DNA from: Labia minor
Lineage: Eukaryota; Arthropoda; Insecta; Dermaptera; Spongiphoridae
Length of the DNA: 64,000 nt
Assembly (NCBI GenBank): GCA_963082975.1
Contig: OY720344.1
Span: 93,439,228-93,503,227 of the forward strand
Direction: 5' to 3'
The notes under the pieces were generated by a model, which had not been told where the DNA came from, searched no databases, and saw only the letters and a program-made list of their open reading frames with translations. Both the position numbers and the translations under genes were made by a program. Positions 1-64,000 of the stretch are shown here, piece by piece. Within the stretch, counting starts at the first letter, position 1. Every line of letters starts with the position of its first letter.

Positions 1-3000
1 ATTATAATAGTGATTTTTATTTTAATTCCTTTGCAAGAGCTGGAACTTAAACTCCAGATAGCATTGCATCTTCATTGGAAGGTAATGTCTTTAAAATTTT
101 TTGGATTAAATCTTTTTATTTTCACAATTGAATTGTTGACTCTTCTAATTATCATTAAAAATATTTATATTATACCATTTATTATTACCAGTAAAAATAT
201 GCAAATATACAAAGAAATAGTTATTTCTTCATTATTCTTTAAGATTTTGTTGAGGAAATCAATTATTTATGTACTAATTCTTAAAAAATAATATTAGTCC
301 CTAGGATTTAGTTTATTAAATATATTAATGATATCCACACACATAAAACTATAGATTTAAACTTTAATTTATTATATATATATATATATAATAATAATAA
401 TTAAAAAAATAATTATAGTATAGTGGAGAAAGAGAGCATAGGAAGAGAAAATGGAATAAACCCCCCCCTGCTCTGTTGTATTTCCCTTTGAATATAAATC
501 CATCGCTTTTCCGTTCTTTTTCTCCACACTTCTCTTCTGACGTTCATTTATTTTCCTTCCCCTTCCCTTAAAACCACCCTCGCATACAGGAAGGATCAGA
601 CTGATTTAATTTCTCCCTAACTCTCCTTGCTCACACTCTTTATTTTAAGTTCTCTTTTTTTTCTCCCCTTAATATATATATATATAAAAGCACTCTAAAA
701 TTAATTAAAAAATACATAGAAAGAATATTTTTTTTATTTATAATGTTGTTAAAGATAAATAGATTCCGAATTCAGAAATAACTATAAAGATGGAAGATAT
801 TTATTTTATTAAACAATATAAAATCAATTAAAATTATTCTTTGAAATTTTTTTTTTGTGCCTAAATTTATTTCATCTTTAATTCAAATCTATTTGGTTTA
901 TAATATATATTATACATATAATAACAATATGTGTAAATACTGTGCCTGTTTTTTAAGAAAAAATTTGAGGTGATAACTTTGAGTTGGTCAAATTGGATGT
1001 TAAATAACAATTTGTAATCTAGATTCATATGTTTAAAATGTTTTGGAATTTATTATTAACCAAATTTTTAAGCATATCTATTTAATATTTATAAGATTAA
1101 ATTTAATTTTCAACATAAAAAACACAAATCTTCTATTTTTTAATTTTAAACATAAAATATAATAACTCCTTCACTGAGTCTTCAGAGGCTACTGTATGAT
1201 TTCATTCTGATAAAAAATTTTACTTTTCATTTTTTGATATGGGGATTCGTTAGAAAGAGAGAAAGAGAGACGATTATTTGTCGCAGAATCTATATACATA
1301 TTTATCTACACACACACACACATGTCACTTTACTATATTCTCAGCAGTTTTCAAGGCCATGCGATAAACAAGCCATTTAAGATTCTCACATCAGTTAGAA
1401 TTATATAGAAGTGATATAGATAAATGGAGACAAGATATAAGCTGTTTTACACGATTGTTGTTTGTGCTTTTCTAAATTAAATAATAGTTTTAATTTTTAT
1501 TTAAATTTTCTAAAAAATATTTCTTTCGAAAAACAATCCATCTTTAATAGGTTAATTCCACAATGACATATTCTTCTATAGATTGTGTTAATTCAATGGA
1601 ATTGTTAAAATTTAATTAATGATGAAAAACAGAATACATATTTTAAGGTAATTATTATAAAACTTAAGCAATCATCTATCAATTTTTTATATTTAATTAT
1701 TTAATTATAATATTTTATGATATTTTTCATTCTAATTCTCAAATTAAAAAAATAAAAAAACCTGTACTTACGGCTACAGGTATTAAGATTGTCTCTATTT
1801 CTAAATAAACACAACTCTTATTTCTTTTTTCTAGCTAAAAAATACTATAATCATATATATTTATTAATTTACTATATTATACTATATTAAATATATTATA
1901 TATTTAAAAGTTTATAAATATGAACGATCAATATAGATTGAAATTATTAATAAAATTAATTAAAAATATATCAAGAAAAGTTTTTCTAGAAAACTATTTG
2001 ATCAACCGCTACATCTATCAGAACTCGTCGTTTTGCAGCAACCACATTTCTCCAAACGTCCCTAACCTACCCCTCCCCCAATTAAAAGGAGGGAATCCAG
2101 GAACACACCAGCTGATAGGAATGACCGCCAAAGGCAAAATTCTCAGAATTTCCTAAACTCAATTGTTAAATGTGAGTCATATTTATTTTATGCATTTAAT
2201 GTCAATTGAGTATTTAAATTAGATGGAGATTAGTTAATGTTGGTACACTGAATTTTAATCCCCTATTCCTAAATGATCATTCATTTTTGCTATCAGAATT
2301 AAAAATTTTATGAATATTTAAATTGAATTGGATTTTATTTTTTTATATTATTAAGCATTGATAACTAAAAATGAAAAAAAATATTTTTTTATTTAAATTA
2401 AATTAAATATAAATATCGAAAAATCATTATTAATTTTATAACAGAAAATTAAATTTATATAAACTTTATTAATACCAACAAAAACAATATTGTTAAGAGA
2501 GTAACAAGAAAATTTTAAATTAAAGTTTTGTATCTCTCACTCTAGTCCTTCTTAACTTAATTATATTTAATTACGATTTTGGGTAAAATAAAATTGGCTT
2601 AACAGATTGTTAAGCTTATTATAAAACAGGAGTTCAATAAGTAATTACAATAATGGAGTTGAAAAGGGACAGAAGAAAGATAGATTTTCTAATTGGAAAT
2701 AACTGAACCATTTTGGGTGAAATATTATTTCATATATTGTATACCTAAATTGAAAGTTAAATAAATATTATTGTGTATTTTATTTTATGTTTATATTCTT
2801 TGTAAAATCCAAGATTTCATCTGTAATAGCTGTTTTAGTCATTGAACCGAGACGAACGTTTCTAGGCGTTGAAGTGAATGTCATTTTATCTCTGTTAAAT
2901 GTATTGATATTAAATTTGAATTATGCCTTCTAATGATAAGATTTTGTTTTAAATTAGTGATGACTTACTAATCTTTGAAAAAAAATTTCAATGAAACAAT

Positions 3001-3645
3001 GTAATTTTTTAATTACTTTAAAATTAATTAATAAAAAGGTATTATTATCAATGATTTATTTAAATCATTATGTAGTCTTGCGTCTATCAAATGAATGCTT
3101 TTATGTTCTTTAATTTAATTGTTTTAATTTTTTAACTATAATTTTCTTATTTTAGGCAACTATTTTTAATCTATCTCATTGGAGCTACTGAACCATTTAT
3201 AAAGAAAGGGATACATATCTAATATGTACCTTTAATTGTCCCTTTTTTGGCCTATAAATACTATTACAATTTATAAATTATACATATTGTATGTAATTAT
3301 TCAGTAATATATAATTGTTGTTTCACAAGAAACTATTGATCATTTAATCATAAATATATAGTAGTTATAATGTACAAAAATTATCTAATTATCAAATTCA
3401 ATAGATTTCTATAAATTATACTATAAAAACATTTTTGTAAATTTTGTTTAAACATCTGTGTAACTTTTAGTAATATATATACTTTGAAAAGGAACTGATA
3501 AAAATAAATTTTAATCTCTCATAGAGGGGAATATTGGAGAATATGAGTTAAATTTAATTGTTTTTCTCTTTTTTTAATCAGTAATTGTGTAGCATTACTA
3601 CTGAAATGATATCTTAACTTTTTAAATGAAATGATATCGTTACAG
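1..3645. other. Non-coding region upstream of OATP
   Basis: AT-rich sequence with no recognisable coding exon. It holds short TA runs (about 370-391 and 672-686), a CA run near 1310-1321, a C-run near 461-468 and a pyrimidine-rich patch around 480-660. Open frames here, such as 1920-2156, resemble no protein I know. Untranslated first exons or the promoter of the downstream transporter probably lie here, but I cannot place them. Confidence 0.6.
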
Positions 3646-3707
3646 ATTGTCATATAAATGTCAACGGTGAATATTCTATCATGGAAGAATTCTTATCTGA
3701 TGATAAG
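3646..3707 (+). CDS. OATP exon 1 (start codon exon)
   Basis: Nine codons (MEEFLSDDK) before a GTAAAA donor at 3708, in phase 0 with exon 2. A TTACAG acceptor-like site ends at 3645, so the exon may begin at 3646 after a 5' UTR intron; coding begins at 3681. The in-frame TAA at 3654 rules out an upstream extension. It is the least certain exon because it is short and not conserved. Confidence 0.7.
3658..3707 (+). promoter_or_regulatory. Possible overlapping upstream ORF
   Basis: An ATG at 3658 lies 23 bases before the transporter ATG in another frame. It stays open to the exon end and, after splicing to 4090, meets a TAA within eight codons. If transcription includes 3658, scanning ribosomes would meet this start first, which could lower transporter translation. 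This is inference only. Confidence 0.3.
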
Positions 3708-6700
3708 GTAAAAATGATTCATATAAATATTTAAATATTTTTAATTACTTTTATTTAGTGCATATAATAAACATGTTTCACTTAAATTAAAAAACAAATC
3801 AGAATTAAATATTAAAAATTCCTAGATAGATAAAAATAGAATACACATAATGACATAAAAATTAAATTAATTACTAATAATCTAATGATAGAGCCTGCAC
3901 CCAAGGTAATTAATTTAGATTACGTTTTAATAGTAAAAATAGGTGAAATATACTATATATTAGAAAATTATTGGTTAACTACTATACGACCATTTTCACA
4001 AAATTTTCTTTATATATTGGATGTGTGTTGTATATAATTAATTACAAAAGTAAATATTTTAATTCTTATATTTTTTTTTCTTAATTTAGGTTTCTGAATC
4101 TGATTTTCCATTAACAGAAGAGACTCGTTGTGGTTTTGGTAACTTTTTTCTATTTTCTTTTTTACAAAAGTATGCCAACAAGAAAATTTACATTTTTCTT
4201 TATGGATTTGTTGGTTTATTATTCAACGCAAGCTTCACGTATTTCAATGGAATCATCACAACGATTGAAAAGAGATTTCGAATTCACAGTGAAACGATTG
4301 GTAAATTTTTATTATTAGCAAATTGTATAATTTTAAATACATACAATGAAAATATATGAAGAACTTGTTAACGCATGTTGATGTAAAATAATTCTCTTTA
4401 CAAAAGTGAATTAAATAAATAATTATATTTAAGTGATTTCTCTTCTTCACTCTGAATGTCAATCAAAAAGAAATTATTTTTTGTTTAAATTATTTTCGAC
4501 CTAGTGAAATAATTAATTAATGATAATTTTTCTCAGGTTATAAATTTCATCTATCTAAATTTAAAATTAAAAAATAATATTAGTAAATATATAGATAGAT
4601 TAACCCTATACACTTTATGTATAATACCTAGATATTTTAAAAATGTATTTTTTATTTCTTTATCTATTATGTTTCAAGTTGTATATTCTTCTTAAATTTA
4701 AAAATTAAGGAAATGTTAAAAAATCAATGCCTCTTTTAGGGTTTTCTCTCCCATATACTAATTATATTCTCCCAAGATTTACTAGATAAAAAGATATAAA
4801 CATTATTAAAACTACTGTACTTTATTTTATTTATTTAATAGGTTTGATTTCATTGGGAAATAACGTGATCCAAGTTTTAACTTCTGTAATATTATCGCAT
4901 TATGCTGCACGAGGCCATCGTCCGAGATGGATGGCTGCTGGAATCTGTGCTGTTGGAATTCAATGCTTCTTAGAGTCGTTGCCCCATTTGATTTATGGCC
5001 CAGGAGATGATGTTCTCTCACTTACTTACGAATATGAGGGTTCTTTTATCTTTTATATAGGTAAATATTATCTTGATCAATTTTTACAAAAAAAACAAAC
5101 AAAACATTTAATTCTCTCTAGTTTAAGACAGGTAGATATTAAAATATAAAATACTCTTTGAATTAGATTAAATGTGAATTAATTATAAATTAATTAAATT
5201 ATACTTTTATTTTTAAAAAGAACTCCTTTTAAAATATTCCTCAATCCTCTCCTCATTCGTTTTTTCAGACTTATCATAGTTAGAAAACTAAAAGAAGAGA
5301 CTATAAAGAAATAATAGTACATTCAGCCTAAATGTTGTTCTATTCTCACACCTAAGTAAACAAAATAATTAATATTTTAGTATATTATATTATCAATATC
5401 AATATATATATATATATATTTAAATAATTTAAAAATTTAATTTTTTTTTGCTAAAGTTAACTAATAATGCATATTTATAAAAGATAAAGTGAACTTATTC
5501 AATTTTAACAAATGTTTTGATATTCGATTTACATTTATGTTTTCATTCATATTTTAGAAGGTGAGGATGAACTGTGCAAAAGAGGGATGGAAGAGGGTGT
5601 GCATTGTGATCAGGAGAATGCTCATTTGGTTCCTATTATAATTCTCTTCGTAGCTAAATGTATATCCGGAATGGGTAGTTCACTTTATTACTCAATTGGA
5701 ATTGCCTACCTCGATGATAATATAAAGAAATCTAAAACACCTAATTTAATTAGTAAGTGGCAAATATGAATAAGAATATTTTGTTTTGGGTGATAAAACA
5801 TCAAAAAAATCATTCAATAGTTTTAAAAATAAATAAAAATTATATAAAAAAATATTTCTTCCAGGTATTACATTTTTCTTAAACATGTTGGGTCCAGCAC
5901 TTGGCTATGCTCTCTCTTCTATCTGTCTGAGAATTTTTATTTCTCCCTCATTACATCCAGCAATTTCTTTGAAAGATCCCAAATGGCTTGGGGCCTGGTG
6001 GTTAGGTCGGTATTTCTTGAATCTACAACTTTAATTTATCAAGAATGTATCATACGTTGTATTGATATTCAAGGTTGGATTATCATTGGTATTTTTCTTT
6101 TTATCCTTGGAGGACTTTTATCACTCTTCCCAAAGAATTTACCAGAAATTGCATTCCAAAAAATGATGCATTATCAAGATAGGATAAAAATGAACAATTC
6201 AAAAGAAATAGCTTCAGCTTCCTTTCCAGGTAAATATTGAACAACTATAAATTTAATATTTAGATATTTTATTTGTTTTTTTATTATAATTATTTAAGTT
6301 ATTTTAAGAAGACTTCGACAAGGGTGCGCAATGGCTCCAACCCTTTTTAAAATTTATTTAGAAAGAGCACTTACATCATGGAGATCCAAATGTGTGGGTC
6401 TGGGTGTCCCAATAGATAATGAAATTCTTTATACATTAATGTTTGCCCACGACCAAGTAATTATTACTGGAGAAAAAGTTAGTGCAGTACTACATGTTAA
6501 AAAAACTAAAAGAGGAATATGATAAATGGGGCTTAAATATAAATTTTGATAAAACGGAATACCTGAAGGTGGCTAATGAAGAGAAAGAGAATCTGAACAT
6601 CGATGGGAGGGTAGTCAAGGGATGTAATTCCTTCAAATACCTCAGACTGATCCTGGCATCCAATGCAAAGAGCTTAGAAGATATCAATAATAAAATAGGA

Positions 6701-8046
6701 CAGGGGAAAAGAGCAATAAAACAACTTAATTCAGTTCTCTGGAATGATGAGTTAAATCGGAACACTAAAAAAACTATATACCACACAATCGTGGAGAGTA
6801 TAACGACCTATGGTGCTGAGACGTGGGAGATTAATAAGAGGGAATCTCACAAAGACTGCTTGCGGTGGAGATGGTGACGGAGCTGCTTAATATCGAGGCT
6901 CGACCACGTAAGGAACGATAAAATAAAAGAAATAATGGGTATAGAGGAAGATATCATTAGCAAAATTGAAACCAAGCGATTGCGGTGGTATGGCATTCTG
7001 ATGAAGATGAATGACAGTCGATGGCCGAAACGAGTGTGGCAATGGGTTCCTGTTGAGAAAAGAAAGCGCGGACGACCCTCAAGAACCTGGCATCAGGACG
7101 TGCTCAGTGCGATGAATGCCTAGGGACTTAAGGAGGGAGATTGGAATGATAGGACGAGGTGGAGAGCGGGATGCGATAGGCGGAGTCATCCGTAGAAGTC
7201 GCATATATATATTTTAAGAAAACTCTTTTAGATCTTAATAAAAATCTTTTAAAAAGATACTTGAAAAATGTTTTTGTATTTAATATAATTATTTTTAGAA
7301 ACTAAAAAAATGAAGTTATAGATAAATTAACCAAATAAAATATTTAAAATAATGATATCATATGAGATGAGATAAATATTTTAATTTTCTGTCAATAGAT
7401 TTTATAAATTAATTAATAGGTATATTAGAAATTTTATTCATAAAACATTACAAGAAGTATTTTAAATTCTTATTAATTTTACACACTATTTAACGTATAA
7501 TTTACTTTTATTATAATATTATATATATTCTCTTCTAATAAATAAAGTGCTAGTATCAAAAACTTTTACGATTCTAAATGAGGGTGCAATGACACTTGGC
7601 ATAGTTTCTCCTTTTGATAGTTGAACTAGATGCGATAGCAGGAATACCATTTTCAAGAGGCCATTGATATTTTTATTTATCTATTTCACTTCCTTAATTT
7701 CATTGGTTTTCAAGTTTATATCAATTCTTTCAATTTAATTTTGCATTCCTTCTCCCTATAAATCTCATCACCATTCTAGGATAAACAATTATAATCATTA
7801 ATATTAATTAATCTTTTTTTATTATTCTGATTTCATTGTTATATTTTTATCATTAATTAATATAGATTTTATATAATAATTATACAAATAATTTATTAAA
7901 ATTATATTAATTCACCGCTTCCTTTCTATATTTCTTATATCTAAATTATAAATTTATAGATCATCTTAAAAGAGTTTAATGAGGTTCAAATTCAAAACTA
8001 TTTTATAATTGATTTATTAATTTTAAAATAATATTTTTCATTTGTG

Positions 8047-8088
<42 letters not shown>

Positions 8089-11000
8089 GAATAGAAAATT
8101 AAAAACAAGTAATCCAATTTAATTCAAATATCATTACATTTTAGTAAAATTGAATAATTTTTATTTCAGATTTGTTATCAACATTAAAACGACTTAGTAG
8201 AAATCCAATATTTATGTTTAATGTTTTTTCCAATGTCTGTTACCATATTGGATGGAATCCTTATTCAACTTTTATGCCGAAATACATTGAAACTCAATAT
8301 AAAATATCATCAAGTATGGCTTCTTTTTACACAGGTACCTATTAAGTATGTTTTAAAAATAATTATTTGTTTCTTTTTCTGAATTTTTCTAGTCTTAATA
8401 TGTATTATATATTATATTAATATGTATTATAATTTTTTAAACTTTTACAACTATTCAAAAATATAATTCTAGTATAATTTCAGTGCTATCTTCAAAACCT
8501 CACATCCAAGGATTTGGATTTAATCTGTTTTCCTATTGTAGGTGTATTCACTTGAGAATAAAGCTTTGATAATAATTAGAAATTAATAAGCGAAAGATAG
8601 AAACTGGCTGGACATATAACTTTGTGCGTACCCAAGGAATTATCTTATATATACATTAGAGAGTTTGAAAGTATATACATTATACAAATATTCTATAAGC
8701 CACCTTGGGTACAAAATAATTATTTAACGATGTTATAATGACCTAGTAGATTTACTTAGTTTTCTTTAAGAATGAATATTATAGGTATTTTTTTACTTTT
8801 ATAAAATACCAAAATTTATAGCCTATGTTCAAATAGGTATATAAGAATATTGTGATGTAATTTCATAGTAATCGGTTCAGTCAATTTTGAGCCCTATAAT
8901 ATCACAATTTTCCAGTCATGACAGACATGAAAATTTTCAGTCACTTTTGGATTCTAGAGGTCATGAAACGTGAAAAATGTTTAAATTCTGTCAGTTTGTA
9001 GTAAAAAGTTATTTATATATATATATATATATATAGATATATTTTATCGAACTTTTCTCATAATTTATAGAATTGTTTTATCTAAATCACTAAAATTGAT
9101 TTTTTATCAATGAAACAATAACATTTAACCAATCCGTGACGAAACCAAACTTCAATATTTTCTGCAAATTGGTGAAAAAATCAATGAAAATGAAATGAAA
9201 TTCAATACAAAAAATATATTAGCAAACTTGGAACTTAATAAAATAAAATAGCACACGAATGTTAACCAGACCGAAAGTGTTGAGAACAATATAAGGACTG
9301 ATAAAAGAGATCGAATAAAGGGTATTTGAATTCAATTTACTTAAATTAATTAAATAATGGCTTCAAATTCAAAAGAATAAATTCAAAACCCTGAATTGTT
9401 ATAAATTCTAAAATCTTATGTATTGTAATAAGTTTTCTTTTAATATTCTTAATATAAACTTTACATTTATTATCAATAATAATTATATTATTTTCTAAAT
9501 GCATGAAATTAGATTTTTAATAATAAAAACGAAAAATTTTACTTTTATTTTATTATTTATTTATGTTGAAGATAATACTTATATGTATAGTATTTTAAAA
9601 GATTATTCTTTCTTTTACAGGATTTGTAGGTTTGGGGGTTTCAGCTTTTGGCCTACTTCTAAGTGGATGGTTAATTACAAAATATAAACTCTCTGCTAGG
9701 AAATTGGCTGCCTGGAATGTAATCGTCAGTTTTATCTCTGTCTTGGGTTTATTCTCTTACATATTTCTCGGTTGCACTCAAAGTACAAGTGATTTAATTA
9801 CAAATAATTATACGTGAGTGTTAAATTATTAAAATTATAAAATCAATAGCATTTATTTTATAATAATATTTGATAGAATAGAAATAAATCAAGATTGCAA
9901 TGTTGGATGCAAATGTGACTATACGAAATACACTCCTGTATGTTCCATGAATAAGCAGGAAACAACGGTGACCTCGTTTTTTATCTCACCTTGTCATGCT
10001 GGTTGTACAGAATTTGAAATTATCGACGAGATTAAAGTTAGTCAACTCACTTATCTTCATAGAACTTATTAATATCATATCTCACATTAAAATCAAACAA
10101 ACGGATACTAATCGATTTTTATTAATTTTAACTCAATACCCCTATATAAATATAAAATATATACAATAGCTAATTATATGAATCAATAAATTTATTATAT
10201 ATTTGAATTTCTATTAGTAAAACAAATTTAATTTACTGTTAAATTAAATAAATGTTAAATTATTTATTTCAAAATAATAAAAATAGAGAAAATAAAAAAA
10301 ATAATTCTTATATTTTACAATACTATAAATTATTCTAAAATTTGAAAAAAGGAAAATATTGATATCTAGTAAATAATTTATTTCAGTGAAAAAATATTAT
10401 ATAATTATTTAGATATATAAAATATATAATTGACTGCTCTTTATTTCACATGCCTCTCATGGTATAATTTATTATGGAATGTTTATTTTAATAAATTATA
10501 CTGTTAAATTTAGTTGATGAATGATAAACAAAAAATACATAAAAAAAACAAATCTTATAATTTTTTTAACTTTTTCGATATAATAGTAAAATAAACTTTT
10601 TATATTAATATATAAACGTCAAGTTAAAAAAAAAAAAAAAACTATTATATAAGCCCCAAATTTTCAATCCAAATGATTTTTTTTAAATACTATATATAAT
10701 TAAATAAAAAGAACAAATGATCATTAAAATTAAACCTTCTAAACAGAGAGGTAACTGGATTGTTATACACATATTTAATATTATTTTAAATATTATAATT
10801 AATATAATAATAAATAATTAGCATATAATTTTATATTTTTTTTTAAATTATCCATAACATAAATGAATACCATTCGTATATTTCCTATTGAATAAAAATA
10901 TGGGAAAATGTAACTTTTTAACATGAATTGACAAATAACTAATGTTGTTGTTTAGAATTTGGATGTATAACTTTAAATAATTGATTATTCTTAAATAAGA

Positions 11001-12934
11001 TGTTATTTCTTTTTTTTCCAGCATTTTCACAATTGCAGTTGTTCTCCGGGAGAAGATACTGACTCATTCGGCTCTGTGTCAGAATTTTGTCCAAACAATT
11101 GTACAATGCATTTCCATTTATTTCTCTTGATTTTTTGTGCCATACAGTTTATTAATTCTACTGGATTGTCATCGGACTTTTTAATTTCCGCAAGGTGACT
11201 GAATATACATATACATATTCATATCCAAGAGAGTTATTATACATATATTGTCAGGAAATCAAAGGAGTAACATCGATTCTACTATCAAACATGAAGGATT
11301 TCCTTTTTAATACATATAAACAATAAAATAAAAATCCACACATCAAGAGATGGTATTTTATCTAATTGTTTCAAATGTCTAGTTGATGGCAGGATGATCT
11401 GTTATGTCCAGATAATAAAAAGTCAAATATATTTTCATTAGAAAGGAAATAGAGAAAGAATTTATAATACCAGCTCACGGAAATTGACCCCAAGAAAATA
11501 GTTTTTACATTTAACGTTTTCAGACTCAAATAAAATATTTGTAAAATACATCTATATCTTTTTATTTAGATATATAACAAATATATTATACTAAATAAAC
11601 GACTAGACTAGATAAATAAATCAAAATACAATTTTTAATGAATATTTTACCATTTTTATTTTTTAATTTTCAATCTACATATATTTAATTTTATTTTTTT
11701 AATCTAATGCATATTACTTAATTAACATTTAAGTTAATTTACGACTTTTCATAACTACAATTATAAGCGAAACTCAATAAATTTTCTTACAAATTTGTAA
11801 ATATTATAGGCATATAATATTATATAGATTTGAGCAATTTTTAACCTCTTTCAACAAGATTATTTCTTCTTTAAAAGAAGTATTTGACTTTTATATTATT
11901 ATTAATTTTTAACTTTATATATTTCGAATTTTTCAGATGTGTGGAAGAAAGAGATAAATCTGTTTCATTTGCCTTGGGTTTGACAATTAATTGCTTGCTC
12001 GCTTTTCTTCCTTCACCCATTTTATTTGGATATCTTATTGGTAAATTTATTTATTTAATTTCTATCAATTAAGTTAGTATCGAAAACAAAATATAAATGT
12101 ATCCCTCCTAACAATTAATTTAAATTTTAGTTTCAAATTTTCATAGGTTCTAAGAGAGTATTAATTTAATTAAGCTCATAAATGCAAAAAAACAAAAACA
12201 ATATAATTCTTATAATTATTGCAAAATCTCAGTGAATTATCTAATCTATATTTATGTTTGTTACAACTCATCTTTTATTATAAATATAGTACATACTTTT
12301 AAACATCTATTAATATTAATTTTTTTTAGTAGATCTCTAAATGAATAAATTTTATTAGAATAAATTTGAACTAAATAATAATTTAAATTGTTTCAATTAT
12401 ATTTTTTATTTTTACCATAATTCCATCAATGAGAACTTGGAACTGATTGATAATTCAAATTTACTTTAATTAATAATATATTATTTAATATTCAATATAT
12501 GTATAAAAAAATGTTTGATCTTACATATATCGATTATCTATATTTTAATATTAGTATAAAATTTAACATAATTTATAATATATTGTAGTATTTGTTGATT
12601 ATATTTATTGATATTTTTTATTTAATGGTTCATCCATAAATATTATTAATATTATTTTTTTCAGATTCAACCTGTATATTTTGGGGTAAAACTTGTTCGG
12701 ACATTGGAAACTGTTGGTTATATAATAATTCTCAACTGAGATTTTTATTTAATTTAACAGCGTCTGGTAAGTCCCATTGAAATAAATTTTATGATATATT
12801 TTATTAATTAAATTGATTTATTTAAAGGATTCATTTTACTCGGTGGATTTTTGGATATCGGCGTTTGGTATTTCGTCAAAAATTTAAATATTTTTGATGA
12901 AACCGTAAATGAAATCGAAATGTCTGAGTGGTAA
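3681..12934 (+). CDS. Organic anion transporting polypeptide (OATP/SLCO family), 13 coding exons, 650 aa
   Basis: A sodium-independent plasma-membrane carrier of large amphipathic organic anions (hormone conjugates, eicosanoids, xenobiotics), with 12 predicted membrane segments. Exons: 3681-3707, 4090-4300, 4842-5060, 5558-5752, 5865-6005, 6074-6229, 8170-8334, 9621-9813, 9877-10036, 11022-11194, 11937-12040, 12665-12766, 12828-12934. All introns are GT-AG and every phase joins cleanly, giving 650 codons plus TAA, a normal family length. Family marks: TTIEKRF (66-72), HRPRW (105-109), the superfamily signature DPKWLGAWWLG (255-265), a large extracellular loop with ten cysteines (about 443-520) and the ERDKSVSF block (about 550-557). 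An in-frame TAA at 3654 supports the ATG at 3681. Introns range from 61 bp to 1.94 kb; the longest holds a LINE. The family call is firm; the subfamily and substrate cannot be told. Confidence 0.95.
4090..4300 (+). CDS. OATP exon 2: N-terminus, TM1, TTIEKRF motif
   Basis: Residues 10-79 plus one base. It starts in the cytoplasmic tail with the family's CGFG segment (22-25), runs through TM1 (about 42-62) and ends with the TTIEKRF motif after TM1. The donor is GTAAAT. Confidence 0.93.
4842..5060 (+). CDS. OATP exon 3: TM2-TM3, HRPRW loop
   Basis: Residues 80-152 plus a split codon. It covers TM2, the cytoplasmic HRPRW motif (105-109) and TM3 ending in SLPHLIYG. All are strongly conserved in OATPs. 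The donor is GTAAAT, phase 1. Confidence 0.95.
5558..5752 (+). CDS. OATP exon 4: extracellular loop 2 and TM4
   Basis: Residues 153-217 plus a split codon. Two loop cysteines precede TM4. The segment GMGSSLYYSIGIAYLDDN is the usual OATP stretch at the end of TM4. The donor is GTAAGT. Confidence 0.95.
5865..6005 (+). CDS. OATP exon 5: TM5 and superfamily signature
   Basis: Residues 218-264 plus a split glycine codon. TM5 carries LGPALGYAL. The exon ends inside the OATP signature (DPKWLGAWWL, from D255). The donor GTCGGT is weak, but the 68-bp intron to 6074 restores the signature exactly. Confidence 0.93.
6074..6229 (+). CDS. OATP exon 6: TM6 and start of central cytoplasmic loop
   Basis: Residues 265-316 plus a split codon. 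It completes the signature, spans TM6 and ends in the FPKNLP segment followed by a short basic, serine-rich cytoplasmic loop. Intron 6 (6230-8169) follows and carries a LINE insertion. Confidence 0.94.
6300..7220 (+). mobile_element. 5'-truncated RTE-like LINE with 11-bp target duplication
   Basis: A non-LTR retrotransposon fragment lies in OATP intron 6 in sense orientation. The sequence TATTTTAAGAA occurs at 6300-6310 and again at 7210-7220, immediately around the fragment, as expected for a target-site duplication. The body begins abruptly inside the reverse transcriptase domain and ends in a short TA-rich tail. The 5' truncation and flanking repeat point to insertion by target-primed reverse transcription. 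Confidence 0.8.
6311..7196 (+). pseudogene. Broken reverse transcriptase, RTE-like LINE
   Basis: The relic begins at the RT block LRQGCAMAPTLF (about 6314-6349). The catalytic YADD box reads FAHD (about 6444-6455), so the first catalytic aspartate is lost. A frameshift near 6480-6520 leads into a second frame holding the thumb and connection region (GAETWEINKR). A further frame change near 6860 leads to a tail with KRGRPSRTW (about 7067). The product cannot be active. The tail matches the general pattern of arthropod RTE-type elements; the exact clade is not certain. Confidence 0.85.
8048..8085. repeat. TA dinucleotide microsatellite
   Basis: An uninterrupted TA run of about 38 bp in OATP intron 6, about 85 bp before the exon 7 acceptor. 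It is likely to vary in length. Confidence 0.95.
8170..8334 (+). CDS. OATP exon 7: cytoplasmic loop and TM7
   Basis: Residues 317-371 plus a split codon. It starts with LLSTLKRLSRNPIF before TM7 and continues with the conserved TFMPKYIETQY block, which follows TM7 in OATPs. The donor is GTACCT. Confidence 0.94.
8628..8712. repeat. Hairpin-forming inverted repeat in intron 7
   Basis: GTACCCAAGG at 8628-8637 pairs perfectly with CCTTGGGTAC at 8703-8712 around an AT-rich 65-bp loop. It may be a degenerate short repeat element. The neighbouring 8840-8900 segment also looks repeat-like. Confidence 0.5.
9621..9813 (+). CDS. OATP exon 8: TM8-TM9
   Basis: Residues 372-435 plus two bases. It covers TM8 (GVSAFGLLLSGWLI) and TM9 with the intervening cytoplasmic KYKLSARK, then enters extracellular loop 5, which has N-glycosylation-like NYT. 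The donor is GTGAGT. Confidence 0.94.
9877..10036 (+). CDS. OATP exon 9: Kazal-like cysteine-rich loop, first half
   Basis: Residues 436-489. Six cysteines in the Kazal-type order (C-x3-C-x-C, then YTPVC and SPCHAGC) form the first part of the large extracellular loop 5. The 63-bp intron before it is among the shortest in the gene. Confidence 0.93.
11022..11194 (+). CDS. OATP exon 10: end of cysteine-rich loop, TM10
   Basis: Residues 490-546 plus two bases. Four cysteines (NCSC, FCPNNC) complete the ten typical of loop 5, and TM10 follows. The exon ends at the split arginine codon of the conserved RCVEERDKS segment. Confidence 0.94.
11937..12040 (+). CDS. OATP exon 11: ERDKS block and TM11
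   Basis: Residues 547-581 plus one base. It carries CVEERDKSVSFALG, close to the family consensus, then TM11 ending in FLPSPILFGYLI. These are among the best conserved OATP residues. Confidence 0.95.
12665..12766 (+). CDS. OATP exon 12: last extracellular loop
   Basis: Residues 582-615 plus one base. It has CIFWGK, GNCWLY and LRFLFN, the usual motifs between TM11 and TM12. Confidence 0.94.
12828..12934 (+). CDS. OATP exon 13: TM12 and C-terminus
   Basis: Residues 616-650 and the TAA stop at 12932-12934. It encodes TM12 (about 616-635) and a short acidic tail ending ...EMSEW. The tail shows no PDZ-binding motif. Confidence 0.92.
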
Positions 12935-12986
12935 ATAAGATGTGAAAAACAACTGAAAAAAAAGCTCAAATGGAAAGAATATAAAC

Positions 12987-12992
12987 AATAAA
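12987..12992 (+). terminator. OATP polyadenylation signal
   Basis: A canonical AATAAA 53 bp after the stop codon, in AT-rich sequence, with TTTGTTTTAT about 20 bp on. It implies a very short 3' UTR. Confidence 0.7.
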
Positions 12993-13224
12993 TCTAATTT
13001 CAATCATATATTTGTTTTATAATATTAATATTATAAACTATATAGACAAATTAACCATATACCTATTTTTAAATAAATTTTTATATTTATTATTATATTG
13101 ATTTAATAGTTGACTATGTGAATTTAACAATATCATCACTTTTATCTTGAAATATTATATAATTATGCTTGATATTAACTAATAGAAAGACTCATATTGT
13201 TATCTACTCATCTCTTGTCTTATC

Positions 13225-13445
13225 ATTTTATGTTCCAAATACCGGGACCCCGAGCCTCTGCTCGGTACTTAAGTTAAAAAAAATGATTCATTATTATTGG
13301 ATTTGGCTGGTAATATTAATACCTGGGACACCGAGCTCTCGCTCTACCCTTTAAAAAATATTGATACACAATTCTTTAATTATTTATTACAATTATTAAA
13401 TGTTACACATTTGCATCAATCTGATTAAAATTAATGAACTTGTGC
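13225..13445. repeat. Dispersed repeat family C, copy 1
   Basis: This segment shares several blocks with 14221-14310, 31838-32060 and 32640-32715: GGTAATATTAATACC, TAATTATTTATTACAATT and GCATCAATCTGATTAAAAT. It also holds a small hairpin, CCGAG...CTCGG at 13250-13265. No coding capacity and no clear termini were seen. Confidence 0.65.
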
Positions 13446-13623
13446 TCCTCAATAATACATAAATATATAATATATAGGTACATATATTTTTTTTCTATAG
13501 TGTTTTTTTGAAAAACTGTTTAGCGCCCCAAGTGGTTATAAAACAAACTAAAGACAAAAAAACGTGCTTTGCAGCTTTTCGGAATTAAAAAAGCAAAATT
13601 GGCAGTCGTGGGACTGGCCGACA

Positions 13624-14104
13624 GAAGTGAAAACTTCTGCGTAAGAAATTTTAAAACAGACGAAATTCGCGCTATTTCACGAGAAAGATGAATTTCATAT
13701 GCATGTATATATATATAACTTATATATTATTTTAAACATATATTTTAAACAAATTTGTAACTTATATTTATATATATATAAATACACAACTTTGTTTAAA
13801 ATATTGCAATACGAACTGTTTTATAATTCTTATCTCTAACATAAAATATATATTTATTATGTGAAGTTCATTTCGTATAATTTTGATTATATATGTATAT
13901 ATGAAATGAACTTTACATAATAAATATATATTTATATGTTAGAGATAATTTATAAAACAGTTCTAATGACAATTCAAATTTCGCGCTCTGTTATAAGAAA
14001 TTTGAAAGCAGATGGTTTCATGGTGTTGGTCACGATCACGCGAGTTCTATACTTTTTCCCCATCCCGCAAAAGTGCTCAACGCCGCTAAAGAAGTTTTCA
14101 CTTC
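13624..14104. mobile_element. Foldback element with nested inverted arms
   Basis: The outer ends are GAAGTGAAAACTTC (13624-13637) and its exact reverse complement (14091-14104). Inner arms 13813-13874 and 13903-13963 pair over about 60 bp with a 28-bp loop. The right end (GCCGCTAAAGAAG) recurs, inverted, near 40054. It is probably a non-autonomous DNA element; I could not identify its superfamily or a target duplication. Confidence 0.7.
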
Positions 14105-14220
14105 AAAAATTATTTAATATTTGGAAATATATCTGACTTATAGAAAAAATGAATATTAATTAAAGAAAGAAATAGTTTTTAAAATATCCTGAATAATATG
14201 TAACAATTTTCAAGATAGAA

Positions 14221-14310
14221 ATTTATTACAATATTACAATTATTAACTGTTGCATCATTGCATCAATCTGATTAAAATGAATGGAACTTCGGGTACTCAA
14301 TAATAATAAA
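14221..14310. repeat. Dispersed repeat family C, copy 2
   Basis: It shares the GCATCAATCTGATTAAAATG block, the following ATGGAACT and the TCAATAATAAT run with copies near 13400 and 31900. Confidence 0.65.
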
Positions 14311-14479
14311 TAAAATAATATTAATAAATATATTGAATAATATTTTATTGAAAAAATATTAAAACTTATAAAACTATCTAAAACTTTATTAATAAAAGAA
14401 CAATGAATAAATAAATATAGAATAGTAATTTATTAAAAAGTAAACAATAGATAAAAAGAAAAAAAAATAACAAAATCAT

Positions 14480-14590
14480 TATTTTCATTTTTAAATAACG
14501 ATTCACCCGGCGAGTTTCGAACCGACGAAATCCACTCGTTAAAACATCAGTCCAACCGCTGGACTATATGTATTTAGATAAAAAATTGTC
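14480..14590 (-). repeat. tRNA-derived SINE head or tRNA relic
   Basis: The minus strand reads TAGTCCAGCGGTTGGACT, an A-box-like D-arm, and then GGTTCGAAACTCG, a good B box. A short AT-rich body follows. No clean cloverleaf with paired acceptor ends was found, so a SINE promoter head is more likely than a working tRNA gene. Confidence 0.6.
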
Positions 14591-14689
14591 ATTTTTTTAC
14601 TGTCTTAGCAGGCAGTATTAAAAATTTTGACGTTTTCCATATAATATATAATTTTCAATTAAGAAATTAATAATGAAGCTGTATGTTTC

Positions 14690-14835
14690 AAGAGATATCA
14701 TCAATAAAACTTAATTTTTCTTTATAAATACTATATCTAGTGTGAATTTGAAAAAAATCGTTAGAGCGGTTTTTGAGAACCATGATATATAGATAAATAC
14801 ATATATACAATTTTAGCTAGCATAATAAGATAAGA
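14690..14835. repeat. Dispersed repeat family B, copy 1
   Basis: It closely matches 33578-33715: shared blocks are TTTTTCTTTATAAATACTAT, TTTTTGAGAACC and TTTTAGCTAGCATAATAAGA. A third remnant of the last block lies near 19018-19050. It is non-coding. Confidence 0.75.
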
Positions 14836-16088
14836 TATAGAGAGTGAGCTAGAGAGATATCGCCCCTCAATGTCTCTCTGGATAGGGGTACGCAGGCATT
14901 GTCCATGTAGTAGTGAGCTCCAATGACCCATTTGTACAATACTATTCCACACGACGTCATTGGGGCGGGTCTTAAGCATGTACATTGTATGTTAATCCTA
15001 CAACTGTCACTTGCATTCGCTATACCCAACTATATATATATATTCTATCTATACATATTTGAGTATATTAAAGAGATAATAGTGTATGCCAAAAATTCAA
15101 GTTATATATAAATAAAGTATTATATTCATTTTTTAAAATAAATATTTTAAAAATTATTAAAGAATATCTAATATTACAATAAATAATATTATTTATTGTA
15201 TATTCAGTAACTATTTATTTATTAGAATATAAAATTCTTAATGCAAACCAGAGATTTTAATTTTAAGGAGGTTTTATAAACTTTAAAAGGATTGACACTG
15301 TTACATTGAAACAAAAAGTTTGTCTTGACTACATATTGAAATAAATGCTTAGAGTAAAAGTATTGCTTAATTAAAATTTATGTTATACCAAAATTAAATT
15401 ATCATTAATTAGTTTTATAAGGTACCCTTAATTTTCAATAAATTTTCTATAATTTATTTATATAGTAAAATCGTGTTAAAAATTAATTGCATATTTGTGT
15501 ATAAACATACTTAAAATTTTTTCTTATTGATTAATGCTTACTTTTTAATAAGTCGTCGAAAATCAATTGAATGAAAGTAGCAACTTTTACCTGTAACAAA
15601 ATAAAATAAAAATAATTAAAAATTTATAAATATTATTTGATAATATTTAGATATTATAGATTTTTTATTTAAACATTTTTTTTTTAATTATATTATATGA
15701 TACACAAAAATCTTCAATAGAAAAATTAAAAATCAAAAAGTCATAAATATTGAATAAAATACTTAATGTTTTTCTTATATATTTATCTATTTATTTTATT
15801 TTAAAAGAATCAATATGATGGTTGGTTTGTTGATTGGAGAGCGATTTGCCAAACGATTCAACTTCTATTCTTCCTCCCACTCACATAGATAGATCCCTGG
15901 AAGGCATCATTTGACCAGCCAACTTGAACAAACCAAATACAAATACTAGGAAACAAACCTGACGGATGAAGGACTTAAGCTTTAATAATAATAAAAAAAA
16001 GAACACCAACAATAAAAATAGTTACAAAACAACCGCTGACAAAACAGGATGGTAAAAATATTGGACAACGACCCGATTGATTCGTTTT
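14836..16088. other. Intergenic, no gene recognised
   Basis: 14840-15030 is less AT-rich than its surroundings and has short open frames on both strands, none with a recognisable motif. The rest is AT-rich. Confidence 0.5.
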
Positions 16089-17718
16089 AAATAATACTTT
16101 ATATAAAAAAAAAACTTTTTTAAAAAACCACGTTTTTAACGCACTAAAAAGAAGAAAATAATTTTTCTGAAACCCCATAGGTACTGACATTACAAACAAG
16201 AGATATGATTTGAAGAAAATTTTCTATAACGTAAAACGTGGGGCGCAAATAATAATAAATTTTTTAAATGCAATATAATTTCTTTGATTAATTTATTTCA
16301 ATATCCATGGATTTATATTTTAAGTTTTATATTTTTTACCAGACTTTTTGTAAAAGGGAATATTATTAGTAATCCAACAGAATACTTTTATTAATGTAAA
16401 TTTTTTTTGGAAAATTAATTCCTTAATATTAAATAAACATCTTCAATTTACACTTTAGAAATTTTATTAACATAAATATTAAATATTTGCTAGAAGTTTT
16501 GCAGTAGCAAAATTTAGTTTTAGATTTCTTCAAGTTAAATTTCTTATATTATTTACCAGAATATTGTTAGGATGTCATTTTTTATCAGAATTTTTTAAAA
16601 GTGAATATTATTAGTAATCTAAAGGTAATCTTTTCATAAATTAAATTTTTTTTTTTATTTATTTAATAACAAGAGAACAGAAGAACAAAAAAGACAACAA
16701 ATGAAAAATATTGACCTCGGGAACTAACCCATTTGGTCATTACATTACATGATGTTTAAATACTTAAATATATGACAATATAGAGTAACATTAAGTTATT
16801 AAATAAAATATAAGATTATATTATATAAATATATTAGATTTAATAATGAATTTAAGAAAAATTTTTTTAAAAGACTCAAAGTTATTTTGTAAATAAGATA
16901 GAATACAAGTGATGTTTATAGGGAGTTGAATTATACTTTTAATATCTATATAAAGGGAGTCAATTGCTTTTTTATTTTTTTTACATCCCAAAAATAAATG
17001 ATTTATATCTGCCACTATTTCATTATTACAATCACAAAATGGATGTTCTCTTAAGTTAAATAGATAAAGTTTATGTGGGGTGGTAGCATGATTGAATCTT
17101 AATCTTAGAATTAAAGTAATAATTTTCCTATAAATGTTTGTATTGTGAAACCATGGTCTTCTATATATAAATGGCATCAATGAATGAAAATGACTACCTT
17201 TCGTCTTTGATGATTGGTTCCAATCAAGTTGCCATTTTTTATATATTTCTTCTTTAATAAAGGGCATAATGTCCGAGACAGGGAAAGCTAAGTTGAGATA
17301 TTCACCAGTTAATCTAGCCTGATTGGCATACCCATCAACGATGACATTTCCAGTGATACCAACATGTCCAGGACACCAAAGGAATTTAATCCTATAATTT
17401 AATTTATGCATTTAAATTTACCTCTTTTAAAAATTTCGATAAGTTATAAGCTTTACTTTTTGAAGCTAATTAAAATATGAATTCATTTATCCTATTAATT
17501 TGTACCTAATAACATTTATTTATAAATTTTTATACGATACAGAATATTTTAGCCATAGTTGCGCCCCACGTTTTACGTTATAGAAAATTTTCTTCAAATC
17601 ATATCTCTTGTTTGTAATGTCAGTACCTATGGGGTTTCAGAAAAATTATTTTCTTCTTTTTAGTGCGTTAAAAACGTGGTTTTTTAAAAAAGTTTTTTTT
17701 TTATATAAAGTATTATTT
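16089..17718. mobile_element. 160-bp inverted repeats enclosing a LINE fragment
   Basis: The segment 16089-16248 is the near-perfect reverse complement of 17558-17718. Between them lie about 1.3 kb that include an RNase H fragment of a non-LTR element on the minus strand. The arrangement looks like a foldback or DNA transposon with long inverted repeats that carries, or was hit by, a LINE. No convincing target duplication is visible at the outer ends. Confidence 0.75.
16821..17430 (-). pseudogene. RNase H / C-terminal domain of a non-LTR retrotransposon
   Basis: About 196 residues on the minus strand. It starts within the RNase H domain at FLWCPGHVGITGN, followed by VDGYANQA with the late catalytic aspartate. 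It ends with a cysteine-histidine cluster (FCDCNNEI...NHLFLGC) typical of I-, Jockey- or R1-like elements. There are no upstream RT or endonuclease domains, so it is 5' truncated. The frame is uninterrupted here. Confidence 0.8.
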
Positions 17719-18077
17719 TCTACTTTTTAGTCTTCATATATTGCAATCGATTTCACTTGACCTATACTACTTTTAAGTTTTTTGATTGACTTTAATAGTC
17801 ATGAAATACTATTATCCTGAAAGTAATAAATTTAAATTGAATTATAAAGAGAAATTTTTAAATTTGTCATATTTTAATTCTTTATTGCCTAAAACTCATC
17901 ATAAATTTAAATTTTGTTTTCTAAATTACAGTACAAAACATTAATATACCTTCTTTCAAATTTATTTACATTTTAAATATTATACATATTATATTATTCT
18001 TTTAACGGGTTTTTAACGGTTTTTTTCAAATTTAAATATTTACACTTTTTGTTTTGATTTTCCCATACAAAATTATA

Positions 18078-18281
18078 TTCATTAATTATGCTCTAATTAA
18101 ACACTTGCAAGCTACGAATGTGTTATTTTATTGTATTGTCATCCAGAATACATTACTCTGAAAAGTTTCAGAGCGATTGGATGACTGGAAGTGGTCGAAA
18201 TTTCGATTGCAAGATTTGACCCGAACAGATAAATAAACAAACAAACAAACAAGAAAGCAAGCTAAGAAAAACGTGGTAAAA
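18078..18281. repeat. Dispersed repeat family D, copy 1
   Basis: About 204 bp nearly identical to 19399-19591. It starts ATTCATTAATTATGCTC and ends GCTAAGAAAAACGTGGTAAAA. The copies differ mainly in an internal AAAC tetranucleotide run (longer here) and two or three substitutions. It is non-coding. The design, a conserved core plus a tetranucleotide run, resembles ends of several arthropod transposons. Confidence 0.85.
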
Positions 18282-19398
18282 TACACTCAGTTAGCAAGAG
18301 TGCTAATGATGACTTGGTGAGATGCAGAGAGCAAATGATAGCTGAAGGAAATTGAGGGTGGCGTTTAAGTCGAAAAAAGGTGTGTCGAAACAGGCAACCA
18401 ATCAGAAGACCCGTTAAGTAAAAATAAGAAGAGGGGAGTTTGAACCTTTTTTCTACCTCCCTATTATATTTTTTCAATATTTTGATTTTATTAATTTTTT
18501 ATCTCTCTTTGTAAAGACGAAATTATAACTTTAAAATGATTTTAAATGTAATCAATCAAAAGTCAGAAATTATAATTTAAAAAAATCAAAATTCTTCATA
18601 AAAAAAAAATGGCTTTTTATTTTTTCTAATACATTTACCGTGTATATAATATATAGAGATTCTTTATTTCATTAGATTGAATATTATTTATTAGTAATTC
18701 ATTTAATAAATATCTAATCGTTATTTGAAATTTATTTAATTATTATTTTAGAATTTATGATGCTTAATCCAAATTTAATTCGCAGCATGGAACATACGAT
18801 CAGGACTGTCATTTAGTTGGAGGGGAGCGACCTGAACATTTTTTCAAACTTCTTATTTAAACGGATTTTAATATTTTGATTATTATTATTAATTAATGTA
18901 TTATATTTGCATCCCGCCTCGTTTTTGTATTAGATATTGTATCAATATTTTTTATATTTAAAATATTTTAAAATTTTTTAATTAATTTCGAAAGAAAATT
19001 AAAAATATATTTATACAATTTTTGCTAGTATAATAAAATAAGATCTAATGAAATATATTTATTTTTATCGTCAATTCACAATGTGTCATTTATTATATTA
19101 TTAATTTGTGAAATGATTACAAATTTTATGTAAAATCCATTCTCTATTCGTTTAGATCAAAAATAATATATTTAATATTTAATATATTGAATATATTTAA
19201 TACATACTAGAATCAACTCTTGAATATTTTTTTAAACAAGCGGACTATGGACATCTGTATTATTTATTTTTAATGTTTTGACAAAGTCCCTTTTGTTGTT
19301 TTCTTCTTTTGTATTATGTATTGAGAAAGGTAAGTTTTGGAAAGGGCCTTTTGTTGTATTATTATTGTTTCTCCTTTTTAAGTTAACAAAATACAAAT
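18282..19398. other. Spacer between family D copies
   Basis: About 1.1 kb, mostly AT-rich. A less AT-rich segment at 18290-18440 has an open frame with no recognised motif. A family B remnant lies near 19018-19050. Nothing shows that the two family D copies are LTRs: they lack TG/CA ends and no gag-pol is present. Confidence 0.5.
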
Positions 19399-19591
19399 AT
19401 TCATTAATTATGCTCTAATTAAACACTTGCAAGCTACGAATGTGTTATTTTATTGTATTGTCATCCAGAATACATAACTCTGAAAAGTTTCAGAGCGATT
19501 GGATGACTGGAAGTGGTCGAAATTTCGATTGCAAGATTTGACGCGAACAGATAAACAAACAAGAAAGCAAGCTAAGAAAAACGTGGTAAAA
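19399..19591. repeat. Dispersed repeat family D, copy 2
   Basis: Direct-orientation partner of 18078-18281, about 11 bp shorter because of fewer AAAC repeats. The high identity implies a recent common origin. Confidence 0.85.
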
Positions 19592-20208
19592 AGAACAATT
19601 TGTTGAGAACAAAACATCAAAATATGGGGTATTATTAATATATGATTTATATTATATCAATATTTACATATTTAAATCAAATGACATTCTCCAAGATAGT
19701 TATGATCTAACAATAGTATATTTTAGAAGTAATGATACGCTTAAACCAATTAAAAAAGAAATTATATATTATAATTATTCAGTAATTTAATTTTATTATT
19801 TATTTAATACTCATATATTTATAATTATAGGATTGGATTATGGAGAAGATATTAGGAATCATTGACAACGATATACTATTCATACTCGATTATTAGATAA
19901 ATGGAGGGGATAGTGGCGCAACCAGGATTTGATCCTGGGGGGGGGGGGGTTTGACTAGCCTCTCCACCTTCCTATGGCGGAGTCCCCCCCCCCGGGCTCT
20001 CTCAAAGACAAATTATCATTAAGATTTTTTTTTTATATTAAATATTTAAAAAAGTTTTGTAAATGAAACACTGATTTTACAAATTCTGGCAAAAAAATTT
20101 AATTTTGTATTTTATTTAATCGTATTCACAGTTTTAGAAAGAAAATATTTATTTCCAGCTATAAGTAAATCATTTTAGCTTTCCTCATGGAATGAGGATA
20201 GCTTATAC

Positions 20209-20953
20209 CAGGGATGGGCAAACTTTTTTAGGATGCGGTCTACTTCTAATTTTTTTACAATATGTCGGTCCACCAGATATTTATTAAAATAATAATAATA
20301 AACAATGTGGTATAAATGTACATAGGTAACTAAAAAAATAGAATAAGAAAGGAACTTAGGTATATATTTTCAAACAAAATTTAAAGATTATAAAAGTATA
20401 AAAATATCAAGTTCATAAGAAATATTCTGATTCGAATTATTATTTAAGATAAAGTCATGTGAAATTGTCCGCATTAGAAGATTTACACTGCATATCCTCT
20501 GCTAATTTAGTAAATCTTGGTGTATAACTGCCAGTCTTGTACTGCATTCGAGGTGATTGTCTGTAAGACGGGAGCGATATTTTGATTTAATTATATTCAT
20601 CGTAGAAAATGCAGATTCACATAGGTAGGTAGAGCCAAAGAACGATGTTAAATTTAATGCGAGACCTTTTAAATTAGGATACTTAACTTCGTCCATTAAA
20701 TTCCAAAAAATATTTGTAGGATCTGAATTATGTGCTTTTAAAATTATGTCATTTTGAAGGAGAAGAACTTCATCTTCCTCAATAGTTATAGAAAACAATT
20801 CGTTTATATTTTTGGTTATTTCTTCCCCGAGTAATGGAATTTTTTATATGCTAAGGAGTAGTTTAAGTAAAAAAGGCAATGAGTAAAGGCGATCACTTTA
20901 AAATGACTCGGCGGTCCACCAGTCGATCGCGATCGACTTAATGCCCACCTCTG
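20209..20953 (-). mobile_element. Decayed hAT element with perfect 8-bp target duplication
   Basis: The ends are CAGGGATGGGCA (20209-20220) and TGCCCACCTCTG (20942-20953), terminal inverted repeats matching at 10 of 12 bases. They are flanked by GCTTATAC at 20201-20208 and 20954-20961. An 8-bp duplication is diagnostic of hAT elements, and TA at positions 4-5 fits the Buster group. A 16-bp palindrome, GTCGATCGCGATCGAC, lies at 20922-20937. The 745-bp element keeps only the end of its transposase. Confidence 0.92.
20502..20798 (-). pseudogene. hAT transposase C-terminal fragment
   Basis: About 98 residues on the minus strand hold the hAT C-terminal (dimerisation) block FGSTYLCESAFSTMN followed by KSKYRSRLTDNHLE. 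The glutamate in CESAFS corresponds to the third catalytic acid of hAT transposases. The DNA-binding domain and first two acids are absent. It lies inside the hAT element at 20209-20953. Confidence 0.88.
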
Positions 20954-21419
20954 GCTTATACGATGGTCGGAAAATTTTGAAAATTTTTGCTCCGAGATTT
21001 TTCGAGATTTCCGCTTTTCAGACGGTTCTGAATCCAAAACTGCAAAAAAAATTTTGAATCGGCCGGCCAACCGTTCGTTACCGAGATTACGTCTATACAA
21101 AATGAGATATTGTTTTGAAATTTGATATTTAGATGTTTTTTTTTGAGAATGATGGGTGGGGATTGGATTGTTTTTGGACAAGATCGGACCATAAGTAAGG
21201 GTAGTTTAAAGAAGTGTCAAAGCACATTTTATTGATTTTCTCAATAAATACCGATTTTTATGAGAAATATACTATCGTATTAAATTTATAAGGAATCGAA
21301 TTTACTAAAAGTTTCATTATATTCATTTTTACCTAAACTTAATAATTAAGGAGTTATTTATAAAAAACTTCGAAATCTTTTCGTCCGCCCGTAGTGGCAG
21401 GATATTTTGAAAGAAATCA

Positions 21420-21500
21420 TGTAAAAATCCCTAAATCAAAAATCCCTAAATGTAAAATATCCCTAAAAGAATAAATCCCTAAATAAAAAATTTCCCTAAT
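21420..21500. repeat. Spaced CCCTAAA-type repeats
   Basis: Five imperfect units of (T)CCCTAAA(T) recur between 21428 and 21500, next to the MULE relic. Spacing is irregular and the units are too few for a telomere. They may be subterminal repeats of the adjacent transposon. Confidence 0.5.
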
Positions 21501-21514
21501 TTATTTTTACTTAT

Positions 21515-22161
21515 TTAATAATGAATAGCCGAAGACACTTGAATGAGGAAGTTATACCTCATGCTTGGTGTCATCACATCTGTTCCATCTGGTTTTTTAG
21601 CGTCCCATTTTTCATGGTTTGCCTTCATTATGGTCAGAAGCTCATCATGCGAGTCGCTGAATCGTTTCCTTGGTGGATCAGGCTTCTTACCACGAACATC
21701 ACGACAGATTTCCAAAGAGATAAGGTTATGCTCAATATGGATTTGCTTAATCAGGTCCCATACTGATGTCTTGTAACCTCCTAATCGTGAACGAAGAGGA
21801 TTGTTGTAACCTTCCAATGAATTGTTTGTTCGAGGCAAACCCATCAAAGTGGCATCGTAGATGTACCAATGTTCCAATGTCGAAAGCCAGCCAAAAATTG
21901 TCCACCTAGCCAAGTGCGCTCGAAGAAAGAAAAAAAGATCACGAAGTTTTGCCCTCTTGGTCGTCCAGCTAATGCTTGGTAGGCTACAATGACTTTTGAT
22001 GGTGGTACCAAAACCAAAGCTGCAAGAGTTCGTAAATGAGTGGAGTTGTCAGGATTATCTATATCATTATAGAGCTTCAAAACTTCTGGCATTGATTTGG
22101 TGTTTCTATAAATGCATTGAGCAAAATGAAAAAGACAACCTCTGATGATAGTAAATTTCAC
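21515..22161 (-). pseudogene. MULE-type transposase fragment
   Basis: Two overlapping minus-strand frames (22161-21844 and 21913-21515) join by frameshift near 21900. The first has GCLFHFAQCIYR and LALVLVPPSKV; the second has a TNNSLEGYN segment. These are hallmarks of the second half of MULE transposases found in many arthropods with FLYWCH or SWIM fingers. The N-terminal catalytic acids are not visible. It is broken and cannot be active. Confidence 0.8.
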
Positions 22162-22741
22162 AAATTGCGTTATATATTCCCTGGTGAAATATACGGTGCA
22201 AATGGTGTATTTTGTATTAGGAGTCTAAGCTATTAAAACGTATGCTAATAAACGAAATTTGAGTAAAATATCCTTTATTTTACATAAGAATTTGACACCC
22301 CTATTTTTTGGAAAAATCACGTGTGTGGGCCCTATGTATGTATTTTTTGACCTATTTTTCCCTACTTTCGGTCCAGGCCCGATTAACTCCTTGGAGGTCG
22401 TGTCTCAGGCAACTGAGTGTCACGCTCACCTTGGGATTTAATTTTCTTAATCACTATTAAAATTAATACAAAAATGAAAAATTTTGTTTTTAGTTTAATA
22501 ATAACAAATATTTAGAATTTGAGTAATATTTTTATTTATTTTATATTTAAATAATAGTCAAATTGGAAAATTTCACAATTATCTAGTAATCTTATATTAA
22601 GTCTTTTGTTTTTTATGATTTAGGAGAAATAATAAAATAATTTTTTTATTTCTTATATTAAATTCTGTACGAAAAATAAGCAATTTTTATTTTTGTTAAA
22701 ATTTTTTTAAAATAAAATAAACTTACTTATTATACACTAAG

Positions 22742-22787
22742 TTCTATGCAGGTAGTATGAATTATAATTCATACTACCTGCATAGAA
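22742..22787. repeat. 46-bp perfect palindrome
   Basis: TTCTATGCAGGTAGTATGAA and three further bases (22742-22764) are followed without any spacer by their exact reverse complement (22765-22787). On single strands it would form a 23-bp stem with no loop. Confidence 0.97.
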
Positions 22788-23465
22788 ATTCATTTCATCA
22801 TACCTAAATAGAAATTGAATTTCTAAATCAAATATCAAATGAGATTGTTTGTTGTAGGGATAGATAGATATAATGAATAATACTATAATACTAGATTTTT
22901 GATTTAAGGCATGGAATGGTCTATAAAGGAGACACTTGGATAATGGAATTGAAGAACTAATCTGATTTAGGTTGGATTTGTTTGTAAATCTAATGATAAA
23001 ATATTAACTGGATTCCTAACAGATTGTTAGCTCATTTAATTCAATAAAATTAAAATTATTTGATATTTTTCTTCACTAAGATTCTGAAGTATTCTCAATA
23101 TTTTTTCACAAAGATACTACAACAAAGATAAATAGGCTAATTAATAACAATAAAAAAAGCTTAAAAACTATTTAATGAAAAAGGAGAATTATTTTTAATG
23201 TTAATATATATTTTAAATCTTATTAAAGCTCATTGATGTTACCATACCGAGTGAGATTAATAAATAAATAATGTATTAAAAAAATAAAGAATTAATAAAC
23301 CTATTGAAATTACTTTAAATGGGTTATCCTAGTAAAAGTAAAATAAATAAATATTCAGGTTAAACAACTAACCACCCAATAATCACTATAATGGAAATTA
23401 TTCAATTTTGAATCTTAGGTCAGATCTGTAATATAATATTTATATTTTAATAAAATGTATTCATT

Positions 23466-24048
23466 TTTACCGACCGACGATAGTACATGTGGAGATTTTT
23501 ACATATCTCCACGAATCATGCATTTTCTAAACAGAAAAAAGTATTTTTAGCATGATGTCTGTCCGTCCGTCCGTAGATGTGTACAGCCTGAACGGCTCAA
23601 CGGATTTTGATGAAATTTGGTATATTTATTTAATGCATCAGTGGGATGAATTGATCAACTTGCAAATCCGGAAACCGGAAGTGGTAGTATTAGCGATCGA
23701 CGATAGGAAGGGAAGGGTTATTTTCACACCAAATTTCACATGAGGAGATTTTTTTATATATCACCACGAATCATACACTTTGTATTGGTTTTATCCTCGG
23801 GAAAATCATATTTATTAGTTTTTTCTTGATTTAAAATTATATGACGTCATCCAGCCATTCATGACGTCACAGCCTGGTCTTACATATATATTATAAATAA
23901 AATAAAATTAAAAATATTTATGTTATATGCCTATCTGTTTTTTATTACATTAATAGATATATTAAAATTATTTGAAATTGTTTCTGTAGCTGAAAATTAA
24001 TTTACTTCAAACCGTCGGTCGGTTCGGACCTGGCCACAGGTCAACTTA
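23466..24048 (-). mobile_element. Family A repeat, copy 1
   Basis: A minus-strand copy of an interspersed element of about 0.6 kb, also at 41828-42458 and 47944-48612. Seen from its own 5' end it starts AATAAGTTGACC, has a hairpin GACCTGTGGCCAGGTC and then ACCGACCGACGG, and ends CGTCGGTCGGTAA. The last two motifs are subterminal inverted repeats. It carries paired TGACGTCA-like sites and a GGAC tetranucleotide run. It may be a non-autonomous Helitron-like element. Confidence 0.8.
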
Positions 24049-25100
24049 TTTTAATATTGTGTTCAATTTTAATATTGTGTTCAACTTGGAGAAAGAGTAA
24101 ATTATATATGTAATTAATATAATAATATAATATATATTAATATAATATTATAATATAATTCACAACTTTTAAAATACCTATTATTATCTATTGAAAATAT
24201 ATTTATTCAAGTCAAACAAAATGACCACTTAAAAAAACAGAGGCATATTTTGTTTATTTATTATCTTGTTTGTCAGTAAATACTATCCATGGGCTATCCA
24301 AGTAACAATATTAAAAAATTTCCCTGTTCTTATTACTTTATTAATTGATTTTATAAAAAAAAAAAATGATATCAGCTTTCCGAATAAAAATATACACAGC
24401 AATTGCAGATATTGAATTGAAGGCAGTAACCCTTTTTTTATGATTGGAACATTTTAACAGAAAAATATCTATGCCCATTGAAAGAGAGTCAATGGTAGGG
24501 GTATACTTCTCTTTTTCCCCCTTTGTTGGTATGTATGTTTGTAGTGTAATCAATTTTTTATCGTGCTTGTGATGTTTTTAATCTCGATCAATTCAATGTT
24601 TGAAATGAAATAAAATGCATAAATACATTAAATGAAAACTTAATGTTCAAATTAGACTTTTTATACTACTTTTTTATTACTTTCTCTATTTTTCAAAATT
24701 AAATTTTAATTATATCCATTCAATTGTAAAATAAAATTAATAAATTGTAATTATTGTAAAAACAATTTAATTTTGTTAAAATCAATGCAATTAATATTTA
24801 TGTGTTTTATTAGATTTTTATAAATGTTATTCTTTTTTGTTTCTTTATTAATAGTCAATTTTTGAATTATGAGGGTTCTTGCAATGATATCCCTTTAACG
24901 TGTAGTCAAATAACTATTATCTACTATCCTGGTACTTTCAGTATCTCTAATCATTGAAAATAATTTCTAGTAATTTCTATCTAAAAAAAAAAAATTAAAG
25001 GCTTCGGTAAACAAAGAAGATGATTATATGGATGAAAAAAATAACGAGATCAGACAGATCTTAAGTTAATCATCTTAAAGAGAAGAAAATCACATAAAAA
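24049..25100. other. Intergenic, no gene recognised
   Basis: AT-rich. A repeated TTTTAATATTGTGTTCAA (about 24047-24086) adjoins the family A copy, and an alternating TAATATA tract follows. Minus-strand frame 24341-24553 has no recognised motif. Confidence 0.5.
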
Positions 25101-25117
25101 ATGAGAATATTTCTATC

Positions 25118-25371
25118 TATCTATCTCTGCGGCTCTACGGAACTCGAAAGTTCTTGGCCGCAGCAACCACACCCCTCCAAGTATTTCTATTCTGAGCCAC
25201 AACCCTCCAGTCCCTATCCTCTCCCATCTCTTTCACGTCCCTCCCCACATTATCCACCCGCCACGTCCTTGGTCTTCCAAGCGGACGTTTCCCACTCGCT
25301 CTCCCTACCCTTATATTTTTCGCCTTTCTATCTTCTCCCACCGCATATTTATTTTTTAGTTGTTTCAAATA
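25118..25371 (-). pseudogene. LINE 3' coding tail
   Basis: About 77 residues on the minus strand carry GKRPLGRPRTWRVDNV and the terminal AAAKNFRVP, typical of the C-terminal tail of arthropod non-LTR elements. The strand then runs into a TAGA microsatellite (25109-25126), the expected 3' terminus. A second short copy of the same 3' end lies at 33130-33192. Confidence 0.78.
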
Positions 25372-25824
25372 GACAGAAAGAAACTGATTGAAAGTAAGAT
25401 TTTATCTTTTTTCTTCTATCTAGTTTACTTGTAAAAATGAACGAAACGTTTCAGCAAGATATTAATAGAGATTAAATTTATGCGGGTAATATTTTTTAAA
25501 GCTTGATCAATTGTTCGTATTTTGTCATTTCCTATATATAAATTTACTTGCTGTAAACTAAGACTGACTCTTGCTAGTTACCTTAAATGAGTCACTAGAT
25601 CTCCGCGTCTTATCACAACTACCGAGTTTCGTAGTAAACAAATTAAAAACAAACAATTGATAAATAATAACCATCTGAATAAAAAAAAGTCTTACTCCAC
25701 CCGCCGTATTCTTCAGATATTGTTCCCTCTGACTATCCCTTGTTTCGATCAATGACACATGGCCTGGCTAACCAGCACTTATGAAGAAATGAAAAATTAG
25801 ATCGATCGTAGATTGTCTCAAAAG

Positions 25825-25896
25825 ATGACATGGGATATGCTGCCCGAAAGATGGGAGAAAGCAGTGGACAGCAATGGACAATATTTTGAATTGTAG
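25825..25896 (+). pseudogene. Possible mariner-like transposase C-terminus
   Basis: Reading from 25825, 23 residues (LPERWEKAVDSNGQYFEL at the end) then a TAG. The pattern L-x-x-RW, about five residues, then a G-x-YF turn, is the usual end of mariner transposases. Nothing upstream reads clearly in frame. Confidence 0.5.
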
Positions 25897-26091
25897 TTTT
25901 TCACAATAAAGCCTCGACTTTCTAAGCAAAGTTGTACATCAAATTATAAACAATTTATTATATTATGTGTAAATATTTTTCAATGATTTAAATACTTGAA
26001 TATTTTAAATTCTTTATTTCGATTTTAATTAATTTTATTTGTTTTTTTATCAATTTGAAATAATTTTTTATTCTCTCAGCTGGTTTTTTTT

Positions 26092-26420
26092 TTTAATAAT
26101 TTTCTTTTGAAGAATATTTCTAGAAGATAAAAACACAGAAATGAGAAAGAGAGGCGTGGGTTGTGAAAGATATGAATGAGTTGAATTTTCACTTTGCATA
26201 TTCTGTTGGTCGAGTGGCTGCTGTTGATGGACGTTGAAGAGGTCAACTAGCACTTGGAGTGTGAAGTGGCTGTATGTAATTACTGTTGCCACTGATTGTG
26301 TTGTTGGGTCGACTGTCGACTCTTCACCTCTTTCTCTCCCCCTCTCACTCATTAGAGACAAACTAACTGTCCGTTGCGAAAGAATAAAGAGAAACAAACA
26401 ATTTATTCAACTATTATGAT
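26092..26420. other. Less AT-rich segment of unknown role
   Basis: Distinct in composition from its surroundings and open on both strands (26068-26397 minus, 109 codons). The minus-strand reading is rich in S, Q and charged residues with no known domain. It could be an unannotated exon, UTR or promoter. Confidence 0.3.
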
Positions 26421-26727
26421 TAATGTTAAAGGTTGCGAAATGAATTTCAATGGTTACTAAAGCAATTTTTCGTGAAATTATATATTATAAAGGTATTGAT
26501 TAACTTAACATAGTTTTTTATTTATAAAAATATATTACAATATATTTTAAAAATAAAATAATAATAATAATAATAATAAAATAAAATAAATGTATTTAGT
26601 TTATTGTTAATTTGAATTTTATATTAATAATACAAAGAAAGATTCTGTCTTCATAAATTGAGACTAAATAAAGTTAGTATGGTATCTTATAGTCCCGAAC
26701 ACCGTAGAGCATCGATTTCTCATTACC

Positions 26728-27475
26728 TAATATCCCAGTCATATTAGGGGTTTCACCTCGGAATGAGAGATAATAAGCTGTGAATTGGTATAAACCATTG
26801 TTTTGTCGTTCTAAATGTTGTCTCAAAAGTCACAAATGCTATCGTGTCCGCGTCTTAAGATATTGAAGGCCAAAGGTCATAAAAATCTGTTTTTCGCGAA
26901 TATCTCGCTTTCTATTGTTTAAATGAAATTTGCACCTATTATCAAAGTTGTAGAGTATAAAATTCTCTACAACTTTTGTTTTAACTTTTTTTACATATGA
27001 TCAATCGTTTTTGAGATAGAGCACGAAGAGTGCGCAGCGCACAGTCATATATGGTCTAATGGAAGGTCAAGCGTGAGTTACGGTTATCAGTACGTTGTAT
27101 AAAGTTAATTATTTATTAAAATATTATAATTATTAAACAATGCCCATTATTTATGTACTAATTATGAATTGTTTATATTTTATTAAAATAAGTAACTTAA
27201 TTATTTGTATTTTAATTATTTATTTTTAACTATTTAACTATAGTATATTATTAATTCTTGAATATATATATTTTAATTATATTTTTAATTAAAAAGACAA
27301 TAAGGGAATATATTTTATACATTTTTATTTATCAATAAATATGCCATATCTTCGTCGTCTTCTTGTTGTCGCTCGAAAACGTTCAATTGACTTTTGAGAC
27401 AACATTTAGAACGACAAAACAAAGGTTTATATTTATACCAATTTACAGCTTATTTACCTAATATGACTGGGCTAT
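26728..27475. mobile_element. Inverted-repeat element with internal hairpin
   Basis: The left arm (26728-26832) and right arm (27393-27475) are reverse complements with small indels. They share CCCAGTCATATTAGG, GAATTGGTATAAA/CAATTT-type blocks and TTTTGTCGTTCTAAATGTTG. Inside, AAAGTTGTAGAG (26944-26955) pairs exactly with CTCTACAACTTT (26965-26976). No coding sequence was recognised. Confidence 0.75.
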
Positions 27476-28610
27476 AACCATAAAGTCTATTCCAATTTTT
27501 TTGTTAATTTATTTTTCATGGGTGCGATGAGTGCCTAAAATATATACATATTTTTGTCATTGAGAATTAAAATAATGACTAATATTTAATTTAATTGAAA
27601 ACCAAATGCAACCGATTCAACAATTTCTTTGTCTCCCAATAATTATCTATCATACTAGCTTCCCGTCATTAAACCTTTATCAAAATAAAAAAAAACATCA
27701 CCCTCATTTCTACCACTTGTCTAGTTCTTGCCCTCCAAGCTTTTAAGAGTTTTTATTCAAAGCGCAGTCGGGAAAAAAAATTAAATACAAAAGCAAAATT
27801 ATTCTAAAATAAAAGAGAAAGTGAGAGAAAAAAAAATGAGACAAAGAGGGATAGGGAGGCAATGAATGGGATGAGAAAAAAGAGAGAGGGAGTGGGGGGG
27901 GGGGGTGTAGAAAAATGAAAATCAACGAACCAACAGACATGGCCCCAGCGCCAAATTGTTATTCTCACATCATCCATTTAAAGAGAGGGTAAAGCAAAAA
28001 AGGGCAGACATTGACAGCAACAGTAGCAACAGCAGGAGTGGTACTAGGAACAACAACAACAACAACAACATCGAAAGGAAAAAAATAAAACCAAATCACT
28101 GACCGACAGAAAGAAAAATGAACGGGGGTATTAACATAAGAAAAACATTAATTTCTATCGTGAAATGTCTTAATTTAAAGAGAAAAAAAGACATTAAACA
28201 TATGGTGAGGCATTGGCAGGAAGTTGGACTTATTTATTATTCTCGTGAGTTTAGTAGGAGATTCAACAGACAGATGATTGCATTTATTTTGTTATCATAT
28301 CATATCTAACCAACCATAAGTGGGAGGGGAAAATAATGACAATCTACCCTCAATACATACAAAGAATATGTATAGAATATATAAAGGGCAAACGATTATT
28401 TTTATTCTTAAAATATAAAAAATTAAAAAAAAATATTGTCATTAACTGTAAAATCCAGATTTAAATATAATCAATTATTATTTGAATATAAAATTAAAAC
28501 TGTTAAATTCCGATATATCTAACTATATTTTTTTACTGTCTTGCTAGAGATAGTTTTAAGATCACGAAAATTTTCCATGTCGAGATTTTGATGTTTTTAT
28601 ACGTTTTGAA
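27476..28610. other. Low-complexity intergenic region
   Basis: A purine-rich plus strand (27800-27910, ending in an 11-12 base G run) is followed by GCAACA/CAACAA repeats (28012-28070). Frame 28118-28309 has no known motif. The CAA-rich stretch could be an untranslated leader, but there is no clear gene. Confidence 0.45.
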
Positions 28611-28619
28611 GGTCTTTCC

Positions 28620-28700
28620 ACTAAGGTTGAGAAAAGTGTCTGTCTGTCTGTGTGTGTGTGTATATGTGTGTATGTAGACAAGATTTCGCAAAAAGTATCG
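28620..28700. repeat. TCTG/TG microsatellite
   Basis: TCTG units followed by a TG run, with flanking sequence of the kind found in degenerate arthropod transposons. A similar TCTG/TG block lies at 32214-32241. Confidence 0.6.
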
Positions 28701-29753
28701 AAATTAATTTTTTAACACGATGAGTAGCAATCACGCGCCAACACGTGACGTGGTGCCATCAACAAAGAGCCAAACACGCACTAGTTTAATAAATTTATTT
28801 ATTAATTTTAATTTATAATTCAATTAATTAGATTTAATTTAAATATAATATAGGTTAATTAATCCAATTCAAATTTGCGAGATAGTCGAGTGGAGACACT
28901 CCAGATTTTTTTATCATTTTCTCTTTTATTGATAGATAAATTTTTAGATAAGGTTTTCAGAATTCAATAACATAATATAATATAGATAAAGAATTTTATT
29001 TGAACTTTCAAGATCTATTAATGATTTTCATTTTTTGTAGATTCAAAAATAAATTTCCTTTTATATATAGGTAGTAATAGTATATTTTTATGATTAATAT
29101 TTAAAATAAAATTTAGTGAAATAACACCAAAATTTTGGAAATTATTATTTATTCTTTTGTATTTAATTGTAAACTAGTCAATCCTTTGTTTAGTAAAATA
29201 AAAAAAAAATTATAAATAAAAACCTACCTATAAGAATCGAAAACAAAAAAAGATGAAAAGAATAATGTATATATATATGTGTGTGTGTTTCTATGTATGT
29301 AGATGATGAAAAAAGAGTGTGGGACGAGGATTACATTTCATTTTATTCGATTCTCTCCAATTTATTTTCAAATCTTCACATTTCTTTTCTTTTCATTTTT
29401 TTTTTATTATTTTTTGTTTGTCTTTGACTCGTCTCTTCGTTCTATTTTTTTTTTCTTATCTTCATTAAACCAACCCAATTTCTGTTAGATATGCAGAATT
29501 TGTCTTCATTCATATTCATTTTGAATATTCAATTCAAACCGAGATTACATTTATTAAAAAGACTTTGACCTAGAATATAGATAATTTTAAGATATTCCTT
29601 CGATTATATATTATAGGTATAATATAGTTGGAAAGTAAATAGAAAAAATATAAATATCTTAAAGTTATATATTCTAATATTGAATGTTGAATATATTTTA
29701 TGTCTAACACACATACATATATATCTAATAAAATTATTATTAGTAATTATTAT
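28701..29753. other. Intergenic, no gene recognised
   Basis: AT-rich. Frame 29303-29488 is pyrimidine-rich (F/S-rich translation) and not credible as a gene. Confidence 0.5.
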
Positions 29754-29755
29754 TA

Positions 29756-31027
29756 GAGGAAACCAGCCAAAATCGGACCCCCCTTTTGTTTTTAATTTTT
29801 TTTAAATATAAAACTACTATATATTCAGGCTTTGTGTTACTAAATATTTGTCTTATATTGTTTTCTACCATATACTGTACAATTTTCGTTTGTTTCGTAA
29901 AAATTAGTCGGTTAAAAAAATATTTAGTAAAACCTTCCAGTGTTTTACAAAATAAAAATAACCTGCCTAAATCGGACCCCTCAAGGAAATATTTTTAAAC
30001 TCGTAAATTAAATTTAAAAAGGGTTTTAAACAATAAAAAACCATATATTCATATTCCCAGGATATGTTTATTAAATTGGAAGCATACAAATTTCGTATTT
30101 TATAATAAATCAAACAATTTTGTAGATAGTCTATGTTCGTCTGAAATGACATGATTATGTAGAAATGATTCTATTCAAAATACAAAATTCACAAATGTAA
30201 ACATCCTTATCTGCTCCAGAACAGTCTACATGGGCCCACAATGAACACATGTCATACATGACCCATAGCTCTCCTTTATGGTCATTCGAATATTTTTCCT
30301 CGAAGACCAATTATATCCGATACCTTGGATTGTACCACAGTAATTCCAGTTTCGTCAACGTTATATATTCTGTAAGGAGTGAATTTACTTTTATCATAAA
30401 CATTTTCTAAAAGATTGTAAAACTTCTGGGTGTTTCCATGGCAAGACAGTAATGTACTAACTCCTCTTCAAGGGATTTGGTTAAAACAGTAGGTCTACCT
30501 CGCTTTGTTTGAACCGCTTCTTGAAATGTACCATACTTTATGTCAGACAATCTCATAAGGGTTGTTTTTGGGACGTAAAAAAGCATACTTGCTTTCTTCC
30601 AACCAATTAATAAGGGGGTCCGATTTAGGCAAGATAAGGGGGTCCGAATTAGGCCGGTGTGGTCAAAATGTTTGAATGTCAATAACTTTTAAACAAAAAG
30701 CTCAAATCATATGGCTTAAGCAATAAACATACCTACAACCTTACCATTTAAGAATATATAAATGTTAAATGAATTACCTTTCAGTTTCGAGGCAAAATGA
30801 TTAAAAATGCATTACACACACAGAGAAAAAACTTTTGAAACTCACTTAACACGTAATGGCTGACAACTAATAGTTCAATAATGCGGGTGACGCGAAAGCT
30901 CGACTACAGTGTGGAGGAAGCCTAAACTTCATTTTAAAGACTTTGCCACTAGAGTTTAGGTCAATTCAGCGTCAGTACACTAAGGGGTCCGCTTTAGGCA
31001 GGGGGTCCGGATTTGGCTGGTTTCCTC
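29756..31027 (-). mobile_element. pogo/Tigger-like element, internally deleted
   Basis: Terminal inverted repeats GAGGAAACCAGCC and GGCTGGTTTCCTC sit between TA dinucleotides (29754-29755, 31028-31029), as expected for Tc1/mariner-pogo insertion. A motif of the type CTAAATCGGACCCC recurs six times: two near the left end (about 29770, 29968) and four inverted on the right (about 30616, 30639, 30984, 31004). The minus strand keeps an N-terminal HTH fragment and a piece of the catalytic core. At 1272 bp it is a deletion derivative. Confidence 0.9.
30250..30682 (-). pseudogene. pogo/Tigger-like transposase remnant
   Basis: The minus-strand segment 30682-30430 resembles a psq/CENP-B-type helix-turn-helix (STLMRLSD-like: TTLMRLSDIKYG) followed by GRPTVLTKSLEEELVHYCL. 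In another frame, 30342-30368 reads YNVDETGI, the first catalytic aspartate block. The HTH and core are closer than in intact transposases, so a large internal deletion plus a frameshift has occurred. Confidence 0.82.
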
Positions 31028-31193
31028 TATTAATTGAGATAATTTGTTTAATTTTCTTTTTTTTTTGAAAATACTACTTTTAAAACAATTAATAATTCTT
31101 TAATATGATTATTAAATTTATATTTTAAAAATATGTAACTTATTTTTAAGATCAGAGATAATTTAGAAATTGTCCATTTCAGAATAACTAAAA

Positions 31194-31750
31194 ATAAGTT
31201 GACCTGTGGCCTATCAATCTATCAATACCTAGGAGTGGAAATATCAAGCTATGGAGGACTGGCCGAAGAAGTGTCCCGACAGACATTAAAAGCGTCGAAA
31301 ATGGCAGGCTGTCTAAGGAGTACAGTATGGAAAAACAAACACCTGAATATTCAGAGCAAAGCAAGGATCTATAAAACCTGCATCAGGCCCATCATGACCT
31401 ATGCAGCAGAAACCAGAGCTGACAACAGTAGAACCGAGAAACTCCTTAGGACAACAGAGATGAAAATTTTACGCGCTATTGTTGGGAAAACGCGCATGGT
31501 CAGAAACAACGCCGTGAGAGAGATGTGCGGGGTTGAGGATGTAGTCCACTGGGTTAAGCGAAGAAGACGTGGCTGGGACGAGCATATTACTCGAATGAAC
31601 ACCAACATGCTGGTCAGGTTGGCGAGGTATGGTAGAGCCATCGGATCCAGGAGGCCCGGCCGGCCGAATAAACGTTGGCGGGATTCTATACAATCTTCCC
31701 CAGAGCTCAGGCAATGATGCCTAATAAGAAGAGGAAGTAAGTAAGTAAGT
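31194..31750 (+). mobile_element. LINE 3' fragment ending in an AAGT microsatellite
   Basis: A 5'-truncated non-LTR element ends GAAGAGGAAGTAAGTAAG, a short tetranucleotide tail usual for RTE-like elements. Its first 19 bases (AATAAGTTGACCTGTGGCC) are identical to the 5' start of family A, so the left junction is unusual. Confidence 0.78.
31199..31717 (+). pseudogene. RTE-like reverse transcriptase C-terminal portion
   Basis: 172 codons without interruption: YQYLGVEISSYG (end of RT), then KARIYKTCIRPIMTYAAE and TEMKILRAIVGKTR, ending in a GRPNKRWRDS tail. This is the region after the catalytic palm in RTE-like LINEs. It lacks the endonuclease and YADD box, so it is non-functional despite the open frame. 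Confidence 0.85.
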
Positions 31751-31837
31751 AAGTTAAATGGGATTTCTAAAAATGACCCATTAAAAATTTGTTTCCTAAA
31801 ATGTTCAAATTAATTAAAATAAATTGATTTTCATTTC

Positions 31838-32060
31838 AATACCTGGGACAAAAAATATTGATGTACAATTCTTTAATTATTTATTACAATTATTAAATGT
31901 TGCATCATTGCATCAATCTGATTAAAATGAATGGAACTGGGGTCCTCAATAATAATACCTGGTTCACCTAGCCATCATTCGGTCAATAAAAAATGATTCT
32001 TTATTATCGGGTTTGGCCGGTAATATTAATATCTGATTCACCGAATCGCCATTCAAATAA
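31838..32060. repeat. Dispersed repeat family C, copy 3
   Basis: It repeats the family C blocks twice over (AATACCTGG, TTATTACAATTATTAAATGTTG, GCATCAATCTGATTAAAATG, GGTAATATTAAT). A further AATACCTAGGACACCGA-like scrap lies at 32100-32120. Confidence 0.65.
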
Positions 32061-32639
32061 TAACATACAAACAGAAAAGTAGGCTTGTTGATATAAAATA
32101 TATACCTAGGACACCGACCCTTTAACAAATTTATACAATTTATTATTATATACTTTAAAAATTTTACAATTTTCAACGAACTTTTAGTTCGTTTATAAAA
32201 TCTATATATCTATGTGTCTGTGTGTGTGTCTGTGCGTCTGTCGCCAAAAATTTTCGATTTTTTTAAATTTTGATTTTGGATTCGAGTAAAGCTTAAAAAT
32301 GTGTAATGTAAAGTGGTCTTGGTTTTTTAAAATTCGGTTGGGAACATGGTCAAAGTTGAAAATTAACCATATATTATAACTACTGTAATTAGTGTTATTA
32401 TAATGTAAAATTATAAAGAAAAAATGTTTAGACATTATTGCAGACATTTTCATTCTGTAAATTAAATAATTTTATTTCATTTAAATAAATATCTATTTTT
32501 AAATATTTTTTGCTATCTACATTATTTATCTAATTCTCACAATATATTAAGATCATATAAATTGGAATTATTTATGCAATTTTGTGATAAATGTGAATAA
32601 AAGTTCGTTGATAGTAATGCTTCCAAGCATTCCCAGATG

Positions 32640-32715
32640 TTTTAATTATTTATTACAATTGGGTTTGGCTGGTAATATTAATACCCGATTCACCTACTCG
32701 CCATTCAAATAATTT
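32640..32715. repeat. Dispersed repeat family C, copy 4
   Basis: TTAATTATTTATTACAATT is followed by GGGTTTGGCTGGTAATATTA and CGCCATTCAAATAA, matching the end of copy 3. Confidence 0.6.
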
Positions 32716-32764
32716 AAAAGAATATAAATTAAAAAAAAAAATAGTCATAAAACATACACCCCTT

Positions 32765-32872
32765 AAACGTTAACAGATACATTTAAATTATTTGAAATTG
32801 TTTCTGTAGCTGGAAATTAATTTATTTCAAACCGTCGGTCGGTTCTGCGCCTGCACATGTCAACTTATTTAA
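32765..32872 (-). repeat. Family A fragment (5' end only)
   Basis: The first ~105 bp of family A on the minus strand: TTGAAATTGTTTCTGTAGCT, ACCGTCGGTCGGTT and a diverged GTCAACTTATT end. The rest of the element is missing. Confidence 0.8.
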
Positions 32873-33129
32873 AATTTGATATCTACATGTTCTCATTCAA
32901 AGAATGTTTATGTTTTTATTTTTTATGTTATATCTATATTTATATTTTATTATATTTTTAATTTTCTAATTTATTGGCCTTTTTAAATTATTTATAAAAC
33001 ACTGAAAACATTCAAGATTATATGAATAAATAATTTTAAATAATTGATCTCATAATTGGATTTTCATTTTCAAGTAAGTAAGATATTATTATGGGTGGAT
33101 TCACAATGTATGAAGGGACACTTCTAGAA

Positions 33130-33192
33130 ATGTGGATGTTGCGGCCAAGAACTTTCGACTACCGTAGAGCACAGAGATAGATAGATATAACA
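33130..33192 (+). repeat. LINE 3' terminus fragment
   Basis: TGCGGCCAAGAACTTTCGA followed by CCGTAGAGC and a GATAGATA tail matches, in reverse, the 3' end of the LINE at 25118-25371. It is a very short 5'-truncated insertion. Confidence 0.7.
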
Positions 33193-33379
33193 TTTACAAT
33201 AATAATATATAATTAATTTTCTGATTAAATTAAAATATATTAAAAGTAAGAATACAAAAACAAATAAATGTTTTATCTAATATACTGATTGAACAGCTAG
33301 AAAATAATATTTTGTATTTACGGAGTCGCTGTATAATAAATTGATGACGTCATTTAATTCTCCTATATTTCGAATAAAG

Positions 33380-33720
33380 ATAAATCTTCTAAACGTTGTG
33401 AAACAATTTCAAATAATTTAAATGTATCTATTAATGAAATAAAAAAACAAATATGGATATAATATAAATATTTTTAATTTTATTTTAAGAATAGATATAT
33501 ATCTCAGAGGTGGTGGCTGTGACGTCACATATATACATTTAAATTAAGAAAAAACTAATGAAGATAATTTTTCCCAGAGATATGATCAATAAAACTCAAT
33601 TTTTCTTTATAAATACTATCTCTGGTGAGAATTTCAAAAAACTCATTTGAGCTGTTTTTGAGAACCCATTTACATATATATATACAATTTTAGCTAGCAT
33701 AATAAGATAAGATATTTCAT
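33380..33720. repeat. Composite of family A-like and family B sequence
   Basis: The left part (33399-33560) shares family A's internal blocks (CAATTTCAAATAATTTAAAT, GTGACGTCAC, TAAGAAAAAACTAATGAAGAT). The right part (33578-33715) is family B. A and B therefore seem to be related subfamilies that share a middle and differ at the ends. Confidence 0.7.
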
Positions 33721-34423
33721 TTTATCTCTATAAAAATTTATATAATAAAATTATAAAAATGAAATTTGAAACTTTAATAGTTATTTGGTTTTTAAAAAGT
33801 TATAAACTTAAAAATATTAAACAATGAGATTTCTACTGAAATTGATTGAAAGGTTTTATAGAATATCTATATATTCATTTATTTAAATTATTTGATGGCA
33901 CGAATGATGAGCTTATCTTTAAATAGTTGTTTAAGTCAACGCGCGAATAGTTATGCCTCTTGTCTAGAGACAAGATAACTTCGTTGAAAGATTGCCAAAC
34001 ATGATATTATTTGATAATATCATCCCTCATGACTTACTATTCTTATTCAATCTATGTATTTATTTTCATTATAAATAAATTTTCAAATTCTCAGCTAAAA
34101 AAAGTTTAAAGAATCATAACAAAAGTCTAAGAAAAATGTATTATCAGTTTAACCGAAATAGAAGGAGTACGTAGGTTGAGTTGCTAATGGGGGTGGCCTC
34201 GGATATTTTCCACTAAGGAAATTATCTTTTCATGCTTCCTGCCCTTTTATATAATATAATTAGACAATAAAATGAATTAACAGACTAACTCTTACTCTTG
34301 CTTCTGTTTCCACCTTCTATTAGTGAGAGTTGAAAAATCTTCTTCACCGGTGGAATTTCAACTTCTACTTTTTTGTTTTCAAATAATTTATCTATGCTAA
34401 ACTTCCAATGAAAGTTTTATGCA

Positions 34424-34424
34424 A

Positions 34425-34470
<46 letters not shown>
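34424..34470. repeat. AAT trinucleotide microsatellite
   Basis: A nearly perfect AAT run of about 45 bp. A TC run follows at 34589-34608. Confidence 0.95.
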
Positions 34471-35164
34471 GTGAAAGCAACGATAACTCACTTTTTTAGT
34501 ATTATTATTTGTTTTTACTAACTTTTAACTATACAAGTTCTCAAAATATATTATACATGTCATTCCTTGAATTCTCTCTACTTTTCAGTCTCTCTCTCTC
34601 TCTCTCTCTTTCTTTCTAGTTGATATGTCTAGTACAATTGAGAGTAGAACTATTAGTAGAGCCGTCATTTGACTTTTTGACCCAATTTAACTAGGCGGAG
34701 TTCAGTAGTAAACCCAGTACGAATAAGTATACAGTATTTCACTAACAATAAGATTTATTTACTAGTGTTCTACTAGATAACTTCAATTTGAGAAACTTTA
34801 ATGCAAGATTTCAATTTAAGTAAAGAATATATGTAAATTCTATTGTTCATTTTTTTTAAATAGAACCTTATATTTGTATTTTTAAAATAAAGAAATTAAA
34901 TGTATTTATAATTATTTATATAATAAAGTTTATTAAAAATCTATAATGAAATCAATAATATATGTAATATTAAAATTCCCTCTATTAGCGACGTTAGCAA
35001 CACCTGACGACAAGAGACATCACTAACCACAACAGTGAGCACATGTCAAGATATTCACAGAAGATTGTTTATATTACACAGAGCATCCGTTAACAGAGGC
35101 GTTCACTCAATGCTATTTTTGTGAAGTATTAAGAGCCAGCAAAAAGCCTGCAGAGCGGGCATGT

Positions 35165-35192
35165 GTGTGCGTTTTTACCGACCGACGATAGT
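35165..35192 (-). repeat. Family A 3'-end scrap
   Basis: GTTTTTACCGACCGACGATA corresponds to the reversed 3' end of family A; the rest is absent. Confidence 0.6.
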
Positions 35193-38100
35193 AGGAGGTA
35201 TTTTTAAATTTTTTTTTGAATGAATATTGGGAATTTAAAAATGATTTATTGAGATATAAAATTAACATTACAGCAATCAAATATACTTTTTTCAAAATGT
35301 TAGTTTTATATCCAAATAAATAATTTTTAAATTAACAGAAAACTCCATCATCTTTTATGTAATTTACATAAATAAAATAAACGAATAATATTCTTGTTAA
35401 TATTTAATATGTATGGATTAAAAATTCCCTTCAATGTAAATATTTGAAACGAGAGAAACACATACGAATTGTTCTTAGCGAGAAGGAAATTTATAAATAA
35501 ATAAATAAATAATCATTTCTATTTCCATAAAGTTACTATTTATAAAGATCACAAGAAATCCATTAATCATTGATTAACTAAGAATAATTAATCCAACGCA
35601 TTTTTAATCATCTAAGTTTATCAAACAACTGATTTACGTAGATTTGGGTTAATTTATAAATGAAAAAAATGTGGGATGTCTAAAAAATTTTAATATTTAT
35701 ATTATTCGGTAAATTTATTTTATATAACAAACGAAATATAAAAGATTATGTTATGATAAAATTTGCAACGATTAATAAAACAAAAAGACATGATTAGTTA
35801 ATTATGATAAAAATTAATTTAATTAGACTTTTAAATTAATAAAAATTGATTAATTTCTAAAAAAAAATATAACGCTTAAAATAAAATGTGTTTTTTCATA
35901 TAAAATTAATTTCTAAATATATCGACAAATAAAAAATAATTCCTAATTAAATAATAAAGTAATTTCAATAATAAAAAAATTACTTACATTTAATACCATG
36001 TTTGCTGGTTTTTTTTCGGATAGTATGGACACGGATGGTATCTGGGTGTCGAGTTTGATATTCAAATAACTGCAGGGATTTCGGAAGGTCTGTGGGGGGG
36101 GGGGGGGGTGATCTGCGTTCTTTTTTTGCGGTGCCATCTATTGGGCGCCTGAAGAGTCAACCGTTGTCGCCTGCACCACCATCTAGCGGCTGCAGGCTTT
36201 CCGGGTTCATAACATTTGTATTAGCTGAACACCCGTTGTTATATTATAATTATAATTATTTAAATATATAAAAACTTGAATTTAATTATTCTATTCAGGT
36301 ATTATCATTTTATTATTATTGTTGTTTTAATTTACTCATGTATTTTTGAATCTATATAGAAACTTACATATAGTTTAAATAAATCTAAAATATTTCTATA
36401 GAATATTTTATAAGTATCTTAAAGAAATTCTCAATATTAACATTTTTATCTTATATTAGATATTTTATTTCAAATTCATAATTAATCCATATAATCATAA
36501 ATATTTATTTTTAATTATTTGTTTACTGGATAAAAACTGAAAAATACACTGCTAATTTAATTACAATTATATAAAATATCTGAATAAAATTTCAAACAGA
36601 TAATAGATTAATTTATGATATAATATTAATAATAATATTCGTAATAGTGTCATTTTAAATTTAATTTTCAAACTAAATTTTAATGTTGATAGCTTAGAAC
36701 CTAAAAACCTTGAGGAATAAAATTTATATTAATAATCTATAATGATATATCTACATATATGATATATCCCGAGATAAAATTATTATTAACAGATTTTTGA
36801 ATATGTGTGCATTCTCTGATTTTTTAAACTCATTAGATTGTGCTTTTTCGCATAATATTTTAATTTTTCTTACCGCTACATTTATATTAATTATAAAGTG
36901 ATCTAATTTTAAGTATCAACTTCTATAATAATTTAGATAATATTAGTAGATATTCTAACTATAAGACCCTTAGCAAGAATTTAACTAAATGTTGAAATGT
37001 TGATCTACTAAACTTATAAGTTGGAAGATTCAAACCCAAGATCACAATAATTTCAAATATAAATACAAATATAAACTGGTTAATATAAGCTTAGGTCTCT
37101 AGAGCCAAAAGAACAAATAAAATTAACTTCTAAGAGATCAACATAAGAAGGTTATAACTAAATAATAATAATATTAATTAATATAAAAAATAAGAATAAA
37201 TAATTATGAGAATAAGAATTATTTTTTTTATTTTATATAAGTAATTTAAAAAAAAATTAAAAATTGACTGAGGTGTTGAGGGGAAGAGATAAGATATAAA
37301 AATAAAATTACAGCGTACTTTTAATTAAATTTTTATGAAGCTTTTAATTTAATAGATCTTTAAATATTATTATTATAAAATGAACATAAAATAAATAAAT
37401 AAAATCGTATTTAATTTCTATTTCTAATTAAATTTACTTTTTAATGTTATTAGTTTGATGGGATGATTTCGAAAGGATTGATCTTTCTATTTATTGATCT
37501 ATCTGTCTATTTCCTTGGATTATATATAATCTAGAAAGTTAAGCAACTAGTTGGTTAAGTCAACTGCCCCTGATTCTAGTCTTGTCATCCTGGTTGTCAT
37601 TATACATGATTGAACTAAGTCAAAGTAACAAGACTAAGAACTAGTGAAATTCTCTTTAGTGAAATGTTCTCTATCCACAAATCGGATGAATGCAGATAAT
37701 ATGAATTCATAAAGCTTTATAAAGCTTTAATTAAGGAATTGAATTTATATTTAAATTTACATAAAACTCTAAAAATTATTAAAAGTATTTTTTTCGAAGA
37801 AATTTAAATATTAAATAGAATATTGTTCTTTTCGTTTTCCAATTTTAAAATAATTATATGTTATATGCTTAGGATAATAATAAGTTTTTATAATAAATAC
37901 CAATTTATCAAGACATATACATATATGCGACAATAGGGGGGTTGACATCTTTTTTTTTATAATTTTTGTTAATCCTTTTTAAATTATTACAATTAAAATA
38001 TTCGCGCCACATCCTACAACCCTTGTGACGTATAGGTAATTGCATCTTGACGTAATGGCTGCCGGAAAAGACATTTATCCATTTGATAATTTTCACAATG

Positions 38101-38460
38101 TGACACTATACTATTATAGTTAGACATTATTATTAATAAAATTACACTTGTATTTAGAATATTAATTAATTAATGTTATTTCCTACTCGCAAGCAACGAA
38201 ATAGTTTCTAATGTTAACATTTGTTTTGGTACTGTAATAGATTAATTACTAGCTAGGTATATACTTGCTGAGGTTTCATTGCTTATGGTTATGTAAAAAT
38301 TTCTAAATTTGTTCAATATTTAATTATTAATATATTATAGAATTAATTGTAGTATTTATTATATATTTTTTTTTATATAAATACTCTTTAAAAGAGTAAA
38401 ACTACAAGAATGATTAATATTATTTTATAAATACATAAAGAATAATACCACCAAAGAGGC
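35193..38460. other. Intergenic, no gene recognised
   Basis: Mostly AT-rich. One less AT-rich patch (36000-36240) has an 11-12 base G run and CCATCTAGCGGCTGCAGG, a motif type often found in arthropod repeats. At 38056 a 22-codon frame (MAAGKDIYPFDNF...) follows a CG-containing segment, but nothing supports it as an exon. Confidence 0.5.
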
Positions 38461-38464
38461 GCCA

Positions 38465-38745
38465 CAGTGTGGGAGTTAGCGTAGCTGGCTCCCATTCTCG
38501 TGGTCCCGGGTTCAAGTCCCGGGCCTGGCAAGAGAATTTCTCTAGCTGGGGTCTATGGGACAGAGTCAACCAAGCCTCCGGAATTAAAATTGGGAAAGCT
38601 ACTTGATAGCGCCTCCGATCAAGATAATCAAGGTAAAGGTTGATAGGACCCGTTTTACTGATCATAGGACACCTAATTGATATTACCGACTTGATAGGCG
38701 TTGTCCTTGCGTTGGACGTACAAAAGTCAGAGGTTTATAATACTA
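38465..38745 (+). repeat. tRNA-derived SINE
   Basis: The head has a perfect A box, TAGCGTAGCTGG (38475-38486), and a B box, GGTTCAAGTCC (38509-38519), the latter within a well-paired T arm (CCCGG/CCGGG). The acceptor ends do not pair, so it is not a functional tRNA. A non-tRNA body of about 220 bp follows. Pol III internal promoters drive such SINEs. The 3' end and target duplication are uncertain. Confidence 0.82.
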
Positions 38746-40053
38746 CCGTTTTGTTAAATACTATTAAAATAGCAGATAATTAAAAATTTTAAATCTTTAT
38801 TTATAATATTTTTTAAAAAACGAAAAAAAAAACCACTAAAATATTACCCAACAATATGTACATAAATAATTAATTCAAAATAATTGAAAAATAAAAAAAA
38901 AATAATTAATTGAGGAAAAAAAGCACAAATAATGTCTTATTACGAAAAATTTCTCTATCATCGCTGAATTTTTATAATTTTCCGGTGGAGCTGTATAAGG
39001 TGAGTGGCTGCGGTTACTACTTCTCTATATACGCCGCCATTCCTAATTTTCGTTTTAAATTACGTTTTCCATTCCAAATAGACATACACGTACCGTACAT
39101 TAAGGCCAATTACGCCTGGGAGAGGAGAGGGGTGTTGTGAGACGACGAAGAGAGAGAAAAGTAAGAGGGAGGAGTGGTAGTCAAATGGGAACTTGTTTGA
39201 AAAGCGAGGTAACTATACTCGCGGTCTCTCTCACTTATTCTCTTTCCTATTATTTAAATTGTGAACGAATATGTAATTAAATATATTTTATCATAAGGCA
39301 TTTTCGATTAACTTTTTAAATTCTAAATGACATTCCTGTTTTTTTTTTCTTCAAAATTTTAAACGTTAGAATTAATTAAAATTAAAATACAATGTCATAT
39401 AGTAAATAAGTCAACTTTTTATTTAATTAAAAGTCATAACTTTTACCATATTTTAAAAATAAAAGTGTCATTATAAAAACGTTTAATTGCTTTATTCAAA
39501 AAATTAAGATGTGAGTGTATTTATTTAATCAATTTTATAATAATAAATACATAATTAAACATTTTCATTTATTTAAAGAAATAAAAACATGAAACTAATG
39601 ATATAGCAATTTTTTATAGTAAGTTCAATATATTTTTTTTTTAAATCGTATATATTATTATCTCTGACAGTGCGAATGGTATATGTTAAGAAAATTATTA
39701 CTATCATGAAATATATATCCATTTATTTTATAAATTAATAAATATGATCAAACATAAAATATTTTTTAATAAATAAAATTATTTTATATATACAAATAAA
39801 TAAATAATTATTCTGCATACTCGAAATGTTTTTATATAGTATCTATATTATTTACATAATGATAATTTATCTATTTGACATAATTTGTAAAAATCTATCA
39901 ATTTATTATCAATAAGAACATAATAGTATAATAATAGTATAATAATAATAATAATAGTATAATAGTATTATAAAAGTATAATTAAAGTAAAACTGAATTT
40001 ATGATTATAGGCAAATTGTTTCGTTTCATCATTTTATAATGATTTTTAATTTT
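38746..40053. other. Intergenic, no gene recognised
   Basis: A less AT-rich block at 38970-39240 contains a purine-rich stretch and a 76-codon frame with no known motif. The remainder is AT-rich with TAATAATAG runs (39930-39985). Confidence 0.5.
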
Positions 40054-40350
40054 TGAAGTGAAACTTCTTTAGCGGCGTCCTGACATTTGGTTGAGAATGG
40101 AGAGTGAATTGAAAAATTGAAATTTCGTAACGCAAGAGAGAAAAAAATTGAAATTTCGTAACGCAAGAGAGAAAAAAGATATAGATATAACGAGTGGGAA
40201 TGAGATAGCCTCTATCTGCGTTTCCCTTTTGTGCGGTCTTTCGTTCTTGAGAAAGAGGCTATCTGCGTCTCCCTTTTGTGCGATCTTTCGTTCTAATACC
40301 CACTCGCTAGGTCCAAAGTCCATGGCGCGCATGCCTTGACGCGGAATAAT
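40054..40350. repeat. Foldback-related repeat with two tandem duplications
   Basis: It starts GAAGTGAAACTTCTTTAGCG, matching the right end of the 13624-14104 foldback in reverse. Inside, a 32-bp unit (TTGAAATTTCGTAACGCAAG...) is duplicated at about 40116 and 40148, and TCCCTTTTGTGCG with flanks is duplicated at about 40221 and 40268. CGAGTGGG (40191) and CCCACTCG (40300) form a hairpin. The right boundary is unclear. Confidence 0.6.
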
Positions 40351-40431
40351 ATTTCTCAGCCTCTACTGGGTCAAAGAATTAAAAATTAGTATGACTTATG
40401 ATCAAAAGAGGGCGAGATCTCCACCTTGTCC

Positions 40432-40924
40432 AGTAGATATCGCAATTAAATACAATTTGAATTTAAATATATATTAATTTCAAAATTTGCCTAAACATTT
40501 ATAAAAATAAATATACATATGAAATTTGTTATTTTTTTTTAATATTAAAAAATATTTAATTTGAGATTAATTATATGTAAAAAGATCAACTATCAAATAG
40601 ATTCAAACTTTTATTTTCTTTGATTAGATTATAATTAAATATTATTTTTCTATTTATTAAGGATGTCTATTAAAAAATTGTAATTAACCTTATCATATGT
40701 CAAATATTATAGCTAAGTTTTTTTGAATTTTTTAAAATTTTTTATATAATTAATCTCAAATTAAATATTTTTTAATATTAAAAAATAACAAATTTCATAT
40801 GTATATTTATTTATTTTTAATATTAAACGTATTTCATATGTATATTTATTTTTATAAATGTTTAGGCAAATTTTGAAATTAATATATATTTAAATTCAAA
40901 TTGTATTTAATTGCGATATCTACT
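40432..40924. mobile_element. Foldback with long inverted arms
   Basis: The arms 40432-40576 and 40744-40924 are reverse complements starting AGTAGATATCGCAATTAAAT. The right arm is longer because a stretch of about 40 bp (around TTCATATGTATATTTATTT) is duplicated. The 170-bp centre is AT-rich and non-coding. It is probably a MITE or foldback; the superfamily is unknown. Confidence 0.82.
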
Positions 40925-41399
40925 TGAGCAAAGCAAACACAATGGTGAAGGCCCCGCCATCTCTTGAGTTGTCTTGACCTAAAGCCAAGCGTGGTCGTTG
41001 GTTACGCCCTCTTAGGGACAATCATTTCTATCTCGGAGCCACGGATGTAAACCTTTACCTAAGCATCAGTACGTGAGAGAGGCATATTACTTTTGAGCTA
41101 TCGATAAATATTTCTACCTATCGCTGCTATACATGTAAGTCATATAGAAAAATTGATATTTATATATATATATATATATATCGTGAAATAATTAAAATTC
41201 TCAAGTCAAATATACAGCGTGCACGCATACCGACGCATGTAATTGTGTGTGTGAACATGGTCGGCGATTCACACGCCAACACATACAGTTATGTGCGTCG
41301 ATGACCATTCACGTTATTTATCCGAATCTCAACATTACTTTAACACTACTAAATCAATTTAAAATTATTATTGCATTTAAAACTGCTTTTCTCTACTCC

Positions 41400-41816
41400 A
41401 CAGATTTCACTATGCCGAAAAAAAATAACGACCAAAATTTAGACGATATTATTTATTTCATACACCGTTCACTACTGGTTTATAGCCACACAGGTGCTAA
41501 TGCACTTGAACGAGGCGAAGATAAAATCCCTCTAATTCTCGGGGGAGATTTTAATGTAAATTTTGGATCTGATGATTCGTTGCCGTTGATCAACTTTCTT
41601 CGAGAAACATTTGGTCTGCTTCTAAATAACGATCCCAAGGAATCAACAACAAAATCTGGAACTACAATAGATGCTGTTTTTACACGTTATATAGAAAATA
41701 TAGAATCACGAACATATATATCTTATTTTAGTTATCACAAGCCATTAATATCAGTATTACCAATTGAAGCACCAACCGACAATAGTACAGGCAATGTAGA
41801 TATGATGATAGAGTAG
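41400..41816 (+). pseudogene. Endonuclease-like fragment, probably Helitron/Helentron-associated
   Basis: Frame 41247-41816 becomes recognisable from about residue 60. It has IPLILGGDFNVNFGSDD (exonuclease-endonuclease-phosphatase GDFN box), TTIDAVFTR and YISYFSYHKPLIS near the end. This C-terminal set is found downstream of PIF1-type helicases in arthropod Helitron/Helentron-like proteins. The helicase and Rep parts are absent, so it is a 5'-truncated relic. Family A starts 12 bp after its stop codon. The assignment to Helentron is from remembered motif patterns. Confidence 0.65.
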
Positions 41817-41827
41817 ATAATAATAAT

Positions 41828-42458
41828 AAGTTGACCTGTGGCCAGGTCCGAACCGACCGACGGTTTGAAATAAATTAATTTCCAGCTACAGAAACAATTT
41901 CAAATAATTTTCATATATCTATTAATGTAATAAAAAACAGATATGGATACATAAATAATAAATATAAACATTTTTAATTTTATTTTATTTATAATATATA
42001 TGAAAGACCAGGCTGTGACGTCATGAATGGCTGGATGACGTCATATAATTTTAAATCAAGAAAAAACTAATAAATATGATTTTTCTCGAGGATAAAACCA
42101 ATACAAAATGCATGATTCGTGGTGATATATAAAAAAATCTCCTTTGGTGTGAAAATAACCCTTTCTTTCCTATCGTCGGTCGCTAATACTACCACTTCCG
42201 GTTTCCGGAATTGCACCAAAAGTTGATCAATTCATCCCACTGATGCATTAAGTAAATATACCAAATTTCATCAAAATCGGTTGAGCCGTTCAGGCTGTAC
42301 ACATCTATACGGACGGACGGACAGACGGACGGACAGACATCATGCTAAAAATACTTTTTTCTGTTTAGAAAATGCATGATTCGTGGAGATATGTAAAAAT
42401 CTCCACATGTGAAATTTGGTGTGAAAACAATACCTCCCTTACTATCGTCGGTCGGTAA
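41828..42458 (+). mobile_element. Family A repeat, copy 2 (most complete)
   Basis: It runs from AATAAGTTGACCTG to CGTCGGTCGGTAAT. It has the 5' hairpin GACCTGTGGCCAGGTC, subterminal inverted repeats (ACCGACCGACGG / CGTCGGTCGG), two TGACGTCA-type boxes near 42017-42042, the conserved ACCAAATTTCATCAAAATCG stretch and GGAC tetranucleotide repeats (42310-42335). It directly follows the endonuclease relic. Flanking AATAATAA on both sides could be a duplication or just microsatellite. Confidence 0.82.
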
Positions 42459-42676
42459 TAATAAAGCGAATATTTGTTACGAAAATTTTATACTGTTATA
42501 TGTCTTTCGAAATGATCCCTTTATTTTTCTCTATTTCTCTCTCACTCACACTCTCAACTAAAATTTCTCTTATTCTCTAGATTCTAAGAAGTTTCACTTC
42601 CGCCACGTGTACGATGCTGCACATTTTGCTTTTTTATTATTTTTTTTAACTCCATACTATCTTCTCAAATATATAC

Positions 42677-42960
42677 GAGGTCTGTCCGGAAAGTATCGGG
42701 CCTACCTTTATATCTCCGCGCTGGCATTATTCTGGATCATCGGGCGGGTGGCATCCTTGGAAGTAATCCCCACTTGATTAAATAACACGGTTCCAGCGAT
42801 GTTTCCACTTATCGAAACAATCCTGGAACTCGCTTTTAGTCGTTCTGTCATCGAATCGCTGTCCTTTGAGTGTTTTTTTTTTGTTTTGGAAACACATTGC
42901 TTCGACAACCTCCGTACAGTCCCGACATAGCCCTTTGGGACTTTTGGCTGTTTCCAAAAC
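42677..42960. pseudogene. Rearranged mariner remnant
   Basis: The left end has ACGAGGTCTGTCCGGAAAGT, a mariner-type terminal repeat. 42720-42860 read on the minus strand gives FQDCFDKWKHRWNRVI and GDYFQGC, the transposase C-terminus, while 42905-42957 read on the plus strand gives YSPDIALWDFWLFPKL, the earlier third-aspartate block. Adjacent parts of one gene thus lie in opposite orientation, which implies an inversion or two nested copies. Stop codons interrupt it. Confidence 0.8.
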
Positions 42961-43105
42961 TCATATAATGTAACTTATATTATAAATTATTAAGAATGAT
43001 TTTGTATAAAATAGGATACTATATAATTATATTATATCAACAACATGAGAGATATACTCTCTATGAAACAATTTTTGCGAAATTTTCTTATTAATTCGTT
43101 TAGAT

Positions 43106-43267
43106 CATGGGTGTCTAAACTATGACCAATCGTAGGCCACATTGCAAACAATAATTTGTTTTAGTAGAAATGTGTAAATTTAAATATTTTCATAATTTGC
43201 GTTTGGGCCGCATCTCAAAGGGTTTTGGGCCGCATGCGGCCCCTGGGCCGCACTTTAGACAAGTATG
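43106..43267. mobile_element. Short hAT MITE, 162 bp
   Basis: Ends CATGGGTGTCTAAACT and, inverted, CATACTTGTCTAAAGT match at 12 of 16 bases. GTTTAGAT flanks both sides (43098-43105, 43268-43275), a perfect 8-bp duplication with TA at positions 4-5. The interior holds GGGCCGCA repeats. It has no coding capacity. Confidence 0.9.
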
Positions 43268-43275
43268 GTTTAGAT

Positions 43276-45929
43276 ATTCTATTTATTTTAAATAGAATAT
43301 TCTTTTAAAAAGCCCTTCAAACTGATGAAAAAATATTAGCTCGACTCTTTATTTTGAATGATTTTTATATCATAATTACGAAATTTATCATTATTAAAAC
43401 AACTTGGTTTATAAATTGTAATTTGAAAAAAAAGAAATAAATTAGAAAATTAATTTGAAACTCCATTAATATTAGGTTCAATGTTGAATTCGTTTATAAT
43501 TTCACGTGTGTTTTCTATTTTAATTGATAAGATTTTGATGGTGTAAAAAGTTAATTTTAAATGGAAAACATTTAAGTTCAAATGAATTTCCACCCAAAAC
43601 ACATACACCTTTGATTTTATTCAAATTGAAATTTGTCAAGGATTGCTTTTGCATGACAAACCCGGTGCTGAACAACTAGCAAATGACCTCGCCACTTCTA
43701 CCACTTCTCTTCCTCATTTAATGACAAATGACGATTTAATTCCAACCCTCCACCCTTTCAATCCTCCCGGTCAACTCTGTTACAGGCCACTTCTTTCACT
43801 CTCTCCTGTTCTCTTTATTTCTATCTCTATTTTATTTTTAAATTTCCAATTAAATACTAGAGTGCATGCATGAGTGAACGAGAAAGGAATTTTATATTTG
43901 ATTTAAAAAAACAAAATAATGTTAGTCTGTCATCATTCATTTTTTTATATATAGGTAAGAGGGAACAAAAGAAAATTGAAGAGATTTTAAATTAATTGGA
44001 CACGATAGATAGGAAATTTTTTTTTATCTATTTTATTTTGTTTTTAAGTTTTAAATTAAACTTTGATTAATTAGTTTTTGTAAAAGCATAAAAATACACG
44101 AAGAATTTTCAAATTTAAACCAATCTTGTCTATAAAGTAAATAGCTAAAATATAAATCACTGGAAAAGGGTGAGTAAAAAGAGACTTTTCATTATTAGTT
44201 TATCATTCACAAATATTTCTAAGTTTACTCATAAAAGAGCATCTAAATTTGCACGTTTCTTAATTTCATTATTTGATAATTGTATATTTAATGGGTGAAA
44301 TAATTCGACAAGTTTATTTATTTAGTCATTTTCAAAGCTTGTAGTATTTCTTTATTTTAAGGGGTATATATATATACAATATAAACAACGTATTAAATCA
44401 ACACAATTCAAGTCGTTAATAGTAATAAATATACTTTCATGACCCTTTAAAAATCTTTAAGTTTATTCAAAGAATTAATTTTTGTATGTTTCATTGATAT
44501 AGTAATTTATGTGTGTGTGAGAGCCTTATCCTATTCTAATTAATTAACTTAACTTAATTGACTTATAATCTATTTTGTTTTTTTAAAAAAATATTTGTTC
44601 TTTTTAATTTTGAACATGAAAGTTTTCTTGCTAAAAACAATAAATCTGCAATACAATATATAAAAACCAAAAATCTATGAATAATAAATTTTAAAATTTC
44701 AAAAGATATCAGCTCTCTATAATGAACCTTTTTTTTAAAATATCATAAATAGTAGTTTCGTGGCATATCATGATGTGGTTTTAGAATGAGGCATGAATTG
44801 TTTTTTTTATTATACTAATGGTATATATTATACATAGATGTATACGTAGATATATGGTATACATCGATATCCTAACTCAAAATAAGAATTAACGACATTT
44901 TTCAACTTGCGAGTGGAACATGTTCATCATCCAAAATCACTCAACCCTCAAACATGAATTTGCCAACAAAATCTAACCCCTCTGTTTTTCCTCCCATATA
45001 TATATTTTTCATTATCAAACCGTTCGGACGATTATTCAGTGAGTGTATATATATATATATATATAACTCAATCCAATGAGTAAACAGTAATGATTAGAAT
45101 TCAAAAAAATCTACAAATTTTTTTAAAAATTTATAAGCAATTACAAATAATAACTCACATTTAAATAATATTTATAATAGTTAGAATATATATATATAAT
45201 ATTATACAGATAAATTAAACTACTTAACTACATATATTTCACGAAATATTAAATCAAATCTCCATTTTAGTAAATTTGAGTGTATATGAATCTTTTTTGA
45301 ATGATAAAAAAAGAACTTATATAAATATTATTTCTTAAAATGAATATATTATTATATAATATAGGTAAAAATATGTAATATATTTATTATACAAGTTTTT
45401 TAATTGGTTTTAATAATTTAATGTTTATTCAATAAAAATATGTGCTTGCTTTAATAATAATAAAAAAAATTCAAATATATGATCTAATCATTATAATGTA
45501 GGAAAAGATAAAGAAATTGTGGCTATTTTTAAATAAATTTGTATGAATGCTCCCGTTAATGTCAATCATTCAAATATAACCATGTAAAAAAGACCTAACG
45601 ACATCATATTTCATAAAAATAAACAAAAACATTTAAACAAAGAGTCTCTAAAAGTTTTCATATATCAGTGGTGTCTAAATTAAAGGGAGATTTTTTTTTT
45701 AATGAGAAGATTTTTCCATAGTAAAAAAATGCTTTGTTTCTATTTTTAAAATAAAGGTATACTTTAATAAATAAGAAATGATATATAAGGAAATAGGAAA
45801 AACAATTAAAAATAATGAGAAAAGCCATTTTTAAAATGTGTAACTACTGTAACAAAAATTATAAATTATTATACATAATAATTCTAATTTAAATTTAAAT
45901 AAAAAAAACATTTCTCCAGTGTTCATATC
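43276..45929. other. Intergenic, no gene recognised
   Basis: AT-rich. The CT-rich frame 43643-43873 has no known motif. TA and TATG tracts lie around 44815-44865 and 45046-45066. Confidence 0.5.
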
Positions 45930-46320
45930 CTAACATACACGCCTCAAACTTCTATTTTCTCCCAACTCTCTTACGTCACTTTTTATATTGTCCGCCCACC
46001 ATATCCTTGGACTTCCACCCGTACGTTTCCCAATCGGTCTCCCCATCAATATATTTTTCGTTAGTCTTTCCTCGCCCATTCAATCCACGTGTCTTGCCCA
46101 CAACCTTCTCAATTTTAAGACCCAAATTATGTCTAGAGATGCATAGAGATCATGCAATTCCTCATTATGCATTCTCCGCCATTTCCTTGTGACCTTTTCT
46201 TTCTTTGGCTCATAAATGATGCAAAGAATCCTATTCTCAAATACTCTTAAATCTACTTCCCTTGTCTATCAAGATCATAGACTATGCCTCACACCCGTAT
46301 AATACAACCGGCAATTCCCG
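45930..46320 (-). pseudogene. RTE-like LINE C-terminal relic
   Basis: Minus-strand translation with frame changes gives VFENRILCIIYEP, then MHNEELHDLY, LRRLWARHVDWMGEERLTK and ending GRPIGKRTGGSPRIWWADN. This is the tail after the RT domain in many arthropod LINEs. No frame is open throughout. Confidence 0.78.
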
Positions 46321-47835
46321 ATTATCATAATTTAATAACGATTTATAAAAGTTTATATATCCAAAAAAAAAATGAAATAAAATTAATATTTAATGATTAA
46401 AAAAAATTTTAAAAGAAAACATTATACTACATCATTGATTTATTCATATTTCAAATAAAAATTAAAGAAATATCATTTATTAAAATAATTTTAGATAATT
46501 GTGATGTGTGATAATAATATAATAATTTCTCGAATTAGATTTTTTTTTTGTTTTTATTATCCTTATTTATTAAAACTTTTTATCTTTTTTCTCTTAAACA
46601 CATCTTTGAGGAAGTGTTTGCGTTGTCCTATTATATTTTCTTCATTTATACAAATCTAGATCCAATATTTTTAAACGGACATTAATATATATATATATAC
46701 CATAGAAAAAGGAAATGACGTGATAGCTTTAAAGCCCACTATTTCATAGGAAAACAAAAGCGTAGCCGTGTTAATAGCCAGTCTGAGGGTTGAGTTGGAT
46801 GTCAAGAGAGTAAGAGGGGATGAATTCGGACGCTGCCCAGGCCAACCAGCATAGGGTGTTTTTTGGTCACTTAATACAATGCCATTTAATCGATTCTGAA
46901 CAAATTCTATTAGGCGGTTGGATTGGTGTGTTGGTCCCAAAATACCGAAACCACGTTTATTCTGTTTATTTAAAGGCGCACATTAAAATGACAAAAAAAA
47001 AAAAAAAAAGAAATATACACTATAATCTGGCATTATTCATTTGTTTGTTTATAAACAAATGCACATGAATAAATATCTTGAATAAGCCTTCGATTATTTA
47101 ATATGATGTTATATGCAAACCGGTATATACATATCGATCCAAATCAAACATTTTGATGGATATTTTAACTTAATATGTGTGTTATTTTATGCTAATTAAA
47201 TCTATTTCTATTATATTAAGCAAACAAAATACATGTTTATTACAAATATTTATAGAACAGGTAACCAAACATTATTTATAATAAGTAAATATTTTAAGAT
47301 TTTAATTGCTTTCTTGGAATAATTTTAGTGATTCTTTTTTTTTAAAAAAAAAAATCATTCGAACGTCTAGTTATTTATTTATAAGTTATTTTTTGTATTA
47401 ACTCTATTGACTTTTTTGTTTATCATTTTTTAAAGAGTATATAATGAATTACTTTTTAATTAACTAAATCAATTTCAGATCTGAAAATGGTTTATTATTT
47501 TATTTCTTCGTTTTGTTTAATTTAAATCAATTGTTTTTATTTGTTTGATTTTTTGTTTCAAGTAACATTCAATATTTTCAAGAATTCTTTTAAAGAAACA
47601 GAAAGTTTAAAAGAAATATTGATCTCTAGAAGAAATAACAAATAAACTTTTTTTTTTGTTTACAAATAACTTTTATTTTTGCATGAGTTTATTTATAAAA
47701 TTAACACGAATATTTTTAAAATTTTTTTTTAATTTCTAAATTCTATCTTTCTGAAATTGAACAAAAAGTTAATATATAAATATTTGTATTTAAATATTTA
47801 GATTAACATTTCGTGACATCTATCTTTATCTAATA
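46321..47835. other. Intergenic, no gene recognised
   Basis: AT-rich, except for 46710-46960, where frames on both strands lack known motifs. A 17-18 base A run lies at about 46992-47009. TTTGTTTATAAACAAA (47041-47056) is a short perfect palindrome. Confidence 0.5.
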
Positions 47836-48891
47836 CAGTGATTCTCAACCTGGGCGATATCGCCCCCTGGGGGGCGATCGACATCTTAAAGGGGGCGATT
47901 ATTTGACTATACGATTTTGGGGGGCGAAATCATTTTCAACTCTAAAATAAGTTGACCTGTGGCCAGGTCCGAACCGACCGACGGTTTGAAATAAATTAAT
48001 TTCCAGCTACAGAAACAATTTCAAATAATTTTAATATATCTATTAATGTAATAAAAAACAAATAGGCATATAACATAAATATTTTTAATTTTATTTTATT
48101 TATAATATATATGTAAGACCAGACTGTGACGTCATGAATGGCTGGATGACGTCATATAATTTTAATTAAGAATAAACTAATAAAGATGATTTTTCTCGAG
48201 TATAAAACCAATGCAAAGTGAATGATTCGTGATGATATATAGAAAAATCTCCTCATGTGAAAGTTGGTGTGAAAATAACCTTTCCCTTCCTATCGTCGAT
48301 CGATAATACTACCACTTCCGGTTTTTGGATTTGCACCAAAAGTTGATCAATTCATCATACTGATGCATTAAGTAAATATACCAAATTTCATCAAAATGCG
48401 TTGAGCCGTTCAAGCTGTACAGACCAGGCTGTGACGTCATGAATGGCTGGATGACGTCATATAATTTTAAATTAAGAAAAAAACTAATAAAAATGATTTT
48501 TCTCGGGAATAAAACCAATACAAAGTGCATGATTCGTCGTGATATGTAAAAAATCTCCTTATATAAAATTTGGTGTGAAAACAATACCTCCCTTACTATC
48601 GTCGGTCGGTAAAAAAGGTAAGATGATTTTGCGAACAGGCTTTTTAAACATTTCCTCTTTTTTCAATTTTTTTCAATATGGTTCTAAAAAAAAAAAAGAT
48701 CAAATGATTTTGCAATCAGGTTCTGAAACTCGATTTTTCAATATGGCTCTAAGTATCACTTAGTGTACCTACCTTATATTAGGGATTATCATGCAATTTT
48801 TATCTGTAAAAAATTATAGGGGGGGGGGGGGCGAATTAAGAAGCGGGTCTTACAAAGGGGGCGATTGGTCCAAAAAGGTTGAGAAACCCTG
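47836..48891. mobile_element. hAT MITE with nested family A insertion
   Basis: Ends CAGTGATTCTCAACC and, inverted, CAGGGTTTCTCAACC match at 13 of 15 bases. ATCTAATA flanks both sides (47828-47835, 48892-48899). TA at positions 4-5 again fits Buster-type hATs. The element's own body has GGGGGCGAT repeats near both ends and totals about 390 bp; the other 670 bp are a family A copy inserted at an A-rich site. Confidence 0.92.
47944..48612 (+). mobile_element. Family A repeat, copy 3, nested in a hAT MITE
   Basis: It runs from AATAAGTTGACCTG to CGTCGGTCGGTAA. Compared with 41828-42458 it lacks the GGAC run; instead a block of about 60 bp around CTGTGACGTCATGAATGGCT occurs twice (about 48123 and 48427). 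It is younger than the hAT MITE that it interrupts. Confidence 0.85.
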
Positions 48892-49361
48892 ATCTAATAT
48901 ATTAATTATGGGGCTGTCTTGATCATCAAACACTTCTTTCTCCATAAAATTAAACAGATTTCAACGAAAAATGTTTTGAACATTTTTTAATATACAAATA
49001 TATATATATTCAAGATAAAATTTTAAATTTGAAGTTCAAAAGATTAAAATTCAATTAGGTACTGAAAGAAAATGATCAAATATTATGTATTTCTCTGAGA
49101 CAATTCAGAAGTATGTATAACAATGGATGTTAAAAAATACAAATAATATCTAACAAAAAGTAACAAAAATATTCAAACTCCTTTAAATTATGCAACCCAT
49201 TAACCCATTCGACAAGATCAGAAAGATATTTTCAGGCGTTTTATTTAAAATCACTTGAAATAAATTTTTCTTTTTCAAAATAAACGGAGGATTCTAAAAT
49301 ATTAAAAATCTCAAGATTGAGTATATTTTTTAGTACATTCTGATTGACACACACACACACT

Positions 49362-49757
49362 GCAACGGGGTCTATTTCAACCTCCAAGGGGGCCACGGGA
49401 GCGAATAACAAATTTGGAGGTCTATGAAATGAAAATGGGGGTCTACGGGGTCTACCTGTATTCCCGGCTCTCCGGTTTTTCGAAATTTTTCGGATTTTTT
49501 GAATATGTTTATAAAAAAAAGGTAAATAGTTTTTTTGACATGGCTTTTGAAACATTTTTTGATTTTTTTCCAATATATCTCTCTAAAAAATCGTTTTTCT
49601 GACATGGCTTTTGAAGCATTTTTTGATTTTTCAATAAGGCTCTAAAAAAAGGGTAAATTTTTTTTAAAAAAAATCAAAATCAATTTAGGGGGTCTACCCA
49701 AAACCGAAAAACATGGCAAGGGGTCTACGACACAAAAAAGTTTGGGAACCAATGATT
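49362..49757. mobile_element. hAT-type MITE, left end missing
   Basis: The right end reads GTTTGGGAACCAATG, a typical hAT terminal repeat in reverse. The interior has GGGGTCTAC repeats on both sides and internally duplicated GACATGGCTTTTGAAGCATT-like units. No matching left terminus or target duplication was found; the left side stops at a CA microsatellite (49349-49360). Confidence 0.65.
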
Positions 49758-50050
49758 TAAACCATTAATAATCAGCAATTATGTGTTCAAAAACTATAAA
49801 AAAAAATTACTATTTTCATTCTTTTAAAGGTTTTGTTATTATTTTTTCAAAAAAAGATCTTGTAATAAAAATTTCGATTAAAATTTAAGTTAGAACGCTT
49901 AATGCCTTTCTTGTTATTATTGCTATGTTCAAGGTGTTAATAACTTTTGTATTAAAAGATAATTCTCTTTTTTGAATTGCAACACCAAAGTGTGAAATTA
50001 AAAAAATTGAATGTCGTTATTGTTAGTTTTTTTAGTTCATTATATAGATT

Positions 50051-50234
50051 CTCTTGAGAAAAATTGAAAAGTTATGTTTTAAGAAAGCTATAAAAAGAGA
50101 CATAATAATAAAAAATATACTGAGAAGGTCAACATATATAAAATTCCTAATCTTTGTTGATAACTTTTTTTTTATTTTTAAATAGCTACTCCTTTTTAAA
50201 TGGAATATTAAGATATCTGATTATTTATTAAATA
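50051..50234 (+). repeat. Repeat Y, copy 1
   Basis: A segment of about 184 bp, starting CTCTTGAGAAAAATTG and ending GATATCTGATTATTTATT. It recurs almost perfectly, inverted, at 61109-61292. The only difference I see is the length of one T run. No termini or target duplication flank this copy. Confidence 0.88.
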
Positions 50235-53200
50235 TATTTATTTATTTATTTTATTTTAATGTTTGAAGATATGTTTCAATGATTGAATGAATCAATCCTT
50301 TCCAACATTTCACTTGTTTATAGTTTATCATGTTCAATTTAACCAAAACAAGTCTAAACTAAAAAAAACTAAACTAAATTTAAATTTTTTTAATAAAAAA
50401 AAAAAAAATAGTCAAGTTAACATTTTATGATAGAAAATAACCTGCATTGACTATTGTTTTTATGTAATAGTTATGGAAGGGAGTTTTACTTACTTAAAAA
50501 AATCAAACAATTAAATTCAAATATATAATTAAAATTTCTTTGAAAATTAAATTCTAATTTTAAATTGGTCAGAAATTTAAATTAATGAAACAAAATTTGA
50601 AGAAAGACCGGATCAAACATTAATATCATGGGCTGGATCCGGTAGGTTGCGCATGTCTGAATTAGATTACTCTATATAGGATACATAATTTCTCTGAGTA
50701 TGAGCTTCAACCAGCATATTTTGGTTATAATCTCAGAGAGTAAAGATTAGTTAGGTCTATTCAAATACTATTACTGTTCATTAGGTATTCAATTTATTAT
50801 ATGCACAAATGATTATTCTCTGCTATGAATTCAATCCAACTTCCAGATTCAGAGAGAGAGAATAACATCACTGAATACCCTACAAATTTGTAAAAAGAAA
50901 GAATTATGTGTGTCTTAAACTACTTCCATGATTCTCCTTTTTTTCTTCACTTTAAAATTATTAATTAAAATTTACAGCATTCCTCTTATTACTCAATATT
51001 TTTATTTTTGCTCTTAGTGAAAACAAAATTAAATATTAAACACCGTTGACTTATAAACAATTTAATTATAATTTTACTGCACATTTGGGGGTACTTGTAG
51101 TGCCCATTTTAGCAACCCAAGTACTACAATAAATGTCTTTAATTAAAATTAATATTAACATTACCTTAAATAAAAAAATTTTAATAATAAAAATAGTAAT
51201 TATTGATAATTATAATACAGTATAGATCATTTATTTTTATCAAATTCAATTTTCTATCAAAAAATGTGTTTCTTTTATTGATTTATCTGATATATTTTTA
51301 TATTATTAAACCATAAATTGATATTTATTAGCAAAAGAGGAGTAATCCACTCCATATATAATCCTCTACAATATATAAAACATTTTTATCACTTAAGAAA
51401 AAAGTTTTTAAAAAAAGAGAAAGTAACAGATCCTGTCTTATTGTGTTGTTTTTTTTGTCTGCAATTTTATTTAAGGTATTTAATTAAATGTGTGTGTATG
51501 TGTGTTTGTGGGAGTTGGAGTAGCGGAAATTTGTACTTGTCTTGAGAAATTAGAAAATAAATAAAAAAGAAAATAGATGAATGATAAAAGAAATACCTAC
51601 GAGAAAATAGAAAGTGAAAAATTAATAATATAAAACACTAATCAAATAGTAATCGTTCCTGAAAAAAAAAATCAAATATAATTATTACTACAAATCTGTA
51701 TCCGATGAGAGTCATAATTAACCTTATAAATCTTATTAGCTAATGAAATTTAAGATTTGTTTGATTGAAAAGAAGTATTGCGTCAATAAAATTTAGAATA
51801 AGCTTTTAATTATCTTTGTTTAGATTCTTGTCATTGTTTGTAAATTAATTTACTAAAAAAAAATTGGATATTGTTATTTCATTTTAATAGAAAATAAAAG
51901 AATGAATGAAAATAAATGATATATATATATTAGTAGTTAAAAATTAAATCCAATATCGCTATTTATTAGGGATAATTAAAGTCAATGTTTTTGTATACTT
52001 TTCGTTCTTTTATTTGTTTAATGTTGCCTATATTGATAGGAGGATTGAATAATTGCCATAAAAGGGGTAGGGATCCTGAGTTAGAGGGAGGGAAATACAA
52101 TTGAATATATTCAATGACGGATTAATAATGGAGAGCTAATTGAATTGGTGGCCAATTCCAATCGAATATCCAACTGTTCCATTCACCACCCCACTCTCCA
52201 GGATACATACTTTTGAAATATTAAGGGGCATTAATAGGTTTATCTATATTTTATAGGATGGTCTGAATTTGGTCTTATATGAATCTTTAAATAAACATTC
52301 AAATGATATTGACTCAATAAACATTTTGATTAACAGCTTGTTATATTTTCATAACAATGTCATATAATTTTCATTCGATATTAAACCATCCTACAATATT
52401 ATCACAATATATAAGAATATCAAATATGTATATTGATCGATGTATGTATAAGGTTGTTTCATGTGACGTAATCAGTCTGAAGATAACAATGCTAAAATAT
52501 TTGAATTAAAATAATATATTTTGTTTTTTATTATTAAAATATTAATTTAAAATTCAATTCATTTTTAAATTAGAATTTAATTTTCAAATATATAATATTT
52601 TTTGGTATAAATGTTTTTTTTTTAAATAAGTCAAATTCTATTCCATAATTATAAACTAGAAATAACCATTTTCTAATAAAAAAAATCTCTGTCTTTTGTA
52701 AACATTTTATAAAAGGACAAGACCTATCAAGACGGTTGTCAGCCAAGGTGGGTAAAGGTGTTCTATTATCAGTAGAGCGAATCCCCTCTCAACATATCTT
52801 GATTTTTTTCTTCAAGCTTTCCAATTTTGACTCAATTTCAAATGCGTAAATTAAATTTCTCTAATTGATTTTTGAAAACAAAAAAGTGATATATACATGA
52901 TAGGTTTTTACCTATTATTAATTTTTTCAATAACTTATAGATTAAATTTTCTCTTTAACAGAAAGAAATAATAATATTAATGTACTTTTTAGCTTTAGTC
53001 ATCACTTTAGCTGGTTTGGTAGGATATTGAAATTGGATAGGAGTTAAGGGTTAAGAATGAATAAAAAGCACTTCATTGGTTTGGAAGCTCGACTGAAGAC
53101 GGCAAAAATCCACAAGAATGATAAAGTGTAACGACTGACCAGTACTTCCCAACCCAAGCCACGTTGACATGAGTTGTAATAATCCTGTAATTATGCTTTC

Positions 53201-53736
53201 TATGATATATATGTATCGATTATAATTAAATAAAAATTTTTGCTGTCCTCCACTGTTGTGTCATTTATTTAAATAAAAAAAGACAAATGTGTTTTGCTTT
53301 TTGTCATATCTAAATTTAAATATAAATTAAAATATGAAGAATTATTTATTTATAATAATAATATATTTTTTAATATGAAAAAAAGTAGATGTAAACTAGA
53401 ATCATTATTTTGACTATAGATCTTTTTTTATTGTGTCATTTCCCTAAAATGTTGATTAGAATACGTTCAATAAAGACAAAGATCAATATATAAACAATAA
53501 AAAAATCCGATATATAAAAAGGGTTGACAATTTAAGATAATGACAAGAGATTGATTGAAGCCTATTGGATAAATAACGCAACAAGTTACACATTGAATGT
53601 GTTAAAAGTAAAATCCTCTATATTATTGATCAATAAATTCTACTTGAATTTTCCGAAAGATTATTGAGTGTACAGATAAAAGATTAAAAAATAAATAGCT
53701 TAAAAAAGAACCCTACCCTGCTACCCCGTAGCAATA
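50235..53736. other. Intergenic, no gene recognised
   Basis: AT-rich. A GTGTGT run lies at 51490-51508. Frame 51318-51545 is not credible. Slightly less AT-rich stretches at 52050-52205 and 52715-52795 carry no recognised motif. Confidence 0.5.
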
Positions 53737-54209
53737 ACATAGAGCAGTGGTTCTTAAACTGTGGTCCGCGGACCCCTGGGGGTCCGCGAAGCCTTTACTG
53801 GGGGTCCGCGGTCCTCGGAAAAAAATCATCGTAAAAATATATACATATATAAATATTTAAAGTTCATTGTTTAACTATATGCTCCTAGAGAATTACGGCT
53901 ATAATTTAATACTATTAATAATACTATTTTATTTTATTAAATTGATAATTATGTCAATTAATTTTTTGTGAATAAATAAACATATATAAAAAACTATATA
54001 TAAAATTTGAATTTTCATCCATTCATTCATTTAAAATCATTTTTCGATTGTTCCTTTAAAATAACCCCTCTTAGGGGCTCGGAAGGGGAGGCATATAAGG
54101 GAATTTTCTTTCACTTTGTTATTGGGGAAAACCAGGGGAGGGGACAGTCTTACCCGGAAAAACCCAAATTGTCAGCGTCCACTCTGGGGTTTTAAACAGT
54201 TTTAAAGCA

Positions 54210-54319
54210 AATGTTAATTATAAGTTCATTTCTCAACGAGTTGTATCTTTAAATTATTTTTATTAATGTTAATTATAAGTTCATTTCTCAACGAGTTGTA
54301 TCTTTAAATTATTTTTATT
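54210..54319. repeat. 55-bp tandem duplication inside the hAT element
   Basis: Two head-to-tail copies of a 55-bp unit beginning AATGTTAATTATAAGTTC. They lie in the transposon's 5' non-coding region and appear identical. Confidence 0.9.
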
Positions 54320-54507
54320 AATTTAATTAATTATAATTAAATTATAGCTAATAATAGTTTATTATAGCTAATAATTTTTTTTAATTTTTAGTGTAATTTG
54401 CATGATCATTATTTTATAAAAACACTAAACACATTTTGCAATTTCCCAGAAAGGCTGTTTTTGAGAGTAAGTATAAGTTAGTTTTATGAATAAAAAATAT
54501 TTATTTT

Positions 54508-54740
54508 AATAATATTTTAGAATCAAATTACGAAATTAATAATATTTTAGAATCAAATTACGAAATTAATAATATTTTAGAATCAAATTACGAAATATAT
54601 TTATTATATAAATTAATATTCATTTAAAATGATATTAAATCATTTATTTAAAATGATTTAAAACATTTATTAAAATGATTTAAAACATTCATTTAAAATG
54701 ATATTAAAACATTCATTTAAAATCATATTAAAACATAGCT
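54508..54740. repeat. Short tandem repeats upstream of the transposase
   Basis: Three 30-bp units (AATAATATTTTAGAATCAAA...) at 54508-54597 are followed by four to five imperfect copies of AAAATGATTTAAAACATT to 54740. Such arrays could bind transposase or just be slippage products. Confidence 0.85.
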
Positions 54741-54825
54741 AGTAAATAATAATTCGTTATATTTATATTATATTTATATTATATTTATATTATTGTAGTT
54801 CAATGTTAATAAATTACTCCATAAA

Positions 54826-56685
54826 ATGGATCGTTGGCTACAAACTGGTTCAACACAGAAACGGAAAGAATCAGATGATGAGGCATCAACAGCAAACTCT
54901 ACCAAGAAACGCAAAACTAGAAAATATTCGGATGATTATTTATCATTTGGATTTACTTATATTTGCAACAATGATGTGGAAAGACCAGTCTGCGTTCTAT
55001 GTCAGGAAAGTTTATCCAATGAAAGTATGAAACCTGCTAATCTCAGACGTCATTTACAAACAAAGCACAGCGAGCATGTTAGTAAGTCTATCGAATTTTT
55101 TAAAATGAAAAAAGAAGAACTTAATTCAAGTCAGAAATTGATGGTAAAGACGGGATCTGGTGGTATGAGTAAGAAAGCAGTAATGGCATCATATGAAGTA
55201 GCTCTACTTATTGCTAAAGCAGGAAAGCCGCATAATATAGCAGAGCAATTAATTCTTCCTGCTACAAAAGTAATTACAAATATAATGTTAGGAACTAAAG
55301 CAGCAAACGATATAAATTTGATTTCATTATCAAATGATACGGTTAAGAATAGGATTGAAGACATGTCATGTAATATAAAAGAAGAATTAATATCGAGAGT
55401 GCGCAAAAGTCACTATTACTCATTACAATTGGATGAAAGTACTGATGTCACTAATAATGCCAATTTGTTAGCTTTCATTAGATATGAGTTTGAAAATCAA
55501 ATACAAGAAGATGTATTGTTTTGTGATTCACTACCTTCACGAACGACAGCTAATGACATATTTAACAGTTTGAATAATTTTATAACCGAAAATGAAATAG
55601 AGTGGCCAAAATGTGTTGGAATTTGCACTGATGGTGCTCGTGCAATGTCAGGTACAAGAACTGGATTGATTGCTCTTATTAAAAATGTTGCGCCTCAGGT
55701 TGTTTGGAATCATTGCTGCATTCACAGAGAATCATTAGCAGCCAAAAATATGTCACCAGATTTGAAAAGAACATTAGACGAAGTAGTTAAAATTGTCAAT
55801 TTCATTAAGGCTCGTCCACTTAATTCCAGAGTTTTTAAAATTTTGTGTGAGGAAATGGGTAGTCAACATACACATTTATTATTACATACAGATGTACGTT
55901 GGTTGTCCCGCGGGAAAGTACTCATTCGCCTTTTTGAGCTTCGAGATGAAATACGATTGTTTTTAATAGATGCGCATTTTGAACTGACCGAATGTTTCAA
56001 TGATTTTATCTGGTTAGCTAAGGTGGCTTACTTGACTGATATTTTTACAAAATTGAACGAACTTAATTTGAGCCTGCAAGGTACTGTTGTAAATATATTT
56101 AAAGTTGAAGATAAAATAGAAGCAATGATTAAAAAAATCGACTTGTGGTCGAAACGCATCCAGAACGGTGTATATGAGTCTTTTCCAACTCTCAATGATT
56201 TCATAGAAAGCTCCAGTGAAAAATTGCTTAATCAAACGCGTCAATTATTTGTTGAACATTTAATTACTTTGAAAAGCAACTTCAGGAAGTATTTTTCTAC
56301 TCCTGATCCTTGCAATAACTGGATCAGAGATCCATTTAATATGGAAATTACAAATGCTAAACATTTATCTGCACCTGAACAAGATATTCTCGTGGAATTA
56401 TCATGTGATACAACTTATAAACTAAAATTTAACAAAACTGAATTGAGCAACTTTTGGTTACTTCTCAGGTCAGATTATCCTGCGCTTGCAAATAAAGCAC
56501 TTCAACACTTGATTCCATTCTGCACAACATATTTATGCGAACAAGCTTTTTCGGTACTATTTTATGTTAAGTCTAAATATAGAAACAAATTAAATGTAGA
56601 GCCGGATCTTAGATTAAAAGTTTCCAATATTAAGCCAGATATTGAGATTCTTGTTTCAAGAAAACAACTGCATACATCTCATTAA
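54826..56685 (+). CDS. hAT transposase, BED-finger, Buster/ZBED5-like, 619 aa
   Basis: A cut-and-paste transposase acting on the ends of its own element. An N-terminal basic segment (KKRKTRK) could be a nuclear signal. A BED zinc finger follows with C56, C59, H76 and H81. The RNase H-like core shows D203 in QLDESTDV and D269 in CTDGARAMSG. The C-terminal hAT dimerisation block has E572 in LCEQAFS. Spacing D-D of 66 residues and the length agree with active hAT transposases. The frame has no stop or frameshift. The start at 54826 is the first ATG of the frame; a TATTGTAG acceptor-like site precedes it at 54791-54798. AATAAA follows at 56865. The domesticated ZBED5-type proteins belong to the same group, but terminal repeats and target duplications show this copy is a transposon. 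Confidence 0.93.
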   Translation: MDRWLQTGSTQKRKESDDEASTANSTKKRKTRKYSDDYLSFGFTYICNNDVERPVCVLCQESLSNESMKPANLRRHLQTKHSEHVSKSIEFFKMKKEELNSSQKLMVKTGSGGMSKKAVMASYEVALLIAKAGKPHNIAEQLILPATKVITNIMLGTKAANDINLISLSNDTVKNRIEDMSCNIKEELISRVRKSHYYSLQLDESTDVTNNANLLAFIRYEFENQIQEDVLFCDSLPSRTTANDIFNSLNNFITENEIEWPKCVGICTDGARAMSGTRTGLIALIKNVAPQVVWNHCCIHRESLAAKNMSPDLKRTLDEVVKIVNFIKARPLNSRVFKILCEEMGSQHTHLLLHTDVRWLSRGKVLIRLFELRDEIRLFLIDAHFELTECFNDFIWLAKVAYLTDIFTKLNELNLSLQGTVVNIFKVEDKIEAMIKKIDLWSKRIQNGVYESFPTLNDFIESSSEKLLNQTRQLFVEHLITLKSNFRKYFSTPDPCNNWIRDPFNMEITNAKHLSAPEQDILVELSCDTTYKLKFNKTELSNFWLLLRSDYPALANKALQHLIPFCTTYLCEQAFSVLFYVKSKYRNKLNVEPDLRLKVSNIKPDIEILVSRKQLHTSH

Positions 56686-56720
56686 ATATGTAAGTTATAT
56701 TTAATGAGATAGATGCAGTT
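56666..56720. repeat. Hairpin across the transposase stop codon
   Basis: The 24-base arms 56666-56689 and 56697-56720 pair with two mismatches around a 7-base loop. The left arm contains the last five codons and the TAA stop (56683-56685). It may be a recent inverted duplication or a 3'-end processing structure. Confidence 0.85.
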
Positions 56721-56864
56721 ATTTTTTAAAATATTTCTTATTTAATATTTTCTGAAAAAAATTATAAAATATTTATATGAATTTAATGTAAGTACCCATT
56801 ATAATTTGTGAGATTTGTTGCTATGACAATGTTTGTATTTTCTTTCTTCAATATTATAATTTCT

Positions 56865-56870
56865 AATAAA
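56865..56870 (+). terminator. Transposase polyadenylation signal
   Basis: AATAAA 180 bp after the stop codon, followed by TGTGTT. Confidence 0.6.
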
Positions 56871-57079
56871 ATGTGTTCTACAATATGCAAAAAAATCGTT
56901 ATTCACCAATCACTGTTAGAAATATTCATCATATATCCTTGTCCTTATGAGATCGTAAGCCAGAAATTAATTAATAAAATGACGTAAAGTACCTAAAGTT
57001 GTGATGGGGGTCCGTCAAAAAAAATTTTTTCAAGTGGGGGTCCGTGGAGTACATAAGTTTAAGAACCTATGACATAGAG

Positions 57080-58373
57080 GGATTATTATCTTCTTTTATA
57101 GAAAATTTTGATAACCAATCTAGTGATATATTTATTTTATTGATCGATGATAAAATGTATTTTATTAGTAAAATATGGGATTATGTTTACTATATAATAT
57201 ATATTTCTACTAAATTGGACAAATTCAATTTTCAAAGAGAAATAATTTATTTAGTATACAAATAATACTATTAAAATTAATTGAAAAAAAAATTGTCATC
57301 GCTTAAATTAATGAAGAAAATATTTTACAAATTTAAATAAAAACACTAAAAAAATTTATAAAGAACATTTATAGAAACATTTAATATTTAATTTTTGTAT
57401 TTTTAAAATAACAAACTATAAGTCTCATTTTCACATCAATAAATAAATATAGTCACTAAAATTTTTTCAATCTTAACAAACTGGAAGAGTTTAATGATTC
57501 AATTTGCAAATTCAAAATTGTATTTCTTTAGATAGCAATTTGTGGAAACACGACTTTAAAGTTATAACAACAAATGAGCCGCTTATTGTGTTCCATTATA
57601 TATGATTGGAATACCTCAAAGGAAGAGAGGGTTAGGTATGGCAATCCAATCTCTTTATTGATCATTTATATGTAAATAACCTGAGGACTATATTTGATAT
57701 CCTTACAATTTAAAAAAAAAAATATTTAGATAATCTAAACTGTATTTAAACCATCCTATATTTGAATCTATTCGAAATAAAATTTGGATAAAACCTACAC
57801 GTTTATTCCTCCCGATATTAAATAAAACATGAACAATAATCCCAGTATAACCCAACGTGACTCTTAAGAAGGTATATTAAATTCTCCCTCACATCATAAA
57901 AATCAGAGAATTAGTAGAATACAAATTCTTCTCATTTTCAATCAAAATATTATACGTTTGAGTACTCCTGGGTTTATTGTTCGTTTTATTTTAGGGCCCG
58001 CTCAAAATTAGGTTCAAAGGCAAAAAACGGTTTTTAGTCATAACACTTGGGTTTATAAAAAAAACTAGACTTTGGTTTTTCTTTATATATAGCCTTTTCC
58101 TAATCAGTATATATAAAATAAAAATTATTTCAAAATATGTATAATGTAAATAATGTAAAACAGTCTAATAAGTAAATATGTAAATGTATACAAATTACGA
58201 CCATGAGCCATCAATTAAATGTAAAAATTATTCTAAATCGTTTTTTGTTATGTTATGCAATAAATACATTTTATGTAGCACAAACTAAAAAAAGTGCCTT
58301 TGGATCTAATTTAGTGTATGGAGCAATAAACTTCAACAAATAATATTCACCCTAAAGTTTTTTCAAAATTAAA
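57080..58373. other. Intergenic, no gene recognised
   Basis: AT-rich, with no recognisable coding sequence or repeat structure. Confidence 0.5.
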
Positions 58374-58381
58374 GTAATTTA

Positions 58382-59133
58382 CAGTGGCGTACCTAGAACT
58401 TTTGCCGCCCGAGGCGATCTCCAGTTTGCCGCCCTTTTTATTATAAGTCAATCAAATAGTGGTATTTATAAATTAATGCACATAAATAAATTATTAAGTT
58501 ATTTAATCAATATTAATTAATACACAGAGTAAATTTTTTTACATATATTTGTATGCACTTGTAAACATATTAATATAATATTTACTCTTCTAGCTTTCAT
58601 ACTAGAAAAATCGTGTATAATGCTCTCAAAATTTATATTTATATTTTTTCCGCCGGCCCTGCTTTTCAAAAGAAAAATCGATGATTTAAAAAAATATTGG
58701 TATATCACTTCAAAGTAATCATATAAACTTTTCAAAAGAAATAACATTTATAAACTGATATCAAAAAATTTTAGTTAGGAAAAATTGCTGAACAAAATCG
58801 TAAAGATGCGTTTACGAATTCAACGAATTTTAATGAATACAATAAAATAAAATTATTATCCTGTTCTTGGAATTAGAATTCAAAATTTACACTAAAATGC
58901 ATTTATATACACCGAGGAATAATATTCGAAATCATATAGTTAATCATAATTTATATAAATCAAATAGTAAACTTATAATAATCATAATAATCATTTATTA
59001 TTCAAGAAAGAAAAAAAAATAAATATGAAAAGGTTGCTTTTTACAACTATAACTAAATATAAAAAATGCCGCCCCAAGATAAGTGCCGCCCGGTGCGGAC
59101 CGCACCCACCGCACCCCCCTAGGTACGCCACTG
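58382..59133. mobile_element. Non-autonomous hAT element, 752 bp
   Basis: The terminal repeats CAGTGGCGTACCTAG are perfect over 15 bases. GTAATTTA flanks both sides (58374-58381, 59134-59141), a perfect 8-bp duplication. GCCGCCC repeats lie inside both ends. No transposase remains. The TSD does not have TA at positions 4-5, unlike the other hATs here, so a different hAT subgroup may have moved it. Confidence 0.93.
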
Positions 59134-59141
59134 GTAATTTA

Positions 59142-60992
59142 TAAAGTTTAATTTGAATAATTTACTAATTTCTAATATATCTGAACTACTCGAAGAAAAA
59201 GATCTTTATTGTGTTGTCAGTTTTTTTTTAAATCTTATCTACCAATTTTAAGTATTTTTAAGTATTTAAAAAATTAATATTTTTTCTATTCGAGAGTGGT
59301 AAGAGAAAGAGAGGGAAAAGAAGAAGAAAAGATATATAAAAACAAATTCAACTGAAGTGGGCAATAAATAGCCATTGACAAACAAACTGCTGGGTTGTTC
59401 TGTTCCGCCCGGATGTTAGCCGGTCCATGCTTGGACGATTTTCTAAGATATATCCATCCCCTCTACCACTACCTTCTTTCTTTTTAGAAATTATTATTAT
59501 TATTATTTTATTTCTCGCGCCAAGGTCGTTATTTTCAAATAAATACAAAAGAGGCGACGGAGAGTGAAGAGAGAGAGAGAGAAAGATGAAGAGGGAAAGA
59601 GAAAGAGAGAATAAAAAGAGAGAAAAAATTATCTGACGAAGGAAGCGGTGGCTTAGACATTGGAATGAGGGTTTAGGGAATGGCCCCTTGTTGGTACTGG
59701 GCCAAAGAATGGCGATCACCTTTTTTGCCAGGATTTTAGCCAAGATAAACATTATGGAACCTCTTTTCTAATGCCCTCTGCAACACATCAAGGCTTCAAA
59801 TTTTTCTGGTTTTGCAAAATCTTCTGATTAAATTATTATTCATTTGTCATTAATAAATTAGTAAATTAATGATCGTAGGTATTATTGAATTAAAAAAAAT
59901 GTTTTGTTTTTATTCTCATTATTTGCATAATGGTAGGTTTACCTTTGAATCTGTAATACCTTTTCTATAAGTCATTTATTCTTCAATCTGTTTTTAGAAA
60001 GGTTGAAAATTAAATTAGGAGATAGGTTATCTATTATTATGACAAAAGATAAATTCAAACCAAAATTTGTTAAAATAATATTATTAATATAAATAATAAA
60101 TGAATGAAATTATATATTTAGTTTAATGATAGTTTATTTTCATTTTAATAAGTGATTTGAAACAAAATCCAATTAGACATTTTGTAATTGTATTGAAATG
60201 TTTATAACTTAAGATTATTTGTATTTAAATCTATTTTATTTTTATATTTATATATTTAAAATACCATTTATATTTTGTCTGAAATAGTTAATTAATATCA
60301 GAAATTTAAATTTAAATTAAACAATAGTATCAAATAAGATTATAATCTAGGAATTGGTTTCATTTATTTTCATTTATTTTCAATGGTCGATGGTAATACA
60401 GACAGTATTATTACATTTGTTAATTTTTTGAAGAATAATATAGTGAGTTAAAAAAATATATATATTTTATTTTCTGAGCTAAATTAGTCAGTCGATTGTT
60501 TTATTACATTTTATTAAAAAAAAATAACTTGGATTAGGTTAGGTTAAATTAAGTTAAATCACATATATAGATAATTAAAAATGATATTGTATAAAGATAG
60601 CATTGAATATATCATAAGTGATACTACATGTATATAAGTATATTCATTGTAAAAAAAAAGTATTAGCTCGATTAGTATTTTTGAAGTAATTTTAAATCAT
60701 ATTTAGGACGGGGGTAAAACTTTCTAGTATTTCTATTATTAATAAAATAGTAAATTATAAAACAAAAGAAATATTTAAATTGTAAATAATATTTAATAAA
60801 AACTTTCATATTTAAATTATATACAAGTTCGTTAAAACTCCAGTGGAAGTTTTTATTATTAAAATTTGTTCTTGAGCAATTTTCATGTGTTTTTAGGAGA
60901 TTTGAGTCCCGACATTTCGGCGCCCTTTTTGGTGCCATTTTTTAAGAACAATTTTTTAGGAGGAAATTTTTATGATTATAGATCTTAGTTTG
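59142..60992. other. Intergenic, no gene recognised
   Basis: A purine/pyrimidine-asymmetric block at 59285-59760 includes GA-rich runs and a 134-codon minus frame with no known domain; the serine- and leucine-rich middle only reflects the GA run. The rest is AT-rich. Confidence 0.45.
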
Positions 60993-61404
60993 AGTAACCA
61001 AAAGTCAAGACAATGTTGGTATTTATAAAGAGCTTCAGACTGAAACAGGTAAAAGATTACTCCTCCATTCAATCTAAATTATTAACATTGACTCTTGATC
61101 ACACATCACTCAATAAATAATCAGATATCTTAATATTCCATTTAAAAAGGAGTAGCTATTTAAAAATAAAAAAAAAAAGTTATCAACAAAGATTAGGAAT
61201 TTTATATATGTTGACCTTCTCAGTATATTTTTTATTATTATGTCTCTTTTTATAGCTTTCTTAAAACATAACTTTTCAATTTTTCTCAAGAGTAACCAAA
61301 AGTCAAGACAATGTTGGTATTTATAAAGAGCTTCAGACTGAAACAGGTAAAAGATTACTCCTCCATTCAATCTAAATTATTAACATTGACTCTTGGTCAC
61401 ACAT
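60993..61404. repeat. X-Y-X duplication
   Basis: X (114 bp) stands at 60993-61106 and again at 61291-61404, differing by about one base. Between them is Y (about 184 bp), the inverted near-identical twin of 50051-50234. X does not accompany Y at 50 kb. The arrangement is either 1.4 units of a 298-bp tandem repeat or an insertion that duplicated 114 bp of target. Confidence 0.92.
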
Positions 61405-62560
61405 GCTAAGATCCAAAAATTTCTCTTGAAAATGAGTGGCCTAATGTCCAGACTCGAATTTCACAAAAACACGTAAGATAACACGTGAAAAACAAGCAGA
61501 AAATAAATCTCTATATTCATACTTATATATATTATAAGAAACTTTTTAGAAAAACAAATTAATATGCTTATTTGCTACAATTTTATTAAATTAAAATCTT
61601 TTTAGGATTATTTATAAGCGTTAAAATTTTATTAATTCTTTTTCTCCCTTAATTGGGTAATTCATTTAGTAATCTCTATTGCATACGTTTATTATATAAG
61701 ATTTTAGGCAAATTAGTACTATTCTCTAATCGTATAATAAAATAGTCAAGCGAACGAGTGTGGATGGAGAGAATGTGTAGAAAGATTTTTAGTTTATATT
61801 CAAATGCAAACGGGTGAGTAAAGGAGAGAATAAAAGGAGGGATGCTGAGAGTCGCTTGTCGTATATAGGCCGCAAAACGATCGTAAAAACTAAAAGACCT
61901 AAAGCTTTGAATGGAAATGAAGGAGACCCTTAGGGAATGGTATTTTCTTTTGACCGATGCTATTTGATAAGACATAAACATTTACATATACATTTATATA
62001 GTAGTGAGAATGTATCCAAAAAAGAAATCGAATTGTTATAGAAAGTCTAATTCCTAGTTAAGATTTTGTTTATTTTAGAATACTACTGATTATAAATATA
62101 CTTATATATATATATTGTCGTATATAAAATATAAGGGGGTTGGTATTTTATAAGAAAAAATGGGTTATAAAAAATTAGTTTAATTAATTGGTAGCACTCT
62201 GGATTGAATTTAGAATAATTAAATGGGTTATTGAATCCACGAAGGTTGATATTGGAAATGATAAGATTGAATAGGTTCAATTAAAAATGCTATATATATA
62301 AAATTATAACTAAAAATTATTTATTTAATAAACTAGGAGAATTAAGATTACAATTGATAACAAAAGAAATCAAGATGAAATAGAATAATTGAATGGTACC
62401 GTAAAAAAAAATATAAATATAAATTAAAAGAACTTTAATTTATATTTAAGCAATTGCAATGTTAATTAATTAATTATTAATTATAAAAGTGTTAACACTT
62501 AGCATGAAAGAAAGGAATGGAGAGTTCATTGGAGACTTTGAGTCTTGAATGTGCGTGAAG
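61405..62560. other. Intergenic, no gene recognised
   Basis: AT-rich. Minus frame 61676-61981 (101 codons) shows no recognised motif. Confidence 0.5.
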
Positions 62561-62562
62561 TT

Positions 62563-62890
62563 AGCACCGCCATTTTATAATTCCAGAAAAAAGGCAATTG
62601 TGCTAGGTTGTGCTAAGTTTGTGCTACGTTGTGCCGCAAACGCCAGTCACCCATCTCAAAAAACAAACCGGAAAATCAAAAAAAACCGGTTTTTTGCTGG
62701 CACCGCCATTTTGTTTTTCCAAAAAAACAAAAATTGTGCTGGATACTATCTTGGCTACTAAACATTGTGCCGCAAACAGAACACCTCTGGCTCTTTCCGT
62801 TTAGGAGAAAAAAAATATCCAAATTTAATATTATAAGACATAGTATTAAACCTCTTATAATTTTTTCAGAGAGAGAGATAAACAAATTAT
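62563..62890. repeat. Diverged edge of the GTTGTGCT satellite
   Basis: GCACCGCCATTTT occurs at 62563 and 62700, and TTGTGCCGCAAAC at 62629 and 62765, giving a period of about 136-137 bp. The GTTGTGCT motif of the adjoining array is already frequent here. Confidence 0.75.
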
Positions 62891-64000
62891 GCGAGTTGTG
62901 CTAAGTTGTGCTGGTTGAATACAACAAAGTATCATTCATTAATAAAATAAATGTTGCATAGCATGCGAAAAAAATGGCAAAAAGTAAGATAGCAAAAACT
63001 GAAAATTTACATTTTTGAATTTTCGAAAGTTGTGCTGAATTGTGCTAGTCGAGTACAACAACTTTCCCTAATGGCACAATTTCGTCAGATCAAAACTGTC
63101 CATGGTACAGCCCAAAATAGATTTTGGCTTCTCCGCTAATCATTATTTCGATCTTTAATTGCATTTTAATCTCGAACGAATACAGAAATCGAAATTCTGC
63201 GAGTTGTGCTAAGTTGTGCTGGTTGAATACAACAAAGTATCATTCATTAATAAAATAAAAATTGCGTAGCTTGCCAAAAAAATGGCAAAAAGTCACGTAG
63301 CAAAAAGTGAAATTTTACATTTTTGAATTTTCGAAAGTTGTGCTGAATTGTGCTAGTCGAGTACAACAACTTTCCCTAATGGCACAATTTCGTCAGATCA
63401 AAACTGTCCATGGTACAGCCCAAAATAGATTTTGGCTTCTCCGCTAATCATTATTTCGATCTTTAATTGCATTTTAATCTCGAACGAATACAGAAATCGA
63501 AATTCTGCGAGTTGTGCTAAGTTGTGCTGGTTGAATACAACAAAGTATCATTCATTAATAAAATAAAAATTGGGTAGCTTGCCAAAAAAATGGCAAAAAA
63601 TCACGTAGCAAAAACCGAAATTTTACATTTTTGAATTTTCGGAAGTTATGCTGAATTGTGCTAGTCGAGTACAACAACTTTCCCTAATGGCACAATTTCG
63701 TCAGATCAAAACTGTCCATGGTACAGTCCAAAATAGATTTTGGTTTGCTCGCTAATCATTATTTCGATCTTTAATTTCATTTTAATCTCGAACCGTTACA
63801 GAAATATAAATTCTGCGAGTTGTGCTAAGTTGTTCCGACGGTGTACTATAAGGAACTGTTGATAGTTGTATCGAAAAGTGCGTAACTTGCCAAAAAGATG
63901 GCAAAAAGAAATGTAGGAAAAACTGAAATTTTCATTTTTGAATTTTCGAAAGTTTTTGCCGAGTTGTGCTAGTCAAGCACAACACTTTCCCAAAGTGTAA
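62891..64000. repeat. 308-bp tandem satellite, continuing past the window
   Basis: GCGAGTTGTGCTAAGTTGTG starts units at 62891, 63199, 63507 and 63815, exactly 308 bp apart. Units 1-3 are very similar; the fourth diverges after its start. Within each unit the pair GTTGTGCT...TTGTGCT...TACAAC occurs twice about 136 bp apart, so the 308-mer may have arisen from a smaller repeat. No frame is conserved, so it is non-coding. Confidence 0.95.

What the first reader, a model, noticed from the sequence alone, without database searches (positions are those of the whole stretch)
53745..57071. Intact Buster-like hAT transposon that may still be active
The sequence shows paired terminal repeats, a perfect ACATAGAG target duplication and a 619-codon transposase with all expected motifs (BED C56/C59/H76/H81; D203, D269, E572). 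Known hAT biology says these are sufficient for cut-and-paste movement. That the copy is active is inference.
Basis: partly seen in the sequence, partly recalled or inferred. Interest (0 to 1): 0.75.

Follow-up and report, generated by a model that had tools for sequence, protein, structure and literature searches.

The report
Jumping gene caught mid-invasion
This is a complete cut-and-paste jumping gene of the hAT group; the same genome carries over a thousand near-identical copies, most of those checked full length, so the family has spread very recently and is probably still moving.

Summary
Window 53745-57071 is a 3,327-bp hAT element with a 14/16 terminal inverted repeat, a perfect ACATAGAG duplication and an open 619-codon transposase. 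D203/D269/E572 align with Hermes D180/D248/E572.

The 604-Mb genome holds 1,467 exact 67-bp 5' ends, 1,418 exact 84-bp 3' ends and 1,555 exact copies of a coding 63-mer. All 47 insertions read on both sides have perfect 8-bp duplications, 46 of type nnnTAnnn (Buster). Of 86 copies with both exact ends on 42.7 Mb of contig C1, 78 are 3.1-3.5 kb and 3 shorter.

The window copy belongs to a sublineage with exactly eight exact matches (G at position 137), at eight sites on three contigs, three within 22 kb, with one substitution in all. That one is the window copy's own: I581V, seen nowhere else in an exact 63-mer search.

A catalytic-Asp mutant (D269V) occurs as two 100% identical copies at different sites, so working transposase acted in trans.

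Recent family activity is well supported. Present activity is likely but untested, and activity of this copy is unproven. New member of a known kind.

The parts
53745..57071 (+). complete hAT (Buster-like) element, 3,327 bp
53737..53744 (.). left target-site duplication ACATAGAG (nnnTAnnn)
57072..57079 (.). right target-site duplication ACATAGAG
53745..53760 (+). 5' terminal inverted repeat CAGTGGTTCTTAAACT
   Evidence: 14 of 16 bases match the other end
57056..57071 (-). 3' terminal inverted repeat CATAGGTTCTTAAACT (on the minus strand)
53778..53808 (+). 5' subterminal repeats, two copies of GGGGGTCCG (53778-53786, 53800-53808)
   Evidence: 8 found in the window, 0.01 expected; 4 of the 8 in this element
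57006..57044 (+). 3' subterminal repeats, two copies of GGGGGTCCG (57006-57014, 57036-57044), same orientation as at the 5' end
53881..53881 (+). diagnostic G (element position 137) that marks an eight-copy sublineage; the other 27 of 35 copies aligned have C
54210..54319 (+). 55-bp minisatellite, 2 units, upstream of the ORF; unit number varies among copies
54506..54596 (+). 30-bp minisatellite, 3 units, upstream of the ORF; unit number varies among copies
54826..56685 (+). transposase ORF, 619 aa, in one open frame
   Evidence: open in 19 of the first 24 exact-5'-end copies of contig C1
54991..55068 (+). BED-type zinc finger, C56/C59/H76/H81
   Evidence: Pfam zf-BED 16.7 bits, below the curated cut-off of 20.6
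55432..55434 (+). catalytic D203 codon
   Evidence: aligned with Hermes D180
55630..55632 (+). catalytic D269 codon
   Evidence: aligned with Hermes D248
56539..56541 (+). catalytic E572 codon
   Evidence: aligned with Hermes E572
56566..56568 (+). V581 codon (GTT), private to the window copy in exact 63-mer searches; the sibling state is ATT (I581)
   Evidence: 1 match genome-wide; 1,555 with A
56661..56725 (+). hairpin over the stop codon of the transposase, -27.4 kcal/mol as RNA
56865..56870 (+). AATAAA, possible polyadenylation signal
   Evidence: motif only

Best explanation
An autonomous hAT element of the Buster type in a very recent, probably ongoing expansion. The BED and catalytic domains of the 619-aa transposase should bind the terminal and subterminal repeats, cut the element out with hairpins on the flanks (hAT chemistry, recalled from Hermes), and insert it at an 8-bp nnnTAnnn target, which is then duplicated. 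Shown here: precise insertions with independent TSDs, a palindromic target preference, paralogous empty sites, one nested self-insertion, local clustering of one sublineage, and movement of a D269V copy, hence action in trans. Inferred: expression, the hairpin intermediate, copy gain through replication timing or gap repair, and activity in living individuals. The window copy is one of eight descendants of a single recent source; whether its V581 protein works is not known. The confidence given is for a very recent expansion by transposition of a coding family; that it is still going on I hold at about 0.65.
For: Exact 67-bp 5' ends 1,467, reversed-pattern controls 0. Exact 84-bp 3' ends 1,418. 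Coding 63-mer 1,555. Perfect TSD in 35 of 35 copies with both exact ends, 34 with TA at positions 4-5, in 9 of 9 further copies with both sides read, in both halves of a nested self-insertion and in L071. Eight exact G137 matches and no others, one substitution among the eight copies, three within 22,172 bp where 2e-7 such triples are expected by chance (span chosen after seeing it). Paralogous repeats run through the junction for 3 of 44 insertions compared. 19 of 24 ORFs open. L055 and L071: identical over 3,327 bp including D269V, TSDs TCATAATA and CTGTAGAG. Catalytic triad on Hermes.
Against: No transcript, excision or polymorphism data. Four of the 24 ORFs are not open or not openly readable (three stops, one frameshift), a fifth has lost D269, one more copy was not read. 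The window copy carries a unique I581V. 732 further 5' ends differ by 1-3 bases in 67, so part of the family is older or belongs to other subfamilies; 13 of 100 coding 63-mers on C1 had no exact 5' end within 4.5 kb. Mean noncoding distance to the majority base is 0.097% in 35 copies, about 3e5 generations at 3e-9 (rate recalled): recent, but not necessarily today. Gene conversion between copies, which would make them look younger, was not tested.
Confidence: 0.88

Rival explanations
1. The family burst and has since fallen silent (host silencing), so all copies are very young fossils.
For: Stops, one frameshift and D269V in 5 of the 24 first copies; mean noncoding distance about 0.1%.
Against: A sublineage of eight with one substitution in 26.6 kb and a perfect D269V pair place some transpositions within roughly the last 10^4 generations (317 to 70,000 for the sublineage at a recalled 3e-9).
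Confidence: 0.3
2. The near-identical copies come from segmental duplication or assembly duplication, not from transposition.
For: L007 and L008 lie 1.6 kb apart.
Against: 47 of 47 insertions read on both sides have a perfect 8-bp TSD, and paralogous empty sites exist. The three clustered copies have the TSDs GACTAAGG, CTTTAAAA and CTATAGAC. Among 44 junctions compared, shared flanks were the short known overlap of L007 with L008 and dispersed repeats.
Confidence: 0.02
3. The window copy itself is inactive: I581V or silencing disables it and it is carried only as a substrate.
For: V581 is 1 of 1,556 exact coding matches; Hermes also has Ile nine residues after its catalytic Glu.
Against: Ile to Val is conservative; outside this base the window copy is identical to its seven sisters.
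Confidence: 0.3

Closest known systems
Buster1 (hAT, Buster family; planarian, twisted-wing parasite, Rhodnius, Heliconius; PMC4298943, passages read)
   Same: TIR CAGGGCTTCTTAAACT (Rhodnius) against CAGTGGTTCTTAAACT here, 14 of 16; subterminal tandem repeats (TGGGTCGCG there, GGGGGTCCG here); Buster-type insertion bias
   Different: There autonomous copies number 3-17 and non-autonomous ones 17-270 per listed form; here about 1,400-1,550 exact matches, and 78 of 86 both-end copies sampled are full length. No Buster1 sequence was available for alignment.
TcBuster (Tribolium; PMC3499496, passages read)
   Same: 8-bp TSD with consensus nnnTAnnn; hAT transposase
   Different: Sequence not compared here; the single-sequence PDB search matched no chain at all.
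Hermes (Ac family of hAT; PDB 8edg, 2bw3, 4d1q, 6dww)
   Same: Catalytic D, D, E and the RW motif align; same C-terminal region
   Different: Found only with a three-sequence profile, not with the single sequence; the Ac-type target preference (recalled) is not the one seen here
Mar, MITE family with a Buster relic (Drosophila willistoni; PMC3517528, passages read)
   Same: nnnTAnnn TSD
   Different: There short non-autonomous copies and a relic transposase

Membership tests
hAT superfamily | 8-bp target-site duplication (feature as given in PMC3942097, passages read) | tested here: met
   47 of 47 insertions read on both sides
hAT superfamily | short terminal inverted repeats (10-25 bp) and length 2.5-5 kb (PMC3942097) | tested here: met
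   16-bp TIR, 14 matches; 3,327 bp
hAT superfamily | transposase with D, D, E aligned with Hermes | tested here: met
   D203/D269/E572 on D180/D248/E572; in the three-way alignment the D269 column has an E in L065, with the Asp one residue off. The fold itself was not obtained.
hAT superfamily | C-terminal hAT dimerisation region (PF05699) | tested here: inconclusive
   20.1 bits against a curated cut-off of 21.4; the same region aligns with Hermes in the profile search
hAT superfamily | BED zinc finger | tested here: inconclusive
   C56/C59/H76/H81 present; zf-BED 16.7 bits, cut-off 20.6
Buster family of hAT | target consensus nnnTAnnn | tested here: met
   34 of 35 (exception L023, ACGTGGAG) and 12 of 12 further insertions
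Buster family of hAT | transposase groups with Buster in a hAT phylogeny | not testable with these tools
   no reference Buster transposase was at hand
Active transposon | new insertions or excisions seen in living material | not testable with these tools
   one assembly only; no reads, transcripts or second individual
MITE or non-autonomous family | short deleted copies outnumber full-length ones | tested here: not met
   78 of 86 both-end copies are 3.1-3.5 kb, 3 shorter, 5 longer; 14 of 100 5' ends had no exact 3' partner. Exact ends only; diverged short relatives were not counted.

The most novel reading that the evidence does not exclude
A DNA-transposon invasion caught in progress that has reached well over a thousand copies almost only as full-length, mostly coding elements. 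Dead copies are carried in trans, yet the internally deleted derivatives that usually take over have not. Either the invasion is so young that derivatives have not yet arisen, or internal sequence is needed in cis.
Probability: 0.45. Interest if true: 0.68.

Novelty: new member of a known kind. Interest (0 to 1): 0.52.

Why it matters
Autonomous DNA transposons are commonly found outnumbered by defective derivatives (so for Buster1 in PMC4298943, passages read), and the early phase is rarely available. Here a Buster-type hAT stands at about 1,400-1,550 exact matches, with 19 of 24 sampled frames open, few deletion derivatives among young copies, a dated sublineage and a documented trans-mobilised dead copy. 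That makes local hopping, the timing of defective takeover and host silencing testable in one species. The I581 transposase, seen unchanged in 70 of the 71 copies listed, is also a candidate for a gene-transfer tool alongside TcBuster.

Tried and rejected
Single-sequence AlphaFold2 model: mean pLDDT 33.9, useless, so no fold search was made. The single-sequence PDB search found nothing; the three-sequence profile did. Relatives in IMG/VR, GTDB genomes and phage records: none, so horizontal transfer could not be examined; no collection of animal genomes was at hand. The first DNA searches returned eight copies, which looked like a total but were only the best-scored; the exact-pattern counts corrected this. 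Idea that transposase acts only in cis, which would explain the lack of short derivatives: rejected as a strict rule by the identical D269V pair. Idea that the 71 copies listed (the window copy and 70 with one residue different) show purifying selection: rejected, they were the best-scored. In the 21 of the 24 census copies read as DNA, 16 distinct nonsynonymous or stop changes stand against 4 synonymous ones, as for copies drifting after insertion; the 18 were taken mainly because they were absent from the list, so on their own they lean to changed proteins. The 3-bp insertion at position 0 is an artefact of fuzzy end matching. Ten other window ORFs of 120 aa or more gave no Pfam match at E 0.001.

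Full report
OBSERVATION. The element is at the stated coordinates. It runs from CAGTGGTTCTTAAACT at 53745 to AGTTTAAGAACCTATG at 57071, flanked by ACATAGAG on both sides. The terminal repeats agree at 14 of the first 16 positions. Four GGGGGTCCG motifs, two near each end and all in the same orientation, are far above chance (8 in the window, 0.01 expected; the other four lie in another element near 29.8-31.0 kb). Pfam finds the hAT dimerisation and BED models only below their curated cut-offs. A profile of this protein and two other hAT transposases of the same genome (L065, L066) matches Hermes in the PDB at about 1e-17, with D203, D269 and E572 on Hermes D180, D248 and E572.

COPY NUMBER. 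The window lies in G000, a 604-Mb assembly of 71 contigs. The exact 67-bp 5' terminus occurs 1,467 times, 2,199 times with up to three mismatches; the exact 84-bp 3' terminus 1,418 times; a 63-mer of the coding end 1,555 times. Reversed control patterns gave 0 in each of these calls. At 3.3 kb each, 1,467 copies would make about 4.8 Mb, 0.8% of the genome (arithmetic).

FULL LENGTH. I paired the listed places, all on contig C1. Of the first 91 5' ends, 87 have the exact coding 63-mer downstream on the same strand within 4.5 kb, 81 of them 2.6-2.9 kb away; conversely 13 of 100 coding 63-mers have no exact 5' end. Of the first 100 5' ends, 86 have an exact 3' end on the same strand within 8 kb: 78 span 3.1-3.5 kb, 3 are shorter (2,995, 2,742 and 1,782 bp) and 5 longer; the other 14 have no exact 3' end. 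Exact ends favour young copies, so older derivatives are under-counted; the flank of L042 seems to hold a diverged short relative. Length differences among full copies lie mostly in minisatellites upstream of the ORF.

OPEN FRAMES. The first 24 exact 5' ends on C1 (0-10.5 Mb) form a small census. Eighteen were read as DNA: 14 have an open 619-codon frame, three have a premature stop and one has 13 gap bases in the frame, taken as a frameshift. Five more appear in the protein search with 619 aa and no stop. One was not read. So 19 of 24 are open (95% interval 58-93%), 18 of them with the full catalytic triad.

INSERTIONS. Of 37 distinct copies in the first sets, 35 had both exact ends (L020 and L034 were set aside for that reason). 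All 35 have perfect 8-bp TSDs and 34 have TA in the centre; flanking bases show a palindromic AT preference. Of the 18 copies, nine were read on both sides and nine on one side only, because the fetched stretch was cut. The nine read on both sides, the two halves of a nested self-insertion (L020/L069: inner copy inverted, TSD CTCTAGGA, inside an outer copy with TSD GGCTACTG) and L071 agree, for a total of 47 of 47 perfect and 46 of 47 with central TA. Of 44 rejoined junctions compared with the window and the fetched loci, three (L021, L036, L041) lie in dispersed repeats whose other copies run through the site without the element.

TIMING. Among 35 copies the mean noncoding distance to the majority base is 0.097%. 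The coding figure is biased, because most of these copies were found by protein score. A less biased clock is the sublineage marked by G at element position 137 (window 53881). An exact 63-mer with this G occurs eight times in the genome: in the window copy and L002-L008. A copy with G137 and a further change inside the 63-mer would be missed. These eight have eight different TSDs on contigs C1, C4 and C10 and differ by a single substitution in all. At a recalled rate of 3e-9 per site per generation this gives about 12,500 generations, with Poisson limits of 317 to 70,000, if gene conversion is ignored. Three of the eight lie within 22,172 bp, which chance does not explain (2e-7 expected triples; the span was chosen after seeing it). 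This looks like local hopping, a known habit of hAT elements (recalled). Over 100 copies of C1 clustering is mild: 10 neighbours closer than 20 kb against 4.6 expected.

THE WINDOW COPY. The one substitution of the sublineage is the window copy's own: GTT instead of ATT at codon 581. In exact 63-mer searches the window form occurs once and the other 1,555 times. Hermes also has Ile nine residues after its catalytic Glu. The change is conservative; its effect is unknown.

TRANS ACTION. L055 carries D269V, which should abolish catalysis (inference from Hermes D248). The same 66-mer occurs at one other place. That copy, L071, is identical to L055 over all 3,327 bp, including the synonymous change at codon 330 and the noncoding change at 538, but sits at another site with another TSD. 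So a copy without the catalytic Asp was moved after the mutation, with transposase from elsewhere. The alternative, that D269V left activity intact, is unlikely but untested.

MECHANISM. Shown: precise insertion, target choice, trans action, recent amplification. Inferred from hAT biology (Hermes, recalled): excision with hairpins on the donor flanks, strand transfer with an 8-bp stagger, copy gain by moving during replication or by repair of the gap from the sister chromatid.

COMPARISON. The TSD consensus is that reported for Buster elements (PMC3517528, PMC3499496; passages read). The TIR (14 of 16) and the presence of subterminal repeats resemble Buster1 (PMC4298943, passages read), where autonomous copies number 3-17 and non-autonomous forms 17-270. 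The reverse ratio here is the unusual part. A Buster placement by phylogeny could not be tested. The mitochondrial contig is consistent with an invertebrate host (COX1 is open under table 5; other codes that read TGA as Trp were not compared); the species is unknown.

Noticed in passing
window 29756-31027: A second DNA-transposon-like element with about 27-bp terminal inverted repeats (GAGGAAACCAGCC... / ...GGCTGGTTTCCTC) and internal GGGGTCCG-type repeats.
   Followed up: partly
window 56661-56725: A long hairpin spans the last transposase codons and the stop codon; L037 has a 92-bp insertion at this place that seems to duplicate it.
   Followed up: partly
L004 1476-1492: The left flank ends in AAGTTTGGGAACCTATG directly before the TSD, like the 3' end of a related hAT that sits at the same target.
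   Followed up: no
L053 and G000:C1:12842297-12846264: Two copies span 3,968 bp; L053 has an extra stretch of about 640 bp near element position 246. If the other holds the same insert, an element with extra DNA has itself moved.
   Followed up: no
G000 contig C14, L070: Mitochondrial contig with COX1 matches in two opposite orientations (17173+ and 25478-); by eye the frames of L070 read as ND2, COX1, COX2. Either an assembly palindrome or a head-to-head dimer.
   Followed up: no
L067 (C1 1-700): Contig C1 begins with a satellite of about 160-bp units containing AAAACCTAGGGTCATCCTACGATGACCT.
   Followed up: no
genome-wide: Many other hAT sequences: 150 scored of 3,604 candidates for PF05699, including open frames of 636 and 868 aa (L065, L066).
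   Followed up: partly
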